Source: Planctomycetota bacterium (GTDB lineage: Bacteria; Planctomycetota; UBA1135; GCA-002686595). Taken from it: a stretch of 64,000 nucleotides of DNA. Positions 1 to 64,000 of the stretch are shown piece by piece. The translations under genes and the position numbers were made by a program. The notes beneath the pieces are model-generated. The model made no database searches. It saw nothing but the letters and a program-made list of their open reading frames with translations, and was not told the DNA's origin. Position 1 is the first letter of the stretch. Each line of letters begins with the position of its first letter. The DNA lies in contig JADHOC010000012.1 of the NCBI GenBank assembly GCA_016779205.1, positions 1-64,000 on the forward strand. Reading direction: 5' to 3'.

Positions 1-556
1 GTGTATGGAAGAAGACATCTCGATCCGGATGGCGTGCAGCCCATCTCGCCGTGGCGAACAGAATCGTGGCGTCGGCGGTGGAGTTCTTGCCTCCATAGGG
101 CTTCTTCTTGCTTATGCCATATTCGACAACTTGTGCATGAATCGCCTTGGGCTCGCTGATCGCGGTTACGTGTTTCGAGCGAAGGAGGTCAGTGACCATT
201 CCGTGATGCGGGTCTCCCTCAAAATCATCGATCGAGCCCCTCATGGCCTCCAGAGCCGACACGTAGGACCGGGAGGGAGGGCCGTCCGGGCCGAACGGAT
301 CCTCTGTGCGACGAAGCATCTCAGCGAAGCGAATCAGCTCCCCAATCCGGGCGTGCCAGTCCCTCTTACGGGCTGCCAGGCGCTCGGGGGCGTTTCGGGT
401 CATCTCTAGGTGCACTGTGCCCGGAACACCGATCTGGAGCACCGAGAGGTTTGCCAGGTCAACGACCTTGTAGAGAAGGTCCGGGTGACGGTCGATCAGG
501 TCGATCCAGATGCTCGAGTCGAGAACATGCAGTGCGTTGAGAAGCCGCTCGTCCAT
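1..556 (-). CDS. PIN-domain (DUF4935-like) nuclease, 3' end outside window
   Basis: The reading frame is open from the ATG at 556 to the window edge, about 185 codons, so the C-terminus is missing. Near the N-terminus the motif VLDSSIWIDL carries the first PIN-type acidic residue. A conserved Glu lies in VPGTVHLEM. Near the edge GGKNSTADATILFA is the KNSxxDA motif of the DUF4935/PIN_8 family, and the following DVFFHT should lead into the usual last acidic motif. Proteins of this family are predicted Mg-dependent RNases, often toxins or parts of defence systems. G+C is visibly lower than in the rest of the window, and a tRNA 3' fragment follows at 684-730, so this gene is probably part of an imported element. 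The family is fairly sure from the motifs; the target and role are unknown. Confidence 0.72.
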   Translation of the reverse strand, partial: MDERLLNALHVLDSSIWIDLIDRHPDLLYKVVDLANLSVLQIGVPGTVHLEMTRNAPERLAARKRDWHARIGELIRFAEMLRRTEDPFGPDGPPSRSYVSALEAMRGSIDDFEGDPHHGMVTDLLRSKHVTAISEPKAIHAQVVEYGISKKKPYGGKNSTADATILFATARWAARHPDRDVFFHT

Positions 557-683
557 GGTGTGGTGGCCTGAGAGGGTACGCAATCAGGGGTGACGCGCGC
601 ATCGCCTTCCGATAGCCTTCCGCGACAACACCACCGGAGCCGCGCCGCCTTACGGGTCAACAGCTTACGACCGCAGAGCCCCC

Positions 684-730
684 TCTTCCTAAAGCGGGGG
701 TCGCAGGTTCGAGTCCTGCCGGGCGTGCCA
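684..730 (+). other. tRNA 3'-end fragment, possible attachment site
   Basis: 703-719 is a perfect T arm (5-bp stem GCAGG/CCTGC around TTCGAGT), followed by a 7-nt acceptor 3' strand, a discriminator G and an encoded CCA at 728-730. The upstream part TTCCTAA with AGCGGGGG resembles the 3' half of an Arg(CCT) anticodon arm. No matching 5' acceptor (ACGCCCG or wobble variant) or convincing D arm lies upstream, so a complete tRNA is not supported. A bare 3' end of this kind is what integrase-mediated insertion into a tRNA gene leaves behind. 557-929 otherwise holds no gene I can support. Confidence 0.55.
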
Positions 731-929
731 CCTCTGGCCCCCGTTGGCCGCGGAGCCCCTGGGCCCCCCGGTGAGGAGCTCCCGCCCGGTGGCCCGCACC
801 ATCGCCTCGAAGGATCGGAGTCAGGGAAGTCCCCGCTATTCCCAGCGCGCGAGATTCCTGGCATTCTGACGCGGCTCGACCGCGCGTGAGTCGGGCCACC
901 CAGCACCCAGAGGATCGTCATCCACTCCG

Positions 930-2084
930 TTGCCACAGAAGCGTCTCATTCCCCCAGGCCCAGGGGTTTCCGGGCCTGAGGACCGGCTCGCCGGAACGCT
1001 GGCCCATGGGCTGGGGATCGACTTTCGTGGTCGCCTGAGCGGGCTCGACGACCTTCGACGCTACGTCCGGATCCTGAGGGACGCGCTGGCCGCGTCGGGC
1101 CCTGACGTCTCCCTCGATCAGCTGCGCGGTGAGGTGGATCGGCTCGTGCGGGAGGAGCCCTTCCGCGCTGGGGCGGAGCTCTCCGACGCGCTCGCATCGG
1201 CCAGCGCCCTCGCCGGGTGGCGCGGGATCGGCGAACTCTGCCAGTCGATGGAGGATCAACAGCCTCCGCTGCTACGACGGGGCGCAGCCGAGCGCCGGAC
1301 CTATCGCTGCCCGAGCTCTGACCTGCAGATCGAGGTCGAGACGTACATGCCCGCGGTGTCCGATCGCTCGAGGGTGCCCCTGCTCGTCGTCCTCCACGGC
1401 TTCATGCGCGAGCCCGCGCGGTACCTCGAGCCCTGGATCCCGCTCGCCGCAGCCCACGGGTTCGCGGTGATCGCCCCGGAGTTCCACCGCGGGGACTTCC
1501 CCGGCAGCCAGGGGTACAACCAGGGTGGGCTCTTCTCCCCGGCAGGTGACCTCCAGCCGCAGGAGCGGTGGCTCTTCGGCCACGTGGAGCGGCTCTTCGA
1601 CGCGGCGCGAGAGTGGGTCGGTACGCGGACCCGTCGCTACTGCCTCTACGGCCATTCCGCCGGCGCACAGGTCGTGCACCGGATGGTGCTCGCCGCGCCG
1701 GACGCTCGCGTCTCCATGGCGGTGGCGGCGAACGCCGGCTGGTACACGCTCCCCACGTTCGACCTCGACTTCCCCTACGGCCTGAGGCGGCTCCCCGTCA
1801 CGGAGGCCGGGCTCAGGCGCTCCCTCGGGACCCCGCTCGTGGTCCTGCTCGGCGAGGCCGACTCTGACCCCGACGACCCCCTGCTCCGCAGGTCCCCCGA
1901 GGCCCTCGCCCAGGGGCCCCATCGCCTCGCCCGGGGGGTGGAGTTCCACCGACAGGCGCAGGACGCCGCCACCCGGCGGGGCATTCCCCTGGCGTGGACG
2001 CGCCAGCAGGTCCCCGGCGTGGGGCACGACCACGAGGCGATGGCTGCCGTCGCCTCGACGATCCTTCTCGAGAACCACAAATGA
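930..2084 (+). CDS. alpha/beta hydrolase (PHB depolymerase/esterase-like) with N-terminal helical region
   Basis: 384 residues from a TTG start; a later start such as the ATG before EDQQPP (about residue 107) is possible. Residues about 120-384 form an alpha/beta-hydrolase domain: strand and oxyanion segment LLVVLHGFM, nucleophile elbow GHSAGA, an acidic residue in LLGEADSD, and the catalytic His in VPGVGHDHE. The esterase/depolymerase-like arrangement, with the His very near the C-terminus, resembles poly(3-hydroxybutyrate) depolymerase-type hydrolases. The first about 110 residues look helical and match nothing I recognise. There is no signal peptide, so it is probably cytoplasmic. Its stop overlaps the start of the next gene (ATGA), so the two are translationally coupled. 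The substrate is unknown. Confidence 0.75.
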   Translation: MPQKRLIPPGPGVSGPEDRLAGTLAHGLGIDFRGRLSGLDDLRRYVRILRDALAASGPDVSLDQLRGEVDRLVREEPFRAGAELSDALASASALAGWRGIGELCQSMEDQQPPLLRRGAAERRTYRCPSSDLQIEVETYMPAVSDRSRVPLLVVLHGFMREPARYLEPWIPLAAAHGFAVIAPEFHRGDFPGSQGYNQGGLFSPAGDLQPQERWLFGHVERLFDAAREWVGTRTRRYCLYGHSAGAQVVHRMVLAAPDARVSMAVAANAGWYTLPTFDLDFPYGLRRLPVTEAGLRRSLGTPLVVLLGEADSDPDDPLLRRSPEALAQGPHRLARGVEFHRQAQDAATRRGIPLAWTRQQVPGVGHDHEAMAAVASTILLENHK

Positions 2085-3169
2085 CGAACGACGCGATCAC
2101 CAGGTCCGGATTGGACCTCCGCTCCAAGCTCCCTGCCGGCGCGAAGCGCATCCCGCCCGGGTACATCCACCCGAGCGCTGCCTTCTCGATCCGCAAGAAT
2201 CAGATCCGTGCCTACTCCCTCTCCGATCACGAGCCCCGCTGCGGTGACGTGATCTACGGGAAGGTGACCCGGCTCGGGTTCCACTCCAACCTCGAGAACA
2301 AGTCCGGTCGGCTCCACGTCCTGAACGACGGGAGCAAGTCGATCTTCGTCTTCGGCAACCGCTATGCCCCCGACCACTACGAGGGCCACGTGCCGGACCG
2401 TCCGACCCTGGAGGTGGACCTGCTCTCGCGCTCCGGGCTCGTGGGCGTGGTCAAGAGCAAGAACTCCGTCCTCAAGGACCCCACGCGCGTGCGGATCCTC
2501 GGCTATGCCGTCGACGACGACGGGAAGGTGCTCAACACCCGCGACTTCCCGATGATCGTGCCGAGCGGGCGGGGCCAGCGAACCACCGGGCGGTCCAAGA
2601 TGATCCTCGTCGTCGGGAGCAGCATGAACGCGGGCAAGAGCATGACCGCGTCCGCCTGCTGCTGGGCCCTCTCGACCATGGGCTACAACGTGCGTGCCTC
2701 CAAGGTCACGGGGACGGCGAGCCTGAAGGACATCCTCCACATGAACGATGCCGGGGCGTCCGTCTACAACGACTTCACGCACTTCGGCTACCCGTCGACC
2801 TACATGCTGGAGCGCGACGAGGTCCTCCGGATCTTCCAGGACATCGACATGAAGTTCGCGAACAACCCGAAGAACTACTGGGTCGTCGAGCTCGCGGACG
2901 GCGTGCTGCAGCGGGAGACCGCCATGCTCCTGGGCTCCCCGGAGGTCCAGGACAGGATCCACCGCCTGATCTACTGCGCCGGAGACGCCCTCGGCTGCAT
3001 CGGCGGCCTCAAGGTCCTGGACGAGCGCTTCGGGCTCACCCCCGACGCCATCTCGGGCATCGTCGCGAGCTCACCGCTGGCGCGCGCCGAGCTAGAGGAG
3101 TTCAGCTCCGTCCCGACGTTCGACAACCTGGAGCGGAACCTCCAGCAGATCTCGGAGGCCCTGATCTAG
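2081..3169 (+). CDS. P-loop ATPase, dethiobiotin synthetase/DUF1611-like
   Basis: 362 residues from the ATG at 2081, chosen because it overlaps the upstream TGA as ATGA; an upstream in-frame start at 1994 would run inside the hydrolase gene. The N-terminal about 165 residues have no recognisable motif. Then VVGSSMNAGKSMTAS is a Walker A of the kind in DUF1611 and dethiobiotin-synthetase-like ATPases, followed by a substrate-loop-like KVTGTASLKD and an acidic VVELADG that could be Walker B. No membrane segments are seen. Coupling to the hydrolase implies a joint pathway, perhaps an ATP-dependent step followed by hydrolysis. The fold assignment is reasonable; the reaction cannot be named. Confidence 0.65.
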   Translation: MTNDAITRSGLDLRSKLPAGAKRIPPGYIHPSAAFSIRKNQIRAYSLSDHEPRCGDVIYGKVTRLGFHSNLENKSGRLHVLNDGSKSIFVFGNRYAPDHYEGHVPDRPTLEVDLLSRSGLVGVVKSKNSVLKDPTRVRILGYAVDDDGKVLNTRDFPMIVPSGRGQRTTGRSKMILVVGSSMNAGKSMTASACCWALSTMGYNVRASKVTGTASLKDILHMNDAGASVYNDFTHFGYPSTYMLERDEVLRIFQDIDMKFANNPKNYWVVELADGVLQRETAMLLGSPEVQDRIHRLIYCAGDALGCIGGLKVLDERFGLTPDAISGIVASSPLARAELEEFSSVPTFDNLERNLQQISEALI

Positions 3170-3274
3170 CGCGTCACCGTGGCGAGGCCAGGGCTCGGGA
3201 GGACCCGTCGATCGACCCTCCCGCCCTGGCCACTCGGGACGTTGTCGACCGCCTCGAGGGGCGGCGCGTCGCCC

Positions 3275-3637
3275 CTACTTGCGCAGGATGCTCTCCATCT
3301 TCTTCCCGCGCGCCAGCTCGTCCACGAGCTTGTCCATGTAGCGGGCCTTCTGCGTCAACGGGTTCTCGATCTCCTCGACTCGATAGCCGCAGATCAGGCC
3401 CTTGATGAGAGAGGCGTTGGGGTTCAGCTCGGCGTCGTCGAAGAGGGCCTCGAAGGTCGACCCCTTCTTGATGTGACGGTCGAGCTGCGCCTTGGTGAGG
3501 CCGGTCAGCCACTTCAGGACCTTGAGCAGGTCGGCCTCGGTTCGCCCCTTCTTCACCACCTTGTCCACGTAGAGGGGGTAGATGGACGCGAAGGTCATCT
3601 TCGCGATGCGTTCGTCGTGGCTGAGTCGGGGGGTCAT
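3275..3637 (-). CDS. DUF2200 family protein
   Basis: 120 residues, a typical length for DUF2200. The diagnostic N-terminal segment KMTFASIYPLYVDKVVKKGR and the central LTGLTKAQLD and LIKGLICGYRVEEIE segments cover the whole protein. It is soluble and basic with no signal peptide. The function of the family is not established. It stands alone: the upstream operon ends on the other strand at 3169, and the next leftward gene starts far upstream at 5480. Confidence 0.9.
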   Translation of the reverse strand: MTPRLSHDERIAKMTFASIYPLYVDKVVKKGRTEADLLKVLKWLTGLTKAQLDRHIKKGSTFEALFDDAELNPNASLIKGLICGYRVEEIENPLTQKARYMDKLVDELARGKKMESILRK

Positions 3638-3767
3638 CTGGATCTTGCGCCTGGTCCGGCGATGGGAGAGTCAGCGAGTGGGGATGCCCATGGGGGGCCG
3701 GGCCTGCGCAGAGGGAGGGGCCTCGCCACGGGCGCGTGGGGCGGGACCGGGCGAGCGGCCCCCGGTC

Positions 3768-5480
3768 TCACCTTAGCGTGACCTCGCCGCAGGGGACGGT
3801 GACCCGGACGGGCCCTTCGAGTCCCTCGGCCTCGAGGACGTAGTCCCCGGCGGGGAGCACATCGAAGGTGCAACGGCGGCTGGCGTCCAGCGACCGGGAT
3901 CGTGGATCCCTGCCCCAGCGGAGGGTCTCGTCCAGGTCCGGGATCCCGAGGGTGACGGTCTGCCCCTCCGCCAGCTCGGGAGCGAGGACCCGGAGTTCGT
4001 GGAGCACGGGGACGTCGAAAGTGACCGGCACGTCGGCTTCCAGCGCATCGACGATCTCCCAGCCGAGCAAGGACTCCTCCAGCATCGCGTCGGGCGACAA
4101 CGCGAGGAACGTGATCCGGTAGCGACCCGGGCTCAGCCCTTCGAGGCGCTTCTCCGGGTAGCTCGGGTCCCCGAAGAGGGCCAGGTTGCCATAGTTCGAG
4201 TCCAGGCTCGCCTGGCCGCTCTTGATCTGCTCGAGGCTCACGGCTCGAACGAAGAAGTCGCCCTCCTCGTAGCCCTGGAGGCGGAAGAGGATCGAGGTGG
4301 GCGCGCCGAAGGCCACGCTCACCGCCAGCTCTCCCGGCTTCAGCTGCGTTCGAACCTGTCCGAGCTCGGGGTGCGCGGTCAATAGCGTGTACTGCGCGCT
4401 CGTGTCCGTCGGATCAAAGAACTCCCCGAGCGCGTCGGGGAACCAGACCCCGAAGGTCCCGTCCGAGGATCGCGTGGTGAGCCCCCTGACCAGCTGCTCG
4501 TCTCCACCGCGGCTCCTCTCCAGGGAGAAGCGAAGGCGCCCGGGCTGGGGGACCCCCTTGCCGTCCGGGCCCACGACCGAGACGCTGAGCCGACGATCGT
4601 CCTTGGCCCGGATCACCAGCTCCACCCGGGCGATGGTCTCATCCACCTGGAACACCTCGTACCCGTACAACTCGTCGAGGACGCTCCAGGCCCCGACGGC
4701 GTAGGCGCCCGGTTCCAGGTCCATGAAGGTCCAGACTCGATCGTCCGGACCGCTCTGGGTGATCCCGAAGCCATTCTCCCCCACCTCCGCGGCGGCGAGC
4801 GCCGCCTCGTCCACCTCCGCGCCGGGCTTCAGACCAACGATCCGGAGCCAAGGCCGGCCCTGCCCCTCCACCCTCGGGGTCACCTGCAGCCCGCCGCGGG
4901 ACTCGCCGGTCAGGGTGAGACGCGGATTCAGGCCCGGGACGAGGTCCACGACCTCGAAGGCGCTGGCCTTGGCCGCGCGCATGGGGTCATCCAGGTCAGG
5001 ATCCTCGAAGAGCCCCGTGAAGCCACGCAGCTGGAACCGTCCTGGCGTCAGGCGCAGGACATCGTCGGCCGGTGACCAGTCGAGCTCCTCGTACGGCAGG
5101 CGGGCGGAGGACTCCGACTCCCTCGTCTCGCCCTCGCGAAGAATCCTGCTCACGACGATCACCCCGGAGGCATAGGACGCCCCTTCGCGGTCGAGGAACG
5201 AGAGCGGCAGGAGGGCCACGCCCGGCTCGATGGGCGGCTCGTTCGGGGGCGCCTCGCCCTCCAGCGCCTCGGCGCCCCCGGAAGCCACAGGAGCTGCGGG
5301 GACGCGCTGGCCTTCGGTCGAGGGGTCGAGCTCGACGATCGAGGCCGCGGCGTCGGCCTCGGTCCCCGCCAACGGGGAGCCTCCCAGGTCAACAGGCTCT
5401 GGCGGTGTGCCGGCAGGCCAGAGGACCCAGAGGGCCGCGGCGACCACGACGGCACACAGAGCGAGGAGTGAACGGCCCAT
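3768..5480 (-). CDS. membrane-anchored hypothetical protein with beta-rich repeats
   Basis: 570 residues from the ATG at 5480, chosen because MGRSLLALCAVVVAAALWVLW is a clean signal anchor; the frame is open further upstream but without a sensible N-terminus. A proline/glutamate-rich linker (residues about 25-90) follows the anchor. The rest is a series of beta-rich stretches with phrases such as LTPGRFQLRGF, LEPGAYAVGAW, LSPGRYRITFL and LPAGDYVLEAE. These LxPGxY motifs are typical of carboxypeptidase-regulatory-like or prealbumin-like beta-sandwich repeats in planctomycete surface proteins. It is probably exported and tethered to the cytoplasmic membrane. No catalytic motif was seen; function unknown. 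Confidence 0.8.
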   Translation of the reverse strand: MGRSLLALCAVVVAAALWVLWPAGTPPEPVDLGGSPLAGTEADAAASIVELDPSTEGQRVPAAPVASGGAEALEGEAPPNEPPIEPGVALLPLSFLDREGASYASGVIVVSRILREGETRESESSARLPYEELDWSPADDVLRLTPGRFQLRGFTGLFEDPDLDDPMRAAKASAFEVVDLVPGLNPRLTLTGESRGGLQVTPRVEGQGRPWLRIVGLKPGAEVDEAALAAAEVGENGFGITQSGPDDRVWTFMDLEPGAYAVGAWSVLDELYGYEVFQVDETIARVELVIRAKDDRRLSVSVVGPDGKGVPQPGRLRFSLERSRGGDEQLVRGLTTRSSDGTFGVWFPDALGEFFDPTDTSAQYTLLTAHPELGQVRTQLKPGELAVSVAFGAPTSILFRLQGYEEGDFFVRAVSLEQIKSGQASLDSNYGNLALFGDPSYPEKRLEGLSPGRYRITFLALSPDAMLEESLLGWEIVDALEADVPVTFDVPVLHELRVLAPELAEGQTVTLGIPDLDETLRWGRDPRSRSLDASRRCTFDVLPAGDYVLEAEGLEGPVRVTVPCGEVTLR

Positions 5481-5613
5481 GGGAGTCAGGCTAGCCGCGC
5501 GGCTGTAGGGTCGCCAGGAAGCCGCCCGCGGCCCCTGCGGACGCGACCTGGCCCCCCTGCGGAGCGCTGGGCCCCCCCCGACCGGGGCCAACCCGACCCT
5601 GTATGCTCAGGGC

Positions 5614-5958
5614 ATGAGCCCGTCGATTCTCACCTGGCTCGCCGTCCCCATCAGCGCATCGGCGCTCTTCTTCACCCTCGCGCTCCACATGCACCGGAGC
5701 CTGGGCGGCTGGCCGGAGACCATCGGCAACCGCGGCTTCCCCGAGGGCCTGCTCCGGCACGAGAGCGCGGCGTTCATGGCCTTCGGCATCCTCCTCGTCG
5801 GGCTGCTCCTCTCCCCCCTGGCGCTCCTCCTCTGCGCGGCCGCGCCGAGGCTGCGCGGTGGCCTCTCCCCCATCGCGACCTACGCGGCCGCGAGCATCGC
5901 CGCCCTGTTACTCACGAACCTGGCGCCCGATCCGTTCCTCTACTGGTGGTGGGATTGA
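5614..5958 (+). CDS. small integral membrane protein
   Basis: 114 residues with three or four hydrophobic segments: WLAVPISASALFFTLAL at the N-terminus, FGILLVGLLLSPLALLLCAA centrally, and YAAASIAALLLTNLA near the end. It closes with FLYWWWD. No family was recognised. The gene is divergent from the anchored protein starting at 5480, leaving about 130 nt for two promoters, and is followed after 52 nt by another small membrane protein gene on the same strand, so the two probably form an operon. Function unknown. Confidence 0.7.
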   Translation: MSPSILTWLAVPISASALFFTLALHMHRSLGGWPETIGNRGFPEGLLRHESAAFMAFGILLVGLLLSPLALLLCAAAPRLRGGLSPIATYAAASIAALLLTNLAPDPFLYWWWD

Positions 5959-6010
5959 CCCCGTCGCGCCACCGCGCGCGATCCTCCCGCCGAGCCTGCC
6001 CCTCCTCGAC

Positions 6011-6451
6011 ATGCTGAACCTCCTCAAACGATTCGTCGGCAACACCCCCGCCGTCCCCGCGGTCCTCGTCGGCCTGGGGGTCGGCATGGCCGTCAACATG
6101 GGGCTGATCCAGCTCAACTCCACCGTGCTCTACCCGGCGCCCGAGGGCATGGACATGAACGACCCGGAGCAGCTCCAGGCCTACATGGACACCCTCCCCG
6201 CCGCGGCGTTCCTGGTGGTCATGACCGCCCACCTGGGCCAGGCCCTGATCGGCGGCTGGCTCGCCGCCTGCCTCGCCGTCAAGCGGCCGGTCCTCCTCGC
6301 CCTCATCGTGGGGGCCTTCACCATGGTCGGGGGGATCATGATGATGACGATGGTCACCGGCCCCGCCTGGATGATGGTCGAGCTCCCGCTCTACCTCCTC
6401 CTCCCCTACCTGGCTGGCCGCAGCGTCGCCCGCTCCCGCGGCGGCACATGA
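6011..6451 (+). CDS. integral membrane protein of unknown function
   Basis: 146 residues from the ATG at 6011, chosen because MLNLLKRFVGN starts a plausible membrane protein and the open frame upstream overlaps the preceding gene. Four hydrophobic segments are seen, the first VLVGLGVGMAVNMGLIQL, then FLVVMTAHLGQALIGGWLA, LLALIVGAFTMVGGIMMM, and a last one around VELPLYLLLPYLAG. The extracytoplasmic loop between the first two is acidic and Met-rich (EGMDMNDPEQLQ). No family was recognised with confidence. Confidence 0.75.
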   Translation: MLNLLKRFVGNTPAVPAVLVGLGVGMAVNMGLIQLNSTVLYPAPEGMDMNDPEQLQAYMDTLPAAAFLVVMTAHLGQALIGGWLAACLAVKRPVLLALIVGAFTMVGGIMMMTMVTGPAWMMVELPLYLLLPYLAGRSVARSRGGT

Positions 6452-6482
6452 CGCCCCACCGGCTGCGACTAGTCTCAGCCGC

Positions 6483-6501
6483 GCGGCCCCGTTGGGGCCG
6501 C
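6483..6501. terminator. hairpin between convergent genes
   Basis: A perfect 8-bp stem GCGGCCCC/GGGGCCGC with a GTT loop lies between the stop at 6451 (+) and the stop at 6531 (-). There is no T tract, which is usual in such G+C-rich DNA. Its position suits a bidirectional terminator. Confidence 0.5.
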
Positions 6502-6530
6502 CCAATGTTCGCCGGACCGATGGGGGTCGC

Positions 6531-7472
6531 TCAGTGCCCCACGGCAGGCGCGTACCGACCGTCCGGCAGGACCCTCGGCAGCGGGAACGCCGGGTCCGTG
6601 AGCAGCCTCACGACCGCGGGGTCCCGGGTCCCGAGGAGCTCAGGCGTGGAGCACTCCCACTCGATGGCAATCTCCTCGGCGCGGCCGGGGAAGGCCTGGC
6701 CGCCCAGGTGCGAGGTGAGGGCCCAGTAGAGGTACTCGGCGGCCATGCACTCGTAGTCGCAGGAGCGGTCGTCGTAGTGGTACCAGGCGGCCTCGGGGTA
6801 GCGCCGGGGCACGCGGCGGAAGCGGCCGCCGCGGGCGAGGTCCATGGCGTCGGTGAGGCGCGAGCCCGGGCGGTAGCCGAGGGCCTCGGGGTGGGCCTCG
6901 ACCCAGCCGTTGGAGACCAGGTGCAGGACCTCCTCGAGGGCCGCGTCGAAGCGGCCGGGGCCCATGACGTGGGGCGGGCCGGCGGGGAACGTCTCGTCGC
7001 CGTAGAGGTCCTGGCCGATGTGGAAGCCGGCCTCCTCGAGCTCGTCGAAGGAGACGCTCTCGTGCAGCTCCTCCATCTCGTCCTCGGTGGCGGGCATGAC
7101 GAGGAAGGCGCCGCCTGCCACCAGCGCCGCGTGGGCCGCCGCGTCGTCGGGGATTCCGTCCTCGTCGTTGTCGATCCACTCGGCGAGGATCGTGCCCGCG
7201 TGGGAGACCTTGGCCGCCTCCGTGGCGGGCGTCGCCACGACCAGGACGCCGAAGACGTCGAGGTAGCGATCGAAGTGGGGCCGGAACACGGAGAGCCGCC
7301 CGGACTCGGGGATCGGCCGCGGCGTGAACTCCGAGGGTGTACCGCCAAGGAAGCCAGGCGTCACGGCGGCGCCGGGCGCGGCGGGGTACGGATCGGTCCC
7401 GCAGGCCAGGGACGTGGCCGCGAGCGCGGACGCCAGGAGCCGTCGAGCTGGAGAGAGGGCCGCGGTCCGCAC
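6531..7472 (-). CDS. lipoprotein of unknown function
   Basis: 313 residues from a GTG start; the hydrophobic N-terminus ends in a lipobox SLAC (Cys about 24), so it is a predicted lipoprotein. The mature part has a Ca-site-like stretch DNDEDGIPDD, a segment EEVLHLVSNGW, and a His/Tyr-rich region AAWYHYDDRSCDYEC. The EEVLH and AEYLYWALTSH segments could hold metal ligands, but no complete HExxH or other named motif is present. The start lies only 3 nt behind the stop of the VOC gene, so the two are co-transcribed. It resembles secreted proteins of planctomycetes with no assigned role. Confidence 0.8.
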   Translation of the reverse strand: MRTAALSPARRLLASALAATSLACGTDPYPAAPGAAVTPGFLGGTPSEFTPRPIPESGRLSVFRPHFDRYLDVFGVLVVATPATEAAKVSHAGTILAEWIDNDEDGIPDDAAAHAALVAGGAFLVMPATEDEMEELHESVSFDELEEAGFHIGQDLYGDETFPAGPPHVMGPGRFDAALEEVLHLVSNGWVEAHPEALGYRPGSRLTDAMDLARGGRFRRVPRRYPEAAWYHYDDRSCDYECMAAEYLYWALTSHLGGQAFPGRAEEIAIEWECSTPELLGTRDPAVVRLLTDPAFPLPRVLPDGRYAPAVGH

Positions 7473-7475
7473 CCG

Positions 7476-7820
7476 TCAGTCCACCCACACGCCCAGCTGC
7501 GCTTCACCCTTCAGGTAGATGGCGAAGGTGCCCTCGCCCGGGAGCTCGAGCGCCGGGTGCAGCACCTCCGCGCCCTCGGCCGCGGCGGCGGCGACCGCCG
7601 CTTCCGCGTCGCCCACGGTGAAGTAAGGCCGCACCACAGGGGCCTCCTGCTCGTGCATGGGCGCGCGGACCCCCAGGCGCCCGCCGCCCTCCAGCGGCGC
7701 CGTGCATGCCCCGCCGAGGGCGGGGACCGGGTCAGAGAAGGAGACGCCGTGGACGCCCTCCAGCGCGCTGCACGTTCCAGCGACGTCGGGCGTCACGATC
7801 TCCAGGTAGCCGATGTTCAT
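7476..7820 (-). CDS. VOC (glyoxalase/bleomycin-resistance) family protein
   Basis: 114 residues, the length of a single VOC unit. It starts with MNIGYLEIVTPD, the typical first strand of the family, and ends with the strand GTFAIYLKGEAQLGVWVD, where a glyoxalase would place its last metal ligand. The usual metal residues (H/E) are not in their common places (there is no first-strand His), so it may bind a ligand without metal chemistry. The ATG at 7820 was chosen because the homologous domain starts there. First gene of a two-gene operon with the lipoprotein at 6531-7472. Confidence 0.82.
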   Translation of the reverse strand: MNIGYLEIVTPDVAGTCSALEGVHGVSFSDPVPALGGACTAPLEGGGRLGVRAPMHEQEAPVVRPYFTVGDAEAAVAAAAAEGAEVLHPALELPGEGTFAIYLKGEAQLGVWVD

Positions 7821-8065
7821 GGGGATGACCTCGCCGGGAAGAGTAGCAGCCCGCGGCGCTGTCTTGATGTGAGCACGCAGGCCCTCGGACCGCGCTGCCC
7901 CTGGACCTCTGCCCCCCCTCAGCTCAATTACGACTTCGTATCCTTGGGGGGAGACCGCCGCGAAGGTGGAAGACCATGACCGTGCCCTCCCCGCTCCGAA
8001 CCATGCTGCCCGGCACGGCCAAGGGAACGGCGCTCTCCACGACCCGAGAGCGGAGCTGACCCGCG

Positions 8066-9112
8066 GTGCTCGCACGCTACGCCGTCATCCTGTGGACCCT
8101 CGGGCTCCTCGCGGCGGGGGAGTTCGCCCTCGAGCTCCGGGCCAGCGCCCGGGGGTTCCGCACGCTGCTCTTCGGCGCGCCTGTCCTGGCGGCTCCCGCC
8201 AGCGAGGGCGAGTTCGGACCCTCGGCCCGCTTCCCCTTCCGGTCGCGGGTGGCGCCGCGGGAGCGCCGCGACGGGGTCACGCGGATCTGGATCGCCTCGG
8301 CCAGCTACGCGGAGCACGTGCGGATGCCCGTCGAGGGCATCTGGCCGGTCCTGCTCCAGGATGAACTGGAGGCCCGCGGCCTCGACGTCGAGGTCCTGAA
8401 CGCGAGCCAGGCGGGGTGGGAGCTGCACCGCTCCGTGCGGACCCTGCGCGAGCTCGGAGAGGCCTGGGCGCCCGACCTCGTCCTGGTCTACCAGATGTCC
8501 AACGACCTGGACCGGATCGCCTCGGCCCTGGTTGGCCGAGCGGTGGACCCGGAGGCTGACCTGGACGCCATCCCCGAACCACCCCCGCCCCCCAGCGACC
8601 TCGATCCCACCGAGGTCGCGCGCCAGACCACCGCCTACGAGCTGTTGCGCTCCAAGCTCGGCCCGCTGGTGGGCGACCTGCGCCCGCAGTGCAACGGGAG
8701 GGAGCCCGGCATCAACGCCGCCGCGGGCGCCCGGGTCGAGGCCCGCTTCCGTGGCGTCATCGCCTGCGGGCGTGAGCTCGGCGCCACCCCGATGCTGGTC
8801 AGCTTCGCAACGGCATACCCCGACCCCGAGCAACCCCTCCCCCCGGAGTTCGCGGCCGCCCTCAGGCGCGCCAACAGCCTGCTCTCCAGCGAGGGGTGGC
8901 GGCGCTGGGTTCGACTCGGGGACGAGTGCATGCGCCGGGTCGCCGAGGCGGAGGGCGTCCCGGTGCTCGAGGTCGCCACGGCGCTCGACGGGCGGCCCGA
9001 GCTCTTCGTGGACCAGTACCACTTCACCCCCGAGGGTCACCATCTGTTCGCCATGCAGCTGGCGAACGAGCTTGAACCGAGGCTCCGGGCGAGGGCGGAG
9101 GAGGTCCGGTGA
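8066..9112 (+). CDS. SGNH/GDSL-like hydrolase, MBOAT partner
   Basis: 348 residues from a GTG start with an N-terminal signal anchor (YAVILWTLGLLAAGEFALEL). The protein has the spacing of AlgJ/DltD-like SGNH proteins that work with MBOAT acyltransferases: block I is at IWIASASYAEH (the usual GDS appears as ASAS or ASY, so the nucleophile needs checking), an acidic/Asn block at VYQMSNDL, and block V at DQYHFTPEGH, with the DxxH pair. Its stop overlaps the GTG start of the MBOAT gene (GTGA). By family knowledge the pair moves acyl groups, usually acetyl, across the membrane and onto an extracytoplasmic polymer. The target polymer is unknown. Confidence 0.8.
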   Translation: MLARYAVILWTLGLLAAGEFALELRASARGFRTLLFGAPVLAAPASEGEFGPSARFPFRSRVAPRERRDGVTRIWIASASYAEHVRMPVEGIWPVLLQDELEARGLDVEVLNASQAGWELHRSVRTLRELGEAWAPDLVLVYQMSNDLDRIASALVGRAVDPEADLDAIPEPPPPPSDLDPTEVARQTTAYELLRSKLGPLVGDLRPQCNGREPGINAAAGARVEARFRGVIACGRELGATPMLVSFATAYPDPEQPLPPEFAAALRRANSLLSSEGWRRWVRLGDECMRRVAEAEGVPVLEVATALDGRPELFVDQYHFTPEGHHLFAMQLANELEPRLRARAEEVR

Positions 9113-10518
9113 ACTTCAACTCGGCCGAGTACCTGGTCTTCCTGCCCGTCGTGCTGCTGCTCCACGGGCTGCTCGCCCGACGCGAACGCGGCCGGCACTG
9201 GCTGCTGCTCGCGGCGAGCTACCTGTTCTACATGTCGTGGAACTGGCAGTACGCCAGCCTGATCGCCTTCTCCACCTTCGTGGACTACGGGCTCGGGAGG
9301 GCCATGGCCGCGAGCGAGGACGGCCGCCGGCGCCGCGCGCTGCTCGTGGCGAGCCTGACCACCAACCTCGGGCTCCTCGCGGTCTTCAAGTACTTCAACT
9401 TCTTCGCGGACTCCGCGGAGAGCGCCCTCACCTGGGTCGGGCTCGACGTCGAGGTCCCCCACCACCGGCTGCTGCTCCCGGTGGGCATCAGCTTCTACAC
9501 CTTCCAGACCCTCAGCTACACGATCGACCTGTACCGGCGACAGATCGAGGTGGAGCGGAGCCTCACGCGCTTCGCGCTGTTCGTCTCGTTCTTCCCCCAG
9601 CTGGTGGCGGGTCCCATCGTCCGGGCCAGCGAGTTCCTGCCGCAGCTCTCGTCGCCGCGGACCGTCCGGGCCGAGCAGGTGCGCCGAGGGGTCGCCCGGA
9701 TCTTCCGGGGCCTCCTGAAGAAGGTGCTCATCGCCGACCTGCTCGCCGCGACCCTGGTCGATCCGGCCTTCGCCAACCTGGAGAGCGCCGCGAGCCTCGA
9801 CCTCGTGCTCGGCCTGTATGCCTACGCCTTCCAGATCTACGCGGACTTCTCCGGGTACTCGGACATCGCCATCGGCACGGCCCTGTGCCTCGGCTACGAG
9901 CTCCCGGAGAACTTCAACCGCCCCTACCTCTCGCGCAACGTGCGGGAGTTCTGGACGCGCTGGCACATCTCCCTGTCGAGCTGGCTCCGCGACTACCTCT
10001 ACATTCCCCTCGGCGGGAACCGGGGCAGCCAGCGGCGCACCTCGTTCAACCTGATGACGACCATGGTCCTGGGGGGCCTGTGGCACGGGGCAGCGGCGAA
10101 CTTCCTGCTCTGGGGGGCCTACCACGGCCTCCTGCTGATGTTCTCGCGCGGGGCGGATCGGCGCGCCGGTGAGCACGCGGCGCCGGCCCGCTCGGTCCTC
10201 CTCGAGCGAGCGATCTGCTTCCACCTCGTCCTCGGCGGCTGGCTCCTGTTCCGGGTCCAGTCCATGGGGCAGCTCGGCGAGTGGCTTCGAGGTGTGTCCG
10301 AGCTGCGTCCAGGGATGGACGCCCGCCCGGCAGCGGTGCTCCTGCTCGCCATCGCGGCCGCCGTGCACTTCACGCCCCGGGGTCTCGTGGACCGCGCCCA
10401 GGAGAGATTCTCCGATGGCTTCCCGGCGCCCCTGCAGGGCGCCGTCTACGCTGCGCTGGTCCTCCTGCTCTGCGGCGCGACCCTGGACACCTCGGCGTTC
10501 ATCTACTTCCAGTTCTGA
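9109..10518 (+). CDS. MBOAT family O-acyltransferase (AlgI-like)
   Basis: 469 residues, a normal length for AlgI/DltB-type MBOAT proteins, with many membrane segments. Diagnostic motifs: VGISFYTFQTLSYTID, SFFPQLVAGPIVRASEF, the conserved WTRWHISLSSWLRDYLYIPL block, and the catalytic His in LGGLWHGAAANFLLWG. The enzyme takes an acyl group from the cytoplasmic side and passes it to an extracytoplasmic acceptor, usually with a SGNH partner; here that partner is the overlapping upstream gene. The start is GTG at 9109. Nothing in the neighbourhood names the polysaccharide acceptor. Confidence 0.93.
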   Translation: MNFNSAEYLVFLPVVLLLHGLLARRERGRHWLLLAASYLFYMSWNWQYASLIAFSTFVDYGLGRAMAASEDGRRRRALLVASLTTNLGLLAVFKYFNFFADSAESALTWVGLDVEVPHHRLLLPVGISFYTFQTLSYTIDLYRRQIEVERSLTRFALFVSFFPQLVAGPIVRASEFLPQLSSPRTVRAEQVRRGVARIFRGLLKKVLIADLLAATLVDPAFANLESAASLDLVLGLYAYAFQIYADFSGYSDIAIGTALCLGYELPENFNRPYLSRNVREFWTRWHISLSSWLRDYLYIPLGGNRGSQRRTSFNLMTTMVLGGLWHGAAANFLLWGAYHGLLLMFSRGADRRAGEHAAPARSVLLERAICFHLVLGGWLLFRVQSMGQLGEWLRGVSELRPGMDARPAAVLLLAIAAAVHFTPRGLVDRAQERFSDGFPAPLQGAVYAALVLLLCGATLDTSAFIYFQF

Positions 10519-10572
10519 ACGCGGGTCCGGTTGCGGCGCCTGAGACGACTTCCCGGGGGGGACTTCATCCCC

Positions 10573-10594
10573 GAGGGCCTCCACGGAGGCCCTC
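10573..10594 (+). terminator. hairpin after the MBOAT gene
   Basis: A perfect 9-bp stem GAGGGCCTC/GAGGCCCTC with loop CACG lies in the 85-nt gap between the MBOAT stop (10518) and the kinase start (10604). No T tract follows, so it may act as a rho-independent terminator or as a transcript-end stabiliser. Confidence 0.45.
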
Positions 10595-10603
10595 AGTCCT
10601 GCC

Positions 10604-11863
10604 ATGACCGAATCAAGACCTGCCCCCCCGGCAGACCCCGAGGACGTGCAACGTCCCGGCGTCGAGCTGCTGCTGTCTGCCCTCACCCCCAACAGCGGAG
10701 ACCTGAGCGCTGACCTGCAGCGCGCGCTCGAGCTGGCGACAGGATTCTTCGGGCTGACGATCGGGATCGTGAGCCAGGTGAGTGGAGACTCGTACGTGGT
10801 CGAGTGCGTGCACCAGCCCGAAGGGGCGGGCATCGAGATCGGGCAGTCCTTCAGCCTGGGCAGCACCTACTGCGCCATCACCCTCCAGGCCGACGACGTG
10901 GTGTCCATCGACGACATGCGGACCTCGGCCTACAGCGAGCACCCGTGCTACGAGGCCTTCCGCCTCGAGTCCTATCTCGGCGCGCCGATCCGGGTGGACG
11001 GAGAGCTGTACGGCACGCTCAATTTCTCCTCCCCCGACGCGCGGCCACGGCGCTGGTCGGAGACCGACCGAGACCTGGTTCGGCTACTCGCGCTCTGGGT
11101 CGAGTCGGCGATCTCGAGGGATCGACTCAACCAGCGCCTGGGCGAAGTGGTCCGCCAGCTCGGCCAGTCCAACCGGGACCTCCGGGAGCGAAACGAGGAC
11201 CTGGACTTCTACGCCCAACACGCGAGCCATGACCTCCAGGCTCCCCTGAAGAACATCCTCGCGCTCATGGACCTCTTTGCGCTGGAGGACGGTATCCCGG
11301 CGCAGGTGACGGAGGACCTCGGGCTCATCCGCGACGAGGTCGGCCGCATGCTCGGAATGGTCCAGGGCATCCTCCGCTTCAGCCGGTCCAGCCGGGCGGA
11401 GCTGGAGCCGTCGGTCGTGGACATGATGGCCTGCTGCAACCAGGCGCTCGCATCGCTGCGTGACGAGATCCAGCGCTCGGGGGCCGTGGTCTCTGTGGGG
11501 GCGATCCCTGCGGTCTCTGGCGACCCCGCGCTGCTCCAGCAGGTGATGCAGAACCTCGTTGAGAATGGCATCAAGTACCAGCCCTCGGGTCAGCAGCCGG
11601 TGATCACCATTCAGGGTCGCGAGGAGGGTGGCATGGTCTTCGTGGAGGTGACCGACAACGGAATCGGGCTGGACGAGGGGAGCGCGGACCTCGTCTTCAA
11701 ACCCCTGGGCCGCCTGCATCAGGACGACGCCTACGAGGGCAACGGGCTCGGCCTCCCGATCTGCCGGAAGATCATCCGGAGGCACGGCGGCCAGCTCAGC
11801 TTCCGGTCGACCCCCGGTGCGGGGGCGACCTTCACCGCCTCCCTCCCCGCTGCCTATCAGTGA
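10604..11863 (+). CDS. GAF-domain sensor histidine kinase
   Basis: 419 residues, cytoplasmic. A GAF domain spans about residues 35-175 (LTIGIVSQVSGDSY, QSFSLGSTYCAITLQ, YLGAPIRVDGELYGTLNF), followed by a coiled-coil linker. The DHp domain holds the phospho-acceptor His209 in ASHDLQAPLKN. The ATPase domain shows the N box NLVENGIKY, G1 DNGIGL and G2 GNGLGLPICRKI. The arrangement resembles bacteriophytochrome-type or HWE/HisKA kinases with a single GAF input. No response regulator is adjacent; the only receiver in the window is at 22563. The signal is unknown; the GAF Cys in STYCAI could matter if a ligand or redox cue is sensed. Confidence 0.92.
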   Translation: MTESRPAPPADPEDVQRPGVELLLSALTPNSGDLSADLQRALELATGFFGLTIGIVSQVSGDSYVVECVHQPEGAGIEIGQSFSLGSTYCAITLQADDVVSIDDMRTSAYSEHPCYEAFRLESYLGAPIRVDGELYGTLNFSSPDARPRRWSETDRDLVRLLALWVESAISRDRLNQRLGEVVRQLGQSNRDLRERNEDLDFYAQHASHDLQAPLKNILALMDLFALEDGIPAQVTEDLGLIRDEVGRMLGMVQGILRFSRSSRAELEPSVVDMMACCNQALASLRDEIQRSGAVVSVGAIPAVSGDPALLQQVMQNLVENGIKYQPSGQQPVITIQGREEGGMVFVEVTDNGIGLDEGSADLVFKPLGRLHQDDAYEGNGLGLPICRKIIRRHGGQLSFRSTPGAGATFTASLPAAYQ

Positions 11864-12002
11864 CCTCTGGCCGGGGGCCAGGCCCACACGGGACGTCCCA
11901 CCACCACCGGGCGAAGCCGCCCCGGCCCGGCCATGTCCCGGGGCCGAAACTACGGCCCGTCCGTGGCAACGCCGGGAGCCTCCCCGACGAAGGCAGGGGG
12001 AC

Positions 12003-13190
12003 ATGAGCAGTTCACCTCGCCCTCCCCAGGCCCCGCCGTACGCCCGCGGCCGCCTCCAGCTCGGCATCGGCGGCGTGGGGACCATGGTGGTCCTCGCCGC
12101 GGCGGCCGCCGGGCTGGGCCTCCCCGCCACGATCTTCCCCGACGCCGGCGGGACCTTCCTCACTGACGCCAGGGCGCTGCTCGCCTGGGGAGCCGGCCTC
12201 TCGCTGGCCACGCTGCCCGTGGAGGCGCTGGGAGGGTTCTTCGTCCCCAGGGCCTTCCGGCGCCGTCACCCCTCCCTCGCGGGGTGGGTCCTGGGGTGGC
12301 TGCGCGGCGCCCTGGTGGTGACCCTGGTCATGGGGACCTGCGGGGCCATGACCCTGGCAGCCGGTCGGGCCGCGGGGCCGGGGGCCGCGATCGGGGTGTT
12401 CGGGATCCTCCTGTTCGCGATGCTCGTACTGCAGGTCTCGGTCGCGCGGTGGGTCGCCGGACTGCGCCCCAGCGAGGTCGGCCTCGGAGCGGTCCGGGAG
12501 GAGCTCGAACGCCTCGGCGGCACGCCGCCCCGGATCCAGGTCCTGGAGGCCGAGGACGAGGGCTTCACCGGGGGCCTCGCAGGCCTCCCCGGACGTGAGG
12601 CCTTCGTGCTCCCGGTGGCCTGGGTAGGCCAGCTGGAGCCCAGGGCGCTGGCCCTGCTGGTGGCGCGCCGCTCGCACATCGTGGTCGGCGGCCTGCGGGC
12701 CGCGGGCGCCGCCCTCGCGGTGCTCTGGACCCTCGGCATCTTCTCCGCCGCCTCGGTCCTCCCCGGCGCGGGCCTCGCCTCCGTGGCGGGCTTCGTCACC
12801 ACCTCCCTCTGGTTCAGCCTGCTCTCGTTCGTGGGGCTGCTCGTCCTCCCGACTCCGAGCCGCGCGGCCACGCGGCGCGCGGATGCGCGGCTCATGGCGG
12901 ACCTCGCCGAGGACGACCGGCGGCTCTTCGCCGCGACCCTGGGCACCCTGGATCGCCTCCAGGACGACGAGCCGGAGCGCACGGCCTCCGTCGAGAGCAT
13001 CTTCCATCCGATCCCCTCCCTCGAGTCCCGCAGGCGCGCGCTTGGGGGGCCCCCGCGGGGCCTGGCGCCCTGGCACGTGGCCCGCACGGCGATCTACCTC
13101 TCCATCGCAGGCATGAACCCGCTCCATCGGCTGGTGCACTGCAACGTGGGGCGGCCGGAGCTGTGGGTCTTCCTGCCCGCCGACGGCTGA
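12003..13190 (+). CDS. M48-like membrane protein lacking the HExxH motif
   Basis: 395 residues from the ATG at 12003, preceded by AGGGGG; the frame is open to 11817 but overlaps the kinase gene. Two membrane segments near the N-terminus, a third pair (LVVTLVMGTCGAMTLAAG, IGVFGILLFAMLVLQV), then a domain laid out like M48 peptidases: GLAGLPGREAFVLPVAW, LEPRALALLVARRSHI, a membrane pair, RRADARLMA and HPIPSLESRRRAL. In active M48 enzymes the second element reads AxxxHExxH; here it is ARRSH, so one His and the catalytic Glu are gone. It is probably a catalytically dead homologue, perhaps regulatory. Family placement is inference from layout. Confidence 0.7.
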   Translation: MSSSPRPPQAPPYARGRLQLGIGGVGTMVVLAAAAAGLGLPATIFPDAGGTFLTDARALLAWGAGLSLATLPVEALGGFFVPRAFRRRHPSLAGWVLGWLRGALVVTLVMGTCGAMTLAAGRAAGPGAAIGVFGILLFAMLVLQVSVARWVAGLRPSEVGLGAVREELERLGGTPPRIQVLEAEDEGFTGGLAGLPGREAFVLPVAWVGQLEPRALALLVARRSHIVVGGLRAAGAALAVLWTLGIFSAASVLPGAGLASVAGFVTTSLWFSLLSFVGLLVLPTPSRAATRRADARLMADLAEDDRRLFAATLGTLDRLQDDEPERTASVESIFHPIPSLESRRRALGGPPRGLAPWHVARTAIYLSIAGMNPLHRLVHCNVGRPELWVFLPADG

Positions 13191-13299
13191 ATGGACCCGG
13201 GCGCCGTCCACCGTGCGAGCACGGCCGTGGAGCCCCGAACGTACAGCGCCCGCGACCTCCGGCGGGAGATCACGGGCGCTGGCGGCGTTCGGCGCCCTG

Positions 13300-14070
13300 T
13301 CAGCGGTTTATCGAGAAGGCGACCGGGCCGATCCAGCTGTGGTAGGAGAAGTCCTCTGCGTTCGAGCTGACCTCACCCATGAAGAGGCGCGCGTCCTCGA
13401 CGTCCACGCAGTCGATGATGGCCACGCAGCGCCCGGCCAGCGCCCCGTCGGTGCAGTCACCCTGGCAAAGGACGATGGACCCCATCTTCGCCACCGTCGC
13501 GGTCATCGCCGTCGAGCTGGGGCCAGTGATGATGACGTAGGGCCGGGGAGCGTCCCCGCTCCCGCTCAGCACGAGCTCGCCGATCCTCGAGAGGTCCGTC
13601 TGGGTCAGGAAGCTGGAGGCGGCGTTCTCGTAGAGGCCGGTCCCGCTGGCGGGACCCTCGCAGCAGCGCTCGAGCGCCGAGTCCACGTCCGCGGTGTTGA
13701 AGAACATGAGCTGTCGGACCCGGCTGTTCCCGCGGGGCGGCACGACCGGTCCGGCCGCGGCGAGCGACGCGTTCACCTGGAGCCACTCCACGAAGGACTC
13801 CTGCTCCGACGAGATGGCCAGCATCTCCTCCGGGGCCGGGACCAAGTCGGGGTCGATGAGGCTCGTCGCCACGATGGTGTAGGTCTCACCGACCGTCACG
13901 TCGGCCTCGTCGGCGGAGGCCTCCTCGATCACGTCGACGGAGGTGGAGGCCGGCTCGACCTCCACGTTCAACGGCTCGGACCCCGTGTCCACCGAAGCGC
14001 TGAGCTCGGGGGCGGAGGAGCAGGCCGCGAGGAAGAGAGCAGGGAGGAGGCTGGCCGGGAGAATGCGCAT
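13300..14070 (-). CDS. lipoprotein of unknown function
   Basis: 256 residues from the ATG at 14070; the open frame upstream lacks a sensible N-terminus, while MRILPASLLPALFLAACSS is a clean lipoprotein signal with lipobox LAAC. An acidic, Ser/Thr-rich linker follows (residues about 20-60). The mature domain has several Cys (ALERCCEG, VLCQGDCTDG, RCVAIIDCVD) that could form disulfides in the periplasm. No family was recognised. It is a lone leftward gene between the M48-like gene (convergent) and the SRPBCC gene, about 150 nt away. Confidence 0.75.
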   Translation of the reverse strand: MRILPASLLPALFLAACSSAPELSASVDTGSEPLNVEVEPASTSVDVIEEASADEADVTVGETYTIVATSLIDPDLVPAPEEMLAISSEQESFVEWLQVNASLAAAGPVVPPRGNSRVRQLMFFNTADVDSALERCCEGPASGTGLYENAASSFLTQTDLSRIGELVLSGSGDAPRPYVIITGPSSTAMTATVAKMGSIVLCQGDCTDGALAGRCVAIIDCVDVEDARLFMGEVSSNAEDFSYHSWIGPVAFSINR

Positions 14071-14217
14071 GGTGGTCGTCGGTTGCGGTTCAGAGGTGAT
14101 CTGGGGTTCCGAGCGATACTTCGGCCTGATCTCCAGCGACCTTGAGGGCCCTTCCCCTCCCCCTCTCCCCCCACACCTGGGGACGTTCTCCACGACCCCC
14201 TCCTGGGCCGCTCGGGC

Positions 14218-14748
14218 TCAGGTCCGCCGGGCCCTGAGGGCCAGGATGAGCCGGGCCGAGAGGCCGAAGTTCCACCAGAAGAAGCGGTTCACGCCGCCCC
14301 AGAGGCTCCCCAGCCCCCGCCGCACGTCCGTGTCCAGCCGCATCCGGAGCGTGGACCGCCCCGGGCCCGCCTCCTCGAACCAGAACTGCAGCCGGCGCGG
14401 CCGCGCGACCCGCATGGAGAGGGCGTAGGACCCGTAGCCGTAGATCAGGTCCCGGTATTCCGGCGCGCGGACCTCGCCGATCACCCCGTGGAAGCTCATC
14501 AGGGGTCCATGGTGGGCGTTCAAGCAGCCGGGCTCGAAGCCCCCCGGGCGCCCGTCTGGCATGGGCAGGAACTCGACCCGGAACGGCGGCAGCTGCCCGC
14601 GCGTGAACGTCCTGGGGTCGTTGAGCCACGCCCACACCACCTCCCGCGGCACCCCGAGGTTCCAGGCGAGCTCCAGGGCATGGGGGCGGAAGCCGGGCGG
14701 CGTCGCGCCCGAGGCCAGGGGCACCGTGAGGTTCGGGTCGACGTCCAT
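14218..14748 (-). CDS. SRPBCC-like (START/polyketide cyclase fold) protein
   Basis: 176 residues from the ATG at 14748. The pattern fits the SRPBCC fold: an N-terminal strand leading into PREVVWAWLNDPRTF (helix after the first strand, as in START/Bet v1 proteins), a beta-rich middle (FHGVIGEVRAPEYRDLIYGY, LQFWFEEAGPGRSTLRMRLD), and a long amphipathic C-terminal helix rich in Trp/Phe ending at the basic RARRT. Such proteins bind hydrophobic ligands. It lies 43 nt behind the DUF429 gene on the same strand, so they are probably co-transcribed. Confidence 0.7.
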   Translation of the reverse strand: MDVDPNLTVPLASGATPPGFRPHALELAWNLGVPREVVWAWLNDPRTFTRGQLPPFRVEFLPMPDGRPGGFEPGCLNAHHGPLMSFHGVIGEVRAPEYRDLIYGYGSYALSMRVARPRRLQFWFEEAGPGRSTLRMRLDTDVRRGLGSLWGGVNRFFWWNFGLSARLILALRARRT

Positions 14749-14791
14749 GTCCCTCGGTATTCGCCCGCGCGAGGGCTCCGGGTGCGGACGA

Positions 14792-15511
14792 TCAGTACCA
14801 GATGGCGACGGGCCGCCGGTGCTCATCCAGCTCCGGGGCCTCGGGGACGCGGCCGGCCTCGCCCCTGGCGATCCGGCGCGCGGACCAGGCGGCGGCCGCC
14901 GCATCCAGCACGTCGTCCACCGGGACGGCTCCCCCCGTCCCCAGGTCGGAGGGGAGCACGAGCCCCTCGGAGGCGAGCAGGTCCCGGCGCTCGGACGCGC
15001 CGTTCCATGAGCGCTTCCCCGTGAGGAGGGTCCGCCCGGCCATGGCCCCGAACGCCAGCTCGGGGTGGACCTCGAAGACCCTCGGGTCGACACGGAGCCC
15101 GTCCGCCTCGAGCACGTTGTGCCGCAGGGCGTAGCTCTGGGCCGAGATGCTCTTGCCCGTCAGCTCCGTCGCGCGGGCGCGCGCCTCGGCGTACGTCGGC
15201 GCCTCCAGCACGGCCCGCGGCGGGGTCATGAAGATCGTGGCGCGCCTGGAGCCGAGGGCGACCCGCGCGGCGGCGTCGGCGGCGCGGGGTCCCGACTCGG
15301 GCATGCCGAGGGGCACGTCGATCCCGAAGGCGTCCGCGTCCCCGTGGGCGGCGAGCACGTCCTCGAGGCGGTCGCAGACCGCGGCGGACTGAAAGGCGCC
15401 CTCGCGGTCGATGGCGATGGTCACCCAGCGTCCCCGGGTCCCGTCCACCCCCACGTAGGGGCCGCCCCCGTCCGGGGGGAGCGCTCTCTCCGTGCGGTTG
15501 CGGTCGTCCAT
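14792..15511 (-). CDS. DUF429 family predicted nuclease
   Basis: 239 residues from the ATG at 15511. DUF429 has an RNase H-like fold: the first strand VGVDGTRGRWVTIAID carries an acidic residue, FGIDVPLGMPES is the second conserved acidic motif, and FEVHPELAFGAM and VDDVLDAAAAAWSA follow in family order. The acidic residues (D in VGVDG, D in GIDVP, E in EVHPE, D in LDAAAAAW) would be the metal-binding set. The family is predicted nuclease, without an established substrate. Divergent from the BNR lipoprotein gene with only 56 nt between the starts, so both promoters must lie in that gap or overlap the genes. Confidence 0.85.
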   Translation of the reverse strand: MDDRNRTERALPPDGGGPYVGVDGTRGRWVTIAIDREGAFQSAAVCDRLEDVLAAHGDADAFGIDVPLGMPESGPRAADAAARVALGSRRATIFMTPPRAVLEAPTYAEARARATELTGKSISAQSYALRHNVLEADGLRVDPRVFEVHPELAFGAMAGRTLLTGKRSWNGASERRDLLASEGLVLPSDLGTGGAVPVDDVLDAAAAAWSARRIARGEAGRVPEAPELDEHRRPVAIWY

Positions 15512-15567
15512 GGGGGCCTTTCTACCAGCAAGCTCCGCCCGCCGCCGCCGCCGGATAGCATCGGCCC

Positions 15568-16617
15568 ATGAGAACCGCCCCCCTGGCCCTCGCCTTTCTC
15601 GCCCTCCCTGCGCTCTCCTGCAGCGGCACCGGCCCCCACCACTTGCAGACCCTCGACCCACTCTCCACTGGAACCGAGTCCAGTCTCCGCGGGCTGTGCG
15701 CCGTGGACCGGCAGGTCGCCTGGGCCACCGGCAGCGGCGGGACCGTGGTGGTCACCTCCGACGGCGGGGCGAACTGGCGCGCCGTCGCCCCCACCGAGAT
15801 CGCCGAGCTCGACGTCCGCGACGTCCACGCCCTCGACGACAGCACGGCGTGGATCATGTGCGCTGGCCCGGGCGAGAAGTCGCGCATCCTCTTCACCGAG
15901 GACGGCGGCGACACCTGGGAGGAGCAGCACCGGGAGCAGGACGAGGCGGCTTTCCTGGACGGCTTTGCCTTCTTCGACGCCGAGCGTGCGCTCTGTTACG
16001 GAGATCCCATGGCGGACGGCGGCTTCCGGATCCTGCGGACCGAGGACGGTGGAGCGAACTGGGCTCCCGTCACGCCGGGCCCCCTCGCCCTCGCCTCCGG
16101 CGAGGCGAGCTTCGCCGCGAGCGGCACCGGGATCCGGGCCCTGGGGTCGGGGGAGGTCTGGATCATCACGGGCGCCAACGATGGCGTCTCCCGCGTCTTC
16201 GCCAGCTCGGGGGCCGACGGCACCCTCTGGAGCGTCTCCGACTCGACGATCCAGGCTCCCAAGCCCGCCGCTGGAGCCTTCAGCGTCGCGTTCCAGCTCG
16301 ACGGGCAGGGCGTCCTCGTGGGCGGTGACTACCAGCAGCGCGAGGTGGGTGGCGTCCACTGCGCCTCGTGGAGCGACGACCATGGCGCCAGCTGGCACCC
16401 CTGCGAGGTCGGCCCCCGCGGGCAGCGCGCGGGCTCCGCCGCCCTCGGGGGCGGGGTGTTCATTGCCACGGGCCAGACCGGTACGGACATCAGCCGCGAC
16501 GGGGGGCGGACCTGGGCCGCCCTCTCGGACCTGGGCTTCCACTGCGTGGAGGTCTCCGGGTCCGACGGCAGCGTCTGGTTCGCCGGGCCGGGAGGGCGCG
16601 CCGGACGACTCCGCTGA
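15568..16617 (+). CDS. BNR/YCF48-like beta-propeller lipoprotein
   Basis: 349 residues. The N-terminus MRTAPLALAFLALPALSCSG ends in a lipobox (LSC), so it is a predicted lipoprotein. The rest carries five Asp-box/BNR-like motifs spread over the chain: TSDGGANW, TEDGGDTW, TEDGGANW, SDDHGASW and SRDGGRTW, each following a strand, as in YCF48/photosystem II stability factor-like propellers. Bacterial homologues are often annotated as oxidoreductases or exosialidase-like, but this one shows no catalytic residues beyond the propeller. Probably a secreted binding protein. It is followed 46 nt later by the dihydroorotate dehydrogenase gene on the same strand. Confidence 0.85.
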   Translation: MRTAPLALAFLALPALSCSGTGPHHLQTLDPLSTGTESSLRGLCAVDRQVAWATGSGGTVVVTSDGGANWRAVAPTEIAELDVRDVHALDDSTAWIMCAGPGEKSRILFTEDGGDTWEEQHREQDEAAFLDGFAFFDAERALCYGDPMADGGFRILRTEDGGANWAPVTPGPLALASGEASFAASGTGIRALGSGEVWIITGANDGVSRVFASSGADGTLWSVSDSTIQAPKPAAGAFSVAFQLDGQGVLVGGDYQQREVGGVHCASWSDDHGASWHPCEVGPRGQRAGSAALGGGVFIATGQTGTDISRDGGRTWAALSDLGFHCVEVSGSDGSVWFAGPGGRAGRLR

Positions 16618-16663
16618 TCGGGCCGCGGCTGCCGGCCCCGCCGGCGCTATCCTCTCCCCACCG

Positions 16664-17782
16664 ATGCCGACGCTCTACTCCGCGCTCCGCCCGCTCCTGT
16701 TCCGCGCCTCCGCAGAGGGAGCACACCACCTGAGCATCCGCGCCGGCAAGCTCGGCCAGCGGGCCCCGGGCGTCCTGCGCGCGCTCTTTCGCGCCGGCCT
16801 GCCCGCCGACCAGGCGGCCCGGCTCGGCGTGCGCACCCTCGGCCTCGAGTTCACGAACCCCATCGGGATCGCCGCGGGTCTCGACAAGAACGCCGAGCTG
16901 ATCCCCATGTGGTCGGCGGTGGGCCTCGGCTTCTGCGAGGTCGGGTCCATCAGCGCGCAGCCGAGCGCAGGCAACCCCCGGCCCCGCGCGTTCCGGCTCC
17001 CCCAGGACCGGGCGCTGGTGAACCGCATGGGCCTGAACAACCACGGGCTCGAGGTGATCGCCGGGCGCATCGAGTCCACGGGAAGGCCGCCGCGCTTTCC
17101 CCTCGTGATCAACATCGTGAAGACCCACGACCCGGGCATCCTCGGGGACGCAGGGGTCGAGGACTTCGTCACCAGCGCCCGCCGACTCCTCCCGCTCGCG
17201 GACACCCTCGTCCTGAACGTGTCCTGCCCGAACACGACGGAGGGCAAGACCTTCGAGGACCCCGAGGCCCTCGCGCCGCTGCTGGATGCCGTCATGGGAG
17301 CGCGCGGGGAGATGGGCTCGGAGGTCCCGGTGCTGGTCAAGCTCTCGCCCCCCGCGACGGTCGACTTCGATCCCGGCGCTGTGAACGAGCTCGTCGACCT
17401 CTGCATGGAGCGAGGCGTGGCAGGGTTCGTCGCCACCAATACGGCGTCCGACCGAGAGGGCCTGCGCACGCCCTCCGAAGAGCTCGAGGAGATCGGCCGC
17501 GGCGGCCTCAGCGGCGCCCCCCTCGCCGCCCGCGCGGAGGCCCTCGTGCGGCACCTGTACCGGCGCGTCGGCGCACAGGTGCCGATCGTGGGCGTCGGCG
17601 GCATCGACTCCCCGGAGGAGGCGTACCGGCGCATCCGCGCGGGCGCGACGCTGGTGGAGCTCTACACCGGACTGGTCTACGAGGGACCCGGGCTCATCCC
17701 CAGGACGCTACGGCGCCTCGTGGAGCTCCTCGACCGCGACGGCCTCGAGCGAATCCAGGACGCCGTCGGCCTGGACGGCTAG
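16664..17782 (+). CDS. pyrD: dihydroorotate dehydrogenase (quinone), class 2
   Basis: 372 residues from the ATG at 16664. It catalyses oxidation of dihydroorotate to orotate, the fourth step of UMP synthesis, feeding electrons into the quinone pool. Class 2 features: an N-terminal membrane-associated helical region (SALRPLLFRASAEGAHHLSI), FTNPIGIAAGLDKNAE, the substrate loop FRLPQDRALVNRMGLNNHG, the catalytic Ser in LNVSCPNT, the FMN/Lys element VLVKLSPP, VATNTAS, and the C-terminal phosphate-binding VGVGGIDS and LYTGLVYEGPGL. It probably shares a transcript with the BNR lipoprotein upstream and the DUF3592 gene 8 nt downstream. Confidence 0.96.
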   Translation: MPTLYSALRPLLFRASAEGAHHLSIRAGKLGQRAPGVLRALFRAGLPADQAARLGVRTLGLEFTNPIGIAAGLDKNAELIPMWSAVGLGFCEVGSISAQPSAGNPRPRAFRLPQDRALVNRMGLNNHGLEVIAGRIESTGRPPRFPLVINIVKTHDPGILGDAGVEDFVTSARRLLPLADTLVLNVSCPNTTEGKTFEDPEALAPLLDAVMGARGEMGSEVPVLVKLSPPATVDFDPGAVNELVDLCMERGVAGFVATNTASDREGLRTPSEELEEIGRGGLSGAPLAARAEALVRHLYRRVGAQVPIVGVGGIDSPEEAYRRIRAGATLVELYTGLVYEGPGLIPRTLRRLVELLDRDGLERIQDAVGLDG

Positions 17783-17790
17783 GGAGATCG

Positions 17791-18810
17791 ATGGCTGCTC
17801 CGGAATTCGGTCGCGCCGCAGGCGTGCTCTGGTTGCTGCCGGTCCTGTTCTGGAACGGGATCGTCGGCGGGTTCGACACGGTCCTCGCCCTTCAGTACCT
17901 GCGCGAGCGACGGGCACGGCTCGAGTGGGTCGAGGTCGACGCCACCGTCCTGTCGTCCGAGGTCGTCTCGAATCGCTCGAGCGACGGCACCACCTACATG
18001 CCCAAGGTGCGCTTCACCTACCGCTTCGACGGGCGGGACCACGAGTCCGACAGGTACTCGTTCGGGACCTTCTCCACCAGCGATCGGTCCTACGCTCGCG
18101 GGGTGGTCCAGGACCACCCGGAAGGCGCGGAGGTGCCCGCACTCGTCGACCCGGAGGATCCCACCGAGGCCGTGCTCGATGCGTCGGGCGCGGCGTTCCC
18201 CAAGGGCGTGGTGCTGTTCCTGACCCCGTTCCACTGCGTCGGCGTCTGGCTGATCGGCCGGATGCTCCGGGCCTTCACCGCGCGCCGGCCGCGGGCGGGC
18301 GATCGTCACTTCCGTCGCTACGCCGCCATCGACGACGAGGACCGCCTGATCCTCCGACAGCCGCGGCTGGCCCCCTGGGAGGTGACCCTGCTCGCCTTCG
18401 GGGTGTTGTCCTTCATCTGCGTCTTTCCGGTGTTCTTCTTCGCGGGGATGATGGGGTCGGGCTCGCTCGTGCTGCCCGTCCTCACCTGTTGCGCAGTGGG
18501 AGCAGCGGCCGCCCGCCGCTGGAGCGCGCGCAGGCTCCGAGACCCGGCGCGCTTCCTCCACGTGGACCGCCGGCTGGGTCGGTTCTCCTTCCCCGCAGAC
18601 GAGGAGGGGCACCCGATCGCGGACGTGGAGGAGCTCGTCCTGCGCTCGCGGGAGACGAACGTGACCACCAACGGCGTGCCCCAAGTGGACCACAGCCTGA
18701 GCGCTTTCATCGGCGACAGGCGCGTGGCCGTCTTCCGCTTCCGGGGTGCGCCCGAGGCGGGCGAGGCGCTCCGCCGAGGCCTCGCCGCCGAGTTCGGACT
18801 CGCGGAGTGA
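17791..18810 (+). CDS. DUF3592 membrane protein
   Basis: 339 residues from the ATG at 17791, with GGAG a few bases upstream. It has an N-terminal membrane segment (GVLWLLPVLFWNGIVGG), then a DUF3592-type domain: WVEVDATVLSSEV, YMPKVRFTYRFDGRD, DHPEGAEVPALVDPEDPTEAVLD, and a second membrane segment. Two more hydrophobic segments follow around FGVLSFICVFPVFFFAGM, then a cytoplasmic tail with a strand-rich region. Function of the family is unknown. It starts 8 nt after pyrD. Its stop codon at 18808-18810 directly abuts the stop of the convergent DUF3050 gene, leaving no room for a separate terminator. Confidence 0.83.
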   Translation: MAAPEFGRAAGVLWLLPVLFWNGIVGGFDTVLALQYLRERRARLEWVEVDATVLSSEVVSNRSSDGTTYMPKVRFTYRFDGRDHESDRYSFGTFSTSDRSYARGVVQDHPEGAEVPALVDPEDPTEAVLDASGAAFPKGVVLFLTPFHCVGVWLIGRMLRAFTARRPRAGDRHFRRYAAIDDEDRLILRQPRLAPWEVTLLAFGVLSFICVFPVFFFAGMMGSGSLVLPVLTCCAVGAAAARRWSARRLRDPARFLHVDRRLGRFSFPADEEGHPIADVEELVLRSRETNVTTNGVPQVDHSLSAFIGDRRVAVFRFRGAPEAGEALRRGLAAEFGLAE

Positions 18811-19593
18811 TCAGGCCATGGCCGCGAGGACGTCCCAGAGGGCGCGCCTCGCCTCGAGGGCCGTCTCCGCCGCCTCGCGAGCCTCACGCTCCTTGCGGGG
18901 GTCGCCCGCCAGGATCCGGCCCAGGATCCGCCGCGCGAGGGGACCGTGGTGCTCGCCATCGGCCTCGATGTGACGCTCGAGGTAGCGCTTGAACAGGGAG
19001 CAGTCCGTGCCGCCAGCCGTGAGCTCATCCACGATCGGGATGAACAGCTGCGGGATCACGTCCTCGCGGCCGTGGAAGAAGATGGAGGCGCGCACGTGGA
19101 GGGGCCCCTCGAGCAGTTCGAACGTCTTGCGCCCGAAGCGCACGGCGGCCCCCGGGAGCGCGCAGTCCGAGAGGACCTCCAGCGGCGCCTCGCCTTGGCG
19201 GAGCCGTTCGGTCACGCCGCGGATCGGGAGCGTGTCCGCCCCGACCTGCTCCATGGCCGCGAGGTACCACTCGTAGTGGCTCAGGGCGTGCTCGCCGAAC
19301 TCGGCGTCGGACTCCTCGTCGAGGACGATCTCGTTGATGAAGCGCGCGCCCTCTCGGTCCAGCGGGGGCGTCCACACCGGCCCGACGCTGGTGAGGTCGC
19401 GCTGCAGGCTCTTCACGATCGACATGAAGTCCAGCACGCACATGACGTGGTGCTCCATGAAGTTCCTCAGGGCCGCCGGGGAGCGCAGCGACCGCGCGCA
19501 TCGGTGGGAAGCGAGCTCGGCTTTCGCCCGCGCGACGGAGACGGAGTCTGAGGACTCAACGGTATCGAGCTGGGGGGGTTCGACGTTGACCAT
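18811..19593 (-). CDS. DUF3050 family protein (heme-oxygenase-like fold)
   Basis: 260 residues from the ATG at 19593; longer starts upstream add a poor N-terminus. The family signature is FMEHHVMCVLDFMSIVKSLQ, followed by FINEIVLDEESD, HYEWYLAAMEQVGA and ERHIEADGEHHGPLA. These His/Glu/Asp positions (EHH, EIVLDEESD, ERHIEADGEHH) match the arrangement of heme-oxygenase-like proteins, some of which are non-heme diiron oxidases. Whether this one binds iron is not shown by sequence alone. It lies 31 nt behind a 2OG-Fe(II) oxygenase gene on the same strand, so the two probably act in one oxidative pathway. Confidence 0.9.
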   Translation of the reverse strand: MVNVEPPQLDTVESSDSVSVARAKAELASHRCARSLRSPAALRNFMEHHVMCVLDFMSIVKSLQRDLTSVGPVWTPPLDREGARFINEIVLDEESDAEFGEHALSHYEWYLAAMEQVGADTLPIRGVTERLRQGEAPLEVLSDCALPGAAVRFGRKTFELLEGPLHVRASIFFHGREDVIPQLFIPIVDELTAGGTDCSLFKRYLERHIEADGEHHGPLARRILGRILAGDPRKEREAREAAETALEARRALWDVLAAMA

Positions 19594-19624
19594 GCAGACA
19601 GCGTAACCCAGATCGTCGGATTCT

Positions 19625-20710
19625 TCAGGCGGCAGTCGGTCGCGGAGGTGCGCCCTGACTCCCATCGAGAGCCTCACCGCGACGGCTTGCCGCGGGCCGC
19701 GGCGCGAGGGGGTCCGGGAAGAAGAAGTTCCGCGGGATCGACCGCGGCGGGGTCAGCGCCAGCGCCTGGGGCGAGGCCGCTGGGAAGCGGCCCGGGTCGA
19801 TCCAGTTGAAGGGCGTCTCGTGAACGAGGTCGAACCGCTGGAGTACCCCCATGAAGACCGTGCGCTCCCGGCCGTGGTGGACGCGGCTCCCCTGGTGCAG
19901 GGTGGTCGACGTGTCGAGGAGCAGGATCCGGCCGCGCTTGCCGGTCATGGTGACAAGATCAGCGGGGTCCACGACCCTGCGCACCTCTTCGTCGGCGTAC
20001 GGCCCCGCACGCATGTACGAGCCCACGGGGCCGACGGGGCGGCCGCCCAGCTTGCGGACGGCCTCTCGGGACGCCGCGGCCGGCAGGAAGGTCAGCGGCC
20101 CGTCGCGCTCGTCCTCGACGTCCGAGAGCAGGACGAAGACCTTGATCTGACGGTCGTCTTCCCCGTCGAAGTGGAAGAGCTGGCTGCCCGCCCAGGGCTC
20201 CCCATCGGGCTGCTCCTGGCCGGGGGAGTAACCGACGGCCACACGCCTCAGCAGCGGAACACCGCCGAGGTAGTCCGAGGCGCACGCGAGGAGCTCGTCG
20301 GACACCATCGCGTCCACCAGCTCGGGGCGCTCATCGAGACCGTCGTCCCCCAGGAGGTCAAAGGCGATCCGATACCTGCCGGGGGCCTCAGCCTCGAGCC
20401 GCGGGAGGTGGGGCCGCGCTCCGTCGATGACGCCGTCGCAGGAGTGAATCAGGGCGTCCATGCCGGGGAGTTCGCCGGGCTCGATCCAGCGGTAGCCGAG
20501 CTCGGGGTCGATCTTTATGGGGCAGCCGGTGCGCTTGATGAGCGCCTTGCCCGCGAGCGACCGCTGCTTCCGCGCTCCCCAGTGCGTCAGCCTCCGGTGC
20601 CCCTTGAGCACCCGGAACCCCAGCTCACTCGCGTACATCGAGTAATGCAGGCGGGTGCGCAGGCCCACGCCGCGATCGCGGTGGGCGTCCTGGTGAACGG
20701 AGTTGGACAT
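19625..20710 (-). CDS. phytanoyl-CoA dioxygenase-like 2OG-Fe(II) oxygenase
   Basis: 361 residues. The double-stranded beta-helix core shows the iron-binding HxD in SQLFHFDGEDD, the distal His in TTLHQGSRVHHG, and the 2-oxoglutarate-binding Arg in HGRERTVFMG. The segment IKVFVLLSDV followed by GPLTFLPAAAS is typical of PhyH-like enzymes. It is soluble, with a basic N-terminal region (GHRRLTHWGARKQRS). The reaction would be hydroxylation or a related 2OG-dependent oxidation of an unknown substrate. Operon with the DUF3050 gene downstream; a perfect inverted repeat lies 10 nt before the start (20720-20739). Confidence 0.82.
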   Translation of the reverse strand: MSNSVHQDAHRDRGVGLRTRLHYSMYASELGFRVLKGHRRLTHWGARKQRSLAGKALIKRTGCPIKIDPELGYRWIEPGELPGMDALIHSCDGVIDGARPHLPRLEAEAPGRYRIAFDLLGDDGLDERPELVDAMVSDELLACASDYLGGVPLLRRVAVGYSPGQEQPDGEPWAGSQLFHFDGEDDRQIKVFVLLSDVEDERDGPLTFLPAAASREAVRKLGGRPVGPVGSYMRAGPYADEEVRRVVDPADLVTMTGKRGRILLLDTSTTLHQGSRVHHGRERTVFMGVLQRFDLVHETPFNWIDPGRFPAASPQALALTPPRSIPRNFFFPDPLAPRPAASRRGEALDGSQGAPPRPTAA

Positions 20711-20719
20711 CGGCCGGTG

Positions 20720-20739
20720 CCTTAGGGTATGCCCTAAGG
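20720..20739. promoter_or_regulatory. perfect inverted repeat upstream of the 2OG oxygenase gene
   Basis: CCTTAGGG-TATG-CCCTAAGG is an exact 8-bp dyad with a 4-nt centre, lying between the end of the GT39-like gene (20762) and the start of the oxygenase gene (20710). It is A+T-richer than its surroundings. This is what an operator for a dimeric repressor would look like. It could also be a small hairpin in the transcript; no T tract follows on either strand. Confidence 0.45.
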
Positions 20740-20761
20740 ATAAACCCGACCTCAGGACACC

Positions 20762-22414
20762 TCAATGGGCGTAGGCATCTTTCGGCTGTTTCGACCCTCG
20801 CAGTTGCCACTGGATCCAGAATTGGTTCCGAGCGGACCACGGAAAGGGCAGCTCCCCCGGCCTGAGGGGTGAGAAATAGGGTTTGAAGCGCTCCGGGGCG
20901 GCAGCTTCCAGCGCGGCGAGCGACTCCCCGAAGCCCCGCACCAGCGCCTCGAACCGGTCCCTCTGGGGCCCTGGCGCCATGTCCGGGGGCGGAGTCATGG
21001 TCGATCCGTACTTGAGCCTCCCCGAGAGGGTGAAGAGCACAATGTCCGCCTCGAGGTCCGAGCGGTGCTCCAGGGCACGCCGCATGGCCTCCACCAGCCG
21101 CTCCGGATCATCCCCGGCGCGCTCGAAGAGGAAGCCCCCCACGCTCTCGACCAGGTGCCCGGGCGCCGTGGCGTTGAGGTGCGCCCGATCCGGGCGGAGG
21201 TAGGAGGCCGTGGAGGCGGCCAGGAGAGTCAGCACGACGCCGACGACCGGGTAGGAGAGCGCCGGCCGCCAGCGGGCGAGCCAGACGCCGAGGCTGATCC
21301 AGGCGACCGGGTGAAGCGGGAGCATGTAGCGATAGCCGTTGACCCCCTTCAGCGGCTGGCCGTGGAAGCTCCCGAAGACGTAGCTGAGGGTCCAGAGCAC
21401 CGGGTACAGCGCGAGCGCCAGCTCCGGCCGCACCTCTCGCTCGCGGACGAGCGCCCTGAGCGAGCCCAGCGAGACCACCACCCAGGCGGACACCGCGAGG
21501 CCGAGGAGCACGAACTCGATGGCCCGGCCAGCGCCGCCCAGCTCAGGGAGGAAGATCGAGTGAGGCAGGTAGCCCGTCACCAGCTCGGCGAACGTCTCCG
21601 CCGCACCGGCGAGCGAGGTCTGGAAGTGCCCCGCCGCGGACTTGCCGTAGACGCCGAGGCCTTGCCAGTCGTGGGTCAGGTTGTAGACCCACCAGGGTCC
21701 GAGGCCCACGGCCACGCCGATGGCCCTCACCCCCATGTCCGCCCGGAACCAGGCCCGCCGATCCCGGAGCGCCTCGAGGATCAGCATCACCCCGAGCCAC
21801 AGGGCCAGCCCGTAGTGGAACCACAGGGAGAGTCCCGCGAGCACGCCGACCGCGAAGGCCTCCGGGAGCCGGCGCTCCTGCCGGAATGCGTGGCGGCTCC
21901 AGAACAGGAGCAACGCCATGGCGAAGGCGTTCGCCTCCACGTGGGAGGCCCACGCCAGCGCCCCGACCATCGCGTAGCCGGGCGAGGGGACGCAGGCGAA
22001 GAGCCCGGCGATCCACGCGGCCCGTCGCGAGAAGAGCCGATCCACGAGCAGGAAGAGGCACGCGATCGTGACCCAGTCGTAGAGCAGGTTGGGGAGCCGC
22101 ATGGTGAGCGGCGAACCGCCGAACACCTTGAAGCTCAACGCGTCGAGCCCGATGGTCAGGAGCGTGCCCCCCTGGAAGTGCCCCTGCTGATAGTCGAGGT
22201 ACGGCACAAGCGGCCCGTCGACCCACTCCTGGGCGGCCATCCCGCGACGCCATTCCTCGGTGTCCGGGAGTCCTCCCGGGGAAATCTCCTCCGGGGGCAT
22301 CGCGATCAGCGTGAGCTTGATCAGCGCCGCGAGCAGCAGGAGCAGCGCCACAGCGCGCGCCCTTCCCGGATGCACCAATCGGCCCGGGGCGCCTTCCTGG
22401 ATCCTTTTCGCCAT
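20762..22414 (-). CDS. GT39-like polytopic membrane glycosyltransferase
   Basis: 550 residues from the ATG at 22414; the frame is open further upstream, but MAKRIQEG with the following ALLLLLAALIKLTLIA is the natural start. About ten membrane segments. The first extracytoplasmic loop, after the first segment, has the acidic ISPGGLPDTEEWRRG, the position of the catalytic acidic pair in GT-C/GT39 (ArnT- and PMT-like) transferases. FHGQPLKGVNGYRYMLPLHP resembles the later conserved loop of such proteins. It would use a lipid-linked sugar donor on the outer face of the membrane. Acceptor unknown. The C-terminal about 130 residues are soluble. Confidence 0.82.
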   Translation of the reverse strand: MAKRIQEGAPGRLVHPGRARAVALLLLLAALIKLTLIAMPPEEISPGGLPDTEEWRRGMAAQEWVDGPLVPYLDYQQGHFQGGTLLTIGLDALSFKVFGGSPLTMRLPNLLYDWVTIACLFLLVDRLFSRRAAWIAGLFACVPSPGYAMVGALAWASHVEANAFAMALLLFWSRHAFRQERRLPEAFAVGVLAGLSLWFHYGLALWLGVMLILEALRDRRAWFRADMGVRAIGVAVGLGPWWVYNLTHDWQGLGVYGKSAAGHFQTSLAGAAETFAELVTGYLPHSIFLPELGGAGRAIEFVLLGLAVSAWVVVSLGSLRALVREREVRPELALALYPVLWTLSYVFGSFHGQPLKGVNGYRYMLPLHPVAWISLGVWLARWRPALSYPVVGVVLTLLAASTASYLRPDRAHLNATAPGHLVESVGGFLFERAGDDPERLVEAMRRALEHRSDLEADIVLFTLSGRLKYGSTMTPPPDMAPGPQRDRFEALVRGFGESLAALEAAAPERFKPYFSPLRPGELPFPWSARNQFWIQWQLRGSKQPKDAYAH

Positions 22415-22562
22415 ACCTTCCTGGAGTGGAACCCAGGGTGTGAGGCCGAGGATATGGGGTAGCAGAAGCAGGAATGACGCGGATTCGATAGCTTCTCTCT
22501 CCCGGCGTGGCCTCCCCCAGGCGCCCACACCGGGGATGCCTGCCCCCCCCGCAGCACGGACC

Positions 22563-22922
22563 ATGGCTCCCCAATCTGTACTCGTCGTCGAGGACAATCC
22601 CGTCCTCGCAGAGGCGATCACCTTCGCGCTCAGCACCTTCGGCTGGAGCGTGACCGGGCCATTCGCGACCAACGAAGCGGCCCTGGCGGCCATTCAATCC
22701 GAGGTGTTCACGGCGGCGATCCTTGACCTCGATCTGGGGGCGACCCTGTCAGTCCCCACGGCCGAGCGCCTCCGCGAACGCGGCATCCCCTTCCTGTTCA
22801 TGACGGGGCACGACGCCGCCGGGGTGGTCCCCGCGGAGTTCCAGAACGAGCCGTGCCTGGTGAAGCCGGTGGAGCCCGAGCAGCTCGTCCAGGCCCTCGA
22901 GGCCCTCACGAGCGGCTCCTGA
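22563..22922 (+). CDS. single-domain response regulator receiver
   Basis: 119 residues from the ATG at 22563. Receiver-domain residues are all present: acidic pair E10/D11 (VVEDN), phospho-acceptor D55 (ILDLDLG), Thr in FMTGHD and Lys in LVKPV. There is no output domain, so it acts by protein contact or phosphate shuttling. No kinase is adjacent; the GAF kinase at 10604 is the only one in the window. Divergent from the GT39-like gene with 148 nt between starts. That gap holds two promoters at most and nothing else I can support. Confidence 0.92.
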   Translation: MAPQSVLVVEDNPVLAEAITFALSTFGWSVTGPFATNEAALAAIQSEVFTAAILDLDLGATLSVPTAERLRERGIPFLFMTGHDAAGVVPAEFQNEPCLVKPVEPEQLVQALEALTSGS

Positions 22923-23037
22923 ACGAGCCGCGCCTGCGCCCCTGCGAGGGCGCGCCGGCTTCGCGACCTCCGGCTCAAGCGGAGACGCTCCCCGAGCCGA
23001 TGGGAGACCGGTGTGCCTCCGCGAAGGGGGCGTCCCC

Positions 23038-23565
23038 ATGGCCATGCCTCCCCGCACCACCAGCGCGACGCTCCGCGGCTTCACGATCCTCGAGCTGCTC
23101 ATCATCCTCGCGCTGCTCACGATCACGGCGAGCGTCGGGATCCCCGCGTACTTCGCCCGCCCTGCGGTGACCCTCGACAGCGCCGCGCGCCTGCTCGCGG
23201 CCGACATGCGTGAGGTCCAGAACCGCGCCGCCCTCTACCGCCTCCCGTTGATGGTGGAGTTCCCCGAGGACGGCACCGGCTATCGGGGCGTCAAGGAGAA
23301 CGGCGAGCCGCTCCACTCTCCCTACACCGACGGCCCCTTCGTCCGCGTCTATCCCGCGGACGCCGTCTTCGAGGGCGTCCGCGTCCTCGAGGTCCGCGCA
23401 CCCCGAGGGAACAGGGTCGCCTTCAACCCCAAGGGCCTGGCGGCAGCGACGGCCTCGATCGTCCTCGGCTTCGACGGCGAGACGCGCACGATCCGCATCC
23501 GGAAGGGCTCCGGGCTCGTCGAGATCGACGGCCTGGAAGACCCCTGGTTCGACTCCGGGCTCTAG
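23038..23565 (+). CDS. type II secretion pseudopilin (GspH-like)
   Basis: 175 residues from the ATG at 23038, preceded by a purine-rich AAGGGGG; an upstream GTG at 23011 is also in frame. The prepilin signature is complete: a basic leader, cleavage before GFTILELLIILALL with Glu at position 5, and the long hydrophobic alpha1 helix. The rest (AARLLAADMREVQNRAALY, beta-rich C-terminus) suits a GspH/FimT minor pseudopilin. No other secretion gene is nearby, so it is an orphan. Its stop TAG and the stop of the convergent rhodanese gene share the palindrome CTAG at 23562-23565. Confidence 0.82.
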   Translation: MAMPPRTTSATLRGFTILELLIILALLTITASVGIPAYFARPAVTLDSAARLLAADMREVQNRAALYRLPLMVEFPEDGTGYRGVKENGEPLHSPYTDGPFVRVYPADAVFEGVRVLEVRAPRGNRVAFNPKGLAAATASIVLGFDGETRTIRIRKGSGLVEIDGLEDPWFDSGL

Positions 23566-24080
23566 CGGCTGGCTTCCCAGGCCTCGAGCCCGCCGCGGAC
23601 CGCGAAGACGTTCTCGAATCCGTGGCCCAGGAAGTAGCTGGCCACGTCGAGGCTCCGGTCGCCGTTCGCGCAGATGAACACGATCCGACGGTCCTTCGGG
23701 AGCGACATGTACTTGTCGGAGGCGTCGTAGTCGAGGGGCTCAGCGCCCTCCGCTGCCGCCTCGGTGCGCTCGTCCGGGGTCCTGACGTCCACGAAGGAGA
23801 AGTCCTCGCCCGAGGCCGTGAGCCCGCGCACCTCATCGGGGTGGATCTGGCGCTCCCTGTCCATGGTCTCGGCTCGCACGATGGTCTCGACCATGTCCTT
23901 GAGGTCGAGGATGTTGTGGTCCTTGGCCACCTGGGCGAGGGTGTCGGAGGGCTGGAATCCACAGGCCGAGCAGCCCCCGACGTGATAGCGCTGGAACAGC
24001 GCACGCTGGGCAGCGGGGGCGACGGAGAGGATCTGCTCCATCGTCATCTCGGGCGTGATCGTGAGGCTCTGGTCGGTCAT
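23562..24080 (-). CDS. DUF1858-rhodanese fusion protein
   Basis: 172 residues from the ATG at 24080. Residues about 1-60 are a DUF1858-type domain (ITPEMTMEQILSVAPAA, ending in the Cys pair GGCSACGF), and residues about 70-172 a rhodanese domain. The rhodanese loop is FICANGDRSLD with the catalytic Cys, and VDVRTPDE is the usual N-terminal motif. The likely role is sulfur transfer or sulfide handling with the CxxC of the first domain as partner thiol; the substrate is not known. Divergent from prolyl-tRNA synthetase with about 230 nt between starts; I saw no gene or clear riboswitch in that gap. Confidence 0.88.
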   Translation of the reverse strand: MTDQSLTITPEMTMEQILSVAPAAQRALFQRYHVGGCSACGFQPSDTLAQVAKDHNILDLKDMVETIVRAETMDRERQIHPDEVRGLTASGEDFSFVDVRTPDERTEAAAEGAEPLDYDASDKYMSLPKDRRIVFICANGDRSLDVASYFLGHGFENVFAVRGGLEAWEASR

Positions 24081-24312
24081 CGTGTCTGGTCGGTCAGTGG
24101 AGGCGCGGGAGCATAGTCTACGCCCGCCCCGGTCCCACCCGCCGGGCCCAGCTTCGCTTCTCATCGGCCAGGATTGCCCCGTGATGAGCACATTCCAGCG
24201 GCGCGCCGCGCCGGGGGAGGGCCCGTCCAGCTAACCTCCCCCACCCGGCGAACGGGCGAGGCCCACCTGAACGGGCCGCCGCCGCCGGAGCCCCGACCAG
24301 AGAGGAGAGCCA

Positions 24313-25785
24313 GTGGCCCAGGCCAAGATCAAACCCCGCGCCGAAGACTACGCGCAGTGGTATCAGGACATCATCCAGCACGCCGACCTCGCGGAGCCCG
24401 CGGGCGTCGTCAAGGGCTGCATGGTCATCAAGCCCCACGGGTACGCCATCTGGGAGGCCATGCAGGCTGACCTGGACCGGCGCTTCAAGGCCACCGGGCA
24501 CAAGAACGCCGCCTTCCCCCTGCTCATCCCCATGAGCTTCCTCGAGAAGGAGGCGGAGCACGTGGAGGGATTCGCACCGGAGCTCGCGGTGGTGACCCAC
24601 GCGGGCGGAAAGGAGCTCGAGGAGGCGTACTGCATCCGCCCCACTTCCGAGACCATCATCGGGCACTTCTTCGCCAAGTGGATCGACTCGCACCGCGACC
24701 TCCCCCTGCTGATCAACCAGTGGGCGAACGTCATGCGCTGGGAGCTGCGCACGCGCATGTTCCTGCGCACGAGCGAGTTCTTCTGGCAGGAAGGGCACAC
24801 CGCGCACGCCACCCACGACGAGGCGAAGGAGGAGGTGGCGCGCATGCTCGACGTCTACCGCGACTTCGCGCGCGAGATGATGGCCATGCCCGTGGTGCGC
24901 GGGGTCAAGAGCGCCCACGAACGCTTCGCCGGCGCGCTCGAGACCCTGACCATCGAGGCCATGATGCAGGACGGCAAGGCCCTGCAGTCGGGCACGAGCC
25001 ATGACCTCGGGCAGAACTTCGGCAAGGCCTTCGACGTGACCTTCCAGAACGCCGAGGGCGAGCGCGAGTACGTCTGGCAGACCTCGTGGGGTCTGTCGAC
25101 CCGCATGATCGGCGCGCTGATCATGACCCACTCCGACGACGACGGCCTCGTCCTCCCGCCGCGCCTCGCGCCGATCCACGTTGTGATCGTCCCGATCTAC
25201 CGCAAGGACGAGGAGCGCGACGCCGTCCTCGAGGCCGCCGACCGGATCGCCGCTGACCTCAGCGACGACGGCCTGCGGGTCGAGGTGGACAAGCGCACCG
25301 GCATGAAGCCCGGGGCAAAGTACTACGAGTGGGAGCGCAAGGGCGTCCCCATGCGCCTCGAGATCGGCCCCCGTGACCTCGAGCAGCGCGCGGTCATGAG
25401 CAAGATGCGACTGGCCGAGCTCGACGAGCGCGGCCGGCCCGTGAAGGAGACCCTCCCCTGGGATGGACTCGGGGTCGAGATCGGCAAGCGCCTCGACCGC
25501 TTCCAGGAGGAGCTCTACGAGCGCGCCCTCAAGATGCGCGAGGAGAACACCCACCTGGTGGACACCTGGGACGACTTCGTGGCGGCCTTCGAGGGCAGCA
25601 AGAGCTCCTTCGTCTACGCCCACTGGGACGGGACGACGGAGACCGAGCTCGCCATCAAGGAGGCGACCAAGGCCACCATCCGCTGCATCCCCCTGGAGGG
25701 CGAGGGGCCGCCGGCCGAGCCCGGGAAGTGCATCAAGACCGGTGAGCCCAGCGCCCAGAGGGTGCTGTTCGCGAAGAACTACTGA
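24313..25785 (+). CDS. proS: prolyl-tRNA synthetase, archaeal/eukaryotic-like (ProS type 3)
   Basis: 490 residues, short for a bacterial ProRS and right for the type 3 form, which lacks the large editing insertion. GTG start at 24313 behind GAGGAGAG. It charges tRNA-Pro with proline. Class II core motifs: [29 protein letters not shown], motif 2 [32 protein letters not shown], and motif 3 at [13 protein letters not shown]. An anticodon-binding domain follows ([34 protein letters not shown]), then a C-terminal domain ending in [14 protein letters not shown], the conserved Tyr end of the type 3 enzymes. A strong hairpin follows at 25808. Confidence 0.97.
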
Positions 25786-25807
25786 TTCTACCCCTACCCG
25801 CGGTGGT

Positions 25808-25847
25808 CAGGGAGGCCCCCCCGCGCAGACGCGGGGGGGCCTCCCTG
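25808..25847 (+). terminator. strong 18-bp hairpin after proS
   Basis: Two perfectly complementary 18-nt arms (25808-25825 and 25830-25847) flank a CAGA loop 22 nt after the proS stop. No T tract follows, but the stem is by far the strongest in the window. It fits the end of the proS transcript. The remaining DNA to 26007 is G+C-rich with no gene I can support. Confidence 0.75.
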
Positions 25848-26007
25848 CGGTTCGGGAACCGCGGGCGCAGCCCGCCCCCGTTCCCTGGCCCGATCCGCGG
25901 TGCTGTTCCGGCGGGCCCGCCGCCCCCCCCGGCGGCACCACCGGAGGGCAGAACCGGCGGCAGCTTGGGGGTAGAATGTTCCGCCGCTTCCCGCTCGATC
26001 GCACGCC

Positions 26008-27009
26008 GTGACCTTCCTCTACATCGCCGCCGCCACTCTCCTCGTCGGCTTCCTCTTTGAGGCCGTCGCGCGCCGTTGGGATCGCAAGCGCTGGCCCCGG
26101 CCCGGTCGGCAGGTCGACGTCGGAGGGCACGGCCTCCACGCCCGGGTCTTTGGCGACGGAGAGCGGGTCATCGTCTTCGAGGCGGACGAGGGCGCCTGGT
26201 CCACCCACTGGGGCCGGCTCCCCGAGGAGCTCGGGAAGATCGCCACCTCGGTGGTCTATGACCGCGCAGGCCTGGGGTGGAGCGAGGGCGGACCGCCGCC
26301 CCGAGACGTGGAGACGCTGGCGCGAGAACTGCACCACCTGCTGCAACAGCTCGCCCCCGGACGACCCGTCATTCTCGTGGGGCATGGCACCGGCGCAGGG
26401 GTGGCCCGGACCTACGCGCACCGATACCCGTTCGAGACCTCCGCGCTGGTGCTCGTCGATCCCATGCACGAGGGCTTCGGCGACCTGCTGCGCCGTGAGC
26501 AAGTCACGCCGCTCAAGCCCTCGGCGCTGGGGATGGGGCTCGCCTCGCTCCTGGGCCGCTTCGGGGTGCTGCGGCTGATGAACGCACGGCAGTCCCCCAA
26601 CGAACACCTGCCGCTCCCCGCGCCCCTGCGCGCGGAACTCGACGCCCACGAGCTCGCGCCCGGGGTCCGGCGCGCCGCTGCGGCCGAGATGGAGTGCGAG
26701 GCCCAGAACGTGGAGTACCTCTCCGGCCTCCCGGCGACCCCGGAGCTCCCGATCCGCGCCCTCATCTCCACCGAGACCCTCCCGGCCTCCGAGGCGCCCG
26801 CGGACTATCCCCACGAGACCTACAACCGTCTCTGGACGGAGCAGAGCGCGGCCTTCCTCGAGCTCTCCAGGCGGGCGCAGCGCGTGATCCTGGAAGGATC
26901 CGGCCATCAGCTCCAACTCGAGCGGCCCGAGATCGTTCTTGAGGCCATCCTCGAGGCCATCGGCGAGGTCGAAGAGGTTGAGGCTCTCCGCGCGGCGGAG
27001 GAGTCCTGA
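26008..27009 (+). CDS. alpha/beta hydrolase-fold protein without the nucleophile
   Basis: 333 residues from a GTG start with an N-terminal membrane anchor (LYIAAATLLVGFLFEAVARR). The fold matches lipid/epoxide-hydrolase-like proteins: VIVFEADEGAWSTHWGRL (oxyanion region), VVYDRAGLGWSEGG, the elbow VGHGTGAG, a D in LVLVDPMH, and the His in EGSGHQLQLERPE. In catalytic members the elbow is GHSxG; here it reads GHGTG, so the Ser is replaced by Gly. The acid and His look intact. Either the protein is a binding/scaffold member or it uses another chemistry. A tandem 11-bp repeat lies in the gap that follows. Confidence 0.82.
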   Translation: MTFLYIAAATLLVGFLFEAVARRWDRKRWPRPGRQVDVGGHGLHARVFGDGERVIVFEADEGAWSTHWGRLPEELGKIATSVVYDRAGLGWSEGGPPPRDVETLARELHHLLQQLAPGRPVILVGHGTGAGVARTYAHRYPFETSALVLVDPMHEGFGDLLRREQVTPLKPSALGMGLASLLGRFGVLRLMNARQSPNEHLPLPAPLRAELDAHELAPGVRRAAAAEMECEAQNVEYLSGLPATPELPIRALISTETLPASEAPADYPHETYNRLWTEQSAAFLELSRRAQRVILEGSGHQLQLERPEIVLEAILEAIGEVEEVEALRAAEES

Positions 27010-27063
27010 GGGGCGCTGAGCTGCGCCTCGCTGGACATCGCCCGCGTCACTTTCTTCCCGATC

Positions 27064-27085
27064 GCCCGGCGGCCGCCCGGCGGCC
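27064..27085 (+). repeat. two direct copies of an 11-bp unit
   Basis: GCCCGGCGGCC occurs twice without spacing in the 218-nt gap between the hydrolase-fold gene and the TPR gene. Too short to be more than slippage of G+C-rich DNA. The rest of the gap shows nothing I can support. Confidence 0.5.
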
Positions 27086-27227
27086 GTACCATGCCCCGGC
27101 GAGAGGCACGCTGCACCGTGCCCACCCCACCAGAGCGCCCGACCCCGGGCCCTGCAGAGCCCGAGAGTTCGCGACCCGCCCGATCACCGCGGGGGCACCA
27201 CGCCGCCCCCTCACCACGAACCGCCAG

Positions 27228-28949
27228 ATGATGCGCCCCAACCCCATCGCACGATCGCTCCAGGGAGCGGCCCTGGTCGCCCTCGCCGGCCTGAGCGGCG
27301 CTGCACAGGCCCAGGAGCCCTCCGCCACCGTGGGAGACCCGCCCACGATCGCCGACACCTCCGCCATGGACCCCGGCCTCGTGCGACTCCTGGACGAGCT
27401 GCTCGCCGAGATCGCCGCCAACCCCACGAGCGCCGACGCCCGGGCGGAGCTCGGCCTCGCCTACGAGGGGAACACCATCTGGTCCCTGGCCGAGCGCTGC
27501 TACGACCAGTCGCTCCAGCTCGACGCCGAGGGCACCCAGTGGCTCTTCCGAAGGGGGATCTGCCGCTTCGCCTCCGGGGACCTCGAGCTCGCCATTGGCG
27601 ACCTGCGAGCGACCGCCGAGGTCTTCAAGAACACGCCGGTGGTCCAGGCGCGACTCGGCGACGCGCTGCGCATCGCCGGCGAGCTGGAGGCCGCCGAGGC
27701 GGCGTGGCGCCGGGCCATCGCGGCCGAGGAGCGTCAGCCCCAGGTGGTGCGCTACGCGGCGAGCCGCGTGGGCCTCGCCCAGTCGCTGCTCGACCTCGAG
27801 CAGCCCGAGGAGGCCGCCGCCCTCTGCCGGGAGGCCCTCGAGCTCGCGCCCGGCTATCGCCACGCGCACTACACCCTGGGCCTCGCGCTGCTGGAGCTCG
27901 GGAAGGACGAGGCGGGTGAGGTCGAACTGATCGCCGGCGAGAACGCGTTCCCCGAGTTCCCCCCGGGCCCCCACACGGCGCGGCTGCGCGCGTACGGACG
28001 CGGCTTCGGGAGGCGGATGATGGTCATCGAGAACCTCGTCCAGGCCGGCGAGCTCGAGGAGGCCAACCGCAGGCTCGCAGAGATCATGGAGAGCCGGGGA
28101 GACGAGTACCTCGTGCTCAACCTCGCGGCGCGCGTCGCCCAGCGCAGCGGCGACGGCACCCGGGCGCGGGAGCTGCTGGCCCAGAGCCTCGAGGCCTCCC
28201 CGAACGAGCCCTCCACTCTGATCCAGTCTTGCCTGCTCGACCTGCAGGAGGCCGGACAGATCGCGGGCCAGCTCACCAACATGCAGCAGATGGCCGCCCA
28301 GGGAGCGACGCTGGATCCGGCCGTCATGACCCAGCTCCAGGATCGCGGGAAGGCCCTCTGCACCACCGCCCTCGAGAGCGCGACCGCCGCCGCCACCGCG
28401 GCCCCCACGGTGGGCTCCAACCACTACTGGGTCGGCGTCAGTCACCAGACGGCGGCCAGCTTCGCGGCCGACCAGAACGCCATGGGCCAGTCCCTCCAGA
28501 CGGCGCTCGCCTCGTTCCAGATGGCCCAGCGGCTCGGCTGCACGGAACCCGGGTTCAACATGCAGCTCGCCAACCTGTACGCGCAGATGGGCCGCCCGCG
28601 GGAGATGCTGCGGTACGCCCTGCGGCACCTGGACGCCGTCCCGCGGGACACCACAGCGCTGTCCACCGTCATCCAGGCGCTGATCTCCAACCAGCGCACC
28701 GCAGAGATCAAGCCCTACATCGAGCGGCTGCGGGCGGCCGGCGCCGGGCAGCTCCCCGCCCTGCAGTTTTGCGTCCAGGCCTACCTGACGATCGCCGACT
28801 TCGACGGCGCCGAGGCGGCCCTCGCGGAGTTCGAGGCCGCTGGCCCCGGGAATCCCCAGGTGGCCCAGTTCGTCACCGCGGTCCAGGCCCACATCGCCCG
28901 CGAGCGGCCGAAGGCCCCCGCGCCCGCCGCGGGCGGCGACCGACCCTGA
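27228..28949 (+). CDS. exported TPR-repeat protein
   Basis: 573 residues with a signal peptide ending AAQAQ. The mature protein is made of TPR-like helix pairs across its whole length (for example AELGLAYEGNTIWSLAERCYD, LAIGDLRATAEVF, AASRVGLAQSLLDLEQPEEA, HAHYTLGLALLELGKDEAG, LNLAARVAQRSGDGTRA). No enzyme domain was seen, so it is probably a periplasmic protein-protein scaffold. It precedes the CRTAC1/ASPIC protein gene by 55 nt on the same strand; TPR and CRTAC1 proteins are often paired in planctomycetes and related phyla, so they probably work together. Confidence 0.87.
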   Translation: MMRPNPIARSLQGAALVALAGLSGAAQAQEPSATVGDPPTIADTSAMDPGLVRLLDELLAEIAANPTSADARAELGLAYEGNTIWSLAERCYDQSLQLDAEGTQWLFRRGICRFASGDLELAIGDLRATAEVFKNTPVVQARLGDALRIAGELEAAEAAWRRAIAAEERQPQVVRYAASRVGLAQSLLDLEQPEEAAALCREALELAPGYRHAHYTLGLALLELGKDEAGEVELIAGENAFPEFPPGPHTARLRAYGRGFGRRMMVIENLVQAGELEEANRRLAEIMESRGDEYLVLNLAARVAQRSGDGTRARELLAQSLEASPNEPSTLIQSCLLDLQEAGQIAGQLTNMQQMAAQGATLDPAVMTQLQDRGKALCTTALESATAAATAAPTVGSNHYWVGVSHQTAASFAADQNAMGQSLQTALASFQMAQRLGCTEPGFNMQLANLYAQMGRPREMLRYALRHLDAVPRDTTALSTVIQALISNQRTAEIKPYIERLRAAGAGQLPALQFCVQAYLTIADFDGAEAALAEFEAAGPGNPQVAQFVTAVQAHIARERPKAPAPAAGGDRP

Positions 28950-29004
28950 ACCCAGCCCGCCCGCCGTCCGCCCCCCACGTCACCGCCCAGTCCTCCCACC
29001 GACG

Positions 29005-30702
29005 ATGATCACCTCCCTCTCGCTGCTCGCCCTGATCACCCCTGCCGCCGCGCAGGACGCCACCCCGGCCCCCGTCTGGTTTCGCGAGGTCGGTGCCGCG
29101 GCTGGCGTGGACTTCGTGCACATGGCGGACCGCACCGACCGGCACCGCTTCCCCGAGATCATGGGCGGCGGCGTCGCGATGCTCGACCACGACGGCGACG
29201 GCGACCTCGACCTCTATCTGGTTCAGGGGGGGATCCTGGGCGAGGCGCCCGAGGGGGTCGAGCGCCCCGGGAACCGCCTCTTTAGGAACGACACCGAGCC
29301 GGGCGGCCCCCTGCGCTTCACGGACGTGACCGAGGAAGCGGGGGTGGGCAGCACTGCGTATGGCATGGGCGCGGCCTGCGGGGACTTCGACCGGGACGGG
29401 GACACGGACCTGTTCGTGACCAACGTCGGACCGAACGTCATGTACGTGAACAACGGGGACGGCACCTTCACCGACAAGACGGCCAAGCTCAAGGTGGGCG
29501 ATCCGCGCTGGGCCACGAGCGCCGCGATGTTCGACGCCAACGGCGACGGCAAGCTCGACCTCTATGTCGTGAACAACCTCGGCTGGTCGGACTCGATCGA
29601 GATCGAGTGCTTCAACTACTACGGCGAGCCCGACTACTGCAGCCCGAACAACTACAACGCGCCCTCGGCGGACGTCTTCTACACGTTCGGACGGCTCGGC
29701 TTCACCGACGCCACCCTGCGGACCGGAATCGACGCGGCCTTCGGGAACGGCCTCGGTCTCGCGGTGGGCGACTCGGACCTCGACGGTGACCTCGACGTCT
29801 ACGTGGCGAACGACGCCACCACCAACCTGCTCTGGGTCAACGACGGGCGCGCCATCTTCGAGGACCGCGGGATCCGGGCAGGCTGCGGCTTGAACGGCAA
29901 CGGGACCCCCGAGGCCGGGATGGGCGTCCAGTTCGTCGACCTCGACGAGGACGGCGACCTCGACCTCTACATGACCCACCTGCGGCGCGAGACGAACACG
30001 TTCTATCGGAACCGCAACGGCAAGTTCAGCGACATGAGCAACACCACCGGGACCGCCGGGGTGAGCATCAAGTTCACGGGCTTCGGAATGGGCTTCCAGG
30101 ACTTCGACCTCGACGGGACGCTCGACCTCTACGTGGCCAACGGCGCCGTCCAGGCCTGGAAGGAGAGTGAGCGCTTCGACCCCGAGGACCCCTACGCCGA
30201 ACCCAACCACCTGTTCCGCGGGACCCGCAAGGGCAAGCGCGTCACGTTCAAGCTCACGCAGCCCGCCGGCGCCACCCCGGACCCGATCATCGGCGTCAGC
30301 CGCGGCGCCGCCTTCGGGGACCTCGAGGGAGACGGGGACGTGGACATCGTCGTCGTCGACCTGGACGCCCGGGTGAAGGTGCTCGAGAACATCGCCCCCC
30401 GCGAGGGCGCTGCCGCGAGCTGGGTGGGCTTCCAGGCGACCTCGGGCAAGAAGGGCGCCATCGTCCACGGCGCGACGGTCTCCATCGCGCGCGACGAGGA
30501 GGGCAAGCGCCAGTACCGCCAGGCCAACCCCGCCTACAGCTACCTCTCGAGCAACGACCCGCGGGCCCACTTCGGCCTCGGCGGCGCCGCCGTGGCCCGG
30601 GACGTCCAGGTGCGCTGGCCCGACGGCTCCGTGGAGCTGTTCGGGGACCGCCCCGCCGGCGAGTACCACGTCCTGCAGCAGGGCGCCGGCCAGAAGCAGT
30701 GA
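29005..30702 (+). CDS. CRTAC1/ASPIC-UnbV family secreted FG-GAP protein
   Basis: 565 residues with a signal peptide (ending PAAAQ). It carries seven FG-GAP/VCBS-type repeats with the calcium-binding pattern DxDxDGxxD: DHDGDGDLDLYLVQ, DFDRDGDTDLFV, DANGDGKLDLYV, DSDLDGDLDVYV, DLDEDGDLDLYM, DFDLDGTLDLYV and DLEGDGDVDIVV. The C-terminus is the ASPIC/UnbV domain (VSRGAAFGDLEG, GKKGAIVHGATVSI, AHFGLGG, VQVRWPDGSVELF). The fold is a calcium-bound beta-propeller. Found in exported proteins of unknown partner; the TPR gene just upstream is a plausible one. Confidence 0.93.
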   Translation: MITSLSLLALITPAAAQDATPAPVWFREVGAAAGVDFVHMADRTDRHRFPEIMGGGVAMLDHDGDGDLDLYLVQGGILGEAPEGVERPGNRLFRNDTEPGGPLRFTDVTEEAGVGSTAYGMGAACGDFDRDGDTDLFVTNVGPNVMYVNNGDGTFTDKTAKLKVGDPRWATSAAMFDANGDGKLDLYVVNNLGWSDSIEIECFNYYGEPDYCSPNNYNAPSADVFYTFGRLGFTDATLRTGIDAAFGNGLGLAVGDSDLDGDLDVYVANDATTNLLWVNDGRAIFEDRGIRAGCGLNGNGTPEAGMGVQFVDLDEDGDLDLYMTHLRRETNTFYRNRNGKFSDMSNTTGTAGVSIKFTGFGMGFQDFDLDGTLDLYVANGAVQAWKESERFDPEDPYAEPNHLFRGTRKGKRVTFKLTQPAGATPDPIIGVSRGAAFGDLEGDGDVDIVVVDLDARVKVLENIAPREGAAASWVGFQATSGKKGAIVHGATVSIARDEEGKRQYRQANPAYSYLSSNDPRAHFGLGGAAVARDVQVRWPDGSVELFGDRPAGEYHVLQQGAGQKQ

Positions 30703-30709
30703 GACGCTG

Positions 30710-30731
30710 GGCGCCGCCTCCGGGCGGCGCC
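30710..30731 (+). terminator. hairpin after the CRTAC1 gene
   Basis: A perfect 9-bp stem GGCGCCGCC/GGCGGCGCC with loop TCCG lies 8 nt after the stop at 30702. It argues for an end of transcript there, and for the next gene starting at 30741 rather than at the overlapping GTG at 30699. Confidence 0.5.
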
Positions 30732-30740
30732 GTGATCGAC

Positions 30741-31604
30741 ATGGCCACCCCCACCCCCACCCACGTCGCCGCGGTCCTCTTCCGGGAGGCCCCTGCGCTG
30801 GAGCGACTCTTCGAGGTCTACCGCCGGCTCCCGGACACCAGCGACGTGATCCTGGAGTCGACCCACGTCCGCCTGGACACCCCTGCCGGCGTGGTCCACG
30901 CGTCCACCTTCGGTGCGCCCTGGCCCGACATGGACCCCGAATCCCTGGAGGAGCTCGGGGGCACCGGCGCGGGGATCCACCCCGGCTCCCTGCGGCGCGC
31001 CGCGGACCAGAGCGTGGTCTGGCCAGGGGGCTCCCTCGCCGCCGAGGCACACCAGGGCTTCGTTCACCTGATCATGGCCGAGGGCACCGGGACCCCGAAG
31101 GCCCAGGTGGAGGAGCTCGAGCGCCTCGCCCTGGCGATGCTCGCGGACCCTGCCAGCCTGTGCCTCTTCTTCCCCTGGGGCGAGTCCCTGCGCGATGGGC
31201 ACGTGATGGGGCACATCCGCGCCGCGGCCCAGGAGCAGGGGGCCGTCCCCCTGCAGAACTGGGTCAACGGAAGGCTCGCCCAGAGCTCCGAGGGCGCCGT
31301 CATCGCGGACCTCATCGGGCTCGGGCTCGTCGGCCTTCCCGACACCGAGGCGGTCTTCCCCGAGCGCCCGGACCTGCCCCCCTACGAGGTCCTCGGCTTC
31401 CTCCTCGACATCGCCCACCACCTCGCCCTCGAGGGCGGCGCCCTCGAGGAGGGCGTTGTGTACGAGGGGCCTGGCGGGCTGCGCTGGCGCGCGGGTCTCG
31501 ACGTCGACGCACAGATCGAACCCCTCCGGCGCGTGGTGCGCTGGATCCCCCTCGCCCCTGGAGAAGACGCCGGCGAGATCGCCAGCGCGGAGACGGTCGA
31601 GTGA
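30741..31604 (+). CDS. DUF4261-like protein
   Basis: 287 residues from the ATG at 30741; a GTG at 30699 overlapping the previous stop would add 14 residues and run through a hairpin. The order of segments resembles DUF4261: AAVLFREAPALERLFEVYRR at the N-terminus, HASTFGAPWPDM, AHQGFVHLIMAEG, then GLGLVGLPDTEAVFPE and YEVLGFLLDIAHHLALEGGALEEGVVY near the end. Soluble, no signal peptide. No function is established for the family. Its stop overlaps the start of the next gene (GTGA), so the two are coupled. Confidence 0.62.
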   Translation: MATPTPTHVAAVLFREAPALERLFEVYRRLPDTSDVILESTHVRLDTPAGVVHASTFGAPWPDMDPESLEELGGTGAGIHPGSLRRAADQSVVWPGGSLAAEAHQGFVHLIMAEGTGTPKAQVEELERLALAMLADPASLCLFFPWGESLRDGHVMGHIRAAAQEQGAVPLQNWVNGRLAQSSEGAVIADLIGLGLVGLPDTEAVFPERPDLPPYEVLGFLLDIAHHLALEGGALEEGVVYEGPGGLRWRAGLDVDAQIEPLRRVVRWIPLAPGEDAGEIASAETVE

Positions 31605-32335
31605 CCCCCAACAGCAAGAACATCGAGCACTTCGGTGCCACCCTCGCCGCCCTCGACGGGGAGGTGAACTGGGACCTGGTGGCCACGGTCTACTGTGACG
31701 GGGAGGCCGCGGGGTTCTTCGACGAGGAGCGCCGAGGTGCGGTCCTTGATGCGGGCCTCAAGCTCGCCTCCGACCTCGGCGAGGAGCTGGAGCCGGGCGG
31801 CCGGTCGCTCTACGTCGGCGCCGCCGTCGCCGAGCTTGCCCCCATGCTGTTCGAGGCCATCGTCCTCGGCCGCCGCGTCGTGTGGAAGGCGCTGCCATCC
31901 GTCGAGATGGAGGAGCTGACCCGCGCCCTGCGCGCGGTGTCGGTTGAGGGCCGCTCGCCCCTTCCCGTCCCCAAGACCGAGCACTGGGTCGGCCGCGAGC
32001 TCGGCCGCTGCGACCACGTCTGGATGACCAGCGTGCTCACGGACCCCGACGCCTTCCCTGCCCTCCACGACGCCCTGTACGAGCGCCAGGGTACGCCGGA
32101 GGCCGTGGGCGGAGGACACCCGAAGGAGGAGCGTCGCCGGGCCCGCGAGCTGGTCGACGAGGCGCTGATCGCCTCCGGCGAGGGCGCCGTGATCACGACC
32201 TCCGACGAGGAGCTTCAGGTCTGGGAGGCCGCGGCGGAAGAGATCGGGCTCACCCTCGAGGTCGCCCCCACCGGCCGCATGTCCGGGGTCGTGGGCGATG
32301 TCATCCGCCGGGGACGCCTGCGCCACCGGTCCTAG
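31601..32335 (+). CDS. hypothetical protein coupled to the DUF4261-like gene
   Basis: 244 residues from a GTG at 31601 that overlaps the previous TGA. I do not recognise a family. It has a regular alternation of hydrophobic strands and helices (LYVGAAVAELAPMLFEAIVL, VWKALPSVEMEELTRALRAV, ALIASGEGAVITTSDEELQVW), suggesting an alpha/beta fold, and no membrane segment. LYVGAAVAEL is reminiscent of a nucleotide or SAM loop, but no complete motif is present. Codon usage and overlap with the upstream gene support it as real. A 93-nt gap to Ppk1 follows with no clear hairpin. Confidence 0.6.
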   Translation: MTPNSKNIEHFGATLAALDGEVNWDLVATVYCDGEAAGFFDEERRGAVLDAGLKLASDLGEELEPGGRSLYVGAAVAELAPMLFEAIVLGRRVVWKALPSVEMEELTRALRAVSVEGRSPLPVPKTEHWVGRELGRCDHVWMTSVLTDPDAFPALHDALYERQGTPEAVGGGHPKEERRRARELVDEALIASGEGAVITTSDEELQVWEAAAEEIGLTLEVAPTGRMSGVVGDVIRRGRLRHRS

Positions 32336-32428
32336 CGCATCAAATCGGAGCAGATGCCCCCCATTGGCTGCGCGCCGCTCCTTTGCCTCTAGCGGCCCGG
32401 GAGGCCAAGACGAGACTTAGGGATAGGC

Positions 32429-34621
32429 ATGGTCGAAAGTAGCAGCTCGAAGGGCCCGCGCCCCGAGGACGGAGTGACGAAGGCGCCGGGGGAGGCCCCT
32501 GCAGATCACGACGGAGCGGCGCCCGAGCACTTCATCAACCGCGAGCTCAGCCTCCTCGAATTCAACCGGCGCGTCCTCGCACAGGCTCTGGACGAGTCCA
32601 TCCCGCTCCTCGAGCGCCTCCGGTTCCTGACCATCTCGAGTACCAACCTCGACGAGTTCTTCGAGGTCCGCAAGGCCTCCCACCAGGAACGCCTGACGCT
32701 CCGATCCAGCAGCATCGGCTTCGACGGCCGCTCCACCCACCAGCTCCTGGGTGACATCTCCACCGAGGCCGCCGAGCTCGTGCGTGAGCAGTACGAGGTC
32801 CTCAACGACGTCCTCCTCCCGCTGCTCGCCTCCGAGGGGATCCACGTGCTCAAGCGCCAGCTGTGGAAGCCGGACCAGGCGGCGTGGATCCAGGGGTTCT
32901 TCGGCAAGGAGGTCGAGCCGATCCTGACCCCCGTCGGGCTCGACCCCTCCCACCCGTTCCCCAAGATCCTCAACAAGAGCCTCAACTTCATCGTGATCGT
33001 CGAGGGCGACGACGCCTTCGGCCGTGACACCGGGCTCGGGGTGGTCCAGGTCCCCCGCGCTCTCCCCAGGCTCATCTCCCTGCCCCCCTCCGTCCGCGGC
33101 GACGAGCTGGCCTTCGTGCTCCTGTCGTCCGTCATCCACGCCCACGTGGAGACGCTCTTCCCGGGCATGCGCGTGGTCGGCTGCCACCAGTTCCGCGTCA
33201 CCCGGAACAGCGAGCTGTGGGTGGACGACGAGGAGGTCGAGAACATCCTCGAGGCCCTCGAGGGAGAGCTGCCCGAGCGCAAGTATGCCGAGGCCGTGCG
33301 CCTCGAGGTGGCCGCCGATTGCCCCGAGAAGGTGGTGCGCTTCCTGCGGCAGCGCTTCGAGCTGGAGAACGCCGACGTCTACCGCGTCCAGGGCCCCGTC
33401 AACGTGGGGCGCCTCGACGTGCTCCACGGCATGGTGGACCGCCCCGATCTCAAGTACCCGCCGCTGACCCCGCGCATCCCCCGGGCCCTGGCCCGCGCGG
33501 AGGACCCGTTCGTGGCGGTGCGAGAACGCGACATCCTCCTGCACCACCCCTACGAGTCCTTCGCTCCGGTGATCGACCTGGTGCGCCGCGCGGCCGCGGA
33601 CCCGGACGTCCTCGCCATCAAGCAGACCCTGTATCGCACGGAACGGAATTCTGCCATCGTCGCCGCCCTCGTCGAGGCCGCGAAGAACGGCAAGCAGGTG
33701 GTCGCGGTCGTCGAGCTCCGCGCTCGCTTCGACGAGGCTGAGAACATCGACCTGGCGAACCAGCTCCAGGAGGTGGGCGCCCAGGTCGTGTACGGGATCG
33801 TGGGCTACAAGACCCACTCCAAGATGACGCTGATCGTCCGCCGGGAGCCGGACGGGCTCGTCCGGTACGTCCACCTCGGTACGGGCAATTACCACGCGCG
33901 GACCGCCCGGACCTACACCGACCTGGGCTTCCTGACCGCGGATCCACGGATCGCCGAGGACGTCCACCTGGTCTTCCATCGCCTCACCGGGCTGGGCGCC
34001 ACACGCCCCCTCCAGCTCCTGCTCGACGCACCGTTCACCCTCCGCCAGGACATGCGCCGGCGCATCAGGAACGAGGCAGACAACGCGCGGGCGGGACGCC
34101 CCGCGCGGATCATCGCGAAGATGAACGCGCTCACGGAGGTGAACACGATCCGCGCCCTCTACGAGGCGAGCTCCGCGGGCGTCAAGATTGACCTGATCGT
34201 CCGCGGCGCCTGCTGCGCGAGGCCGGGGATTCCCGGCATCTCAGAGAACATCCGTGTCCGGTCCGTCCTCGGCCGCTTCCTCGAACACTCGCGGCTCTTC
34301 TACTTCGAGGACGGGGGCCGCGGGGCCGTCTTCGCCTCGAGCGCGGACTGGATGTCCCGCAACCTGTACCGCCGGGTGGAGACCTGCTTCCCCATCCTCG
34401 ACCCCTCGCTGAAGAAGCGCGTCATTGAGGAAGACCTGCTGGTCTACCTCGGGGACGAGGTCGCTGCCTGGGAGCTCCAACCGGACGGGAGCCACCGCCG
34501 CACGGGCGGCGACCGGGATCCGCAGCAGGAGATCCTCCGGCGGATGGGCATCGGATTCGATGCCGATCGTCCCGATCCGGACCTCTCCGGCGGCGGGATT
34601 CACGGACTGCGGTCGGTCTAG
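32429..34621 (+). CDS. ppk1: polyphosphate kinase 1
   Basis: 730 residues, normal for Ppk1. It polymerises the gamma-phosphate of ATP into polyphosphate, reversibly. Markers: the N-terminal FINRELSLLEFNRRVLAQA, FLTISSTNLDEFFEVR, the phospholipase-D-like core with YKTHSKMTLIVRRE carrying the first catalytic His, HLGTGNYHARTARTYTDLG, and the second His in RFLEHSRLFYF, after CCARPGIPGISENIRVRS. The ATG at 32429 is preceded by a purine-rich stretch. The matching exopolyphosphatase-like gene lies about 2 kb downstream on the other strand. Confidence 0.97.
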   Translation: MVESSSSKGPRPEDGVTKAPGEAPADHDGAAPEHFINRELSLLEFNRRVLAQALDESIPLLERLRFLTISSTNLDEFFEVRKASHQERLTLRSSSIGFDGRSTHQLLGDISTEAAELVREQYEVLNDVLLPLLASEGIHVLKRQLWKPDQAAWIQGFFGKEVEPILTPVGLDPSHPFPKILNKSLNFIVIVEGDDAFGRDTGLGVVQVPRALPRLISLPPSVRGDELAFVLLSSVIHAHVETLFPGMRVVGCHQFRVTRNSELWVDDEEVENILEALEGELPERKYAEAVRLEVAADCPEKVVRFLRQRFELENADVYRVQGPVNVGRLDVLHGMVDRPDLKYPPLTPRIPRALARAEDPFVAVRERDILLHHPYESFAPVIDLVRRAAADPDVLAIKQTLYRTERNSAIVAALVEAAKNGKQVVAVVELRARFDEAENIDLANQLQEVGAQVVYGIVGYKTHSKMTLIVRREPDGLVRYVHLGTGNYHARTARTYTDLGFLTADPRIAEDVHLVFHRLTGLGATRPLQLLLDAPFTLRQDMRRRIRNEADNARAGRPARIIAKMNALTEVNTIRALYEASSAGVKIDLIVRGACCARPGIPGISENIRVRSVLGRFLEHSRLFYFEDGGRGAVFASSADWMSRNLYRRVETCFPILDPSLKKRVIEEDLLVYLGDEVAAWELQPDGSHRRTGGDRDPQQEILRRMGIGFDADRPDPDLSGGGIHGLRSV

Positions 34622-34708
34622 CCGGCGAGGCGAGCCGCTAACATCGCGGCCGAGCGGCCCCCGCCTGGAGACCGCCCGCCGACCGCCAACGCCGCTGCCC
34701 CCACCGCC

Positions 34709-35443
34709 ATGTCCAACGACATCCAGACGCTCGAGCTCGAGTACTCCGCAGCTGGGACCGCCTGCGAGGGCTACCTTGCGCTGCCCGCCAACACCTCCAC
34801 GCCCGTCCCCGGTGTCATCGTGCTGCACGAGTGGTGGGGATGCGACGAGTACGTCCGGGCCCGCGCGGATCAACTTGCCAGCCTCGGCTACGCCGCCATC
34901 GCCGCCGACATGTACGGCGGCGGCGAGCGAGCCGACGACCCCGAGGCAGCGGGTGCGCTGATGACCGGGCTCATGGGCGACTCGGCCGCGCTCTCGGCCC
35001 GCTTCGAAGCGGCGCGAGAGGCCCTCGCCTCGCGGCCCGAGGTGGACGGCGCCCGCATCGCGGCGGCCGGCTACTGCATGGGCGGCGGCATCGCCCTCGA
35101 GATGGCGCGGGCGGGCGCCGAGCTGGCAGCCGTGGTGAGCTTCCACGGGTCGCTCGAGACCGCGAGCCCCGCCGGCCCCGGTGCCGTGCAGGCGAAGCTG
35201 CTGGTCTGCACGGGCGCCGCCGACCCCTTCGTCCCCACCGAGCACGTGGAGGGCCTCCGTTCGGAGATGGACGCCGCGGGAGCGCGGTGCGAGATCGTCG
35301 CTTACCCCGACGTCGTCCACGCGTTCACGAACCCCGGCGCCACGGCGCGGGGTGAACGCTTCGGCCTGCCCCTGCGCTACGACGAGGGCGCGGACCACGA
35401 CAGCTGGGCGCGCATGGCGGCCCTGCTCGCCGAGGTCTTCTGA
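34709..35443 (+). CDS. dienelactone hydrolase family protein
   Basis: 244 residues. Alpha/beta hydrolase of the DLH type: VIVLHEWWGCDEYVRARADQL near the N-terminus, the nucleophile Cys in AAGYCMGGGIAL, Asp in GAADPFVPTEH and His in VVHAFTNP. Cys instead of Ser is normal for dienelactone hydrolases, which open lactone rings of aromatic-degradation intermediates, but many members have other ester or thioester substrates. Cytoplasmic. It is followed directly by four copies of a 20-bp unit that begin with its own stop codon. Confidence 0.88.
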   Translation: MSNDIQTLELEYSAAGTACEGYLALPANTSTPVPGVIVLHEWWGCDEYVRARADQLASLGYAAIAADMYGGGERADDPEAAGALMTGLMGDSAALSARFEAAREALASRPEVDGARIAAAGYCMGGGIALEMARAGAELAAVVSFHGSLETASPAGPGAVQAKLLVCTGAADPFVPTEHVEGLRSEMDAAGARCEIVAYPDVVHAFTNPGATARGERFGLPLRYDEGADHDSWARMAALLAEVF

Positions 35444-35520
35444 GCGGCGCGGGGGTCTTCTGAGCGGCGCGGGGGTCTTCTGAGCGGCGCGGGGGTTTTC
35501 TGAGCGGCGCGGGGGCCTCC
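35441..35520 (+). repeat. four tandem 20-bp units starting at a stop codon
   Basis: Units begin at 35441, 35461, 35481 and 35501. The first two read TGAGCGGCGCGGGGGTCTTC exactly; the third has one change (GTTTTC) and the last ends in GGCCTCC. The first TGA is the stop of the dienelactone hydrolase gene and the CTTC before it also matches the unit, so the 3' end of the gene was probably duplicated. The unit is not a multiple of three, and lies between converging genes. Confidence 0.9.
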
Positions 35521-35554
35521 GGAGCCCGGCTCCCCCGTCACGTCCGGGGCCCGG

Positions 35555-36505
35555 TCACTCTCCCCAGAGTTCGGCGGCCGGGTACGGCCCGCCGGCTCGC
35601 TCCCAGAAGGTGCCCGTGACGAAACGGAAGGACCGGTCGAGCGCCCCGAGGCGCGCCATCTGCCCGTCGCTCAGGGTGAGGTCCGCCGCCGCCAGGTTCT
35701 CCGCCAGCCGCCCGCGGTGGACCGACTTCGGAATCACGGAGGTGCCGCGCTGGATGGCCCAGGCGAGGAGGACCTGGGCCGCCGTGACACCCTGCTCCGC
35801 CGCGACGGCGCCGACCACCTCGTCCTGCAGCAGCAGCGGCTCGTCGTCACCCTTCATGGTCTCCGGCCGGTCCATGGAGCCCAGCGGTGAGTAGGCCGTC
35901 GGCAGGACGCCGAGGTCGTGGCTCCCGTCCACGAGAGCCTGCTGCTGGAGGTAAGGGTGGAGCTCCACCTGAATCACCTCCGGCGGGGACGCGAAGCCGG
36001 CGTGGGCCCGGAGGCGCTCGAGGTTGTAGTTGGAGACGCCGATGTGCCGCGTGAGCCCGAGCTCCAGCGCGGCGGTCATTCCCGCCCAGGTCTCCTCGAG
36101 GGGCACCTCGTCAAGGCTGAGGAAGTCCTCGGGGCCCTTCGGTCCGACCACGTCGAAGCGAACGGCCACCGGCCAGTGCACCAGGTACAGGTCCAGGTAC
36201 TCGACCCCGAGCGCCTCGATCGAGGCCCTGAGCCCGACCTCGACCTCCTCCTCGCGGTGCCGATTGCACCAGAGCTTCGAGGTGATCCACAGATCGTCCC
36301 TGGAGACGAGCCCCTCGTCGAAGGCACGGCGCAGCGCCACGCCGATCTCCTCCTCGTTGCCATAGATCGCCGCGCAGTCGAGGTGTCGGTAGCCAAGTTC
36401 GAGGGCAGTGAACACCGCCTCCCCCACCTCACCGGGGGCCGCCTTCCAGGTCCCCAGCCCCAGGAGGGGCATCTGATCTCCGTTCTTGAACTCGTGGAAT
36501 CTCAT
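35555..36505 (-). CDS. aldo/keto reductase
   Basis: 316 residues, typical of the AKR superfamily. NADPH-dependent carbonyl reduction with the catalytic tetrad visible: Asp and Tyr in HLDCAAIYGNEEEIG, Lys in WITSKLWCN, His in YLVHWPVAV. GVSNYNLERL, IQVELHPYLQQ, AYSPLGS and IPKSVHRGRLAENL are the usual NADPH- and barrel-binding segments. The start ATG overlaps the stop of the Ppx gene by ATGA, so this is the third gene of the leftward operon TrpD2-like, Ppx, AKR. Substrate unknown. The link with polyphosphate is positional only. Confidence 0.94.
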   Translation of the reverse strand: MRFHEFKNGDQMPLLGLGTWKAAPGEVGEAVFTALELGYRHLDCAAIYGNEEEIGVALRRAFDEGLVSRDDLWITSKLWCNRHREEEVEVGLRASIEALGVEYLDLYLVHWPVAVRFDVVGPKGPEDFLSLDEVPLEETWAGMTAALELGLTRHIGVSNYNLERLRAHAGFASPPEVIQVELHPYLQQQALVDGSHDLGVLPTAYSPLGSMDRPETMKGDDEPLLLQDEVVGAVAAEQGVTAAQVLLAWAIQRGTSVIPKSVHRGRLAENLAAADLTLSDGQMARLGALDRSFRFVTGTFWERAGGPYPAAELWGE

Positions 36506-38010
36506 GGGGCCTCCGTGACCTCCAGGGCCAGGTCCAGGGATGCGAGGTGCTTCGCTTCACGCGCCAGGTCCGCCCGGGTGAGCGGATTCTCCTCCAGCCA
36601 CCCCGGCGCGAACTGCAGGGTGAGGGCTCCTTTGGTGGCGGTCAGCGCCGGAGTGGGGACGGGCCGCTCGGAGCGGTCTCGACGCATTCGGAGGGCGATC
36701 CGGAGCAGCGGCAGGAGGCGCCGGACCGTCCGGGCCCGCTTCGGCGGCAGGTCCTCGAAGGAGCCGAGCCGCAGGCGCCGTCGCTGGCTGCGGATGAGCG
36801 CCGCGATCTCCTGGCGGTCCCCGTCGGAGAACCCGGCGAGGTCCGCGTGCTCCACGAGGTACGCCCCGTGACGGTGGTAGGCCGAGTGTGCGACAGCGAG
36901 GCCCACGTCGTGCAGCTGGGCCGCCCATCCCAGGAGCAGGCGGTCCTCGTCGGACAGCCCGAGGGTCTCGGCCACCTGATCGAAGAGATCCTCCGCGAGG
37001 GCTCGGCAGCGGGCGCCGTGGGACGAGTCCAGGCCGAGGCGATCCGCGAAGGCCGCGGCGCTGACCTCCCGGACGTCCTCGTGGTGGATCCTCCCCACCA
37101 GGTCGTAGAGCACGCCCTCCCGCAGGGCGCCGCCGGAGGGGCGCATGACCTCCACCGAGAAGGCCTCGAAGACCCCGGTCAGCACGGCGACGCCCCCGGC
37201 GATCACCTCGCGGCGGTCAGGGCGGAGCCCCTCGAGGTCCAGTTCCTCGGGCAGGCGGACCTCCTCCAGGTACTCCTGCAGCCGGGTGAGGCCCTCGCGG
37301 GTGACCTCCCCCTCGGTCCACCCCATTCCCTGGAGGATCGACCCCACGGCGCGGATCGTCCCGCTGGAGCCGATGGCGTGGTCCCACTTCGAGAGTCCGT
37401 ATCGCCCGGCGATGGGCTCGAGTTCGACCCTCGCAGCCAGGGCGGCCCTCTGGAAGCGCCCGCGCTTCATGAGCCCGTCCCCGAAGAAGCGCTGGCTCCA
37501 CGTCACGCACCCCATGGAGAGGCTGTCCTCGCGGGTGGAGACGAAGCGCGTCCCCAGGATGCACTCGGTGCTCGCACCGCCGATGTCCACCACCAGCCGC
37601 CGCCCGTCATCGTCCCCGAGGGAGTGCGCCACGCCCAGGTAGACCAGACGCGCCTCCTCCCTGCCGGAGACGATCTCGATCTCCACGCCCAGGGCCGCCG
37701 ACGCCTTCCTCAGGAAGGCCCCTCGGTCCCGGAGCTTGCGGAACGTGGCGGTGCCCACGGCACGAATACGACCCTTCGGGATGCCCTTGATCCGCTCGGC
37801 CATGCGCTCCAGGGTCGCCAGCGCGCGCGCCTGGACCACGCCGTTCAGCTGCCGGTCCTTGAGGCCCTCCGCGAGGGCGACGCGCTCGCGGAGCTTGTCC
37901 ACCAGGAGCGGCTGGCCGTCGACCTCCCTGGCCACCACGAGGTGGAACGAGTTGGAGCCCAGGTCCACGGCGGCGATGGCCGCGTCGTCGTGCTCGTACC
38001 CTGCCGTCAC
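36502..38010 (-). CDS. ppx: exopolyphosphatase/guanosine pentaphosphatase (Ppx/GppA family)
   Basis: 502 residues from a GTG start that overlaps the TGA of the TrpD2-like gene. ASKHA-fold phosphatase: AAVDLGSNSFHLVVA (phosphate-1), RAVGTATFR, IVSGREEARLVYLGV, VVDIGGASTECILG (phosphate-2) and the acidic residues of the active site. The C-terminal about 180 residues carry an HD-type helical domain (AAQLHDVGLAVAHSAYHRHG, then SQRRRLRLGSFE). Such proteins remove terminal phosphates from polyphosphate and can also act on pppGpp; sequence alone does not separate the two. Ppk1 is nearby, which favours polyphosphate. Confidence 0.93.
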   Translation of the reverse strand: MTAGYEHDDAAIAAVDLGSNSFHLVVAREVDGQPLLVDKLRERVALAEGLKDRQLNGVVQARALATLERMAERIKGIPKGRIRAVGTATFRKLRDRGAFLRKASAALGVEIEIVSGREEARLVYLGVAHSLGDDDGRRLVVDIGGASTECILGTRFVSTREDSLSMGCVTWSQRFFGDGLMKRGRFQRAALAARVELEPIAGRYGLSKWDHAIGSSGTIRAVGSILQGMGWTEGEVTREGLTRLQEYLEEVRLPEELDLEGLRPDRREVIAGGVAVLTGVFEAFSVEVMRPSGGALREGVLYDLVGRIHHEDVREVSAAAFADRLGLDSSHGARCRALAEDLFDQVAETLGLSDEDRLLLGWAAQLHDVGLAVAHSAYHRHGAYLVEHADLAGFSDGDRQEIAALIRSQRRRLRLGSFEDLPPKRARTVRRLLPLLRIALRMRRDRSERPVPTPALTATKGALTLQFAPGWLEENPLTRADLAREAKHLASLDLALEVTEAP

Positions 38011-39074
38011 GCGATCAGAGAGCGCAGGCGCGCGACGCGCTCGAGGGCCGCGCCGGAGTCGAGGGCGCTCGTCGCTGCGTCCACGCCCTCGGCGATGGTC
38101 ATGCAGCGCCCGCAGGCCTTGAGCATGAGGGCCGCGCTGAGCAGCGTCGCGTTCCGCGCGGCGCCAGGCTCACCGGCGAGCACCGCCTGCACGGTGTCCG
38201 AGGCGGACTGGCAAAGCACCGGGTTGTCCGAGGACCCCTGTCCGTCCTCGGCGGGACCGAAGAGCGGGAGCTCGGGCTCCACCGAGCCGTCGAGGCCGAA
38301 GTCGGCGGGCTCGACGGTGACCGAGACCAGGTGGTCCCCGTCCAGCTCGATCCCCCGGGTCCGCTTCGTGACGAAGGGCACCACGCTCCCCTCGGGGCCC
38401 TGCAGGGCGACCCCTCGGCGGTGTCCGAGCCCCTTGAGGACCTCGACCGCGGCTCCCAGTACGGGGCCGCGCTGGGCCCCGATGAGCATGGCCGAGCCCG
38501 GGGGGGCGATGAGCTTCTCCAGGGTAGACAGCGGTGTACGGACGATCATGTCCCCGCGAACCTTCCGGAGCGAGAGCAGCGGGGGGCAGAGGCCGGCCAC
38601 CGAGACCGTGGCGAAGCCCGCCTTGGTGATCCAGTCCTCGGCCTCGGTGGAGTCCCAGGTCATGGACAACCCGAGCCCCTCAAGGACGTTGGCCGCCGTC
38701 AGCCCGCGCCGGGGCGGGACGCAGCGGTCCGAGACGATCAGCACCCGCGCGCCCGCAGCCGCGGCGACGATGCCGGCCCCCACCTCCAGGGGGGGGATGG
38801 TGTCGTGGCCGTCCTGGGGCGGGGCGACGGTCACGAGGCCGCTCATGCCCATGCACGGGATCCGGGACTGGGCGCGAGCGGACATGGCCATGCCCATCAG
38901 CTCCTCGGTCGTCACGCCCTTCCAGCGCAGCGTCACCAGGAACGAGGCCACGAGGGCGTCGCTCTCCGAGCCGTTGAGGATCGCCGTGAACGCCTGGGAC
39001 GCCTCCTCGCGGGAGAGGTTGCGCGGCGACTTGGGACCGGTCCCAAAGGAACCCATGAGGCGGCGGAGGACCAT
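38007..39074 (-). CDS. TrpD2/YbiB-like glycosyltransferase family 3 protein
   Basis: 355 residues. Fold and order match anthranilate phosphoribosyltransferase-like proteins (N-terminal helical domain with LSREEASQAFTAIL and GSESDALVASFLVTLRWKGVT, then a larger domain). The TrpD phosphoribosyl-binding motif GTGGD and the KHGN motif are missing; the equivalent region reads VAPPQDGHDTIPPL and VSDRCVPPRRG. This points to the TrpD2 branch, whose members are nucleic-acid-binding rather than tryptophan enzymes. No other trp genes are near. First gene of the leftward operon with Ppx and AKR. Confidence 0.82.
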   Translation of the reverse strand: MVLRRLMGSFGTGPKSPRNLSREEASQAFTAILNGSESDALVASFLVTLRWKGVTTEELMGMAMSARAQSRIPCMGMSGLVTVAPPQDGHDTIPPLEVGAGIVAAAAGARVLIVSDRCVPPRRGLTAANVLEGLGLSMTWDSTEAEDWITKAGFATVSVAGLCPPLLSLRKVRGDMIVRTPLSTLEKLIAPPGSAMLIGAQRGPVLGAAVEVLKGLGHRRGVALQGPEGSVVPFVTKRTRGIELDGDHLVSVTVEPADFGLDGSVEPELPLFGPAEDGQGSSDNPVLCQSASDTVQAVLAGEPGAARNATLLSAALMLKACGRCMTIAEGVDAATSALDSGAALERVARLRSLIA

Positions 39075-39132
39075 GCAGGAAGTGTAACGGGTCCCCGCGC
39101 TCCTCTGCGCAGCGCCTCGGCCCTAACAGCGA

Positions 39133-39171
39133 CGCGGCCGGCGCCCTGCCAAGAGCAGAGCGCCGGCCGCG
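39133..39171 (-). terminator. 12-bp hairpin at the end of the amidohydrolase operon
   Basis: Arms CGCGGCCGGCGC (39133-39144) and GCGCCGGCCGCG (39160-39171) are perfectly complementary around a 15-nt loop. It lies between the stop of the last amidohydrolase gene (39191) and the start of the TrpD2-like gene (39074), which is where a leftward transcript must end. Confidence 0.65.
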
Positions 39172-39190
39172 CCGAGGTCGCCGTGCAGGA

Positions 39191-40666
39191 TCAGTTCCCT
39201 GCGGTCGTCGCGGATTCCTCGGGGTCCTCCGACTCCTCGGGGTCCTCGCTCGGCTGCGGCTCCTCGCCGCCACCTTCCCCGGACGTCTCTCCGTCGGGAG
39301 TCTCTCCCTCCGGCGTCTCCTCCACAGGCTCCTCCTCCGGAGCATCCGCGGGGGACTCCTCACCGGCGTCCATGCGCTCGGCCGGCGCGAGGGCCGACTC
39401 AGGGCGGGGCCGGATGTGGGCGAAGAACATCTCCGCCTGTTTGTCGTAGACGATCTCCCCGTCGACGATCGCCCACTGGACGAAGGTCTGGTAGTGGAGC
39501 AGGTCGCCGTCGGTGACGATCAGGTCGGCGTCCTTGCCGACCTCGATGGATCCGATCCGGTAGTCGACGCCGAGCACCCGAGCCGCCTCGATCGTGATCG
39601 ACCGCAGCCCCGCGAGCTCCGGCAGACCGCCGCGGATGGCGAAGCCAGCCTCGACCGGAAGGTGCAAGAGGTCGGTACCCACGATGCCGCCGAGCGAGAT
39701 CCCGCGGGAGGCCGGGACGACCACGACGTTGACGCCGTGGCTGTAGAGGGTGGCCGCGTTCTCGATGCTCGAGCCGCCTTCGCGGAGCAGAGACTCGTCC
39801 TTCGGTCGGCGGCTCCGGGGCGTCACGATCGCGGTGGCTCCGGCCCGGCCGAGCTCATCCGCCACGGTCCAGCCCTCGCGGCAACCGTTGATGATCGGGC
39901 GGAAGCCGAAGCGCTGCGCCAGGTGCGCGATCTCCAGGAGGTCGGTGCGGCTGTCCGCGTTGAAGCACGGCCTCACCTCGCCCCGGAGGATCCTGAGCGA
40001 CTTCTGGTCGACGCCCTTCTTGGACGGCTCCTTGGCCTCCTTGTTGGACTTCTTCTCATCCTCCCACGCGCGGTAGGCGCGAATGTAGTCCGCCGCACCC
40101 TTCAGGTCCTGCTCGACCTTGAGCTGCCCCTGGGGGTTCCCGTTGGAGTAGCTCAGCGACTCGAACGCGGAGGTGTTCACCACGAGCCCCTGCACGTGGC
40201 CCCGCTTCAGCTTGGCCACGGTGTTGCCGTCGACGGCGGTCGTGATCCCTGCCGACAGGGCGAGGGTCATGTTCTGGTTGTAGGGGTCGACCGAGTCGTC
40301 GAGGTTGCCGCTGCTCCCGAAGAGCCCGAAGGAACCCACGGCGATGAGGCCCGGATACACACGCATCCCGGAGACGTCCACGACCTCGGCGTCCTCAGGG
40401 ACGTCCACGTCGTAGCCGAAGGCCTCGATCTTGCCCTCCCGCACGAGGATGGTGGCGTCCCGGAGGACACCGCCGAGGCCCGTGTGGATCTCGCCGCCCT
40501 TGAGGACGAGGACCTCCTCCTTGTCCTCCTCGGATTCCGCCTCCTTGGCGGGCTCGTCATCGAGGGGGGCGCTCGCCAGCGCCGCAGGTGCCAGGAACAG
40601 GGAGGCGGCCACGAGGAGCCGCATGGGCCGCGAGGCGCGGCGCTGCTGGTTGGGTCGGAGGTGCAT
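39191..40666 (-). CDS. exported amidohydrolase-fold protein, metal motif lost
   Basis: 491 residues from the ATG at 40666 (TGATG overlap with the preceding gene); a second start MRLLVAASL lies 42 nt further in. Signal peptide, then the amidohydrolase beta-sandwich start (EVLVLKGGEIHTG) and barrel. Where active family members have PGxxDxHxH, this one has VYPGLIAVGSF, so both His are absent (Gly, Phe), and the late Asp motif reads PASRGIS. The C-terminal amidohydrolase signature (LGVDYRIGSIEVGKDADLIVTDGDLL) is intact. A charged insert (AWEDEKKSNKEAKEP) lies where the barrel loops are, and the last about 50 residues are acidic, Pro-rich repeats (PEGETPDGETSGE, DPEESEDPEES). Last gene of the operon; probably not a metal enzyme. 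Confidence 0.85.
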   Translation of the reverse strand: MHLRPNQQRRASRPMRLLVAASLFLAPAALASAPLDDEPAKEAESEEDKEEVLVLKGGEIHTGLGGVLRDATILVREGKIEAFGYDVDVPEDAEVVDVSGMRVYPGLIAVGSFGLFGSSGNLDDSVDPYNQNMTLALSAGITTAVDGNTVAKLKRGHVQGLVVNTSAFESLSYSNGNPQGQLKVEQDLKGAADYIRAYRAWEDEKKSNKEAKEPSKKGVDQKSLRILRGEVRPCFNADSRTDLLEIAHLAQRFGFRPIINGCREGWTVADELGRAGATAIVTPRSRRPKDESLLREGGSSIENAATLYSHGVNVVVVPASRGISLGGIVGTDLLHLPVEAGFAIRGGLPELAGLRSITIEAARVLGVDYRIGSIEVGKDADLIVTDGDLLHYQTFVQWAIVDGEIVYDKQAEMFFAHIRPRPESALAPAERMDAGEESPADAPEEEPVEETPEGETPDGETSGEGGGEEPQPSEDPEESEDPEESATTAGN

Positions 40667-41889
40667 CACTGGTCCATGTCCCCGCTGACGAACTTGCCGT
40701 CGAGCATGACGGCGTCGAGCTTGGTGTCCGGCTGGAAGGGGTCGCCGGAGAAGATGAGGAGGTTGGCGCGCTTGCCCTCGGAGAGGGTCCCGAGCCGGTC
40801 GCCCAGCCCCATGAAGGCGGCGGGGTTGTGGGTGATCGCGCGCACGGCCGCCTTGCGGTCGAGCCCGGCGCCGATCATCACGCCGACGTCCTCGAGGAAG
40901 GACTCGAAGCCCGCCTTGGAGTCGGAGCGAGGCAGCAGGACGAGCTTGGCGCCCGCCCGCTCGAACTCGGCCGGCAGGTTGCGCTGGCGGAGCGTGCCGG
41001 GCACGAGGGTGATCAGCGGCTCCATGAGCACGAAGCACCCGCGCTCACCGACCTCGTCCGCGACGTGGAAGACGTCGATGTCCCGGGTCAGGGGGATGCG
41101 GAGGTGCCACTCGAACTCCTCGTCGCCGATGGCGTCCACCAGGTGGGCGTAGCTCGCGGCGTTGCGGATGGAGACCAGCGCCCTGAGCTTGCCCTCGCGC
41201 AGGTCGAAGAAGGGCTGCACCCGGGGATCGGCCTGGGGCGGGGTGAAGGTCGCCTTGGACTTCGACGAGGACTTCTTCTTGTCGCTCTTCGCCTTGGCCT
41301 GGGCCTTGTCGAACTTCTCGCGCTCCTTCGCGACTTTCTCGAGGTGGTCGTCCGCCTTCTTGAAGCCGTCGCGCAGGTTGCGCTTCGCGCTGCTGTTGTT
41401 GCCCATGACGACCTTCAGGTAGACCCCGTCCTCGACGATCATCTCCTCCGAGGAGTCACCTCGGGGGCGGACCGCCACCGCCTGGCCGGGGATGCCCTGG
41501 CCCGCGGGGTACTGCCCCACCGTGGTGACGCCGTTCTCGAGGAACGCCTTGTAGGCAGCCGAGGGATAGAGCTCGGCCGAGGCCATGACCTGCGGGCGCG
41601 AGTCGTTATACCCACCGCCCGACATGCCGTAGCGCGAGTAGGGGTTCACGAGGCCCGGCATGACGACCTGGCCCTCGTCGAGCTCGACCACGGGGATGCC
41701 GCGCTCGATCGGGAGGTCCTGGCCCATGGTGACGATCTCGCCGTCTTCAACGAGAATCACGGCGTGCTCCATCACCTCCCCGTCGCCAAGCTCGACGCGG
41801 GGGGCCTTGATCACGAATAGATCTCCCTGGACCGGCGCAGCGGGAGCCGCTGCCATCGGGCCGAGGAGGAGGAGGGGTGAGAGGATCAT
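40666..41889 (-). CDS. exported amidohydrolase-fold protein, metal motif lost
   Basis: 407 residues from the ATG at 41889 with a short signal peptide (MILSPLLLLGPMAAAPAAPV). The HxH site reads VVMPGLVNPYSRYG, that is Tyr84 and Arg86 in place of the two His, and the late Asp site reads PRSDSKAG. A highly basic/acidic insert (KKADDHLEKVAKEREKFD and a Ser/Lys stretch to about residue 225) replaces the loop before the middle ligands. The C-terminal part FMGLGDRLGTLSEGKRANLLIFSGDPFQ is a typical amidohydrolase tail. The protein keeps the fold but is unlikely to be a metal-dependent hydrolase. It overlaps the next gene by one base (TGATG). Confidence 0.85.
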   Translation of the reverse strand: MILSPLLLLGPMAAAPAAPVQGDLFVIKAPRVELGDGEVMEHAVILVEDGEIVTMGQDLPIERGIPVVELDEGQVVMPGLVNPYSRYGMSGGGYNDSRPQVMASAELYPSAAYKAFLENGVTTVGQYPAGQGIPGQAVAVRPRGDSSEEMIVEDGVYLKVVMGNNSSAKRNLRDGFKKADDHLEKVAKEREKFDKAQAKAKSDKKKSSSKSKATFTPPQADPRVQPFFDLREGKLRALVSIRNAASYAHLVDAIGDEEFEWHLRIPLTRDIDVFHVADEVGERGCFVLMEPLITLVPGTLRQRNLPAEFERAGAKLVLLPRSDSKAGFESFLEDVGVMIGAGLDRKAAVRAITHNPAAFMGLGDRLGTLSEGKRANLLIFSGDPFQPDTKLDAVMLDGKFVSGDMDQ

Positions 41890-41944
41890 GTGAGGTAGGT
41901 CCCGCGGGCCGCGCGACACTGCGCCGGCGTCCCGGGGTGTTCTG

Positions 41945-43147
41945 CTAGAAGAGCTGACCGTCGCGGTCGCGGTCGTACTCGAGGTCCCCGTCGATGTAGA
42001 CGGAGCGCACGGAGGAGCGGGGGTCGAGCGGATCGCCGTCCCAGAGAACGACGTCCGCGTCCTTGCCGGCCTCGAGGCTTCCGACTCGGTGGGCAAGGTT
42101 GAATGAGATGGCGGGGTGGATCGTGATGGCGCGCAGCATCTGGTACGGGTCGGCGCCGTAGCGCGCGCTCATGGAGCCCTGGAGGAAGAAGAACTCCTCC
42201 GCGATCACCCCTGAATCCGTGTTGAGTGAGAACAGCGGAACGCCTGCATCAACGAACTCCGACGCCGTTCCGACGATCCGGCCCTCCCGGCTGGAGTAGT
42301 AGTCGATCGTGCGCGGGCCATGGTTGACCGGGATGTCGATGACAGCGAGCGCCGGCGCCACCTTCCAGCCGTCGAAGCTGCCGTGGGAGATCACGGCGAC
42401 GGCGCCGTACTTCACCTTCCACATGCGCGCGGTGTTCACCACGCCCTCGCTGCCCGCCGTATGGATCAGCACGGGGAGGTCCCCCGAGACCACCCGCGAG
42501 AGGTTCTCGAGCGCCGGATCACGGCGCCCTTGCCTGTAGGCGCCGAGCGCGCGGTCCGCGACGTCGCGCAGGTTCCACTCCATGCCAGCGCGGGTGACCC
42601 CGACGTCTGTCGAGTTCCGCCGCTGGGGGTTCGAGTCCTGGGCGACCTTGAGCCCCCCGGGGTCACGCACGACGCTGGCCTGGAAGCCACCTGTGGAGCG
42701 CGACTTGTAGACGAGCCCGAAGCCGCCCATGTTCGAGCCGCTGCCAGGGATCCCGAAGAGCGTGGTCACGCCACCTGCGCGCCCCACCTCGATCACGCTG
42801 TTCCCCGGCCGATAGGAGGGCGCCGCCCGGAGCTCTGGATTCACGGCGTGGACGGTGTCGTTGATGTCACCGAAGCCGCCACTGTGGATGTGGGTGTGCA
42901 GGTCAACGAACCCGGGCACCGCCCAGGCGTCGAGCGCCAGGACGGGTTCAGGGGCGCCCCCGCGGGCCTCGATCGGGCCCGCGTAGGTGATCTTGCCGTC
43001 CTCGAGCACGACCATGCCGGGGGAGTGGATCTCGTCCGCGGCGTTCATGGTGAGCACCTTGCCCACGTGCAGCACGACCGTGTCGGGCACGGCGGCGCCC
43101 GCCAGCGCGGGGGCGAGCAGGGCGGCGATGGAGTGCAGCATCACCAT
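41945..43147 (-). CDS. exported amidohydrolase, metal site intact
   Basis: 400 residues; starts at 43147 or at the overlapping 43141 (TGATG with the stop of the previous gene). Signal peptide MVMLHSIAALLAPALAGAA. The metal motif HxH is at H84/H86 (GFVDLHTHIH). GVTTLFGIPGSGSNMGGFGL and DPGGLKVAQDSNP follow as in imidazolonepropionase-like amidohydrolases; the Lys of that segment is a candidate for carboxylation. VLIHTAG and ISHGSF give the later His, SLNTDSG the catalytic Asp, and HRVGSLEAGKDADVVLWDGDP the family tail. Metal-dependent hydrolysis of a cyclic amide or peptide-like bond in the periplasm is likely; substrate unknown. Confidence 0.88.
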   Translation of the reverse strand: MVMLHSIAALLAPALAGAAVPDTVVLHVGKVLTMNAADEIHSPGMVVLEDGKITYAGPIEARGGAPEPVLALDAWAVPGFVDLHTHIHSGGFGDINDTVHAVNPELRAAPSYRPGNSVIEVGRAGGVTTLFGIPGSGSNMGGFGLVYKSRSTGGFQASVVRDPGGLKVAQDSNPQRRNSTDVGVTRAGMEWNLRDVADRALGAYRQGRRDPALENLSRVVSGDLPVLIHTAGSEGVVNTARMWKVKYGAVAVISHGSFDGWKVAPALAVIDIPVNHGPRTIDYYSSREGRIVGTASEFVDAGVPLFSLNTDSGVIAEEFFFLQGSMSARYGADPYQMLRAITIHPAISFNLAHRVGSLEAGKDADVVLWDGDPLDPRSSVRSVYIDGDLEYDRDRDGQLF

Positions 43148-44388
43148 GCCTGGCCCCCGACCTCGGCGTCGTACACCTTCTCACCGTTGACCCAGACCGC
43201 GTCGAAGTGAGTGCGCGGGTCGATCGGGTCGCCGTTGCAGACCAGGATGTCCGCATGCTTACCCGGCTCCAGGCTACCCACGCGGTCAGCGATGCCCGAG
43301 GTGCGCGCGGGGATGATGGTGACGCCGCGCAGGCCCTGGGCGCGGTCGTTGCGGAGCCCGTACCGGACACCCATGGCGGCCTGGGTGGTGAGCTCCTCCT
43401 GGGGTACAACGGGGGCGTCGGTGTTGAAGCCGATGTCCACCATGCCCTGCTCCTGGAAGCCCCACGCGGTGCCCTCGATGCGGCCGTCGGTGTCGAACCG
43501 CGGGGGGCGGGGGGCCATGATCTCGCGGGGCCCGAGGATGGCGCCGACGCCGAACTCCTTGGCCAGCGGCGTCGTGAGGTAGCTGTCGAAGGACCCGTGG
43601 TCGATGTAGGTCGGCAGGCCGAAGTCCCGCGCCAGCATCGTGATGGTCATCAGCACCAGCTGGTAGTACTGCGTGTGGGTCGAGACCTGGGTGTCCCCCG
43701 CGTACAGGAAGCGGAAGATGTCCAGCTCCAGCTCCCGCTCGGGCTTGGCCCCCTCCCCCTCCAGGTAAGCGTCCCACGCCTTGGCGTAGGCCTGGCCGCG
43801 GCGGAGCCTGAAGCGCAGCCCGTAGTTCATGAGGATGCGGCCCATGCCGTACCCCCACCGGGTCGGGTTGTCGCCCTGGGCGATCTTCAGCGAGCCCGGG
43901 TCACGCAGGAGCGCCTCCTCGTAGCCGTCGATCCCGAGCTTCATGAGGACGCCGGTGCCCCCCATGTTGGTGCCCGAGCCCGGGATGAAGAGGATCGTGG
44001 TGACCCCCGCGGCCAGGGGCTTCTCGAGGGCCGAGTTGTTGGGGATGACCGCGGGCGACACGCGCAGCTCGGAGTTGAGCTGGAACACCATGTCGTTGAT
44101 GTCGCCGCGCGACCCGCCCACGTGGCTGTGCAGGTCCACGAAGCCAGGGGCCAGCCAGCGGTCGCCGTAGTCGATCACCTCTGCGCCCTCAGGGATCTCG
44201 ACCGAGCCCTCGGGTCCGATGGCCTCGATCTTGCCGTCGCGCATGACGACGACCGGATCGAGGATGAAGCCCGGGCCCTCGTACTCGCAGGTCAGCGCCT
44301 TCGCCGCGCGCAGGACCACGGCCTCTCCCTGGACGGCCGAGGGGGCGGTCCAGAGCAGGGCGCAGGTGCTGGCGACGAGGCAGATCAT
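43141..44388 (-). CDS. exported amidohydrolase, metal site intact
   Basis: 415 residues with a signal peptide ending about SAVQG. HxH at H87/H89 (GFVDLHSHVGG), GVTTILFIPGSGTNMGGTGV, RDPGSLKIAQGDNP with the candidate carboxylated Lys, THTQYYQLVLMT, IDHGSF, and GFNTDAPV for the catalytic Asp. The tail IADRVGSLEPGKHADILVCNGDP is the family ending. It resembles the neighbouring genes at 44423 and 45785 more than the one at 41945 over the GSGTNMGG and VSTHTQ segments. Overlaps the next gene by 7 nt. Substrate unknown; likely a metal-dependent periplasmic hydrolase. Confidence 0.88.
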   Translation of the reverse strand: MICLVASTCALLWTAPSAVQGEAVVLRAAKALTCEYEGPGFILDPVVVMRDGKIEAIGPEGSVEIPEGAEVIDYGDRWLAPGFVDLHSHVGGSRGDINDMVFQLNSELRVSPAVIPNNSALEKPLAAGVTTILFIPGSGTNMGGTGVLMKLGIDGYEEALLRDPGSLKIAQGDNPTRWGYGMGRILMNYGLRFRLRRGQAYAKAWDAYLEGEGAKPERELELDIFRFLYAGDTQVSTHTQYYQLVLMTITMLARDFGLPTYIDHGSFDSYLTTPLAKEFGVGAILGPREIMAPRPPRFDTDGRIEGTAWGFQEQGMVDIGFNTDAPVVPQEELTTQAAMGVRYGLRNDRAQGLRGVTIIPARTSGIADRVGSLEPGKHADILVCNGDPIDPRTHFDAVWVNGEKVYDAEVGGQAW

Positions 44389-44422
44389 GGGGCTTCAGGC
44401 GCGGCGCGGGGCCGCGGTCACC

Positions 44423-45775
44423 TCACCAGAGGCGGGGCTCCTCCTTGGTGTCGTAGACCGTCTCCCCGCTCTGCCAGACGTGCTTCACGTAGCTGCGGGG
44501 GTCGGCGGGGTCGCCGGTGATGACGATCAGGTCGGCGATCTTGCCGACCTCGATGCTGCCGATGGCGTCGCCCAGCCCGCAGGCCATGGCGGGGACGATG
44601 GTGAGCCCGCGGACGGCGTCCATGTTCTTGTTGTCGAACCCGTACCTCACGCCCATGGCCGCCTGGAGCTGGAGCTCCTCCTGGGGGATCACGGGGGAGT
44701 CCGTGTTGAAGCCGAGGCGGGTGGTGCCCATCTGCTGGTAGCCCGCCACGCAGCCCTGGATCCGCTCCGGGTTGGAGCCCGACCAGTTGATGAACCCGCG
44801 CGTCGGGACGTCGATCCCCCGGGGCCCGATGATCGCGAACATCTCGCGCTTCTCGACCTCGGCGCCAAGGCGCCAGGTATCGAAGGTGCCGTGGTCGATG
44901 AAGACCGGGATGCCGAGCTCGTCGTGCACCATGGTCAGCGTCATGAGCGCGACCTGGTAGATCTGCGTGTGGGTGGAGACCTGGCACTCGTTCTTCCGCA
45001 GGGAGCGGAAGATCTCGAACTGCGGGTTGATCGTCGGCTTGGCGCCGCCGTCCTTCTCGTAGGCCTCCCACTGCTTCGCATAGGCGATGCCGCGCTTGAA
45101 GGTGTTGCGCGTGTGCCAGTTCATGAAGGAGCGGTTCGGGCGCAGCATCCAGCGCTCCGGGTTGCCCGCCTGGGCCAGCTTCATGGAGCCGGGGTCCCGG
45201 ATCATGGCGCGCTCGTACTCGTCGAAGCCGGTGCGCAGGAGCACCCCCTGGCCGCCGATGTTCGTGCCCGAACCCGGGATGTAGAGGACCGTGGTGACCC
45301 CTGCCGCCAGGCCCACCCGGAGCAGCGGGTTGCCGGCGATGACGTCGCTCGAAGCACGCACGCCGGGGTTGGTCAGGTAGACCGTGTCGTTCAGGCCGAA
45401 GGCGCCCGCCACGTGGCAGTGCATCTCAACCAGCCCGGGCATGACCCAGTCATCGCCGGCGTCGTAGACCGAGTACCCGTCGGGGATCTCCGTCTCGGCC
45501 GCCGGCCCGACGGCCTCGATGCGGCCGTCCTTCACCAGGACGATGCCGTTGTTCACCACCGAGCGACCCTGCCACTCGGCCGTCAGAATCTTCGACGACT
45601 TGATCGCGAGCCCGGGGCCACCCTCGGCGCCCGGCCTGGCGACCGCGGGCGGCGTGGCCGGCCCCGGCGCGACCCCGAGGGGATCGTTGCCGCCCGCCCA
45701 AGCGGTGGCCATGGAGAGCACGACGCAGGCGGCGCCGGCCAGGAGGGATCGCGGGTTGCTGGTTCGTTCAGACAT
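44423..45775 (-). CDS. exported amidohydrolase, metal site intact
   Basis: 450 residues with a long signal peptide (to about ATAWA) and a Pro/Ala-rich linker. HxH at H119/H121 (GLVEMHCHVAG, with Glu in place of the usual Asp before it), GVTTVLYIPGSGTNIGGQGV, RDPGSMKLAQAGNPERW, STHTQIYQVALMT, IDHGTFD and GFNTDSPV for the catalytic Asp. The end is CGLGDAIGSIEVGKIADLIVITGDP. Extra residues after the fold's middle (GIDVPTRGFINWSGSNP) differ from the gene at 43141. Likely an active metal-dependent hydrolase of unknown substrate. Confidence 0.88.
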   Translation of the reverse strand: MSERTSNPRSLLAGAACVVLSMATAWAGGNDPLGVAPGPATPPAVARPGAEGGPGLAIKSSKILTAEWQGRSVVNNGIVLVKDGRIEAVGPAAETEIPDGYSVYDAGDDWVMPGLVEMHCHVAGAFGLNDTVYLTNPGVRASSDVIAGNPLLRVGLAAGVTTVLYIPGSGTNIGGQGVLLRTGFDEYERAMIRDPGSMKLAQAGNPERWMLRPNRSFMNWHTRNTFKRGIAYAKQWEAYEKDGGAKPTINPQFEIFRSLRKNECQVSTHTQIYQVALMTLTMVHDELGIPVFIDHGTFDTWRLGAEVEKREMFAIIGPRGIDVPTRGFINWSGSNPERIQGCVAGYQQMGTTRLGFNTDSPVIPQEELQLQAAMGVRYGFDNKNMDAVRGLTIVPAMACGLGDAIGSIEVGKIADLIVITGDPADPRSYVKHVWQSGETVYDTKEEPRLW

Positions 45776-45784
45776 GGTGTTCTC

Positions 45785-47122
45785 TCAGAAGCGCCGCTCC
45801 ACCTCGGCGTCGTAGACCCGCTCACCCTCCTGGAAGGTGAGGTGGACCTGCGTCCTGGGGTCGGTGGGGTCACCGGAGGTGACGATGAAGTCCGCGTCCT
45901 TGCCGGGCTCGAGGCTCCCGAGACGCTCATGGATACCCGCCGCGAAGGCGGGGATGATGGTCAGGCCGCGGACGTGGTCGACCGCGTCGTTCTTGAAGCC
46001 GTAGCGGACCGCCATGGACGCCTGCAGCGGCAGGGCCTCCTGGCCGATCACCGGGGCGTCCGTGTTGAAGCCGATGAGGGTGCACCCGCCCTCCTGGTAC
46101 TTCGCCGCCATCCCGAAGATGGCGCCGTCGTTGTCGTTGACGATGAACATCCCGGGGCGGTACTCGATGTTGATGCTCGCGCTGATCTGGCGCGGGCCGA
46201 GGATCGCGGGGACGCCCGCCTTGGCGGCGAAGGGGGCCGCGCGCCAGCCGTCGAAGGAACCGTGGTCGATGTAGACGTCGAGCCCCAGGTCCTCCTTGAT
46301 CATCTGCACGGTGCGGAGGACGACCTGATAGATCTGCGTGTGGGCGGACAGCTGCGTCTGCTTGGAGTAGAGGTCACGGAAGACCTCCCACATGGGATCC
46401 ACCTTCGGCCGCGGGCCGTCGCCGTTGCTGAAGGCCTCCCAGCGCTTCGCGTAGGCGATGCCCCGCTCGATCGTGTTCCGGGTGTTCCAGTTCATGAAGG
46501 AACGCCCGACCCCTGAGAGGTAGCTCTCGGGGTTGCCCGCCTGGGCCAGCTTCAGGGAGCCAGGGTTGCGGATCTCCATCCGCTCGTAGTTCTCGAAGCC
46601 CGTCTTCAGGAGGACCCCGTGCCCGCCGATGTTCGTGCCCGACCCGGGGATGTAGAGCACGCTCGTGACGCCCGCGGCCTTGCCCACCACGAAGTCCGAG
46701 TTGCCCGGCACCACCGACGTGAACGCCCGGATCCCCGGGTTGGTCAGGTAGACCATGTCGTTCAGATCGTTCGTGAAGAAGCTCCGGCCAGCGACGTGGC
46801 TGTGGAGATCGATCAGACCCGGCGCGACCCAGTCACCCGAGCGGTCCAGCACCTCATGGGTCTCCCCGAGCACCTCGAGGTCCACCTCGCTCCGCCGGGC
46901 GACGCGGACGATCTTCCCGTCCTCGACGATGATCGCTGCGTTGTCGACCACCTGCTCCCCTTCCATGGGCAGCACCAGCGCCTTGGCGCAGAGCACCACC
47001 AGCCCCCGCTCCGCGCCTGCGGACCCGCTGTCCCCCGGGTCGGCTCCGAAGGAGACCGACGCCATGGAGGCGACAGTGAGCCACGCGCAGGCGGCGGTGC
47101 GGACGAGGGAGGTGGCGCGCAT
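45785..47122 (-). CDS. exported amidohydrolase, metal site intact
   Basis: 445 residues with a signal peptide ending about VSFGA. HxH at H107/H109 (GLIDLHSHVAG), GVTSVLYIPGSGTNIGGHGV, RNPGSLKLAQAGNPES, SAHTQIYQVVLRT, IDHGSFDGW, and GFNTDAPVIGQ with the catalytic Asp. The end is GIHERLGSLEPGKDADFIVTSGDP. It is the closest in layout to the gene at 44423, so the two are probably recent duplicates, but the sequences have diverged clearly in the middle. Likely active; substrate unknown. Separated from its neighbours by 9 and 5 nt. Confidence 0.88.
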   Translation of the reverse strand: MRATSLVRTAACAWLTVASMASVSFGADPGDSGSAGAERGLVVLCAKALVLPMEGEQVVDNAAIIVEDGKIVRVARRSEVDLEVLGETHEVLDRSGDWVAPGLIDLHSHVAGRSFFTNDLNDMVYLTNPGIRAFTSVVPGNSDFVVGKAAGVTSVLYIPGSGTNIGGHGVLLKTGFENYERMEIRNPGSLKLAQAGNPESYLSGVGRSFMNWNTRNTIERGIAYAKRWEAFSNGDGPRPKVDPMWEVFRDLYSKQTQLSAHTQIYQVVLRTVQMIKEDLGLDVYIDHGSFDGWRAAPFAAKAGVPAILGPRQISASINIEYRPGMFIVNDNDGAIFGMAAKYQEGGCTLIGFNTDAPVIGQEALPLQASMAVRYGFKNDAVDHVRGLTIIPAFAAGIHERLGSLEPGKDADFIVTSGDPTDPRTQVHLTFQEGERVYDAEVERRF

Positions 47123-47127
47123 GGGGA

Positions 47128-50082
47128 TCAGCGGACCTCGGCTCCGTTGACGAAGACCCGCTCGATGGTGGAGGAGACCTCCATGGGCGACCCGTCGAGG
47201 ACGATGATGTCGGCGTCCTTGCCCGGGGCGATGGTGCCCACGCGGTCCTCGATGCAGAGCATGCGCGCGGCGTCCGAGGTCAGCGCTCGGAGGGCAGCCG
47301 TGGGCGACAGCCCCATGGCCACGGCGCGGGCCGCGATGACGCCGAGCTCGGCAGCGCCCTCCTCGGCCTGGCTCATGAAGGCCACGGGGATTCCGGCCGC
47401 CGCGAGCTCGCCGAGGCGGCTCGTGGGGTTGCCGGCGCTGTCGGTCATGGACATCCGCGAGCGGGGCACGAGGACGCCGCTCACACGACCGGCGATCTTG
47501 TCGGCCACCTTGTACGCGTCGTTCGCCTCGAAGAGGATCGGCCGGAGGCCGAACGACTCGAAGGTGTCCACGCAGCTCAGGATCTGATCGTCGCGGTTGA
47601 CGCGCACGATGACCGCGGCGTCTCCGGACATGGCCCGGCGAATGGGCTCCAGGTCAGGATCGACCGACGGCTCCTTGGGCATGCCCTTGGGCGTCGACGC
47701 TCGCTTGGCGTTCTCGGGGATCCGGACCGGGCGGGCGGCGACCTTGTACTCGGTGGAGACCTGCGTCAGGTCGAGGGTCTCGACCCGGTCGCCATCCCAC
47801 TTGGCCTCGCCGCGAAGGAAGGTCTCGACCGGCTTCTTCGCGTCGGCCTCCTCTTCCTCCTTGGACTTCTTCTTCGCGCCCGTGGGCGGCGGATCGTTGG
47901 AGTAGACCTGCGCGAGGCTGACGTCGAGCGTGGCGTCGAGGAGGTCGACCTCGAGCGACACGTCGTAGCCGTCTCGGCTGCCGGAGACGGAGTGGAGGCC
48001 GTCGAGGTACGAGGCGCGCATGGAGCCCGTGATGGACCCATCCGCGGCCTCCAGGAGCCGCAGGCGAACCTTGGAGCCCTCGACGCTGGGAGAGGTGCCC
48101 TCGAAGACGCCCGTCACCGGCTTGGCCGGGTCGCGCTCCTTCTTCTTCTTCTTCTCGTCCTTCTTCTCTTCGCCGTCGTCGTCCTTCTCCTCGTCGTCGT
48201 CCTCCTCCTTGTCTTCGGAGGCGGGCTCGGGCGCGGGCGGCGTCCACTTGGCCATGTCGGCCTCATACTTCGCCCACTTGGCCGCGTAGTCCTTCGCCTT
48301 GTTGAGCGTCCCGCGGACGCTGGCGCCCGACTGGGTGATGATGCTCGAGTCCCACTGGAGCATGACGCTGGCGACCGGGTCGACGACGAGTCCGTCGAAG
48401 TCCGCCGCCGAAGGCTTGTAGGCGATCGACGGCGTGACGCCGCCGAGGTCCGGCGAGGTCAGGTTGACGGAGGTCACACCGCGCTTGGCGACCTCACGGT
48501 CGGTGTAGTCCCCAGGCTCCAGCATGCGCGTCAGGTCGAAGCGCGTCGAGAACGCGCGCCGCCCGCCGCCGATCCCGAGGTAGCCGTAGGCGTCGATCAT
48601 GCCGGGCATAGCCGCTGCGCCGCGGACGACCCGCGCGCCGGCGGGCCGGCCCACGCGGGCGGAGACCTCGGCGATCTTGCCGTCACGAACGAGGATCTCG
48701 CCCGGGGTGTGGACGACGCCGTCCCCCACGTGGAGCTCGTCCACGCTGATCACCACGGAGGTGCTGGGCTTGGCGCCCTCGCGCTTCGAGCCAGCGAGCT
48801 CCGCCGACCAGGCCAGCTCGCCATTGACGTAGGTGGCCAGCACGCTCGAGCTGAGCGACATGGGGTCTCCGGACATCACGACCATGTCGCCGTCCTTGCC
48901 CGGAGCGAGGCTTCCCACCCGGTCGTCCACGCCCAGCACCTTCGCGGCGTTGAGCGTGATGCCCGAGAGCGCGGCGCCGCGGGGCAGGCCGCCCCTCATG
49001 GCGAGCGCGGCGCCGAAGCGCAGGTCCGGCGCACCGAGGGAGTTCGGCGCTCGGATGGCCACCTGGACGCCCTCGCCGGCGAGCCGGGAGATGGTGTCGT
49101 AGCGGGGCCAGGCCGCGGTCGCGCCCTTGCCGAAGTTGTTGCCGCCGTTGTAGTCGGGACCAGCGATCACCGGCACCCCTGCCTCTGCGAGCTCGGAGGC
49201 CATGGACGCGGAACGGCTGGCGCCGTCGATCACGAGGTTCATTCCGTGGCGCTGCTTGAGCTCGAGGAGGGCCTGCACCTCGGCGGCGGTCTCCGCCCCC
49301 ATGCGCCAGGTCGCCCCGTCCTTCATGGCCGCCGCGAGCGCGGGGCCCGCCTGTGCGCCGTACTCGGCGACCAGGGCGTCATCGCCGCCGGCCAGGGCCA
49401 TGAGCTCGTCCACCGCGAGGACCGCGCCCATGGTCGTGGTGGGCAGCTGAGGCCGGGGGACACCGAGACCCACGTCCACCGTGGCCGGCACGGGGGGCTC
49501 CCAGTAACCAGGAGTCCGGCGCGCCTCCGAGGAGATCGAGCCGTGGATGCCGCTGCGCTCCTTGAGGATGCGCCCGTCCGCGCTGACCGCGCTCCCGCCG
49601 CCGGTCTTCACCACGGCGCCCTGTCCTGCGATCAGGCGACCGCGGGCCGGGGGCAAGTAGACCGTGGTGATCCCGCTCCGCAGCGCGGAGACGATCGGGG
49701 TGTAGGGGTCGAACTGGTCGATCGCGAGCAGGGTCGGGTCCGCCGTCCGGGGACCCGCGGCCTGCTGCGTGTAGTTCGAGTCCACCGCCACGAGGCCAGG
49801 CACGATCACCGCGTCCGGCCCGTGGTCCACGACGGACGCGCCGCCGGGGATCTCGATGGTGTCCGCCGGTCCGATCGCGACGATCTTGCCGTCCTCGACC
49901 AGCACGGCGCCGCCGCGGATGGTCTCCCCCACCTCGACGAGGTGGATCGTGCCGGCCTTGATGACGACAGCGTCACCGAGGGGATGCGTCGCGGCAGGGC
50001 TCGCCGTGGGGGCGGCCGAGGCCGCGACGGTGAGGGCCGCGAGCGTCAGAGCAGCGGCTCGTAGTTTCGGGGTCATGTGCAT
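47128..50082 (-). CDS. double-domain amidohydrolase-fold protein, both metal sites lost
   Basis: 984 residues with a signal peptide. Two amidohydrolase units lie in tandem: residues about 35-445 and about 445-984. Unit 1 has VPGLVAVDSNYT at the HxH position, unit 2 MPGMIDAYGYLG, so neither keeps a His. Both still have the family tail (LGVDDRVGSLAPGKDGDMVVMSGDP and CIEDRVGTIAPGKDADIIVLDGSP). Unit 2 carries a long insert: a helix with AKDYAAKWAKYEADMAKW, an acidic/Lys tract of alternating D, E and K, then a beta-rich stretch (TGVFEGTSPSVEG to VARPVR) that resembles no hydrolase part. It is either a scaffold or a binding protein. No such fused pair of dead domains is familiar to me. Confidence 0.86.
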   Translation of the reverse strand: MHMTPKLRAAALTLAALTVAASAAPTASPAATHPLGDAVVIKAGTIHLVEVGETIRGGAVLVEDGKIVAIGPADTIEIPGGASVVDHGPDAVIVPGLVAVDSNYTQQAAGPRTADPTLLAIDQFDPYTPIVSALRSGITTVYLPPARGRLIAGQGAVVKTGGGSAVSADGRILKERSGIHGSISSEARRTPGYWEPPVPATVDVGLGVPRPQLPTTTMGAVLAVDELMALAGGDDALVAEYGAQAGPALAAAMKDGATWRMGAETAAEVQALLELKQRHGMNLVIDGASRSASMASELAEAGVPVIAGPDYNGGNNFGKGATAAWPRYDTISRLAGEGVQVAIRAPNSLGAPDLRFGAALAMRGGLPRGAALSGITLNAAKVLGVDDRVGSLAPGKDGDMVVMSGDPMSLSSSVLATYVNGELAWSAELAGSKREGAKPSTSVVISVDELHVGDGVVHTPGEILVRDGKIAEVSARVGRPAGARVVRGAAAMPGMIDAYGYLGIGGGRRAFSTRFDLTRMLEPGDYTDREVAKRGVTSVNLTSPDLGGVTPSIAYKPSAADFDGLVVDPVASVMLQWDSSIITQSGASVRGTLNKAKDYAAKWAKYEADMAKWTPPAPEPASEDKEEDDDEEKDDDGEEKKDEKKKKKERDPAKPVTGVFEGTSPSVEGSKVRLRLLEAADGSITGSMRASYLDGLHSVSGSRDGYDVSLEVDLLDATLDVSLAQVYSNDPPPTGAKKKSKEEEEADAKKPVETFLRGEAKWDGDRVETLDLTQVSTEYKVAARPVRIPENAKRASTPKGMPKEPSVDPDLEPIRRAMSGDAAVIVRVNRDDQILSCVDTFESFGLRPILFEANDAYKVADKIAGRVSGVLVPRSRMSMTDSAGNPTSRLGELAAAGIPVAFMSQAEEGAAELGVIAARAVAMGLSPTAALRALTSDAARMLCIEDRVGTIAPGKDADIIVLDGSPMEVSSTIERVFVNGAEVR

Positions 50083-50100
50083 GGTTTGAACCCGCAGGGA

Positions 50101-51540
50101 TCAGCCTTTGTTCTCGGTCTCGTCGTCGTCCTCGGGCCCGTCGCCGTCACCCGGCCACTCCTCCTGGGCGGAGGTGTCAGAGGCGGTGCCCGGGGGGCGC
50201 GTGCCGTCGAAGAGTTGCTTGACGCGGACGTCCTTGCTCCGGTCGTAGACGTGAGCGCCGTCGAGGATGACGTGCTCCACGACCGACGTGATGTCGAGGG
50301 GGTCACCGCTGAAGAGCACAACGTGCCCGTCGGTGCCCTTGGCCAGCTTGCCGACCCGGTCCGTGAGACCGAGGATCTTGGCGGGCGTCGTGGTGACCGC
50401 GGCCAGCGCGTCGGCGCGCGGGATGCCGTTGGCCACGCAGCGGGCGGCCTGGTACCAGAGGGAGCGGTTGGAGTCCCCGGTGGACATCAGCGCGAAGGGG
50501 ATCCCGGCGTCGTGGAACACCTTCGGCACGAAGGTCTCGACCGACTCACCGGTGATCGGGTCCACCTCGTCGTACTCGAGCCCCGCGAGGATCACGTGGC
50601 AGCCCGACTCCTTGATCTTCGGCGCCGCCTTCCAGCAGGCGGGCGCCAGGGCCAGGGTCATGGTCGCGGTGAAGCCGTTGGCCTCGGCGACCCGGAGCGC
50701 GGCGTGCACGTCCATGGGCGTCGCGCACCACATGATCACCGGGAGCCTGCCCTCGACGATTCGGAGCAGCGGCTCGCGCTTCTCGTCGACCTCGCCGCGC
50801 GGGACGCGCTCGAAGCCCTCGATGGTCCAGCCAGAGCAGGCCAGGGGCTTGCCCTTGGCGGCCTCGCCCTCGAGCTCACGGCCCTGGTACAGCGCCTCGC
50901 GGCGATCGAAGTCGTCGCCGTCCTTCTTCCGCTGCACCATCTCCTCGAGGTACATGCGCAGGTCGTCGAAGGCGCCCCGCAGCGCCTGCGCCTGGGTGGC
51001 GCGGGTCTTGCCGCCCTTGGGGGCAGCGGAGATCTTCACGCCCGACCGGGGCTTGACCATCATCTGCTCGACGGTCATCCCGAAGGGCTTCACCACCATG
51101 CCCTGCCCGGCGACCACGGTGTCATTCCCCTGCTGGACGTTGATGGTCAGGATCCCCTGACGCAGCGCCTCCTCGAAGTAGAAGTTGACCGGGTCGATGG
51201 AGTCCTTCACGTCGAGGAAGGGCGCCACGTCCAGGGTCTCGTTGGGCCGGTCGATGCCGCGGGCGGCGTGCGCCTCGACGAAGCCGGGGAAGGCGACCAT
51301 CCCGGGCTGATCGATGACGGTGGCGTCCCAGGGGATCTGAACCTCACTCGCGGCGCCGACGGCCGTGACGCGGCCGCCCTCGATGACGATCACGCCGTCC
51401 GGGATGGCCTCACCGGTGAGGGTGATGACGGTCCCGGCCTTGACGGCGGTCTTGTCGACCTGGGGAGCGGCGGCGGCGGAGGACGCGAGGAGGAGCGTCG
51501 CCCCGAGCGCCAGGAGAGGTTGGGAGAGAGATGACTTCAT
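50101..51540 (-). CDS. exported amidohydrolase-fold protein, metal site partly lost
   Basis: 479 residues with a signal peptide ending SSAAAA. At the HxH position it reads FPGFVEAHAARG, so the first His is retained and the second is Ala. The late ligand site is ALMSTGDSNRS; an Asp is present but in a different setting. The loop insert has the charged DDLRMYLEEMVQRKKDGDDFDRRE. The family tail LGLTDRVGKLAKGTDGHVVLFSGDP is present, and the last about 40 residues are acidic (EEWPGDGDGPEDDDETENKG shown in part). Intermediate between the four intact and the fully degenerate members; probably inactive or altered. Confidence 0.85.
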   Translation of the reverse strand: MKSSLSQPLLALGATLLLASSAAAAPQVDKTAVKAGTVITLTGEAIPDGVIVIEGGRVTAVGAASEVQIPWDATVIDQPGMVAFPGFVEAHAARGIDRPNETLDVAPFLDVKDSIDPVNFYFEEALRQGILTINVQQGNDTVVAGQGMVVKPFGMTVEQMMVKPRSGVKISAAPKGGKTRATQAQALRGAFDDLRMYLEEMVQRKKDGDDFDRREALYQGRELEGEAAKGKPLACSGWTIEGFERVPRGEVDEKREPLLRIVEGRLPVIMWCATPMDVHAALRVAEANGFTATMTLALAPACWKAAPKIKESGCHVILAGLEYDEVDPITGESVETFVPKVFHDAGIPFALMSTGDSNRSLWYQAARCVANGIPRADALAAVTTTPAKILGLTDRVGKLAKGTDGHVVLFSGDPLDITSVVEHVILDGAHVYDRSKDVRVKQLFDGTRPPGTASDTSAQEEWPGDGDGPEDDDETENKG

Positions 51541-51599
51541 CGTGATGAGGGGGTGGTCCGAAGGTCGGGCCGGTGGGGTCGTGTTCGGTTCGGGAGCGC

Positions 51600-52784
51600 T
51601 CAGCGGGGATCGAGAGCGAGGTGTCCGCCGACGAGGACGCCGACGGGCCGGGTGGTCGCCTCGAAGGGCTCACCATTCCAGAGGATGAGGTCGGCGTCCT
51701 TGCCGGCCTCCACGGAGCCCACGCGGCCGTCAACGCCGAGCAGCTGGGCGGGGGTGAGGGTCACCGCGCGGAGCGCTTGCTCCCGGGTGAGGCCGCCGCG
51801 CATGGCGAGGCCGGCCTGGATGTCAAGCCGCGACCCACCGTGCCCGGAGAGCGCGAAGGAGATCCCGTTGTCGCGGAGCACGCGGGCGCACTCCACGGAC
51901 ATGAGCGCGCCGTCGGTGGTGCGCCCCTGCGCGGGGACCGGGGGCAGGATGACCGCGGTGTTGGTCCGGACGAGCATGGCCGGCTCACGCCAGGCCTCGG
52001 CGCCCGCGTCGATGACGAGGCGCATCTCGCCGAAGCCCTCGCGGGCCATCTCCTCCTTGAGGAAGACCGCGGTCCGGATGTCCTGGGTCGCCCAGGCCTG
52101 GACGAAGACGCCGACCTTCCCGGCGAGCGCGTCGAGGAGCACCTTCTGGGCGTCGTCGGGCGCCTTGGATTGGGCAGCCTCGAAGAAAGACTTTCTCCAC
52201 TCCCACTCCACACCCATGCGGGTCGTGGGGCGACGGTTGAAGAACGACGTCGGGCGGCCGAAGGCGGAGCTGTTGCGCTGGCTCGGCTGGGAGCCGATGG
52301 CACCGCAGAGCATGGGCGCCCCCTCGACGGTGCGGGCCTTGAGGGTCCGGTCCCCGGCGGTCTTCACCACCGTGCCCATCCCGCCGATGCAGTTCTGGTT
52401 GAGCGGGGTGATGAACGCGCTGGTCACGCCCGTGCGAGCGAGGCGGCCCCAGCCCGGCGAGTACAGGTCGAGGCCGTACTCGGCGCTGACCAGGGGCGTC
52501 ACCTCGCTGGACTGCTCGACCGAGGAGGTGCCGGAGTTCAGGCGGGCGCTGGCGTCCACCATCCCGGCCGTGACCACCGCCGCGTGGAGGGCGTCACGGG
52601 TCGCTTCGACGCCGGGGGTGATCGCGCGGATCTTGCCGCCCTCGACCACGATCAGGGCGCTCTCGTGGACCTTGCCGGTGGAGGTGTAGACCTTGTCGGC
52701 GTGGATCGTCCAGCTCGTGCCGTCGGCCGGCACGCTGGAACCCGAGGCCGCGGCAGCGGCGGAGAGGATCAGGGTGGTGAGCAT
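51600..52784 (-). CDS. exported amidohydrolase-fold protein, metal motif lost
   Basis: 394 residues from the ATG at 52784, which overlaps the stop of the preceding gene as TGATG; a GTG one codon earlier is also possible. Signal peptide MLTTLILSAAAAASG. The HxH region reads TAGMVDASARLNS: Ser and Arg for the two His. The late-ligand site is ALSGHGGSRLD. GVTSAFITPLNQNCIGGMGTV and a later region with many Arg/Trp (FGRPTSFFNRRP, VEWEWRKSFF) replace the usual Lys segment. The tail LGVDGRVGSVEAGKDADLILWNGEP is intact. Fold kept, catalysis by the normal mechanism not possible. Confidence 0.85.
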   Translation of the reverse strand: MLTTLILSAAAAASGSSVPADGTSWTIHADKVYTSTGKVHESALIVVEGGKIRAITPGVEATRDALHAAVVTAGMVDASARLNSGTSSVEQSSEVTPLVSAEYGLDLYSPGWGRLARTGVTSAFITPLNQNCIGGMGTVVKTAGDRTLKARTVEGAPMLCGAIGSQPSQRNSSAFGRPTSFFNRRPTTRMGVEWEWRKSFFEAAQSKAPDDAQKVLLDALAGKVGVFVQAWATQDIRTAVFLKEEMAREGFGEMRLVIDAGAEAWREPAMLVRTNTAVILPPVPAQGRTTDGALMSVECARVLRDNGISFALSGHGGSRLDIQAGLAMRGGLTREQALRAVTLTPAQLLGVDGRVGSVEAGKDADLILWNGEPFEATTRPVGVLVGGHLALDPR

Positions 52785-53890
52785 CACTGGTGGGCTCCGT
52801 GGGCGTGGGCTGAGTGAACGAGGTTGCCGCCCGCGTAGACGGAGTGGACTCGGCTGGTGAGGTCGGTGGGCGGGCCGCTCCAGACGACGAGGTCAGCGGC
52901 CCGGCCGGGGGCGATGGTGCCGTGGGTCTCCCCCACTCCGGCGATGCGGGCCGCGTCGCCGGTCATTGCCCGCAGCGCGGCACCCGCGTCCAGACCGGCG
53001 CGCATGCAGGCGGCAGCCTGCATCCGCATCCCCAGGGGCCCCTGGCTCGCGGCGTCGGAGGTGAAGGCGAAGGGCACGCCGGCTTTGGCCAGCGCGAGCG
53101 CGCTCTTGACCACGTCCTTGTCGCTGGCCGGCGCGGCCTTGCTCTCGAAGACCACGCCGAGGCCCGAGGCCTTGATCTCTTCCACGAGATCGTCCGCCTC
53201 GGAGGCGCCGAGCAGGGCGCCCTTCAGGCCGTGCGCCACGGCGAAGTCCAGGGCCCGGGCGACCTCGGTGCGGGTCACCGCGCGCATCATCACGGGCACC
53301 TCGCCGGCCTTGGCGGCCGCCAGCGGGCTCCCCGGCTTGGCGGTGGCGAACTGCTCGGCGAGGTGGGCGTAGAGGCCCGCGTAGCTGGTGGGCGCCGTGG
53401 AGCTGCCGAGGGACGAGCGGGAGAGGCCGAGGGTGACCACCGCGTTGCGCTTCAGCACCTTGCCCGCGGCGGGCGAGACGATGGCCGCCTGGCCGCCGGC
53501 GATCTGCGAGGTCCCGGCCGGCATGAGGACCGTGGTGACCCCCTCGGCGACGAGGCCGTGCCAGTAGGGGCTGGTGGGGTCGAAGGCGAAGGAGAGGTCG
53601 GCGTTCGGCGTCGACTTCCGGGTCCGCTCCTCGTTCTCTCCACCTGCGCCGATGGTCTCACGCAGGCCGATGAACCCGGGCGCGATGTGACCGTCGACCT
53701 CGACCACGCGGACGCCGCTCGGTGCGCTGTTGGAGACGCTCTTCACGGCGCCGTCCTCGATGACGACGAAGGCGTCCAGGACGACCTGCCCGTCACCGAC
53801 GTGAACGTGGCTCGCCCGCAGGGCGTAGGCGTCTTCCGCGGCCGTGGCGCCCAGGAGCGGCGCGGCGGCGATGAGGCATGAAATCAGCAT
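52784..53890 (-). CDS. exported amidohydrolase-fold protein, metal motif lost
   Basis: 368 residues, the shortest of the cluster, with a signal peptide ending GATAA. The HxH region is APGFIGLRETIGAGG (Arg and Thr), the late Asp site FAFTSDAASQG, and the middle His are replaced around MMRAVTRTEVARAL. GVTTVLMPAGTSQIAGGQAA and the tail IAGVGETHGTIAPGRAADLVVWSGPP show clear family membership. A His-rich C-terminus (HSAHAHGAHQ) is unique among the eleven and could bind metal, but outside the barrel. Probably not a normal hydrolase. Confidence 0.85.
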   Translation of the reverse strand: MLISCLIAAAPLLGATAAEDAYALRASHVHVGDGQVVLDAFVVIEDGAVKSVSNSAPSGVRVVEVDGHIAPGFIGLRETIGAGGENEERTRKSTPNADLSFAFDPTSPYWHGLVAEGVTTVLMPAGTSQIAGGQAAIVSPAAGKVLKRNAVVTLGLSRSSLGSSTAPTSYAGLYAHLAEQFATAKPGSPLAAAKAGEVPVMMRAVTRTEVARALDFAVAHGLKGALLGASEADDLVEEIKASGLGVVFESKAAPASDKDVVKSALALAKAGVPFAFTSDAASQGPLGMRMQAAACMRAGLDAGAALRAMTGDAARIAGVGETHGTIAPGRAADLVVWSGPPTDLTSRVHSVYAGGNLVHSAHAHGAHQ

Positions 53891-53913
53891 GTTGATGGCT
53901 CCGGCTGCGGCAA

Positions 53914-55311
53914 TCAGTTGCCGGCCTGATGGACGACCTTTCCGCCCGAGATGGATGCGAGGACGCGGGTTGAACTGGACAGCGGGTCGCCGCTGAGGAC
54001 GAGCAGGTCAGCGTGCAGGCCACGCCGGACGGTGCCGACCTTCGACTGGAGGTCGAAGACACGGGCGGGGCCGGCGGTGATGGCATGCAGCGCGGCTTCC
54101 TGGTCGAGGCCGTGCCCGACCGCCGCGGCGGCCAGCAGGGGGAGGTCACGGGAGGCAACGGGCGACGTGGCACCCGATCCGATGAGGACCTCCACGCCGC
54201 GCGAGGCGAGCTCGCCCGCGAGCGCAAAGCCCGGGTCCATCTCCCCGACCGCGCCGCCGGGTGAGCTGGGGGCCGGCGTCACGATGACGGGGATCCCCCG
54301 CTCGGCGAGCTCGTCGGCGAAGAGCAGCGACGAGCGGCCGCCGGCGATGACCATCCGCATCCGCGTGAAGGGGCGGGTCACCCGGAGCAGCTCGCGGAGC
54401 TCGAGGGCCTCCTCCACGTGGATGACCATGGGCACCTCTCCCCCCACCGCGCGGGCGAGGGAGGCCTTCTCGGCGTCGTACTTCGGAGCCTTGGGGCGCT
54501 TGTCCTCCTCGTACTTCTTCTCCTTGAACTCCTCGCCGTCCTCCTCGGCCTCCTTGACCTTCTTGTCGCGGGCCTTCTTGGCATTCTTGAAGTCCTCGGT
54601 GAGCTCCTCCTCCTTCTTCGCGATCTCCTCTTCCCAGGCCTTGAGATCGCGCTCGTAGGCCGCGACGTCGTCGGCGTACTTCTTGGCACCGCCGAGCGTG
54701 CTGGCGAGTCGGTCCACCTCACCCACGCGTGAGACGGGGTCGAGACCAGGGGCATTCAGCCTCGCGGAGATGGCGGCATCCGTGAGGACCGGCTCCGCGC
54801 CGTCGGCGCGGATCACCGCACCGACACCGGAGAGCGACGCGGCGCGGCCGATCTCGACACGCATCATCAGGACACCTGACTCGAGGAGGTCCTCGAGCAC
54901 CTCGTCCTGGCCATAGGGGTCGAGGGCGTCCGTGGCGCGCGTCGACGTGTCCACCCGGTCAGAGCGCGCGGAGGAGGGGTCCACGCCAGCCACCGACCAG
55001 GGGTCGATGAACGCCGCGCAGATGACCTCGCCTTCGATGGTCTGCGCACCCTCCGGCGCGGTGAGCTCGCTGCCCATGGCGACGATCCGACCGTCTCGCA
55101 CCAGGAGGCCCATGTTGTCCACGGTCTTGCCTGGACTCACGATGACCTTGTTGGCGCGGAGGAAGAGGTCCGACGTCGCCGCGGTCTCGGCTTCGTCCTG
55201 AGCGGCCTGGGAGGCCGCCGCCAGTCCGGCCCCGACGGTGAGCGCGATGCCGAGGTGGCGAAGCCTTCGCAGCGCGGGGCGGCGATTGGAGCGCGAGGAG
55301 TAGGAACGCAT
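53914..55311 (-). CDS. first gene of the array: amidohydrolase-fold protein, metal motif lost
   Basis: 465 residues from the ATG at 55311; long basic n-region and signal peptide (ending ASQA). The HxH region reads VICAAFIDPWSVAG, with no His, and the late site LIGSGATSP has no Asp. The middle carries a long charged helix (AYERDLKAWEEEIAKKEEE and following Lys/Glu stretch, to about residue 275) that would form a coiled coil. The family tail FDLQSKVGTVRRGLHADLLVLSGDP is present. It is the promoter-proximal gene, 280 nt from the divergent gene at 55591. Likely a structural or binding member of the set. Confidence 0.84.
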   Translation of the reverse strand: MRSYSSRSNRRPALRRLRHLGIALTVGAGLAAASQAAQDEAETAATSDLFLRANKVIVSPGKTVDNMGLLVRDGRIVAMGSELTAPEGAQTIEGEVICAAFIDPWSVAGVDPSSARSDRVDTSTRATDALDPYGQDEVLEDLLESGVLMMRVEIGRAASLSGVGAVIRADGAEPVLTDAAISARLNAPGLDPVSRVGEVDRLASTLGGAKKYADDVAAYERDLKAWEEEIAKKEEELTEDFKNAKKARDKKVKEAEEDGEEFKEKKYEEDKRPKAPKYDAEKASLARAVGGEVPMVIHVEEALELRELLRVTRPFTRMRMVIAGGRSSLLFADELAERGIPVIVTPAPSSPGGAVGEMDPGFALAGELASRGVEVLIGSGATSPVASRDLPLLAAAAVGHGLDQEAALHAITAGPARVFDLQSKVGTVRRGLHADLLVLSGDPLSSSTRVLASISGGKVVHQAGN

Positions 55312-55339
55312 GTTCTGGATGTGCGAGGGTCCGTGAGGA

Positions 55340-55365
55340 CGTCGGGGGGAGAGGGGACCCCGACG
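55340..55365 (-). promoter_or_regulatory. hairpin in the leader of the amidohydrolase operon
   Basis: An 8-bp stem CGTCGGGG/CCCCGACG with a 10-nt loop lies 29 nt upstream of the first gene's start (55311). It would be in the 5' untranslated leader. It could affect translation or mRNA stability. 55312-55590 otherwise holds the promoter region of this operon and of the gene at 55591; I cannot assign -35/-10 boxes with confidence. Confidence 0.35.
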
Positions 55366-55590
55366 ACGTGGACGAACGACGCAGGGGGACCTGCATGATC
55401 CCCCGGCGATCGCGCGCCGCTCTCATTCGATCGAGACGCACGGATCGTATGCAGACCGAGCACCCCAGACCAGAAGTGCCGGAGCCGCTTAGTCGAGGGT
55501 CAGGAAAGACTTACGGGCCGGAGACTCCGCACCGGTTTCGTCTCGAATCGAGGCGGTCGGGTCCCCCTCCCGTGGCGCAGAGGGGAGGCC

Positions 55591-56178
55591 ATGGCCGGTG
55601 GCCACGATCCCGCCTCGAAAGTTGCTCGATTCCCCGTTCGTGTCCCCGGCGAACTGCGCTTCGCCCGCGCGATGAGCCCGGCGAGATCCCTTCACCCCCT
55701 GCTCCTGGAGCCCTCCTACTGGCGCAGCCGAGCGCAGGCGCTGGAGGCCCACCAGGGGGGCGTCATCTGGACTCCCCGGCCCGACCTCGAGGCCCCCGGA
55801 GTCCGGGTCCTGGAGTTCCGGCTGCGCAACCTGGACGGGGGTCACCTGAGGGGCCTCTTCGCCCGATCCACATGGCGCACCGGGCCCACAGGGGCGGTCC
55901 TACGCACCGTGAGGCCCGCTTCGAGGCTCGAAGTCCGCAAGGACGAGGTGCGTGACGGCGTGGCCGAGTTCGTCCTGCAGGAGTCCGCCGGCCGCCCCCT
56001 CGCCGATCGGGTCCTGGACGTCGTACTGCTGAGCCAGGTCGCCATGGAGACGGACGGCATCACGGACGTGGAGGTCGACCACGGATCCAATCGCGGGGAC
56101 TCGGACGCCGCCGCCATCGCCCAGCAGCTCCTCATTCATCGGATCGTCTCGCCCTCGGCGGACGATCCGAAACTCTAG
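55591..56178 (+). CDS. hypothetical protein
   Basis: 195 residues from the ATG at 55591; an alternative ATG at 55672 gives 168. I do not recognise a family. It is soluble, mixed alpha/beta, with strands around GVIWTPRPDLEAPGVRVLEFRLRN and AVLRTVRPASRLEV, and a C-terminal helix AAAIAQQLLIHRI. No signal peptide. The acidic segment ITDVEVDHGSNRGDSDA is conspicuous. It is divergent from the amidohydrolase operon, so it could be involved in its control, but no DNA-binding motif is visible. Confidence 0.5.
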   Translation: MAGGHDPASKVARFPVRVPGELRFARAMSPARSLHPLLLEPSYWRSRAQALEAHQGGVIWTPRPDLEAPGVRVLEFRLRNLDGGHLRGLFARSTWRTGPTGAVLRTVRPASRLEVRKDEVRDGVAEFVLQESAGRPLADRVLDVVLLSQVAMETDGITDVEVDHGSNRGDSDAAAIAQQLLIHRIVSPSADDPKL

Positions 56179-56191
56179 GTAGGGGGAGCGT

Positions 56192-57106
56192 TCAGTAGCC
56201 CGAGCCGGCCGCGGCGGGGGCGCCCTGGGCGATCGCAACGGACGCAGAGGCGCCGATCCGCGTGGCCCCGGCCTCCAGCATGGCCCGTGCGGCGGCGGCA
56301 TCCCGGACCCCGCCAGAGGCCTTCACCCCGACCACCGGCCCCACGGCCCGCCGCATGAGCGAGACGTCCTCCACGGTCGCGCCGCCGCTGCTGAAGCCCG
56401 TGGAGGTCTTCACGAAGTCGGCCCCTGCCGCCTTGCACAGCTCGCTCGCCCGGACGATCTCGTCCTTCGTGAGCAGGCACGTCTCGAGGATCACCTTCAG
56501 GCGCGCCCCGAGCCCGTGGCACGTCGCCGCCACCGCCGCCACGTCCGCCCGGACCGCTTCCAGCAGCCCCGACTTCATGGCGCCGACGTTGAGGACCATG
56601 TCCACCTCGCAGGCGCCGTCCTCGATGGCGCGGCGCGCCTCGTAGCTCTTGACCTCGGTGAGCGCCGCGCCTAAGGGGAAGCCGACCACGGTGCAGACCA
56701 GCACCCCCGAGCCCTCGAGGATCTCCGCGCAACGCCGGACCCAGGTGGAGTTCACGCAGACCGAGGCGAAGCGGTTCTCGATGGCCTCGGCGCAGAGCTG
56801 GTCGATCTCTGCCTGGGTGGCGTCCGGCTTGAGCAGCGTGTGATCGATGGAGCTCGCGATGTCGCCCAGGCGCGAGGGATCCGGGCACCGGGCGCTCCCG
56901 TCGCCGGGGGCCACGGAGGAGCAGACACCGAGCCTGCAGGCGCCAGCGGCCACCAGCGGGCGCGCCGCCGCGGCCAGGTCAACCTGGAGGGAGAAGGAGG
57001 AGCCGGCGCCGTGGAGGCGCTCCCCGGCGAGCAGCCGCCCGCCGATCTCCGCGAGGAGGTCCTCCAGCGCGGTGGGATCCAGGGCGTTCTGAGTGGGTTC
57101 AATCAT
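56192..57106 (-). CDS. deoC: deoxyribose-phosphate aldolase with N-terminal extension
   Basis: 304 residues, about 80 more than usual. The aldolase domain (from about residue 85) has [69 protein letters not shown], the Schiff-base Lys in [15 protein letters not shown], and [10 protein letters not shown]. It cleaves 2-deoxyribose 5-phosphate to glyceraldehyde 3-phosphate and acetaldehyde. The extension contains Cys residues ([15 protein letters not shown]) and no known domain. It lies 12 nt after the RpiB-like gene on the same strand. Confidence 0.95.
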
Positions 57107-57118
57107 CGAATCGCGGGC

Positions 57119-57964
57119 TCATCCCCGTTCCTCATCGAAGGCTCTCGCCAGCTGACGAGCCCGCAGGTGCGCAGCCTCCACATCCAGCGTCTTTCGGTTC
57201 CGGCGGGCGTGGCGGCCCTCTCCGACCGGGGTGGAGAGGAACGCGGCGAGCACCTCCCGCGCCCCCGCGAGGTCGAGGTGCCCCGACCCGAGGGTGAGCA
57301 CGTTGGCGTGGTTGTGCTCCCTCGCGTTGCGCGCGGCCGCGGCGTTCCAGCAGTTGGCGGCGAGCACGCCGGGGACCTTGTTCGCCACCATCGCCGAGCC
57401 GATCCCTGCACCGTCGACGATGATCCCAAGGTGGACCCGTCCCTCCGAGACCTCGCGCGCCACGAGGCTCGCGTAGTCGGGGTAGTCCACCGAGACCTTC
57501 GCCGAGTCCGGGCCGAGGTCCACGGGGCGCTCTCCCATCTCCTTCAGGAGCGGGATGAGCTGCGCCTTGAGCTCGTAGCCGCCGTGGTCGCTCGCCACCG
57601 CAACCCGCACGGGCTGACGGGCAGCGCTGGCCACGGGCGCGAGCGGCTCCGCCGAGCGGCCGGTGACGAACGTCACGCCCTTCTGAAAAGCAAGGTCCCT
57701 CGCCATGGGCGTGATGCGGGCGCGGGGCGGGATCACGAGCTCCGAGCCCTCCGGAGCGGCTCGCACCAGCCCCTCACCCACGAGCTCGCGCTCCTCGTCC
57801 TCGGCGGGCGCCGTGTCCCGGAGGCCCATGGACTCCAGCGCGACCGCGCCCGTGGAGACAGCGGGGCCGGACGCCCCGGACATCGCGCGGCGCGCGGCGC
57901 GTCGGGCGATCGCCCGCACCGACTGGCGCGGGTCGTTTCCGGCGGATCCCTCGGGGCTCGGCAT
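57119..57964 (-). CDS. RpiB/LacA/LacB-like sugar-phosphate isomerase with N-terminal extension
   Basis: 281 residues from the ATG at 57964. RpiB domain at about residue 140-281: VAVASDHGGYELK, the loop IIVDGAGIGSAMVANK, and NAREHNHANVLTLGSG. In E. coli RpiB the loop is CGTGIG with catalytic Cys; here it is DGAGIG, so that Cys is Asp. The first about 130 residues contain ELVIPPRARITPMARDLAFQKGVTFV, a segment I associate with bacterial-microcompartment-type proteins, but no shell gene is present. Likely a pentose or other sugar-phosphate isomerase of changed specificity, serving the deoC pathway. Confidence 0.82.
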   Translation of the reverse strand: MPSPEGSAGNDPRQSVRAIARRAARRAMSGASGPAVSTGAVALESMGLRDTAPAEDEERELVGEGLVRAAPEGSELVIPPRARITPMARDLAFQKGVTFVTGRSAEPLAPVASAARQPVRVAVASDHGGYELKAQLIPLLKEMGERPVDLGPDSAKVSVDYPDYASLVAREVSEGRVHLGIIVDGAGIGSAMVANKVPGVLAANCWNAAAARNAREHNHANVLTLGSGHLDLAGAREVLAAFLSTPVGEGRHARRNRKTLDVEAAHLRARQLARAFDEERG

Positions 57965-58016
57965 GGCGCCAAGTGTAGTGCGCTGGCGCGGGGAGGGGCG
58001 GACCGTCCCGTTAGCC

Positions 58017-58045
58017 TTTGGATTCCCCTTTCGCCTGCCTATAGT
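58017..58045 (+). promoter_or_regulatory. candidate sigma70-type promoter for the dynamin-like gene
   Basis: TTTGGA at 58017 and TATAGT at 58040 are separated by 17 nt and lie 55 nt before the start at 58101. TATAGT differs from the -10 consensus in one base, and the region is A+T-rich compared with its surroundings. The -35 match is weak. Confidence 0.4.
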
Positions 58046-58100
58046 GGGGCCGGAGGGGCACGCACGCCTCTCCATCACCGCACCCCAACAGGACGCCGCC

Positions 58101-60350
58101 ATGCGCACACTGCTCAGCCAGTTCTGCGAGGCCTTCGACACCACGGTCCGACCGCTTCTGACGCCCATCAGCGAGGCCAACGCCGCGCTGACGGAGGCGA
58201 AGGAAGACCTCGGGATCCCCGAGGTTCGGGCCGAACTCCTCGACCTCCAACATCGCATCCAGGGCCTTGTCGACAAGGTCGCAGAGCAGCAGGCGTACGT
58301 CCTGCTGTTCGGGCCGCTGAAGAGCGGCAAGTCGACGCTCATGAATGCCCTGGCGGGCACCTACGTCAGCGAGGTCTCGAGCCTCCCGGCCTATCCCTGC
58401 ATGGTGTATCTCTCCCACGCGGAGGAGCGGGTCTTCTACGTCTCGCGATACAGCGGCGAGATGGAGCGGTTCACGGACCCGTCGGCGCTCTACGGGCACG
58501 TGAACGGCGCCCACGAGGAGCTCGCGGCCAAGCTCCGTGAGTCCGAGGCGGCGGAGATCGAGTTCGACCCGTCGCGCCACTATCAGGACGCGATCCGGAA
58601 GGTGGACGTGCGGCTCCCCGCAGGCGACCTCGCCCAGTCGGGCGCGGTGCTCGTGGACACCCCCGGCCTCTACAGCCGGATGAAGTTCGGCTACGACCGC
58701 ATGACCAAGGAGTTCCGCGACTCCGCGTCCTGCGCGATCTTCGTGGTGAAGTCCGACAACCTCTTCCTCGAGCAGGTGTTCGAGGAGTTCGAGGACCTGC
58801 TGGAGCTGTTCAGCAGGATCTTCCTGGTCGTCAACCTCGACACCACCAAGAGCGACCTCTCCCCTGACGGGACCCTGGTGCCGAGCCTCGAGCAAGAGGA
58901 CCCCCTCCGCATCATCGACGCCTTCGAGAACCTCGCCATGAGCGCGCCTCTCAAGCGCGCCGCCGACGACGGGAGGCTGAAGATCTACCCGGTGGACCTG
59001 CTCCGCGCCGCCAGCCACCGCCTGAGCGAGTCCTCGGACGAGTCGCCCGCGGTCCCCGTGCGAGGTCAGGCCAACTTCGACGCCTTCCTCGAGGACCTGA
59101 CCGAGTACCTCAACAGCACCGACTACCTCGTGGCGTTCCTCGGGGACAGCCTCCGGCGCGCCTCGGGTCTGCTCGAGGACCTCGAAGAGGCCTGCGAGGA
59201 CCCCTCCATCGCCGCCCTCCGGGACCACGCCGACGCCCTCGACGCCCAGCGCCAGGAGCAGCAGCGCCGGCGCCACGCCATTCACCGGCTGGGCGCCTTC
59301 GACTGGCGCAGCGCCTTCCGGGAGCTCGACGAGAAGCTCGCGCCCTCCATCCGCGAGCGCGCGCAGATCTCAAGCCAGGCGACGGAGAAGGAACTCGACC
59401 GGCTCGTCGACCAGTGGTTCCTCTCCGATGCCAGCTTCGAGTCGCTGATCAACGACGACCTCGTCCCCCGCCTCACTCGCTTCGAGACCGAGCTCACCGG
59501 CTTCGTGGCGGAGACGCTCGAGGACGAGGTGCTGCCCGGGACGGCGGGGCTCCTCCTGCCGAGCAACATCGGCGCGGACCTGCACTCCGCGGAGATCGAC
59601 CTCGGAGAGCTCGGGCTCGAGTCCCTCGGCGCCATGAGCAAGGACGCGGCCCTGGGGCACGTCACGGCTCCCGTGGCCGTGGAGCGGGTGCCGGTCAAGC
59701 GCAGCGTCATCGACTGGCTGCTGTTCCGCTCCCAGGCCAAGTGCCGGGAGCGCCTGTTCGGGGACGCGGCCAACCCCGCCGCGAGGATCCCCGTGGATCG
59801 CAAGACCCGGCGGCTCGGGGAGGACGCCCGGCGCGCCATTCGCCGGGAGCTCGACCTGTTCAAGAGTCGGTTCTTCATGGAGACCATCCAGCGGGCCCAC
59901 CGCCACCTGGTCTCGCGCTACGCCGACTCCGCCGTGGACGCCATGACCGAGCGCCTGGAGGCCCGCGAGGAGTCCATCGGGCTGCGCCTCCAGGAGCTCG
60001 TCGACGCCCTCATGGAGCGCCGCAAGGTGCTCAGCCACATCGCCACGCTCCAGGCCCGCGCGGGAGAGGTCCGCGGCGGCGTCGATGAACTCACCGCCGC
60101 CTACGGCCAGACCGAGCCCGACAAGCTCATCCAGCCGGCGCCCTCGGGCGGCCTCCCGGCGCCTCCCCAGATCGAGGAGGGCCTGACCCCCCTGCCGGCG
60201 ATCTCCCTCGCGCCGCCGCCGGGCAGCCCCGAGGACGCCCCCGAGGACCTCGACCATCTCGAGAGCACCGCCGCGAAGCTGATCCAGATCGCGCCCGCGC
60301 CGGTCTCGGAGGAGGCCCGTGCGGACCAAGAGGAGCCCTTCGCAGGGTGA
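58101..60350 (+). CDS. dynamin-like GTPase
   Basis: 749 residues from the ATG at 58101 (the frame is open to 57705, but that part is a shadow of the RpiB gene). G1/P loop GPLKSGKSTLMNAL, G3 DTPGLYSRM, and VVNLDTTKSD as a variant G4. An N-terminal helix (residues 1-60) with VRAELLDLQHRIQ leads in. After the GTPase domain come long helices (residues about 340-690) with GAFDWRSAFRELDEKLAPSIRER, IDWLLFRSQAKCRERLFG, and a Pro-rich C-terminal tail. Bacterial dynamin-like proteins remodel or protect membranes. No signal peptide. The partner is probably the membrane ATPase coded on the opposite strand downstream, by position only. Confidence 0.87.
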   Translation: MRTLLSQFCEAFDTTVRPLLTPISEANAALTEAKEDLGIPEVRAELLDLQHRIQGLVDKVAEQQAYVLLFGPLKSGKSTLMNALAGTYVSEVSSLPAYPCMVYLSHAEERVFYVSRYSGEMERFTDPSALYGHVNGAHEELAAKLRESEAAEIEFDPSRHYQDAIRKVDVRLPAGDLAQSGAVLVDTPGLYSRMKFGYDRMTKEFRDSASCAIFVVKSDNLFLEQVFEEFEDLLELFSRIFLVVNLDTTKSDLSPDGTLVPSLEQEDPLRIIDAFENLAMSAPLKRAADDGRLKIYPVDLLRAASHRLSESSDESPAVPVRGQANFDAFLEDLTEYLNSTDYLVAFLGDSLRRASGLLEDLEEACEDPSIAALRDHADALDAQRQEQQRRRHAIHRLGAFDWRSAFRELDEKLAPSIRERAQISSQATEKELDRLVDQWFLSDASFESLINDDLVPRLTRFETELTGFVAETLEDEVLPGTAGLLLPSNIGADLHSAEIDLGELGLESLGAMSKDAALGHVTAPVAVERVPVKRSVIDWLLFRSQAKCRERLFGDAANPAARIPVDRKTRRLGEDARRAIRRELDLFKSRFFMETIQRAHRHLVSRYADSAVDAMTERLEAREESIGLRLQELVDALMERRKVLSHIATLQARAGEVRGGVDELTAAYGQTEPDKLIQPAPSGGLPAPPQIEEGLTPLPAISLAPPPGSPEDAPEDLDHLESTAAKLIQIAPAPVSEEARADQEEPFAG

Positions 60351-60492
60351 GGCGAACCGGCTGATCGGAGCCGAAGCACAGCGCACCGTACGGACGGCGC
60401 AGCGTGCGACGAGGATGGCGGCTGCCCCACGGGGTGGTCGCCATTCTCTCGTTCACCCCGCCCAGGCGGCGGGGGCGCCCTACGGGCCTCCC

Positions 60493-60675
60493 CTACTGGG
60501 AAGGGGTGCCGCCGGTGACGAAGACCGGCGGGCCGGTGGGCACGGGCTCCGCCGGCTCCTCCGCCTCACCGCGCTGCACCGTGACCGCGTACACCGTGAT
60601 GGCGGAGACCGCCAACGCCCCGAGGAGGACGAGCAGCAGGGTGCGGTGCTGGAAGGCGGGGAAGACAGAGCGCAT
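60493..60675 (-). CDS. small single-pass membrane protein
   Basis: 60 residues from the ATG at 60675: one hydrophobic segment (LLLVLLGALAVSAITVYAVTV) after a basic N-terminus (FPAFQHRT), and a short Pro/Glu-rich tail. No family was recognised. It lies between two convergent genes; the 142 nt before it and 92 nt behind it hold nothing else I can support. Small size makes the call uncertain, but the shape is protein-like. Confidence 0.5.
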   Translation of the reverse strand: MRSVFPAFQHRTLLLVLLGALAVSAITVYAVTVQRGEAEEPAEPVPTGPPVFVTGGTPSQ

Positions 60676-60767
60676 GGGAGGGCGTGGTCCGGGCATTTTC
60701 CTCGCCCCGCTGGAAGTTGGGTCCAAAAAGCGCCCGGAACTGCGGCGCCCACCGCGGGGACATCACC

Positions 60768-62276
60768 TCAGTTGAGCGCGCGACGGAGGCCCCTCGCGCG
60801 GTCCTGCCAGCTCGCCCGCAGGAGGTCGAACCGGCGCCGCGGCACCCTCCACTCCGGGCTGTCGCCCTCCAACTCATCGGCCAGGTCGCGGGCGTGCTCC
60901 GCGAGCACGGCGCCGAGGAACCCGAAGGCGAGCCTGGGCGTCCCCAGCTCGGCCAGGGTGCTGCGCATCTCCTCGGCGGAGATGTCGTCCTCGAAGTAGT
61001 CCTGCAGCCGCGCCCCCGGCTGATCGTCGGTGGCGTCGGCGGAGCGGACCGCCATGAGTCGCTGGGAGGCCACCTGCGCGAGCTCCTGCCCCGTCCAGCG
61101 CAGCTCGGGGATCGTGTTGGCCTTGTCCAGCCGCATGCTCTTTAGCTCCTCCGGCGAGGCGCCCAGGTACAGCCGCGACAGCTCGATCGGGAGGAACAGC
61201 TTCAGGGCGAGCCCCTCGAACTGAAGCAGGCGATGCTCCAGCAGGGGTTCGACGAAGGGCCGCATGAGCTCCGCGCGACCCGAGAGCATGGTCGCCTCGT
61301 CCACGCGGTCCATGAGCACGTAGAAGCTGTCCTTGCCGAGCTCCCGCAGGATCGACACGAAGCGCTGGAGGAGGACGAGTCGCGATCCCACCGAGCTCCC
61401 GTCCGGCAGCGCGAGGTCCCTCCGGATGCTGGCGGGGACGATCTGGAGCAGGCGCGCCAGGGGCTCGGGGTCGCGGGGGACGACCCGGATCGCGCGGATC
61501 GCGACGCTGGCGCGTCCGCGCAGCCACAGGCGACGCACGGCCATCCACAGACCCGCCGCGCCGACCAGCCCGAGCCCGAGCACCGTCTGGGTCTGCGCCG
61601 CGGCCCGCGGGATGGCGCCGAGGTCGACGGGCAGGTCGAAGTGGGCATCGACCAGGAGCAACGCGCCGAGGAGGACCATGACCAGCTGCGCCGCGCGGCG
61701 GGCGAAGGCCAGGGGCCGGCGGGCCCTGATGGCGCGCCGCAGGGCGCCGTGGAGCTCCACGCCCGACAGCTCGTCGCTCCTGGAGAAGAGCGCGGCCAGG
61801 GTCAGCAGGGTCGCCTTCTGCTTGGGCACCAGGCCCCGCGCACGGGGGTGGGCGCCGGCGGCGATCTCGTGACAGAGCCGCGAGACGCCGAGGCTCAGGA
61901 TGGCGTCGAGGTGGTCCGCGAGGCCGAAGCGCTCCACCACGCGGCGGGGCGTCTTGGCCCCGTGGGGCGGGAGCCGGTCGGCCTTGCGCGCCTCGTTGAG
62001 GAACGCATCGAACTCCGTGTACTCGACCAGGAAGGCCGCCGAGTCCTCGCCCTCGAGGCGACGACGCATGGCCAGCCGGAGGCCGCTCTTTCCGCTCCCC
62101 TTCTCGCCGAAGACCACGCCCGGGCCGGGCATCCGAGGGTCGCCGAAGAGCCGGTCGAAGGAGGAGTGGACGACCTCGGCCGGGACCCTGGGGAGCACGG
62201 GGTCCTTGTCAGCGTCCTGCTGGACGAACGGGTCCTCTTCGAGGCCCCAGTGACGGCGCCAGGTCTGGGTGAACAT
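60768..62276 (-). CDS. membrane-associated P-loop ATPase (STAND/KAP-like)
   Basis: 502 residues. The N-terminus HWGLEEDPFVQQDADKDPVLPRVP is of the kind seen in ExeA-type AAA proteins. Walker A is VVFGEKGSGKSGLRLAM and Walker B VLMDRVDEATML. Two membrane segments (LVMVLLGALLLVD and VLGLGLVGAAGLWMAVRRLW) are inserted between them, as in KAP-type NTPases. The C-terminal half has a helical sensor region (LQFEGLALKLFLPIELSRL). It probably couples ATP hydrolysis to membrane or complex remodelling; no partner gene is adjacent except by proximity the dynamin-like GTPase. The region 62277-62399 has no further gene. Confidence 0.8.
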   Translation of the reverse strand: MFTQTWRRHWGLEEDPFVQQDADKDPVLPRVPAEVVHSSFDRLFGDPRMPGPGVVFGEKGSGKSGLRLAMRRRLEGEDSAAFLVEYTEFDAFLNEARKADRLPPHGAKTPRRVVERFGLADHLDAILSLGVSRLCHEIAAGAHPRARGLVPKQKATLLTLAALFSRSDELSGVELHGALRRAIRARRPLAFARRAAQLVMVLLGALLLVDAHFDLPVDLGAIPRAAAQTQTVLGLGLVGAAGLWMAVRRLWLRGRASVAIRAIRVVPRDPEPLARLLQIVPASIRRDLALPDGSSVGSRLVLLQRFVSILRELGKDSFYVLMDRVDEATMLSGRAELMRPFVEPLLEHRLLQFEGLALKLFLPIELSRLYLGASPEELKSMRLDKANTIPELRWTGQELAQVASQRLMAVRSADATDDQPGARLQDYFEDDISAEEMRSTLAELGTPRLAFGFLGAVLAEHARDLADELEGDSPEWRVPRRRFDLLRASWQDRARGLRRALN

Positions 62277-62399
62277 GAGCGGAGCGGTGGTCCGGAGTTG
62301 GAAGCGAGGCGGAGCCGGACCCCGGGATCATAGGACCGGCCGCGACCGGGCTCCCGGGGGCGCCCCGCGGAATCCGCTGGCGCAGGCCCGGTGCTCCGC

Positions 62400-63242
62400 T
62401 CAGAGGGCGCCGATGGCGGGGATCGCCGCCCCCAGGAGTTGCGCGAAGTTCCCCGCGAGCCGCTGGCCCGCCTCGACCACCTCCCCATGGTGCAGGGGCT
62501 CGACGGCGATGCCGGCGGCGGGGTTCGTGATGCACGAGACGGCGCCGACCATGAGCCCGGCCCCTGCCGCGGCCTTGGCCTCGAGCACGGTGCTCATGCC
62601 CACCGCCTGGGCGCCCGCGCGGTCGAGCATCCGGATCTCTGCGGCGGTCTCGTAGGTCGGCCCCGGGAGCCCCGCGTAGACGCCCTCCTTGAGGTCGATG
62701 CCCTGGCTCTGTCCCGCCGCCATCAGCGCCTCCCCGATCGCCTCGTCGTAGACGCGGGCCTGGCGCCCACGACCGTCGATCGGCGGCACGACCCCCTGCA
62801 TGTTGAGGTGGTCATGGATACGCATCAGGCACGGCACCGGCCAGCCTGGCGCCAGGCCGCCCGCGGCGTTGGTGAGCAGGACCGACCGGACCCCGAGGGC
62901 GGGGAGCGCGCGTACCGCCCGCGTCACCACCTCGGCGCTGTGCCCCTCGTAGAGGTGCACCCGGCCCTGCTGGCAGAGCACGGGCACCCCACCGACCTCG
63001 CCGGCGACGAAGCGTCCGGCGTGCCCGGGCACCGTGCTGGACGGCATGGAGGGGAGCTCCTCGAAGGGCACCGCCGTGCCGTTCTCCAGCCCGTCGGCGA
63101 ACGCTCCCAGGCCCGAACCCAGGACGAGCGCCACGCGGGGCCGGGCAGCGCTCCGGGCCTCGAGGGCACGCCCGAGCTCCCTCGCCAGGCCCTCCGCGAG
63201 GACGGCGGGGCTGCCCGGGTCGTCGCCTGCGCCCTGGGTCAA
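62400..63242 (-). CDS. purine nucleoside phosphorylase (PunA/Pnp class II)
   Basis: 280 residues from a TTG at 63242 that overlaps the stop of the transporter gene (TTGA), as the family's usual length of about 270-280 requires; other starts give either a too long or too short protein. It phosphorolyses purine nucleosides to base and ribose 1-phosphate. Family motifs: VALVLGSGLGAFA, VPGHAGRFVAGEV, CQQGRVHLYEGH, LTNAAGGLAPG, DHLNMQG, GLPGPTYETAAEIRML and AVGMSTVLEA. Trimeric-type enzyme for guanosine/inosine. Coupled to the nucleoside transporter, so it acts on imported nucleosides. Confidence 0.93.
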   Translation of the reverse strand: MTQGAGDDPGSPAVLAEGLARELGRALEARSAARPRVALVLGSGLGAFADGLENGTAVPFEELPSMPSSTVPGHAGRFVAGEVGGVPVLCQQGRVHLYEGHSAEVVTRAVRALPALGVRSVLLTNAAGGLAPGWPVPCLMRIHDHLNMQGVVPPIDGRGRQARVYDEAIGEALMAAGQSQGIDLKEGVYAGLPGPTYETAAEIRMLDRAGAQAVGMSTVLEAKAAAGAGLMVGAVSCITNPAAGIAVEPLHHGEVVEAGQRLAGNFAQLLGAAIPAIGAL

Positions 63243-64000
63243 AGGAACATCCCCGCGATGGTCGCGGTCATCCACGAGGCCATCGCGCCGCCGAGCATGG
63301 CGCGCAGCGCGAGCTGACTGAGGTCCTTGCGGCGGCCCTCCGCCAGGGAGCCGATGCCTCCGATCTGGATCCCCACCGACGCGAAGTTGGCGAACCCGCA
63401 CAGGGCGTAGGCGGCCATGGTGTAGCTGCGGGTGGAGATCTCACCCTGCAGGGCCTGCATGTCGCTGAAGGCGATGAACTCGTTGACGGCCACCTTCGTG
63501 CCCAGGAGGCTGCCGAAGGCGACGCAGTCGCCCCACTCGATCCCCATCATCCACGCCACCGGCGCGAAGATGTAGCCGAAGATCCGCTGGAGGGTCATGG
63601 GCTCCTCGAGGCCGAGGGGGAGCAGCCCGAGGCCGGCGTTGATGAGCCCGACGATCGCCACGAAGGCCACCAGCATCGCCACCACGTTGAGGTAGAGCTT
63701 CAGCCCGTCGCTCGTCCCGGTCGCCGCCGCGTCGAGCACGTTGGCGGGCTGGTCCTCGGCCTCCTCGATCTGGTCGGCGCCACCCGCGGTGAGCGGCGTC
63801 TCCGTCTCGGGGACCATGATCTTCGCGAGCACGAACGCGGCGGGCGCGGACATGAAGCTGGCCGCCAGGAGGTGCCCCGCGAACTCCTCGCCGAGCAGGC
63901 CGATGTAGACCGCGAGCACCGAGCCCGCGATGGTCGCGAAGCCGCCCGTCATGAGCGCCATCAGCTCGGAGCGGGTCATCTTCGCAATGTACGGCCGGAC
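63239..64000 (-). CDS. concentrative nucleoside transporter (NupC/CNT family), 5' end outside window
   Basis: The frame is open from the window edge to the stop at 63239, about 253 codons, and represents the C-terminal about 60% of a CNT transporter; the start lies beyond the window, since YIAKMTRSELMALMTGGFAT is internal family sequence. Membrane segments: LAVYIGLLGEEFAGHLLAASFM, VAMLVAFVAIVGLINAGLGL, and others. Family motifs include GFATIAGSVLA, GTKVAVNEFIAF, ISTRSYTMAAYALCGFANFASVGIQIGG (in parts) and AMLGGAMASWMTATIAGM. It imports nucleosides with sodium or proton. Overlaps the purine nucleoside phosphorylase gene by 4 nt. Confidence 0.92.
   Translation of the reverse strand, partial: VRPYIAKMTRSELMALMTGGFATIAGSVLAVYIGLLGEEFAGHLLAASFMSAPAAFVLAKIMVPETETPLTAGGADQIEEAEDQPANVLDAAATGTSDGLKLYLNVVAMLVAFVAIVGLINAGLGLLPLGLEEPMTLQRIFGYIFAPVAWMMGIEWGDCVAFGSLLGTKVAVNEFIAFSDMQALQGEISTRSYTMAAYALCGFANFASVGIQIGGIGSLAEGRRKDLSQLALRAMLGGAMASWMTATIAGMFL

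Follow-up and report, generated by a model that had tools for sequence, protein, structure and literature searches.

A putative HamA-type dimetal oxidase and a PhyH-like 2OG-Fe(II) oxygenase beside a GT39-like glycosyltransferase gene in Planctomycetota

Most of the heme-oxygenase-like dimetal oxidases (HDOs) that have been studied come from natural-product pathways, with CADD described as an exception, and the metal-binding site of these enzymes is given as a set of three histidines and three carboxylates (PMC13108848). According to its authors, DtpC of Acinetobacter is an exception too (PMC13232832). One branch of these enzymes is represented by HamA (PDB entry 9vwb), which is encoded in the fragin/valdiazen cluster and has the DUF3050 domain in common with its homologues PvfA and MgoB, the last of which is reported as a DUF3050 protein (PMC3298696). 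The DUF3050 counterpart in the Pvf system is PvfA rather than PvfB, because PvfB is placed in PF11583 (PMC10724926) and HamA matches PvfA in the published correspondence of HamA, HamC, HamD and HamE with PvfA-D (PMC10194917). HamA is hypothesised to aid N-N bond formation after the N-oxygenase HamC has acted (PMC11705231), and the enzymes of diazeniumdiolate formation are described in one account as still elusive (PMC11659414). Among the matches listed in the literature on DUF3050, HDOs, leudiazen, MgoB/PvfB/HamB, HamA/fragin and Saltatorellus, no pairing of a DUF3050 protein with a 2OG enzyme is described.

Such a pairing occurs in the DNA considered here. The window, meaning the whole stretch of 64,000 nucleotides that was analysed, carries a run of three genes that all read leftward, on the minus strand. 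The run begins with a gene for a GT39-like membrane glycosyltransferase (PMT_2; 20762 to about 22498, the 5ʹ end being approximate), whose product matches PF13231 with 34.3 bits against a gathering cut-off of 26.1 (E 3.3e-8). After a spacer of 51 nt (20711-20761) there follows the gene for a PhyH-like 2OG-Fe(II) oxygenase of 361 aa, hereafter OG2 (19625-20710), and after a second spacer of 31 nt (19594-19624) the gene for a DUF3050 protein of 260 aa (18811-19593), its start being set at the first conserved ATG. The OG2-DUF3050 spacer is 31 nt by coordinates in genomes G000, G007 and G004 of the genus. Next to the GT39-like gene, in divergent orientation, a CheY-like receiver protein is encoded. 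Among named cultures, CP036434.1 ('Planctomycetes bacterium Poly30', Planctomycetota; genome G006 below) is the closest. We take this culture to be Saltatorellus ferox, and the label 'Saltatorellus-related' used here for the genus is partly founded on that assumption.

A preliminary description of this DNA had correctly reported OG2 and the DUF3050 gene as adjacent leftward genes 31 nt apart. However, it omitted the GT39-like gene and therefore took a dyad in front of OG2 for the head of a two-gene unit. The GT39-like gene lies upstream on the same strand, with its end 51 nt from OG2. The run therefore does not start with OG2, and the dyad, CCTTAGGG-TATG-CCCTAAGG (20720-20739, no strand assigned), is situated between two genes that are read in the same direction. 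Its 8-bp arms are indeed perfect, but it stands 9 nt from the OG2 ATG and not 10 as had been given.

Our preferred reading, which as a whole could equally well prove right or wrong, joins these features as follows. In this planctomycete genus related to Saltatorellus, the GT39-like gene, OG2 and the DUF3050 gene would constitute a single, probably co-transcribed run. OG2 would be a companion of the glycosyltransferase, and its most likely target is a sugar or another part of a surface glycan that the transferase helps to make. The DUF3050 protein, whose gene occupies the same place also without the other two, probably works on a small substrate of its own that is likely to be derived from an amino acid. 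Finally, the dyad would be the inner stem of a stem-loop in the RNA that links the GT39-like gene to OG2. This stem-loop is predicted to close near the OG2 start codon, and it probably influences how well OG2 is translated or how stable the transcript is.

The enzyme classes proposed in the preliminary description are borne out by the predicted folds of both proteins and, for the DUF3050 protein, also by Pfam. The latter carries the PF11251 domain at residues 27-255 with 241.1 bits against a Pfam gathering cut-off of 22.2, and among solved structures 9vwb ('HamA, a Heme-Oxygenase-Like Enzyme'; E 2.3e-45) is its sole relative by sequence at E < 0.001. Its model (pLDDT 76.4) has the heme-oxygenase-like helical fold of HDOs. 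A comparison with known diiron oxidases, which had been recommended, gave HamA as the best VIA match (Z 27.1 over 236 residues), followed by CADD (17.5), HrmI (17.5), UndA (17.3) and others with lower scores. Six residues, E94, H106, E177, H208, D212 and H216, are invariant in 20/20 aligned rows and supply the three histidines and three carboxylates of an HDO; they are presumed ligands, assigned by analogy with a CADD-based model (PMC4520260). Among the residues of heme-oxygenase-like proteins noticed at the outset (EHH..EESD..HIEADGEHH), H215 varies in the aligned rows. E98, an extra glutamate inspected as a possible SznF-like seventh carboxylate, is not conserved. By its modelled fold and its six invariant presumed ligands, the protein is best classed as a HamA-type heme-oxygenase-like dimetal oxidase.

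Two observations touch on whether the protein could be a self-sacrificing pABA synthase like CADD, a type marked by a conserved sacrificial tyrosine and a missing pabB. An N-terminal tyrosine that is present in many other DUF3050 rows, read by eye with the sacrificial tyrosine of CADD in mind, is missing in the clade of the window. The gene pabB scores above its cut-off in 0/9 genomes of the genus, in a search whose control reaches the cut-off in just 4 of 14 genomes. DUF3050 also occurs in 33 records of a plasmid collection; the two that were inspected hold SDR, CoF-synthetase-like and MFS genes, and no 2OG enzyme is annotated in their (incomplete) gene tables.

OG2 belongs to a small family that has neither an NCBIfam nor a Pfam match, with Pfam examined up to E 0.1; this includes PhyH (PF05721). 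No PDB entry matches it by sequence up to E 1, and a profile built from 12 sequences barely touches proteins of the ectoine hydroxylase and phytanoyl-CoA-dioxygenase type (E 0.11-0.39). Because there is no Pfam match, its PhyH-like membership is founded on fold and motif and not on a sequence family. The AlphaFold2 model (pLDDT 80.5) has the fold of 2OG oxygenases together with the HxD, distal histidine and arginine that had been picked out from the sequence: H180, D182, H272 and R276 are invariant in 16/16 aligned rows (the window included), and R283 is invariant in the 15 rows long enough to cover it. By VIA, the model matches the kanamycin B dioxygenase KanJ (6s0s; Z 16.8), ColD (16.2) and PrhA (15.6). 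KanJ, whose substrate is an aminoglycoside, is effectively tied with ColD as the top match, and its lead over enzymes that do not act on sugars is small. In Foldseek, the leading match is instead proline hydroxylase H11 (E 8.5e-9). The modelled fold and the conserved motif thus identify OG2 as a PhyH-like 2OG-Fe(II) oxygenase, but the likeness in fold indicates no substrate. Both proteins are further members of known enzyme families.

The distribution of the three genes separates the DUF3050 gene from the other two. In a sample of nine genomes from the genus, two of which pass 90% completeness and seven of which fall below it, DUF3050 is present in 9/9, OG2 in 7/9 and the GT39-like gene in the same 7/9. 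Since OG2 and the GT39-like gene share this pattern and DUF3050 does not, OG2 travels with the GT39-like gene. Neither of the two was found in G001 and G003. The gene order in G003 (proS, rhodanese, pilin, CheY, DUF3050, pyrD) is that of its relatives minus the GT39-OG2 block; in G001, DUF3050 lies among different neighbours on a contig of 4.5 kb, and because this genome is 80% complete, it provides weaker evidence for absence of the block.

The same separation is seen more widely. Among 154 genomes of the class, with matches accepted at E up to 1e-12, DUF3050 was found in 59 and OG2 in 12. The two are side by side in 7/154, all from the one genus, and there they are neighbours in all 7 genomes that have both. 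Two further genomes (G012 and G026) carry both genes on separate contigs, and three (G028, G034 and G035) have OG2 but no DUF3050 match that reaches the threshold, G028 having a weak one (E 4.6e-7). On named contigs, DUF3050 lies within the examined stretch of 6/16 OG2 relatives, again in this genus only, and a remoter link could be missed because 5 of the 10 other OG2 contigs are shorter than 6.5 kb. Outside the genus, the neighbours of DUF3050 are sulfatase-like genes, transporters, an exonuclease-like gene, a desaturase and, once, a glycosyltransferase (several of these named by eye). Among the genomes examined, the adjacency of OG2 and DUF3050 is therefore bound to one genus: OG2 goes with the GT39-like gene, and DUF3050 is a neighbour that is mostly found without OG2. 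The proposal of a two-enzyme tailoring unit, which looked to linkage of the pair elsewhere, is weakened by these patterns.

The surroundings of OG2 outside the genus bear on its possible substrate. We scanned 20 proteins, a subset of the open frames, from 10/10 such contigs (two of which, L065 and L067, come from one genome), and to these were added four further proteins of L070 and, for a second time, the L065 protein. Glycan genes recognised by Pfam lie near OG2 on 4/10 contigs: GT2 on L062 and L066, two GT4-type genes and a sulfotransferase on L071, and an NAD-dependent epimerase with MBOAT and AlgX-like genes on L070. On the remaining 6/10, none of the scanned proteins matches a Pfam glycan family, and the proteins directly before OG2 on L068 (3017-5734) and L069 (2851-5583) and a PMT-like protein on L065 have no Pfam match. 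The comparison set for DUF3050, 10 neighbour proteins picked by eye from 8/12 contigs, is small, and one of its contigs likewise carries a glycosyltransferase. As a whole, this comparison of neighbourhoods is weak. That OG2 acts on a glycan seems to us an evenly balanced proposition. Its phyletic pattern in the nine genomes, which is that of the GT39-like gene, the glycan genes on four contigs and the position of KanJ at the head of the VIA matches speak for a glycan, whereas the six contigs without such genes, the eye-chosen comparison set, the small lead of KanJ and the first rank of H11 in Foldseek speak against it.

The dyad had been interpreted as an operator, with a genome-wide search suggested as a route to other targets. 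That search returned one exact site in its own genome, and the exact dyad occurs in 1/9 genomes of the genus. Near-matches are fewer than for the reversed pattern used as a control, both in the own genome with up to 3 mismatches (8 sites vs 25) and across the nine genomes with up to 2 (12 vs 25; 1-2 sites per genome vs 0-7, with G002 alone having 1 vs 0). One site with 2 mismatches (G000:C33:93483) recurs in G002 and nearly so in G007. In G000 and G002 it directly adjoins the start codon of a different gene, but it is not counted as a second operator because the left half alone is shared. Additional operator sites in front of other genes were thus not found in these genomes. At the orthologous junctions, the dyad has 1 mismatch in G007 and the second G008 copy and 2 in G004, and no version within 2 mismatches is present in G002, the first G008 copy, G005 and G006. 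The left half-site is exact in 5/6 close junctions, the right in 1/6, and neither is in G005 or G006, a pattern that differs from the half-site conservation of an operator. When the 71-nt spacer was used as a DNA query across the genus, all 6 matches (in 5 genomes) fell at the GT39-OG2 junction. An operator is not supported by these results; a dyad unique in the genome and a pair not found linked outside the genus, which the preliminary description had named among the grounds for refuting its reading, are largely what is observed.

Other sequence signals at the junction are few. An Rfam scan of the whole window at gathering thresholds gave 0 matches. A dedicated scan of 18500-23100 gave no promoter, and the 2 terminator-like sites in this interval (shuffle mean 1.1) are not at the dyad, which was also dropped as an intrinsic terminator because it has no T run. 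Perfect stems of at least 8 bp with loops of 3-8 nt number 27 in the window (71% GC) vs a mean of 16.5 in 20 shuffles, and a stem of this kind arises within the 51-nt spacer in 93/20,000 shuffles.

An alternative that retains the operator is an inducible unit whose two enzymes would oxidatively tailor a small molecule, and in which a repressor would act at a dyad overlapping the -10 element of an internal promoter (TTGAGG-17-TATCCT), around the transcription start. The form TTGAGG-17-TAnnnT recurs in 5/6 close junctions, overlapping the dyad; OG2 and DUF3050 are neighbours wherever the genus has both; and pairs of an HDO and a 2OG enzyme exist in natural product pathways, as in that of hormaomycin. 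However, the promoter-like match is weak. It agrees at 7-8/12 positions, a score that 65-245/1000 shuffles reach, it is lost in G008, and its -35 element holds the stop codon of the GT39-like gene, a feature conserved regardless; G006 has another promoter-like match (CGGACC-18-TAGACT) that 42/1000 shuffles equal. Given also that there is no second exact dyad in nine genomes, that the pair was not found linked outside the genus and that no other biosynthetic gene is recognised adjoining, we consider a repressor-controlled unit of this type unlikely.

Folding predictions point to a different role for the dyad. In the six close junctions (G000, G007, G002, G004, G008 and the second G008 copy), where 50-52 nt separate the upstream stop codon from the OG2 ATG, a stem-loop is predicted in the last 36 nt and ends beside the ATG, with 14-17 of the 20 nt before the ATG paired. 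Shuffling each junction 500 times gave p values of 0.006, 0.092, 0.044, 0.038, 0.07 and 0.042 for the six at 36 nt, which come from related and non-independent sequences. In the order of genomes listed above, the values were 0.012, 0.006, 0.024, 0.295, 0.054 and 0.002 at 50 nt and 0.04, 0.038, 0.096, 0.236, 0.008 and 0.018 at 60 nt. The deeper junctions of G005 and G006, in which 12 and 14, respectively, of these 20 nt are paired, are not significant at any length (at 36, 50 and 60 nt, 0.22, 0.743 and 0.591 for G005 and 0.106, 0.285 and 0.828 for G006). An alignment covered six junctions and the folds all eight. In G008, a 6-bp stem, GCCCGG/CCGGGC, replaces the TTAGGG-type stem. This change favours pairing over sequence as what is kept, because the stem persists with a new sequence, although it is a single case. 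Within the window, 7.5% of 10,662 pieces of 36 nt and 13.4% of 5,116 pieces of 50 nt fold at least as well.

Because the exact site is the only one and its sequence decays in relatives while the stem-loop tends to stay, we think a stem-loop in the mRNA at the GT39-OG2 junction more probable than the operator of a regulon, on statistics that are modest. An operator role may still apply in the close species, since the promoter-like match overlaps the dyad there and the fold statistics are weak. It is also conceivable, though in our judgement rather doubtful, that the genes are mere neighbours, a GT39-OG2 unit having been placed next to a DUF3050 gene that was already there, and that the dyad has no function. 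Such an insertion would account for G003, where DUF3050 keeps its position but the block is lacking, and for the DUF3050 genes that occur elsewhere without OG2, and a functionless dyad would fit the abundance of 8-bp stems in the window and the perfection of the dyad in one species only. The short same-strand spacers on both sides of OG2 and the stem-loop p values below 0.1 at 36 nt in 6/6 close junctions speak against this.

For the DUF3050 protein, the closest functional precedent would be the formation of a diazeniumdiolate signal resembling valdiazen or leudiazen, as proposed for HamA and its homologues. HamA as nearest solved structure and the identity of MgoB as a DUF3050 protein (PMC3298696) lend this some appeal, as do five genomes of the class (G075, G080, G086, G091 and G138) that have DUF3050 and a PF11583 match, though never on one contig. 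The HamA pathway has an AurF-type N-oxygenase, however, and PF11583 was found in 0/9 genomes of the genus (7/9 of them under 90% complete) and in 14/154 of the class (8 over the cut-off), compared with 59 that have DUF3050. We regard a diazeniumdiolate product as very improbable here. Because PF11583 was not found in the genus and is never on the same contig in the class, planctomycete DUF3050 most likely lies outside the HamA pathway as known.

A HamA-type enzyme that is kept by a bacterial lineage without the N-oxygenase of the HamA pathway offers a good case for finding the role of DUF3050 itself. The planctomycete DUF3050 that stands without OG2 and without a partner from the HamA pathway poses the more open question, and the OG2 family, found with a glycosyltransferase and without a Pfam model, poses a second, small one; the operator idea adds nothing to the interest of either protein. 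We tentatively suggest that planctomycete DUF3050 proteins (59/154 class genomes), encoded outside recognisable secondary-metabolite clusters, might carry out an undescribed metabolic or stress-related reaction with O2, and that in the Saltatorellus-like genus one of them might share a transcript with a glycan-modifying 2OG oxygenase.

Set beside known enzymes, OG2 has its fold and the HxD..H..R set in common with KanJ, ColD, PrhA, EctD and proline hydroxylase H11, at 12-19% identity and without a Pfam match of its own. The mangotoxin genes MboA and MboB likewise place an HDO with a partner gene in one cluster, but MboB is described as the dedicated redox partner of its HDO (PMC13185094), whereas OG2 is an oxygenase that is found elsewhere without DUF3050. 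The DUF3050 protein shares the helical heme-oxygenase-like fold with CADD, HrmI, UndA, FlcD and PolF (Z about 14-17.5), at identities of 11-16% that do not allow their substrates to be transferred to it. Its gene lies beside housekeeping genes and the GT/2OG block, with no NRPS recognised adjoining, unlike that of HamA. To HamA itself, the protein is 36-37% identical over 236-247 residues, with the same predicted fold and the same ligand motifs.

One arm of the perfect 20-bp dyad between GT39 and OG2 (window 20720-20739) recurs at another gene among the nine genomes of the genus (G000-G008). In two of these, at G000:C33:93483-93502 (genome:contig:positions; locus L002) and G002:C21:7451-7470 (L120), the half-dyad CCTTAGGGTGGGCCCCATGG directly adjoins an ATG, and the encoded proteins, which begin MDISLNGHEARALGVLIEKAF and MEISLNGHEARVLGVLIEKAF, respectively, are presumably YceH/DUF480-like. 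A near copy of this site lies at G007:C7:74017-74036, with gene context known for the G000 and G002 loci. The half-dyad beside these two start codons is a candidate promoter that may give rise to a leaderless transcript.

Another perfect dyad, AGGTCGGC-N6-GCCGACCT, occurs at window positions 39522-39543 and 44529-44550, within a row of minus-strand open frames (39191-45775) named by eye as amidohydrolase-like. The copies fall inside two of these frames, where they encode a common EVGKxADL stretch, and therefore this dyad probably has no regulatory role. A perfect 18-bp stem with a 4-nt loop (25808-25847) lies 22 nt past the proS stop codon and may mark a transcript end.

Genome G008 carries a second copy of GT39-OG2 (C137:20474-22514; L054, L047) that is interrupted by a contig end, and whose OG2 part matches at 93% over 84 residues. 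This copy perhaps derives from another strain within the metagenome bin. Separately, the frame at the start of G001:C623 (L016/L032) reads SRGLGDVYKRQ, which we take to be sequencing-adapter read-through.

The close clade (G000, G002, G004, G007 and G008) yielded 0-1 pabB-model matches per genome, all under the cut-off, and the other four genomes of the genus 2-3 each; the lower number possibly reflects pabB loss or genome incompleteness. On plasmids of Robbsia and Burkholderia glumae (L111, L112), the genes after DUF3050 encode, in order, a hypothetical protein, an SDR, a CoF-synthetase-like protein, a further hypothetical protein and an MFS transporter, apparently a different cluster.
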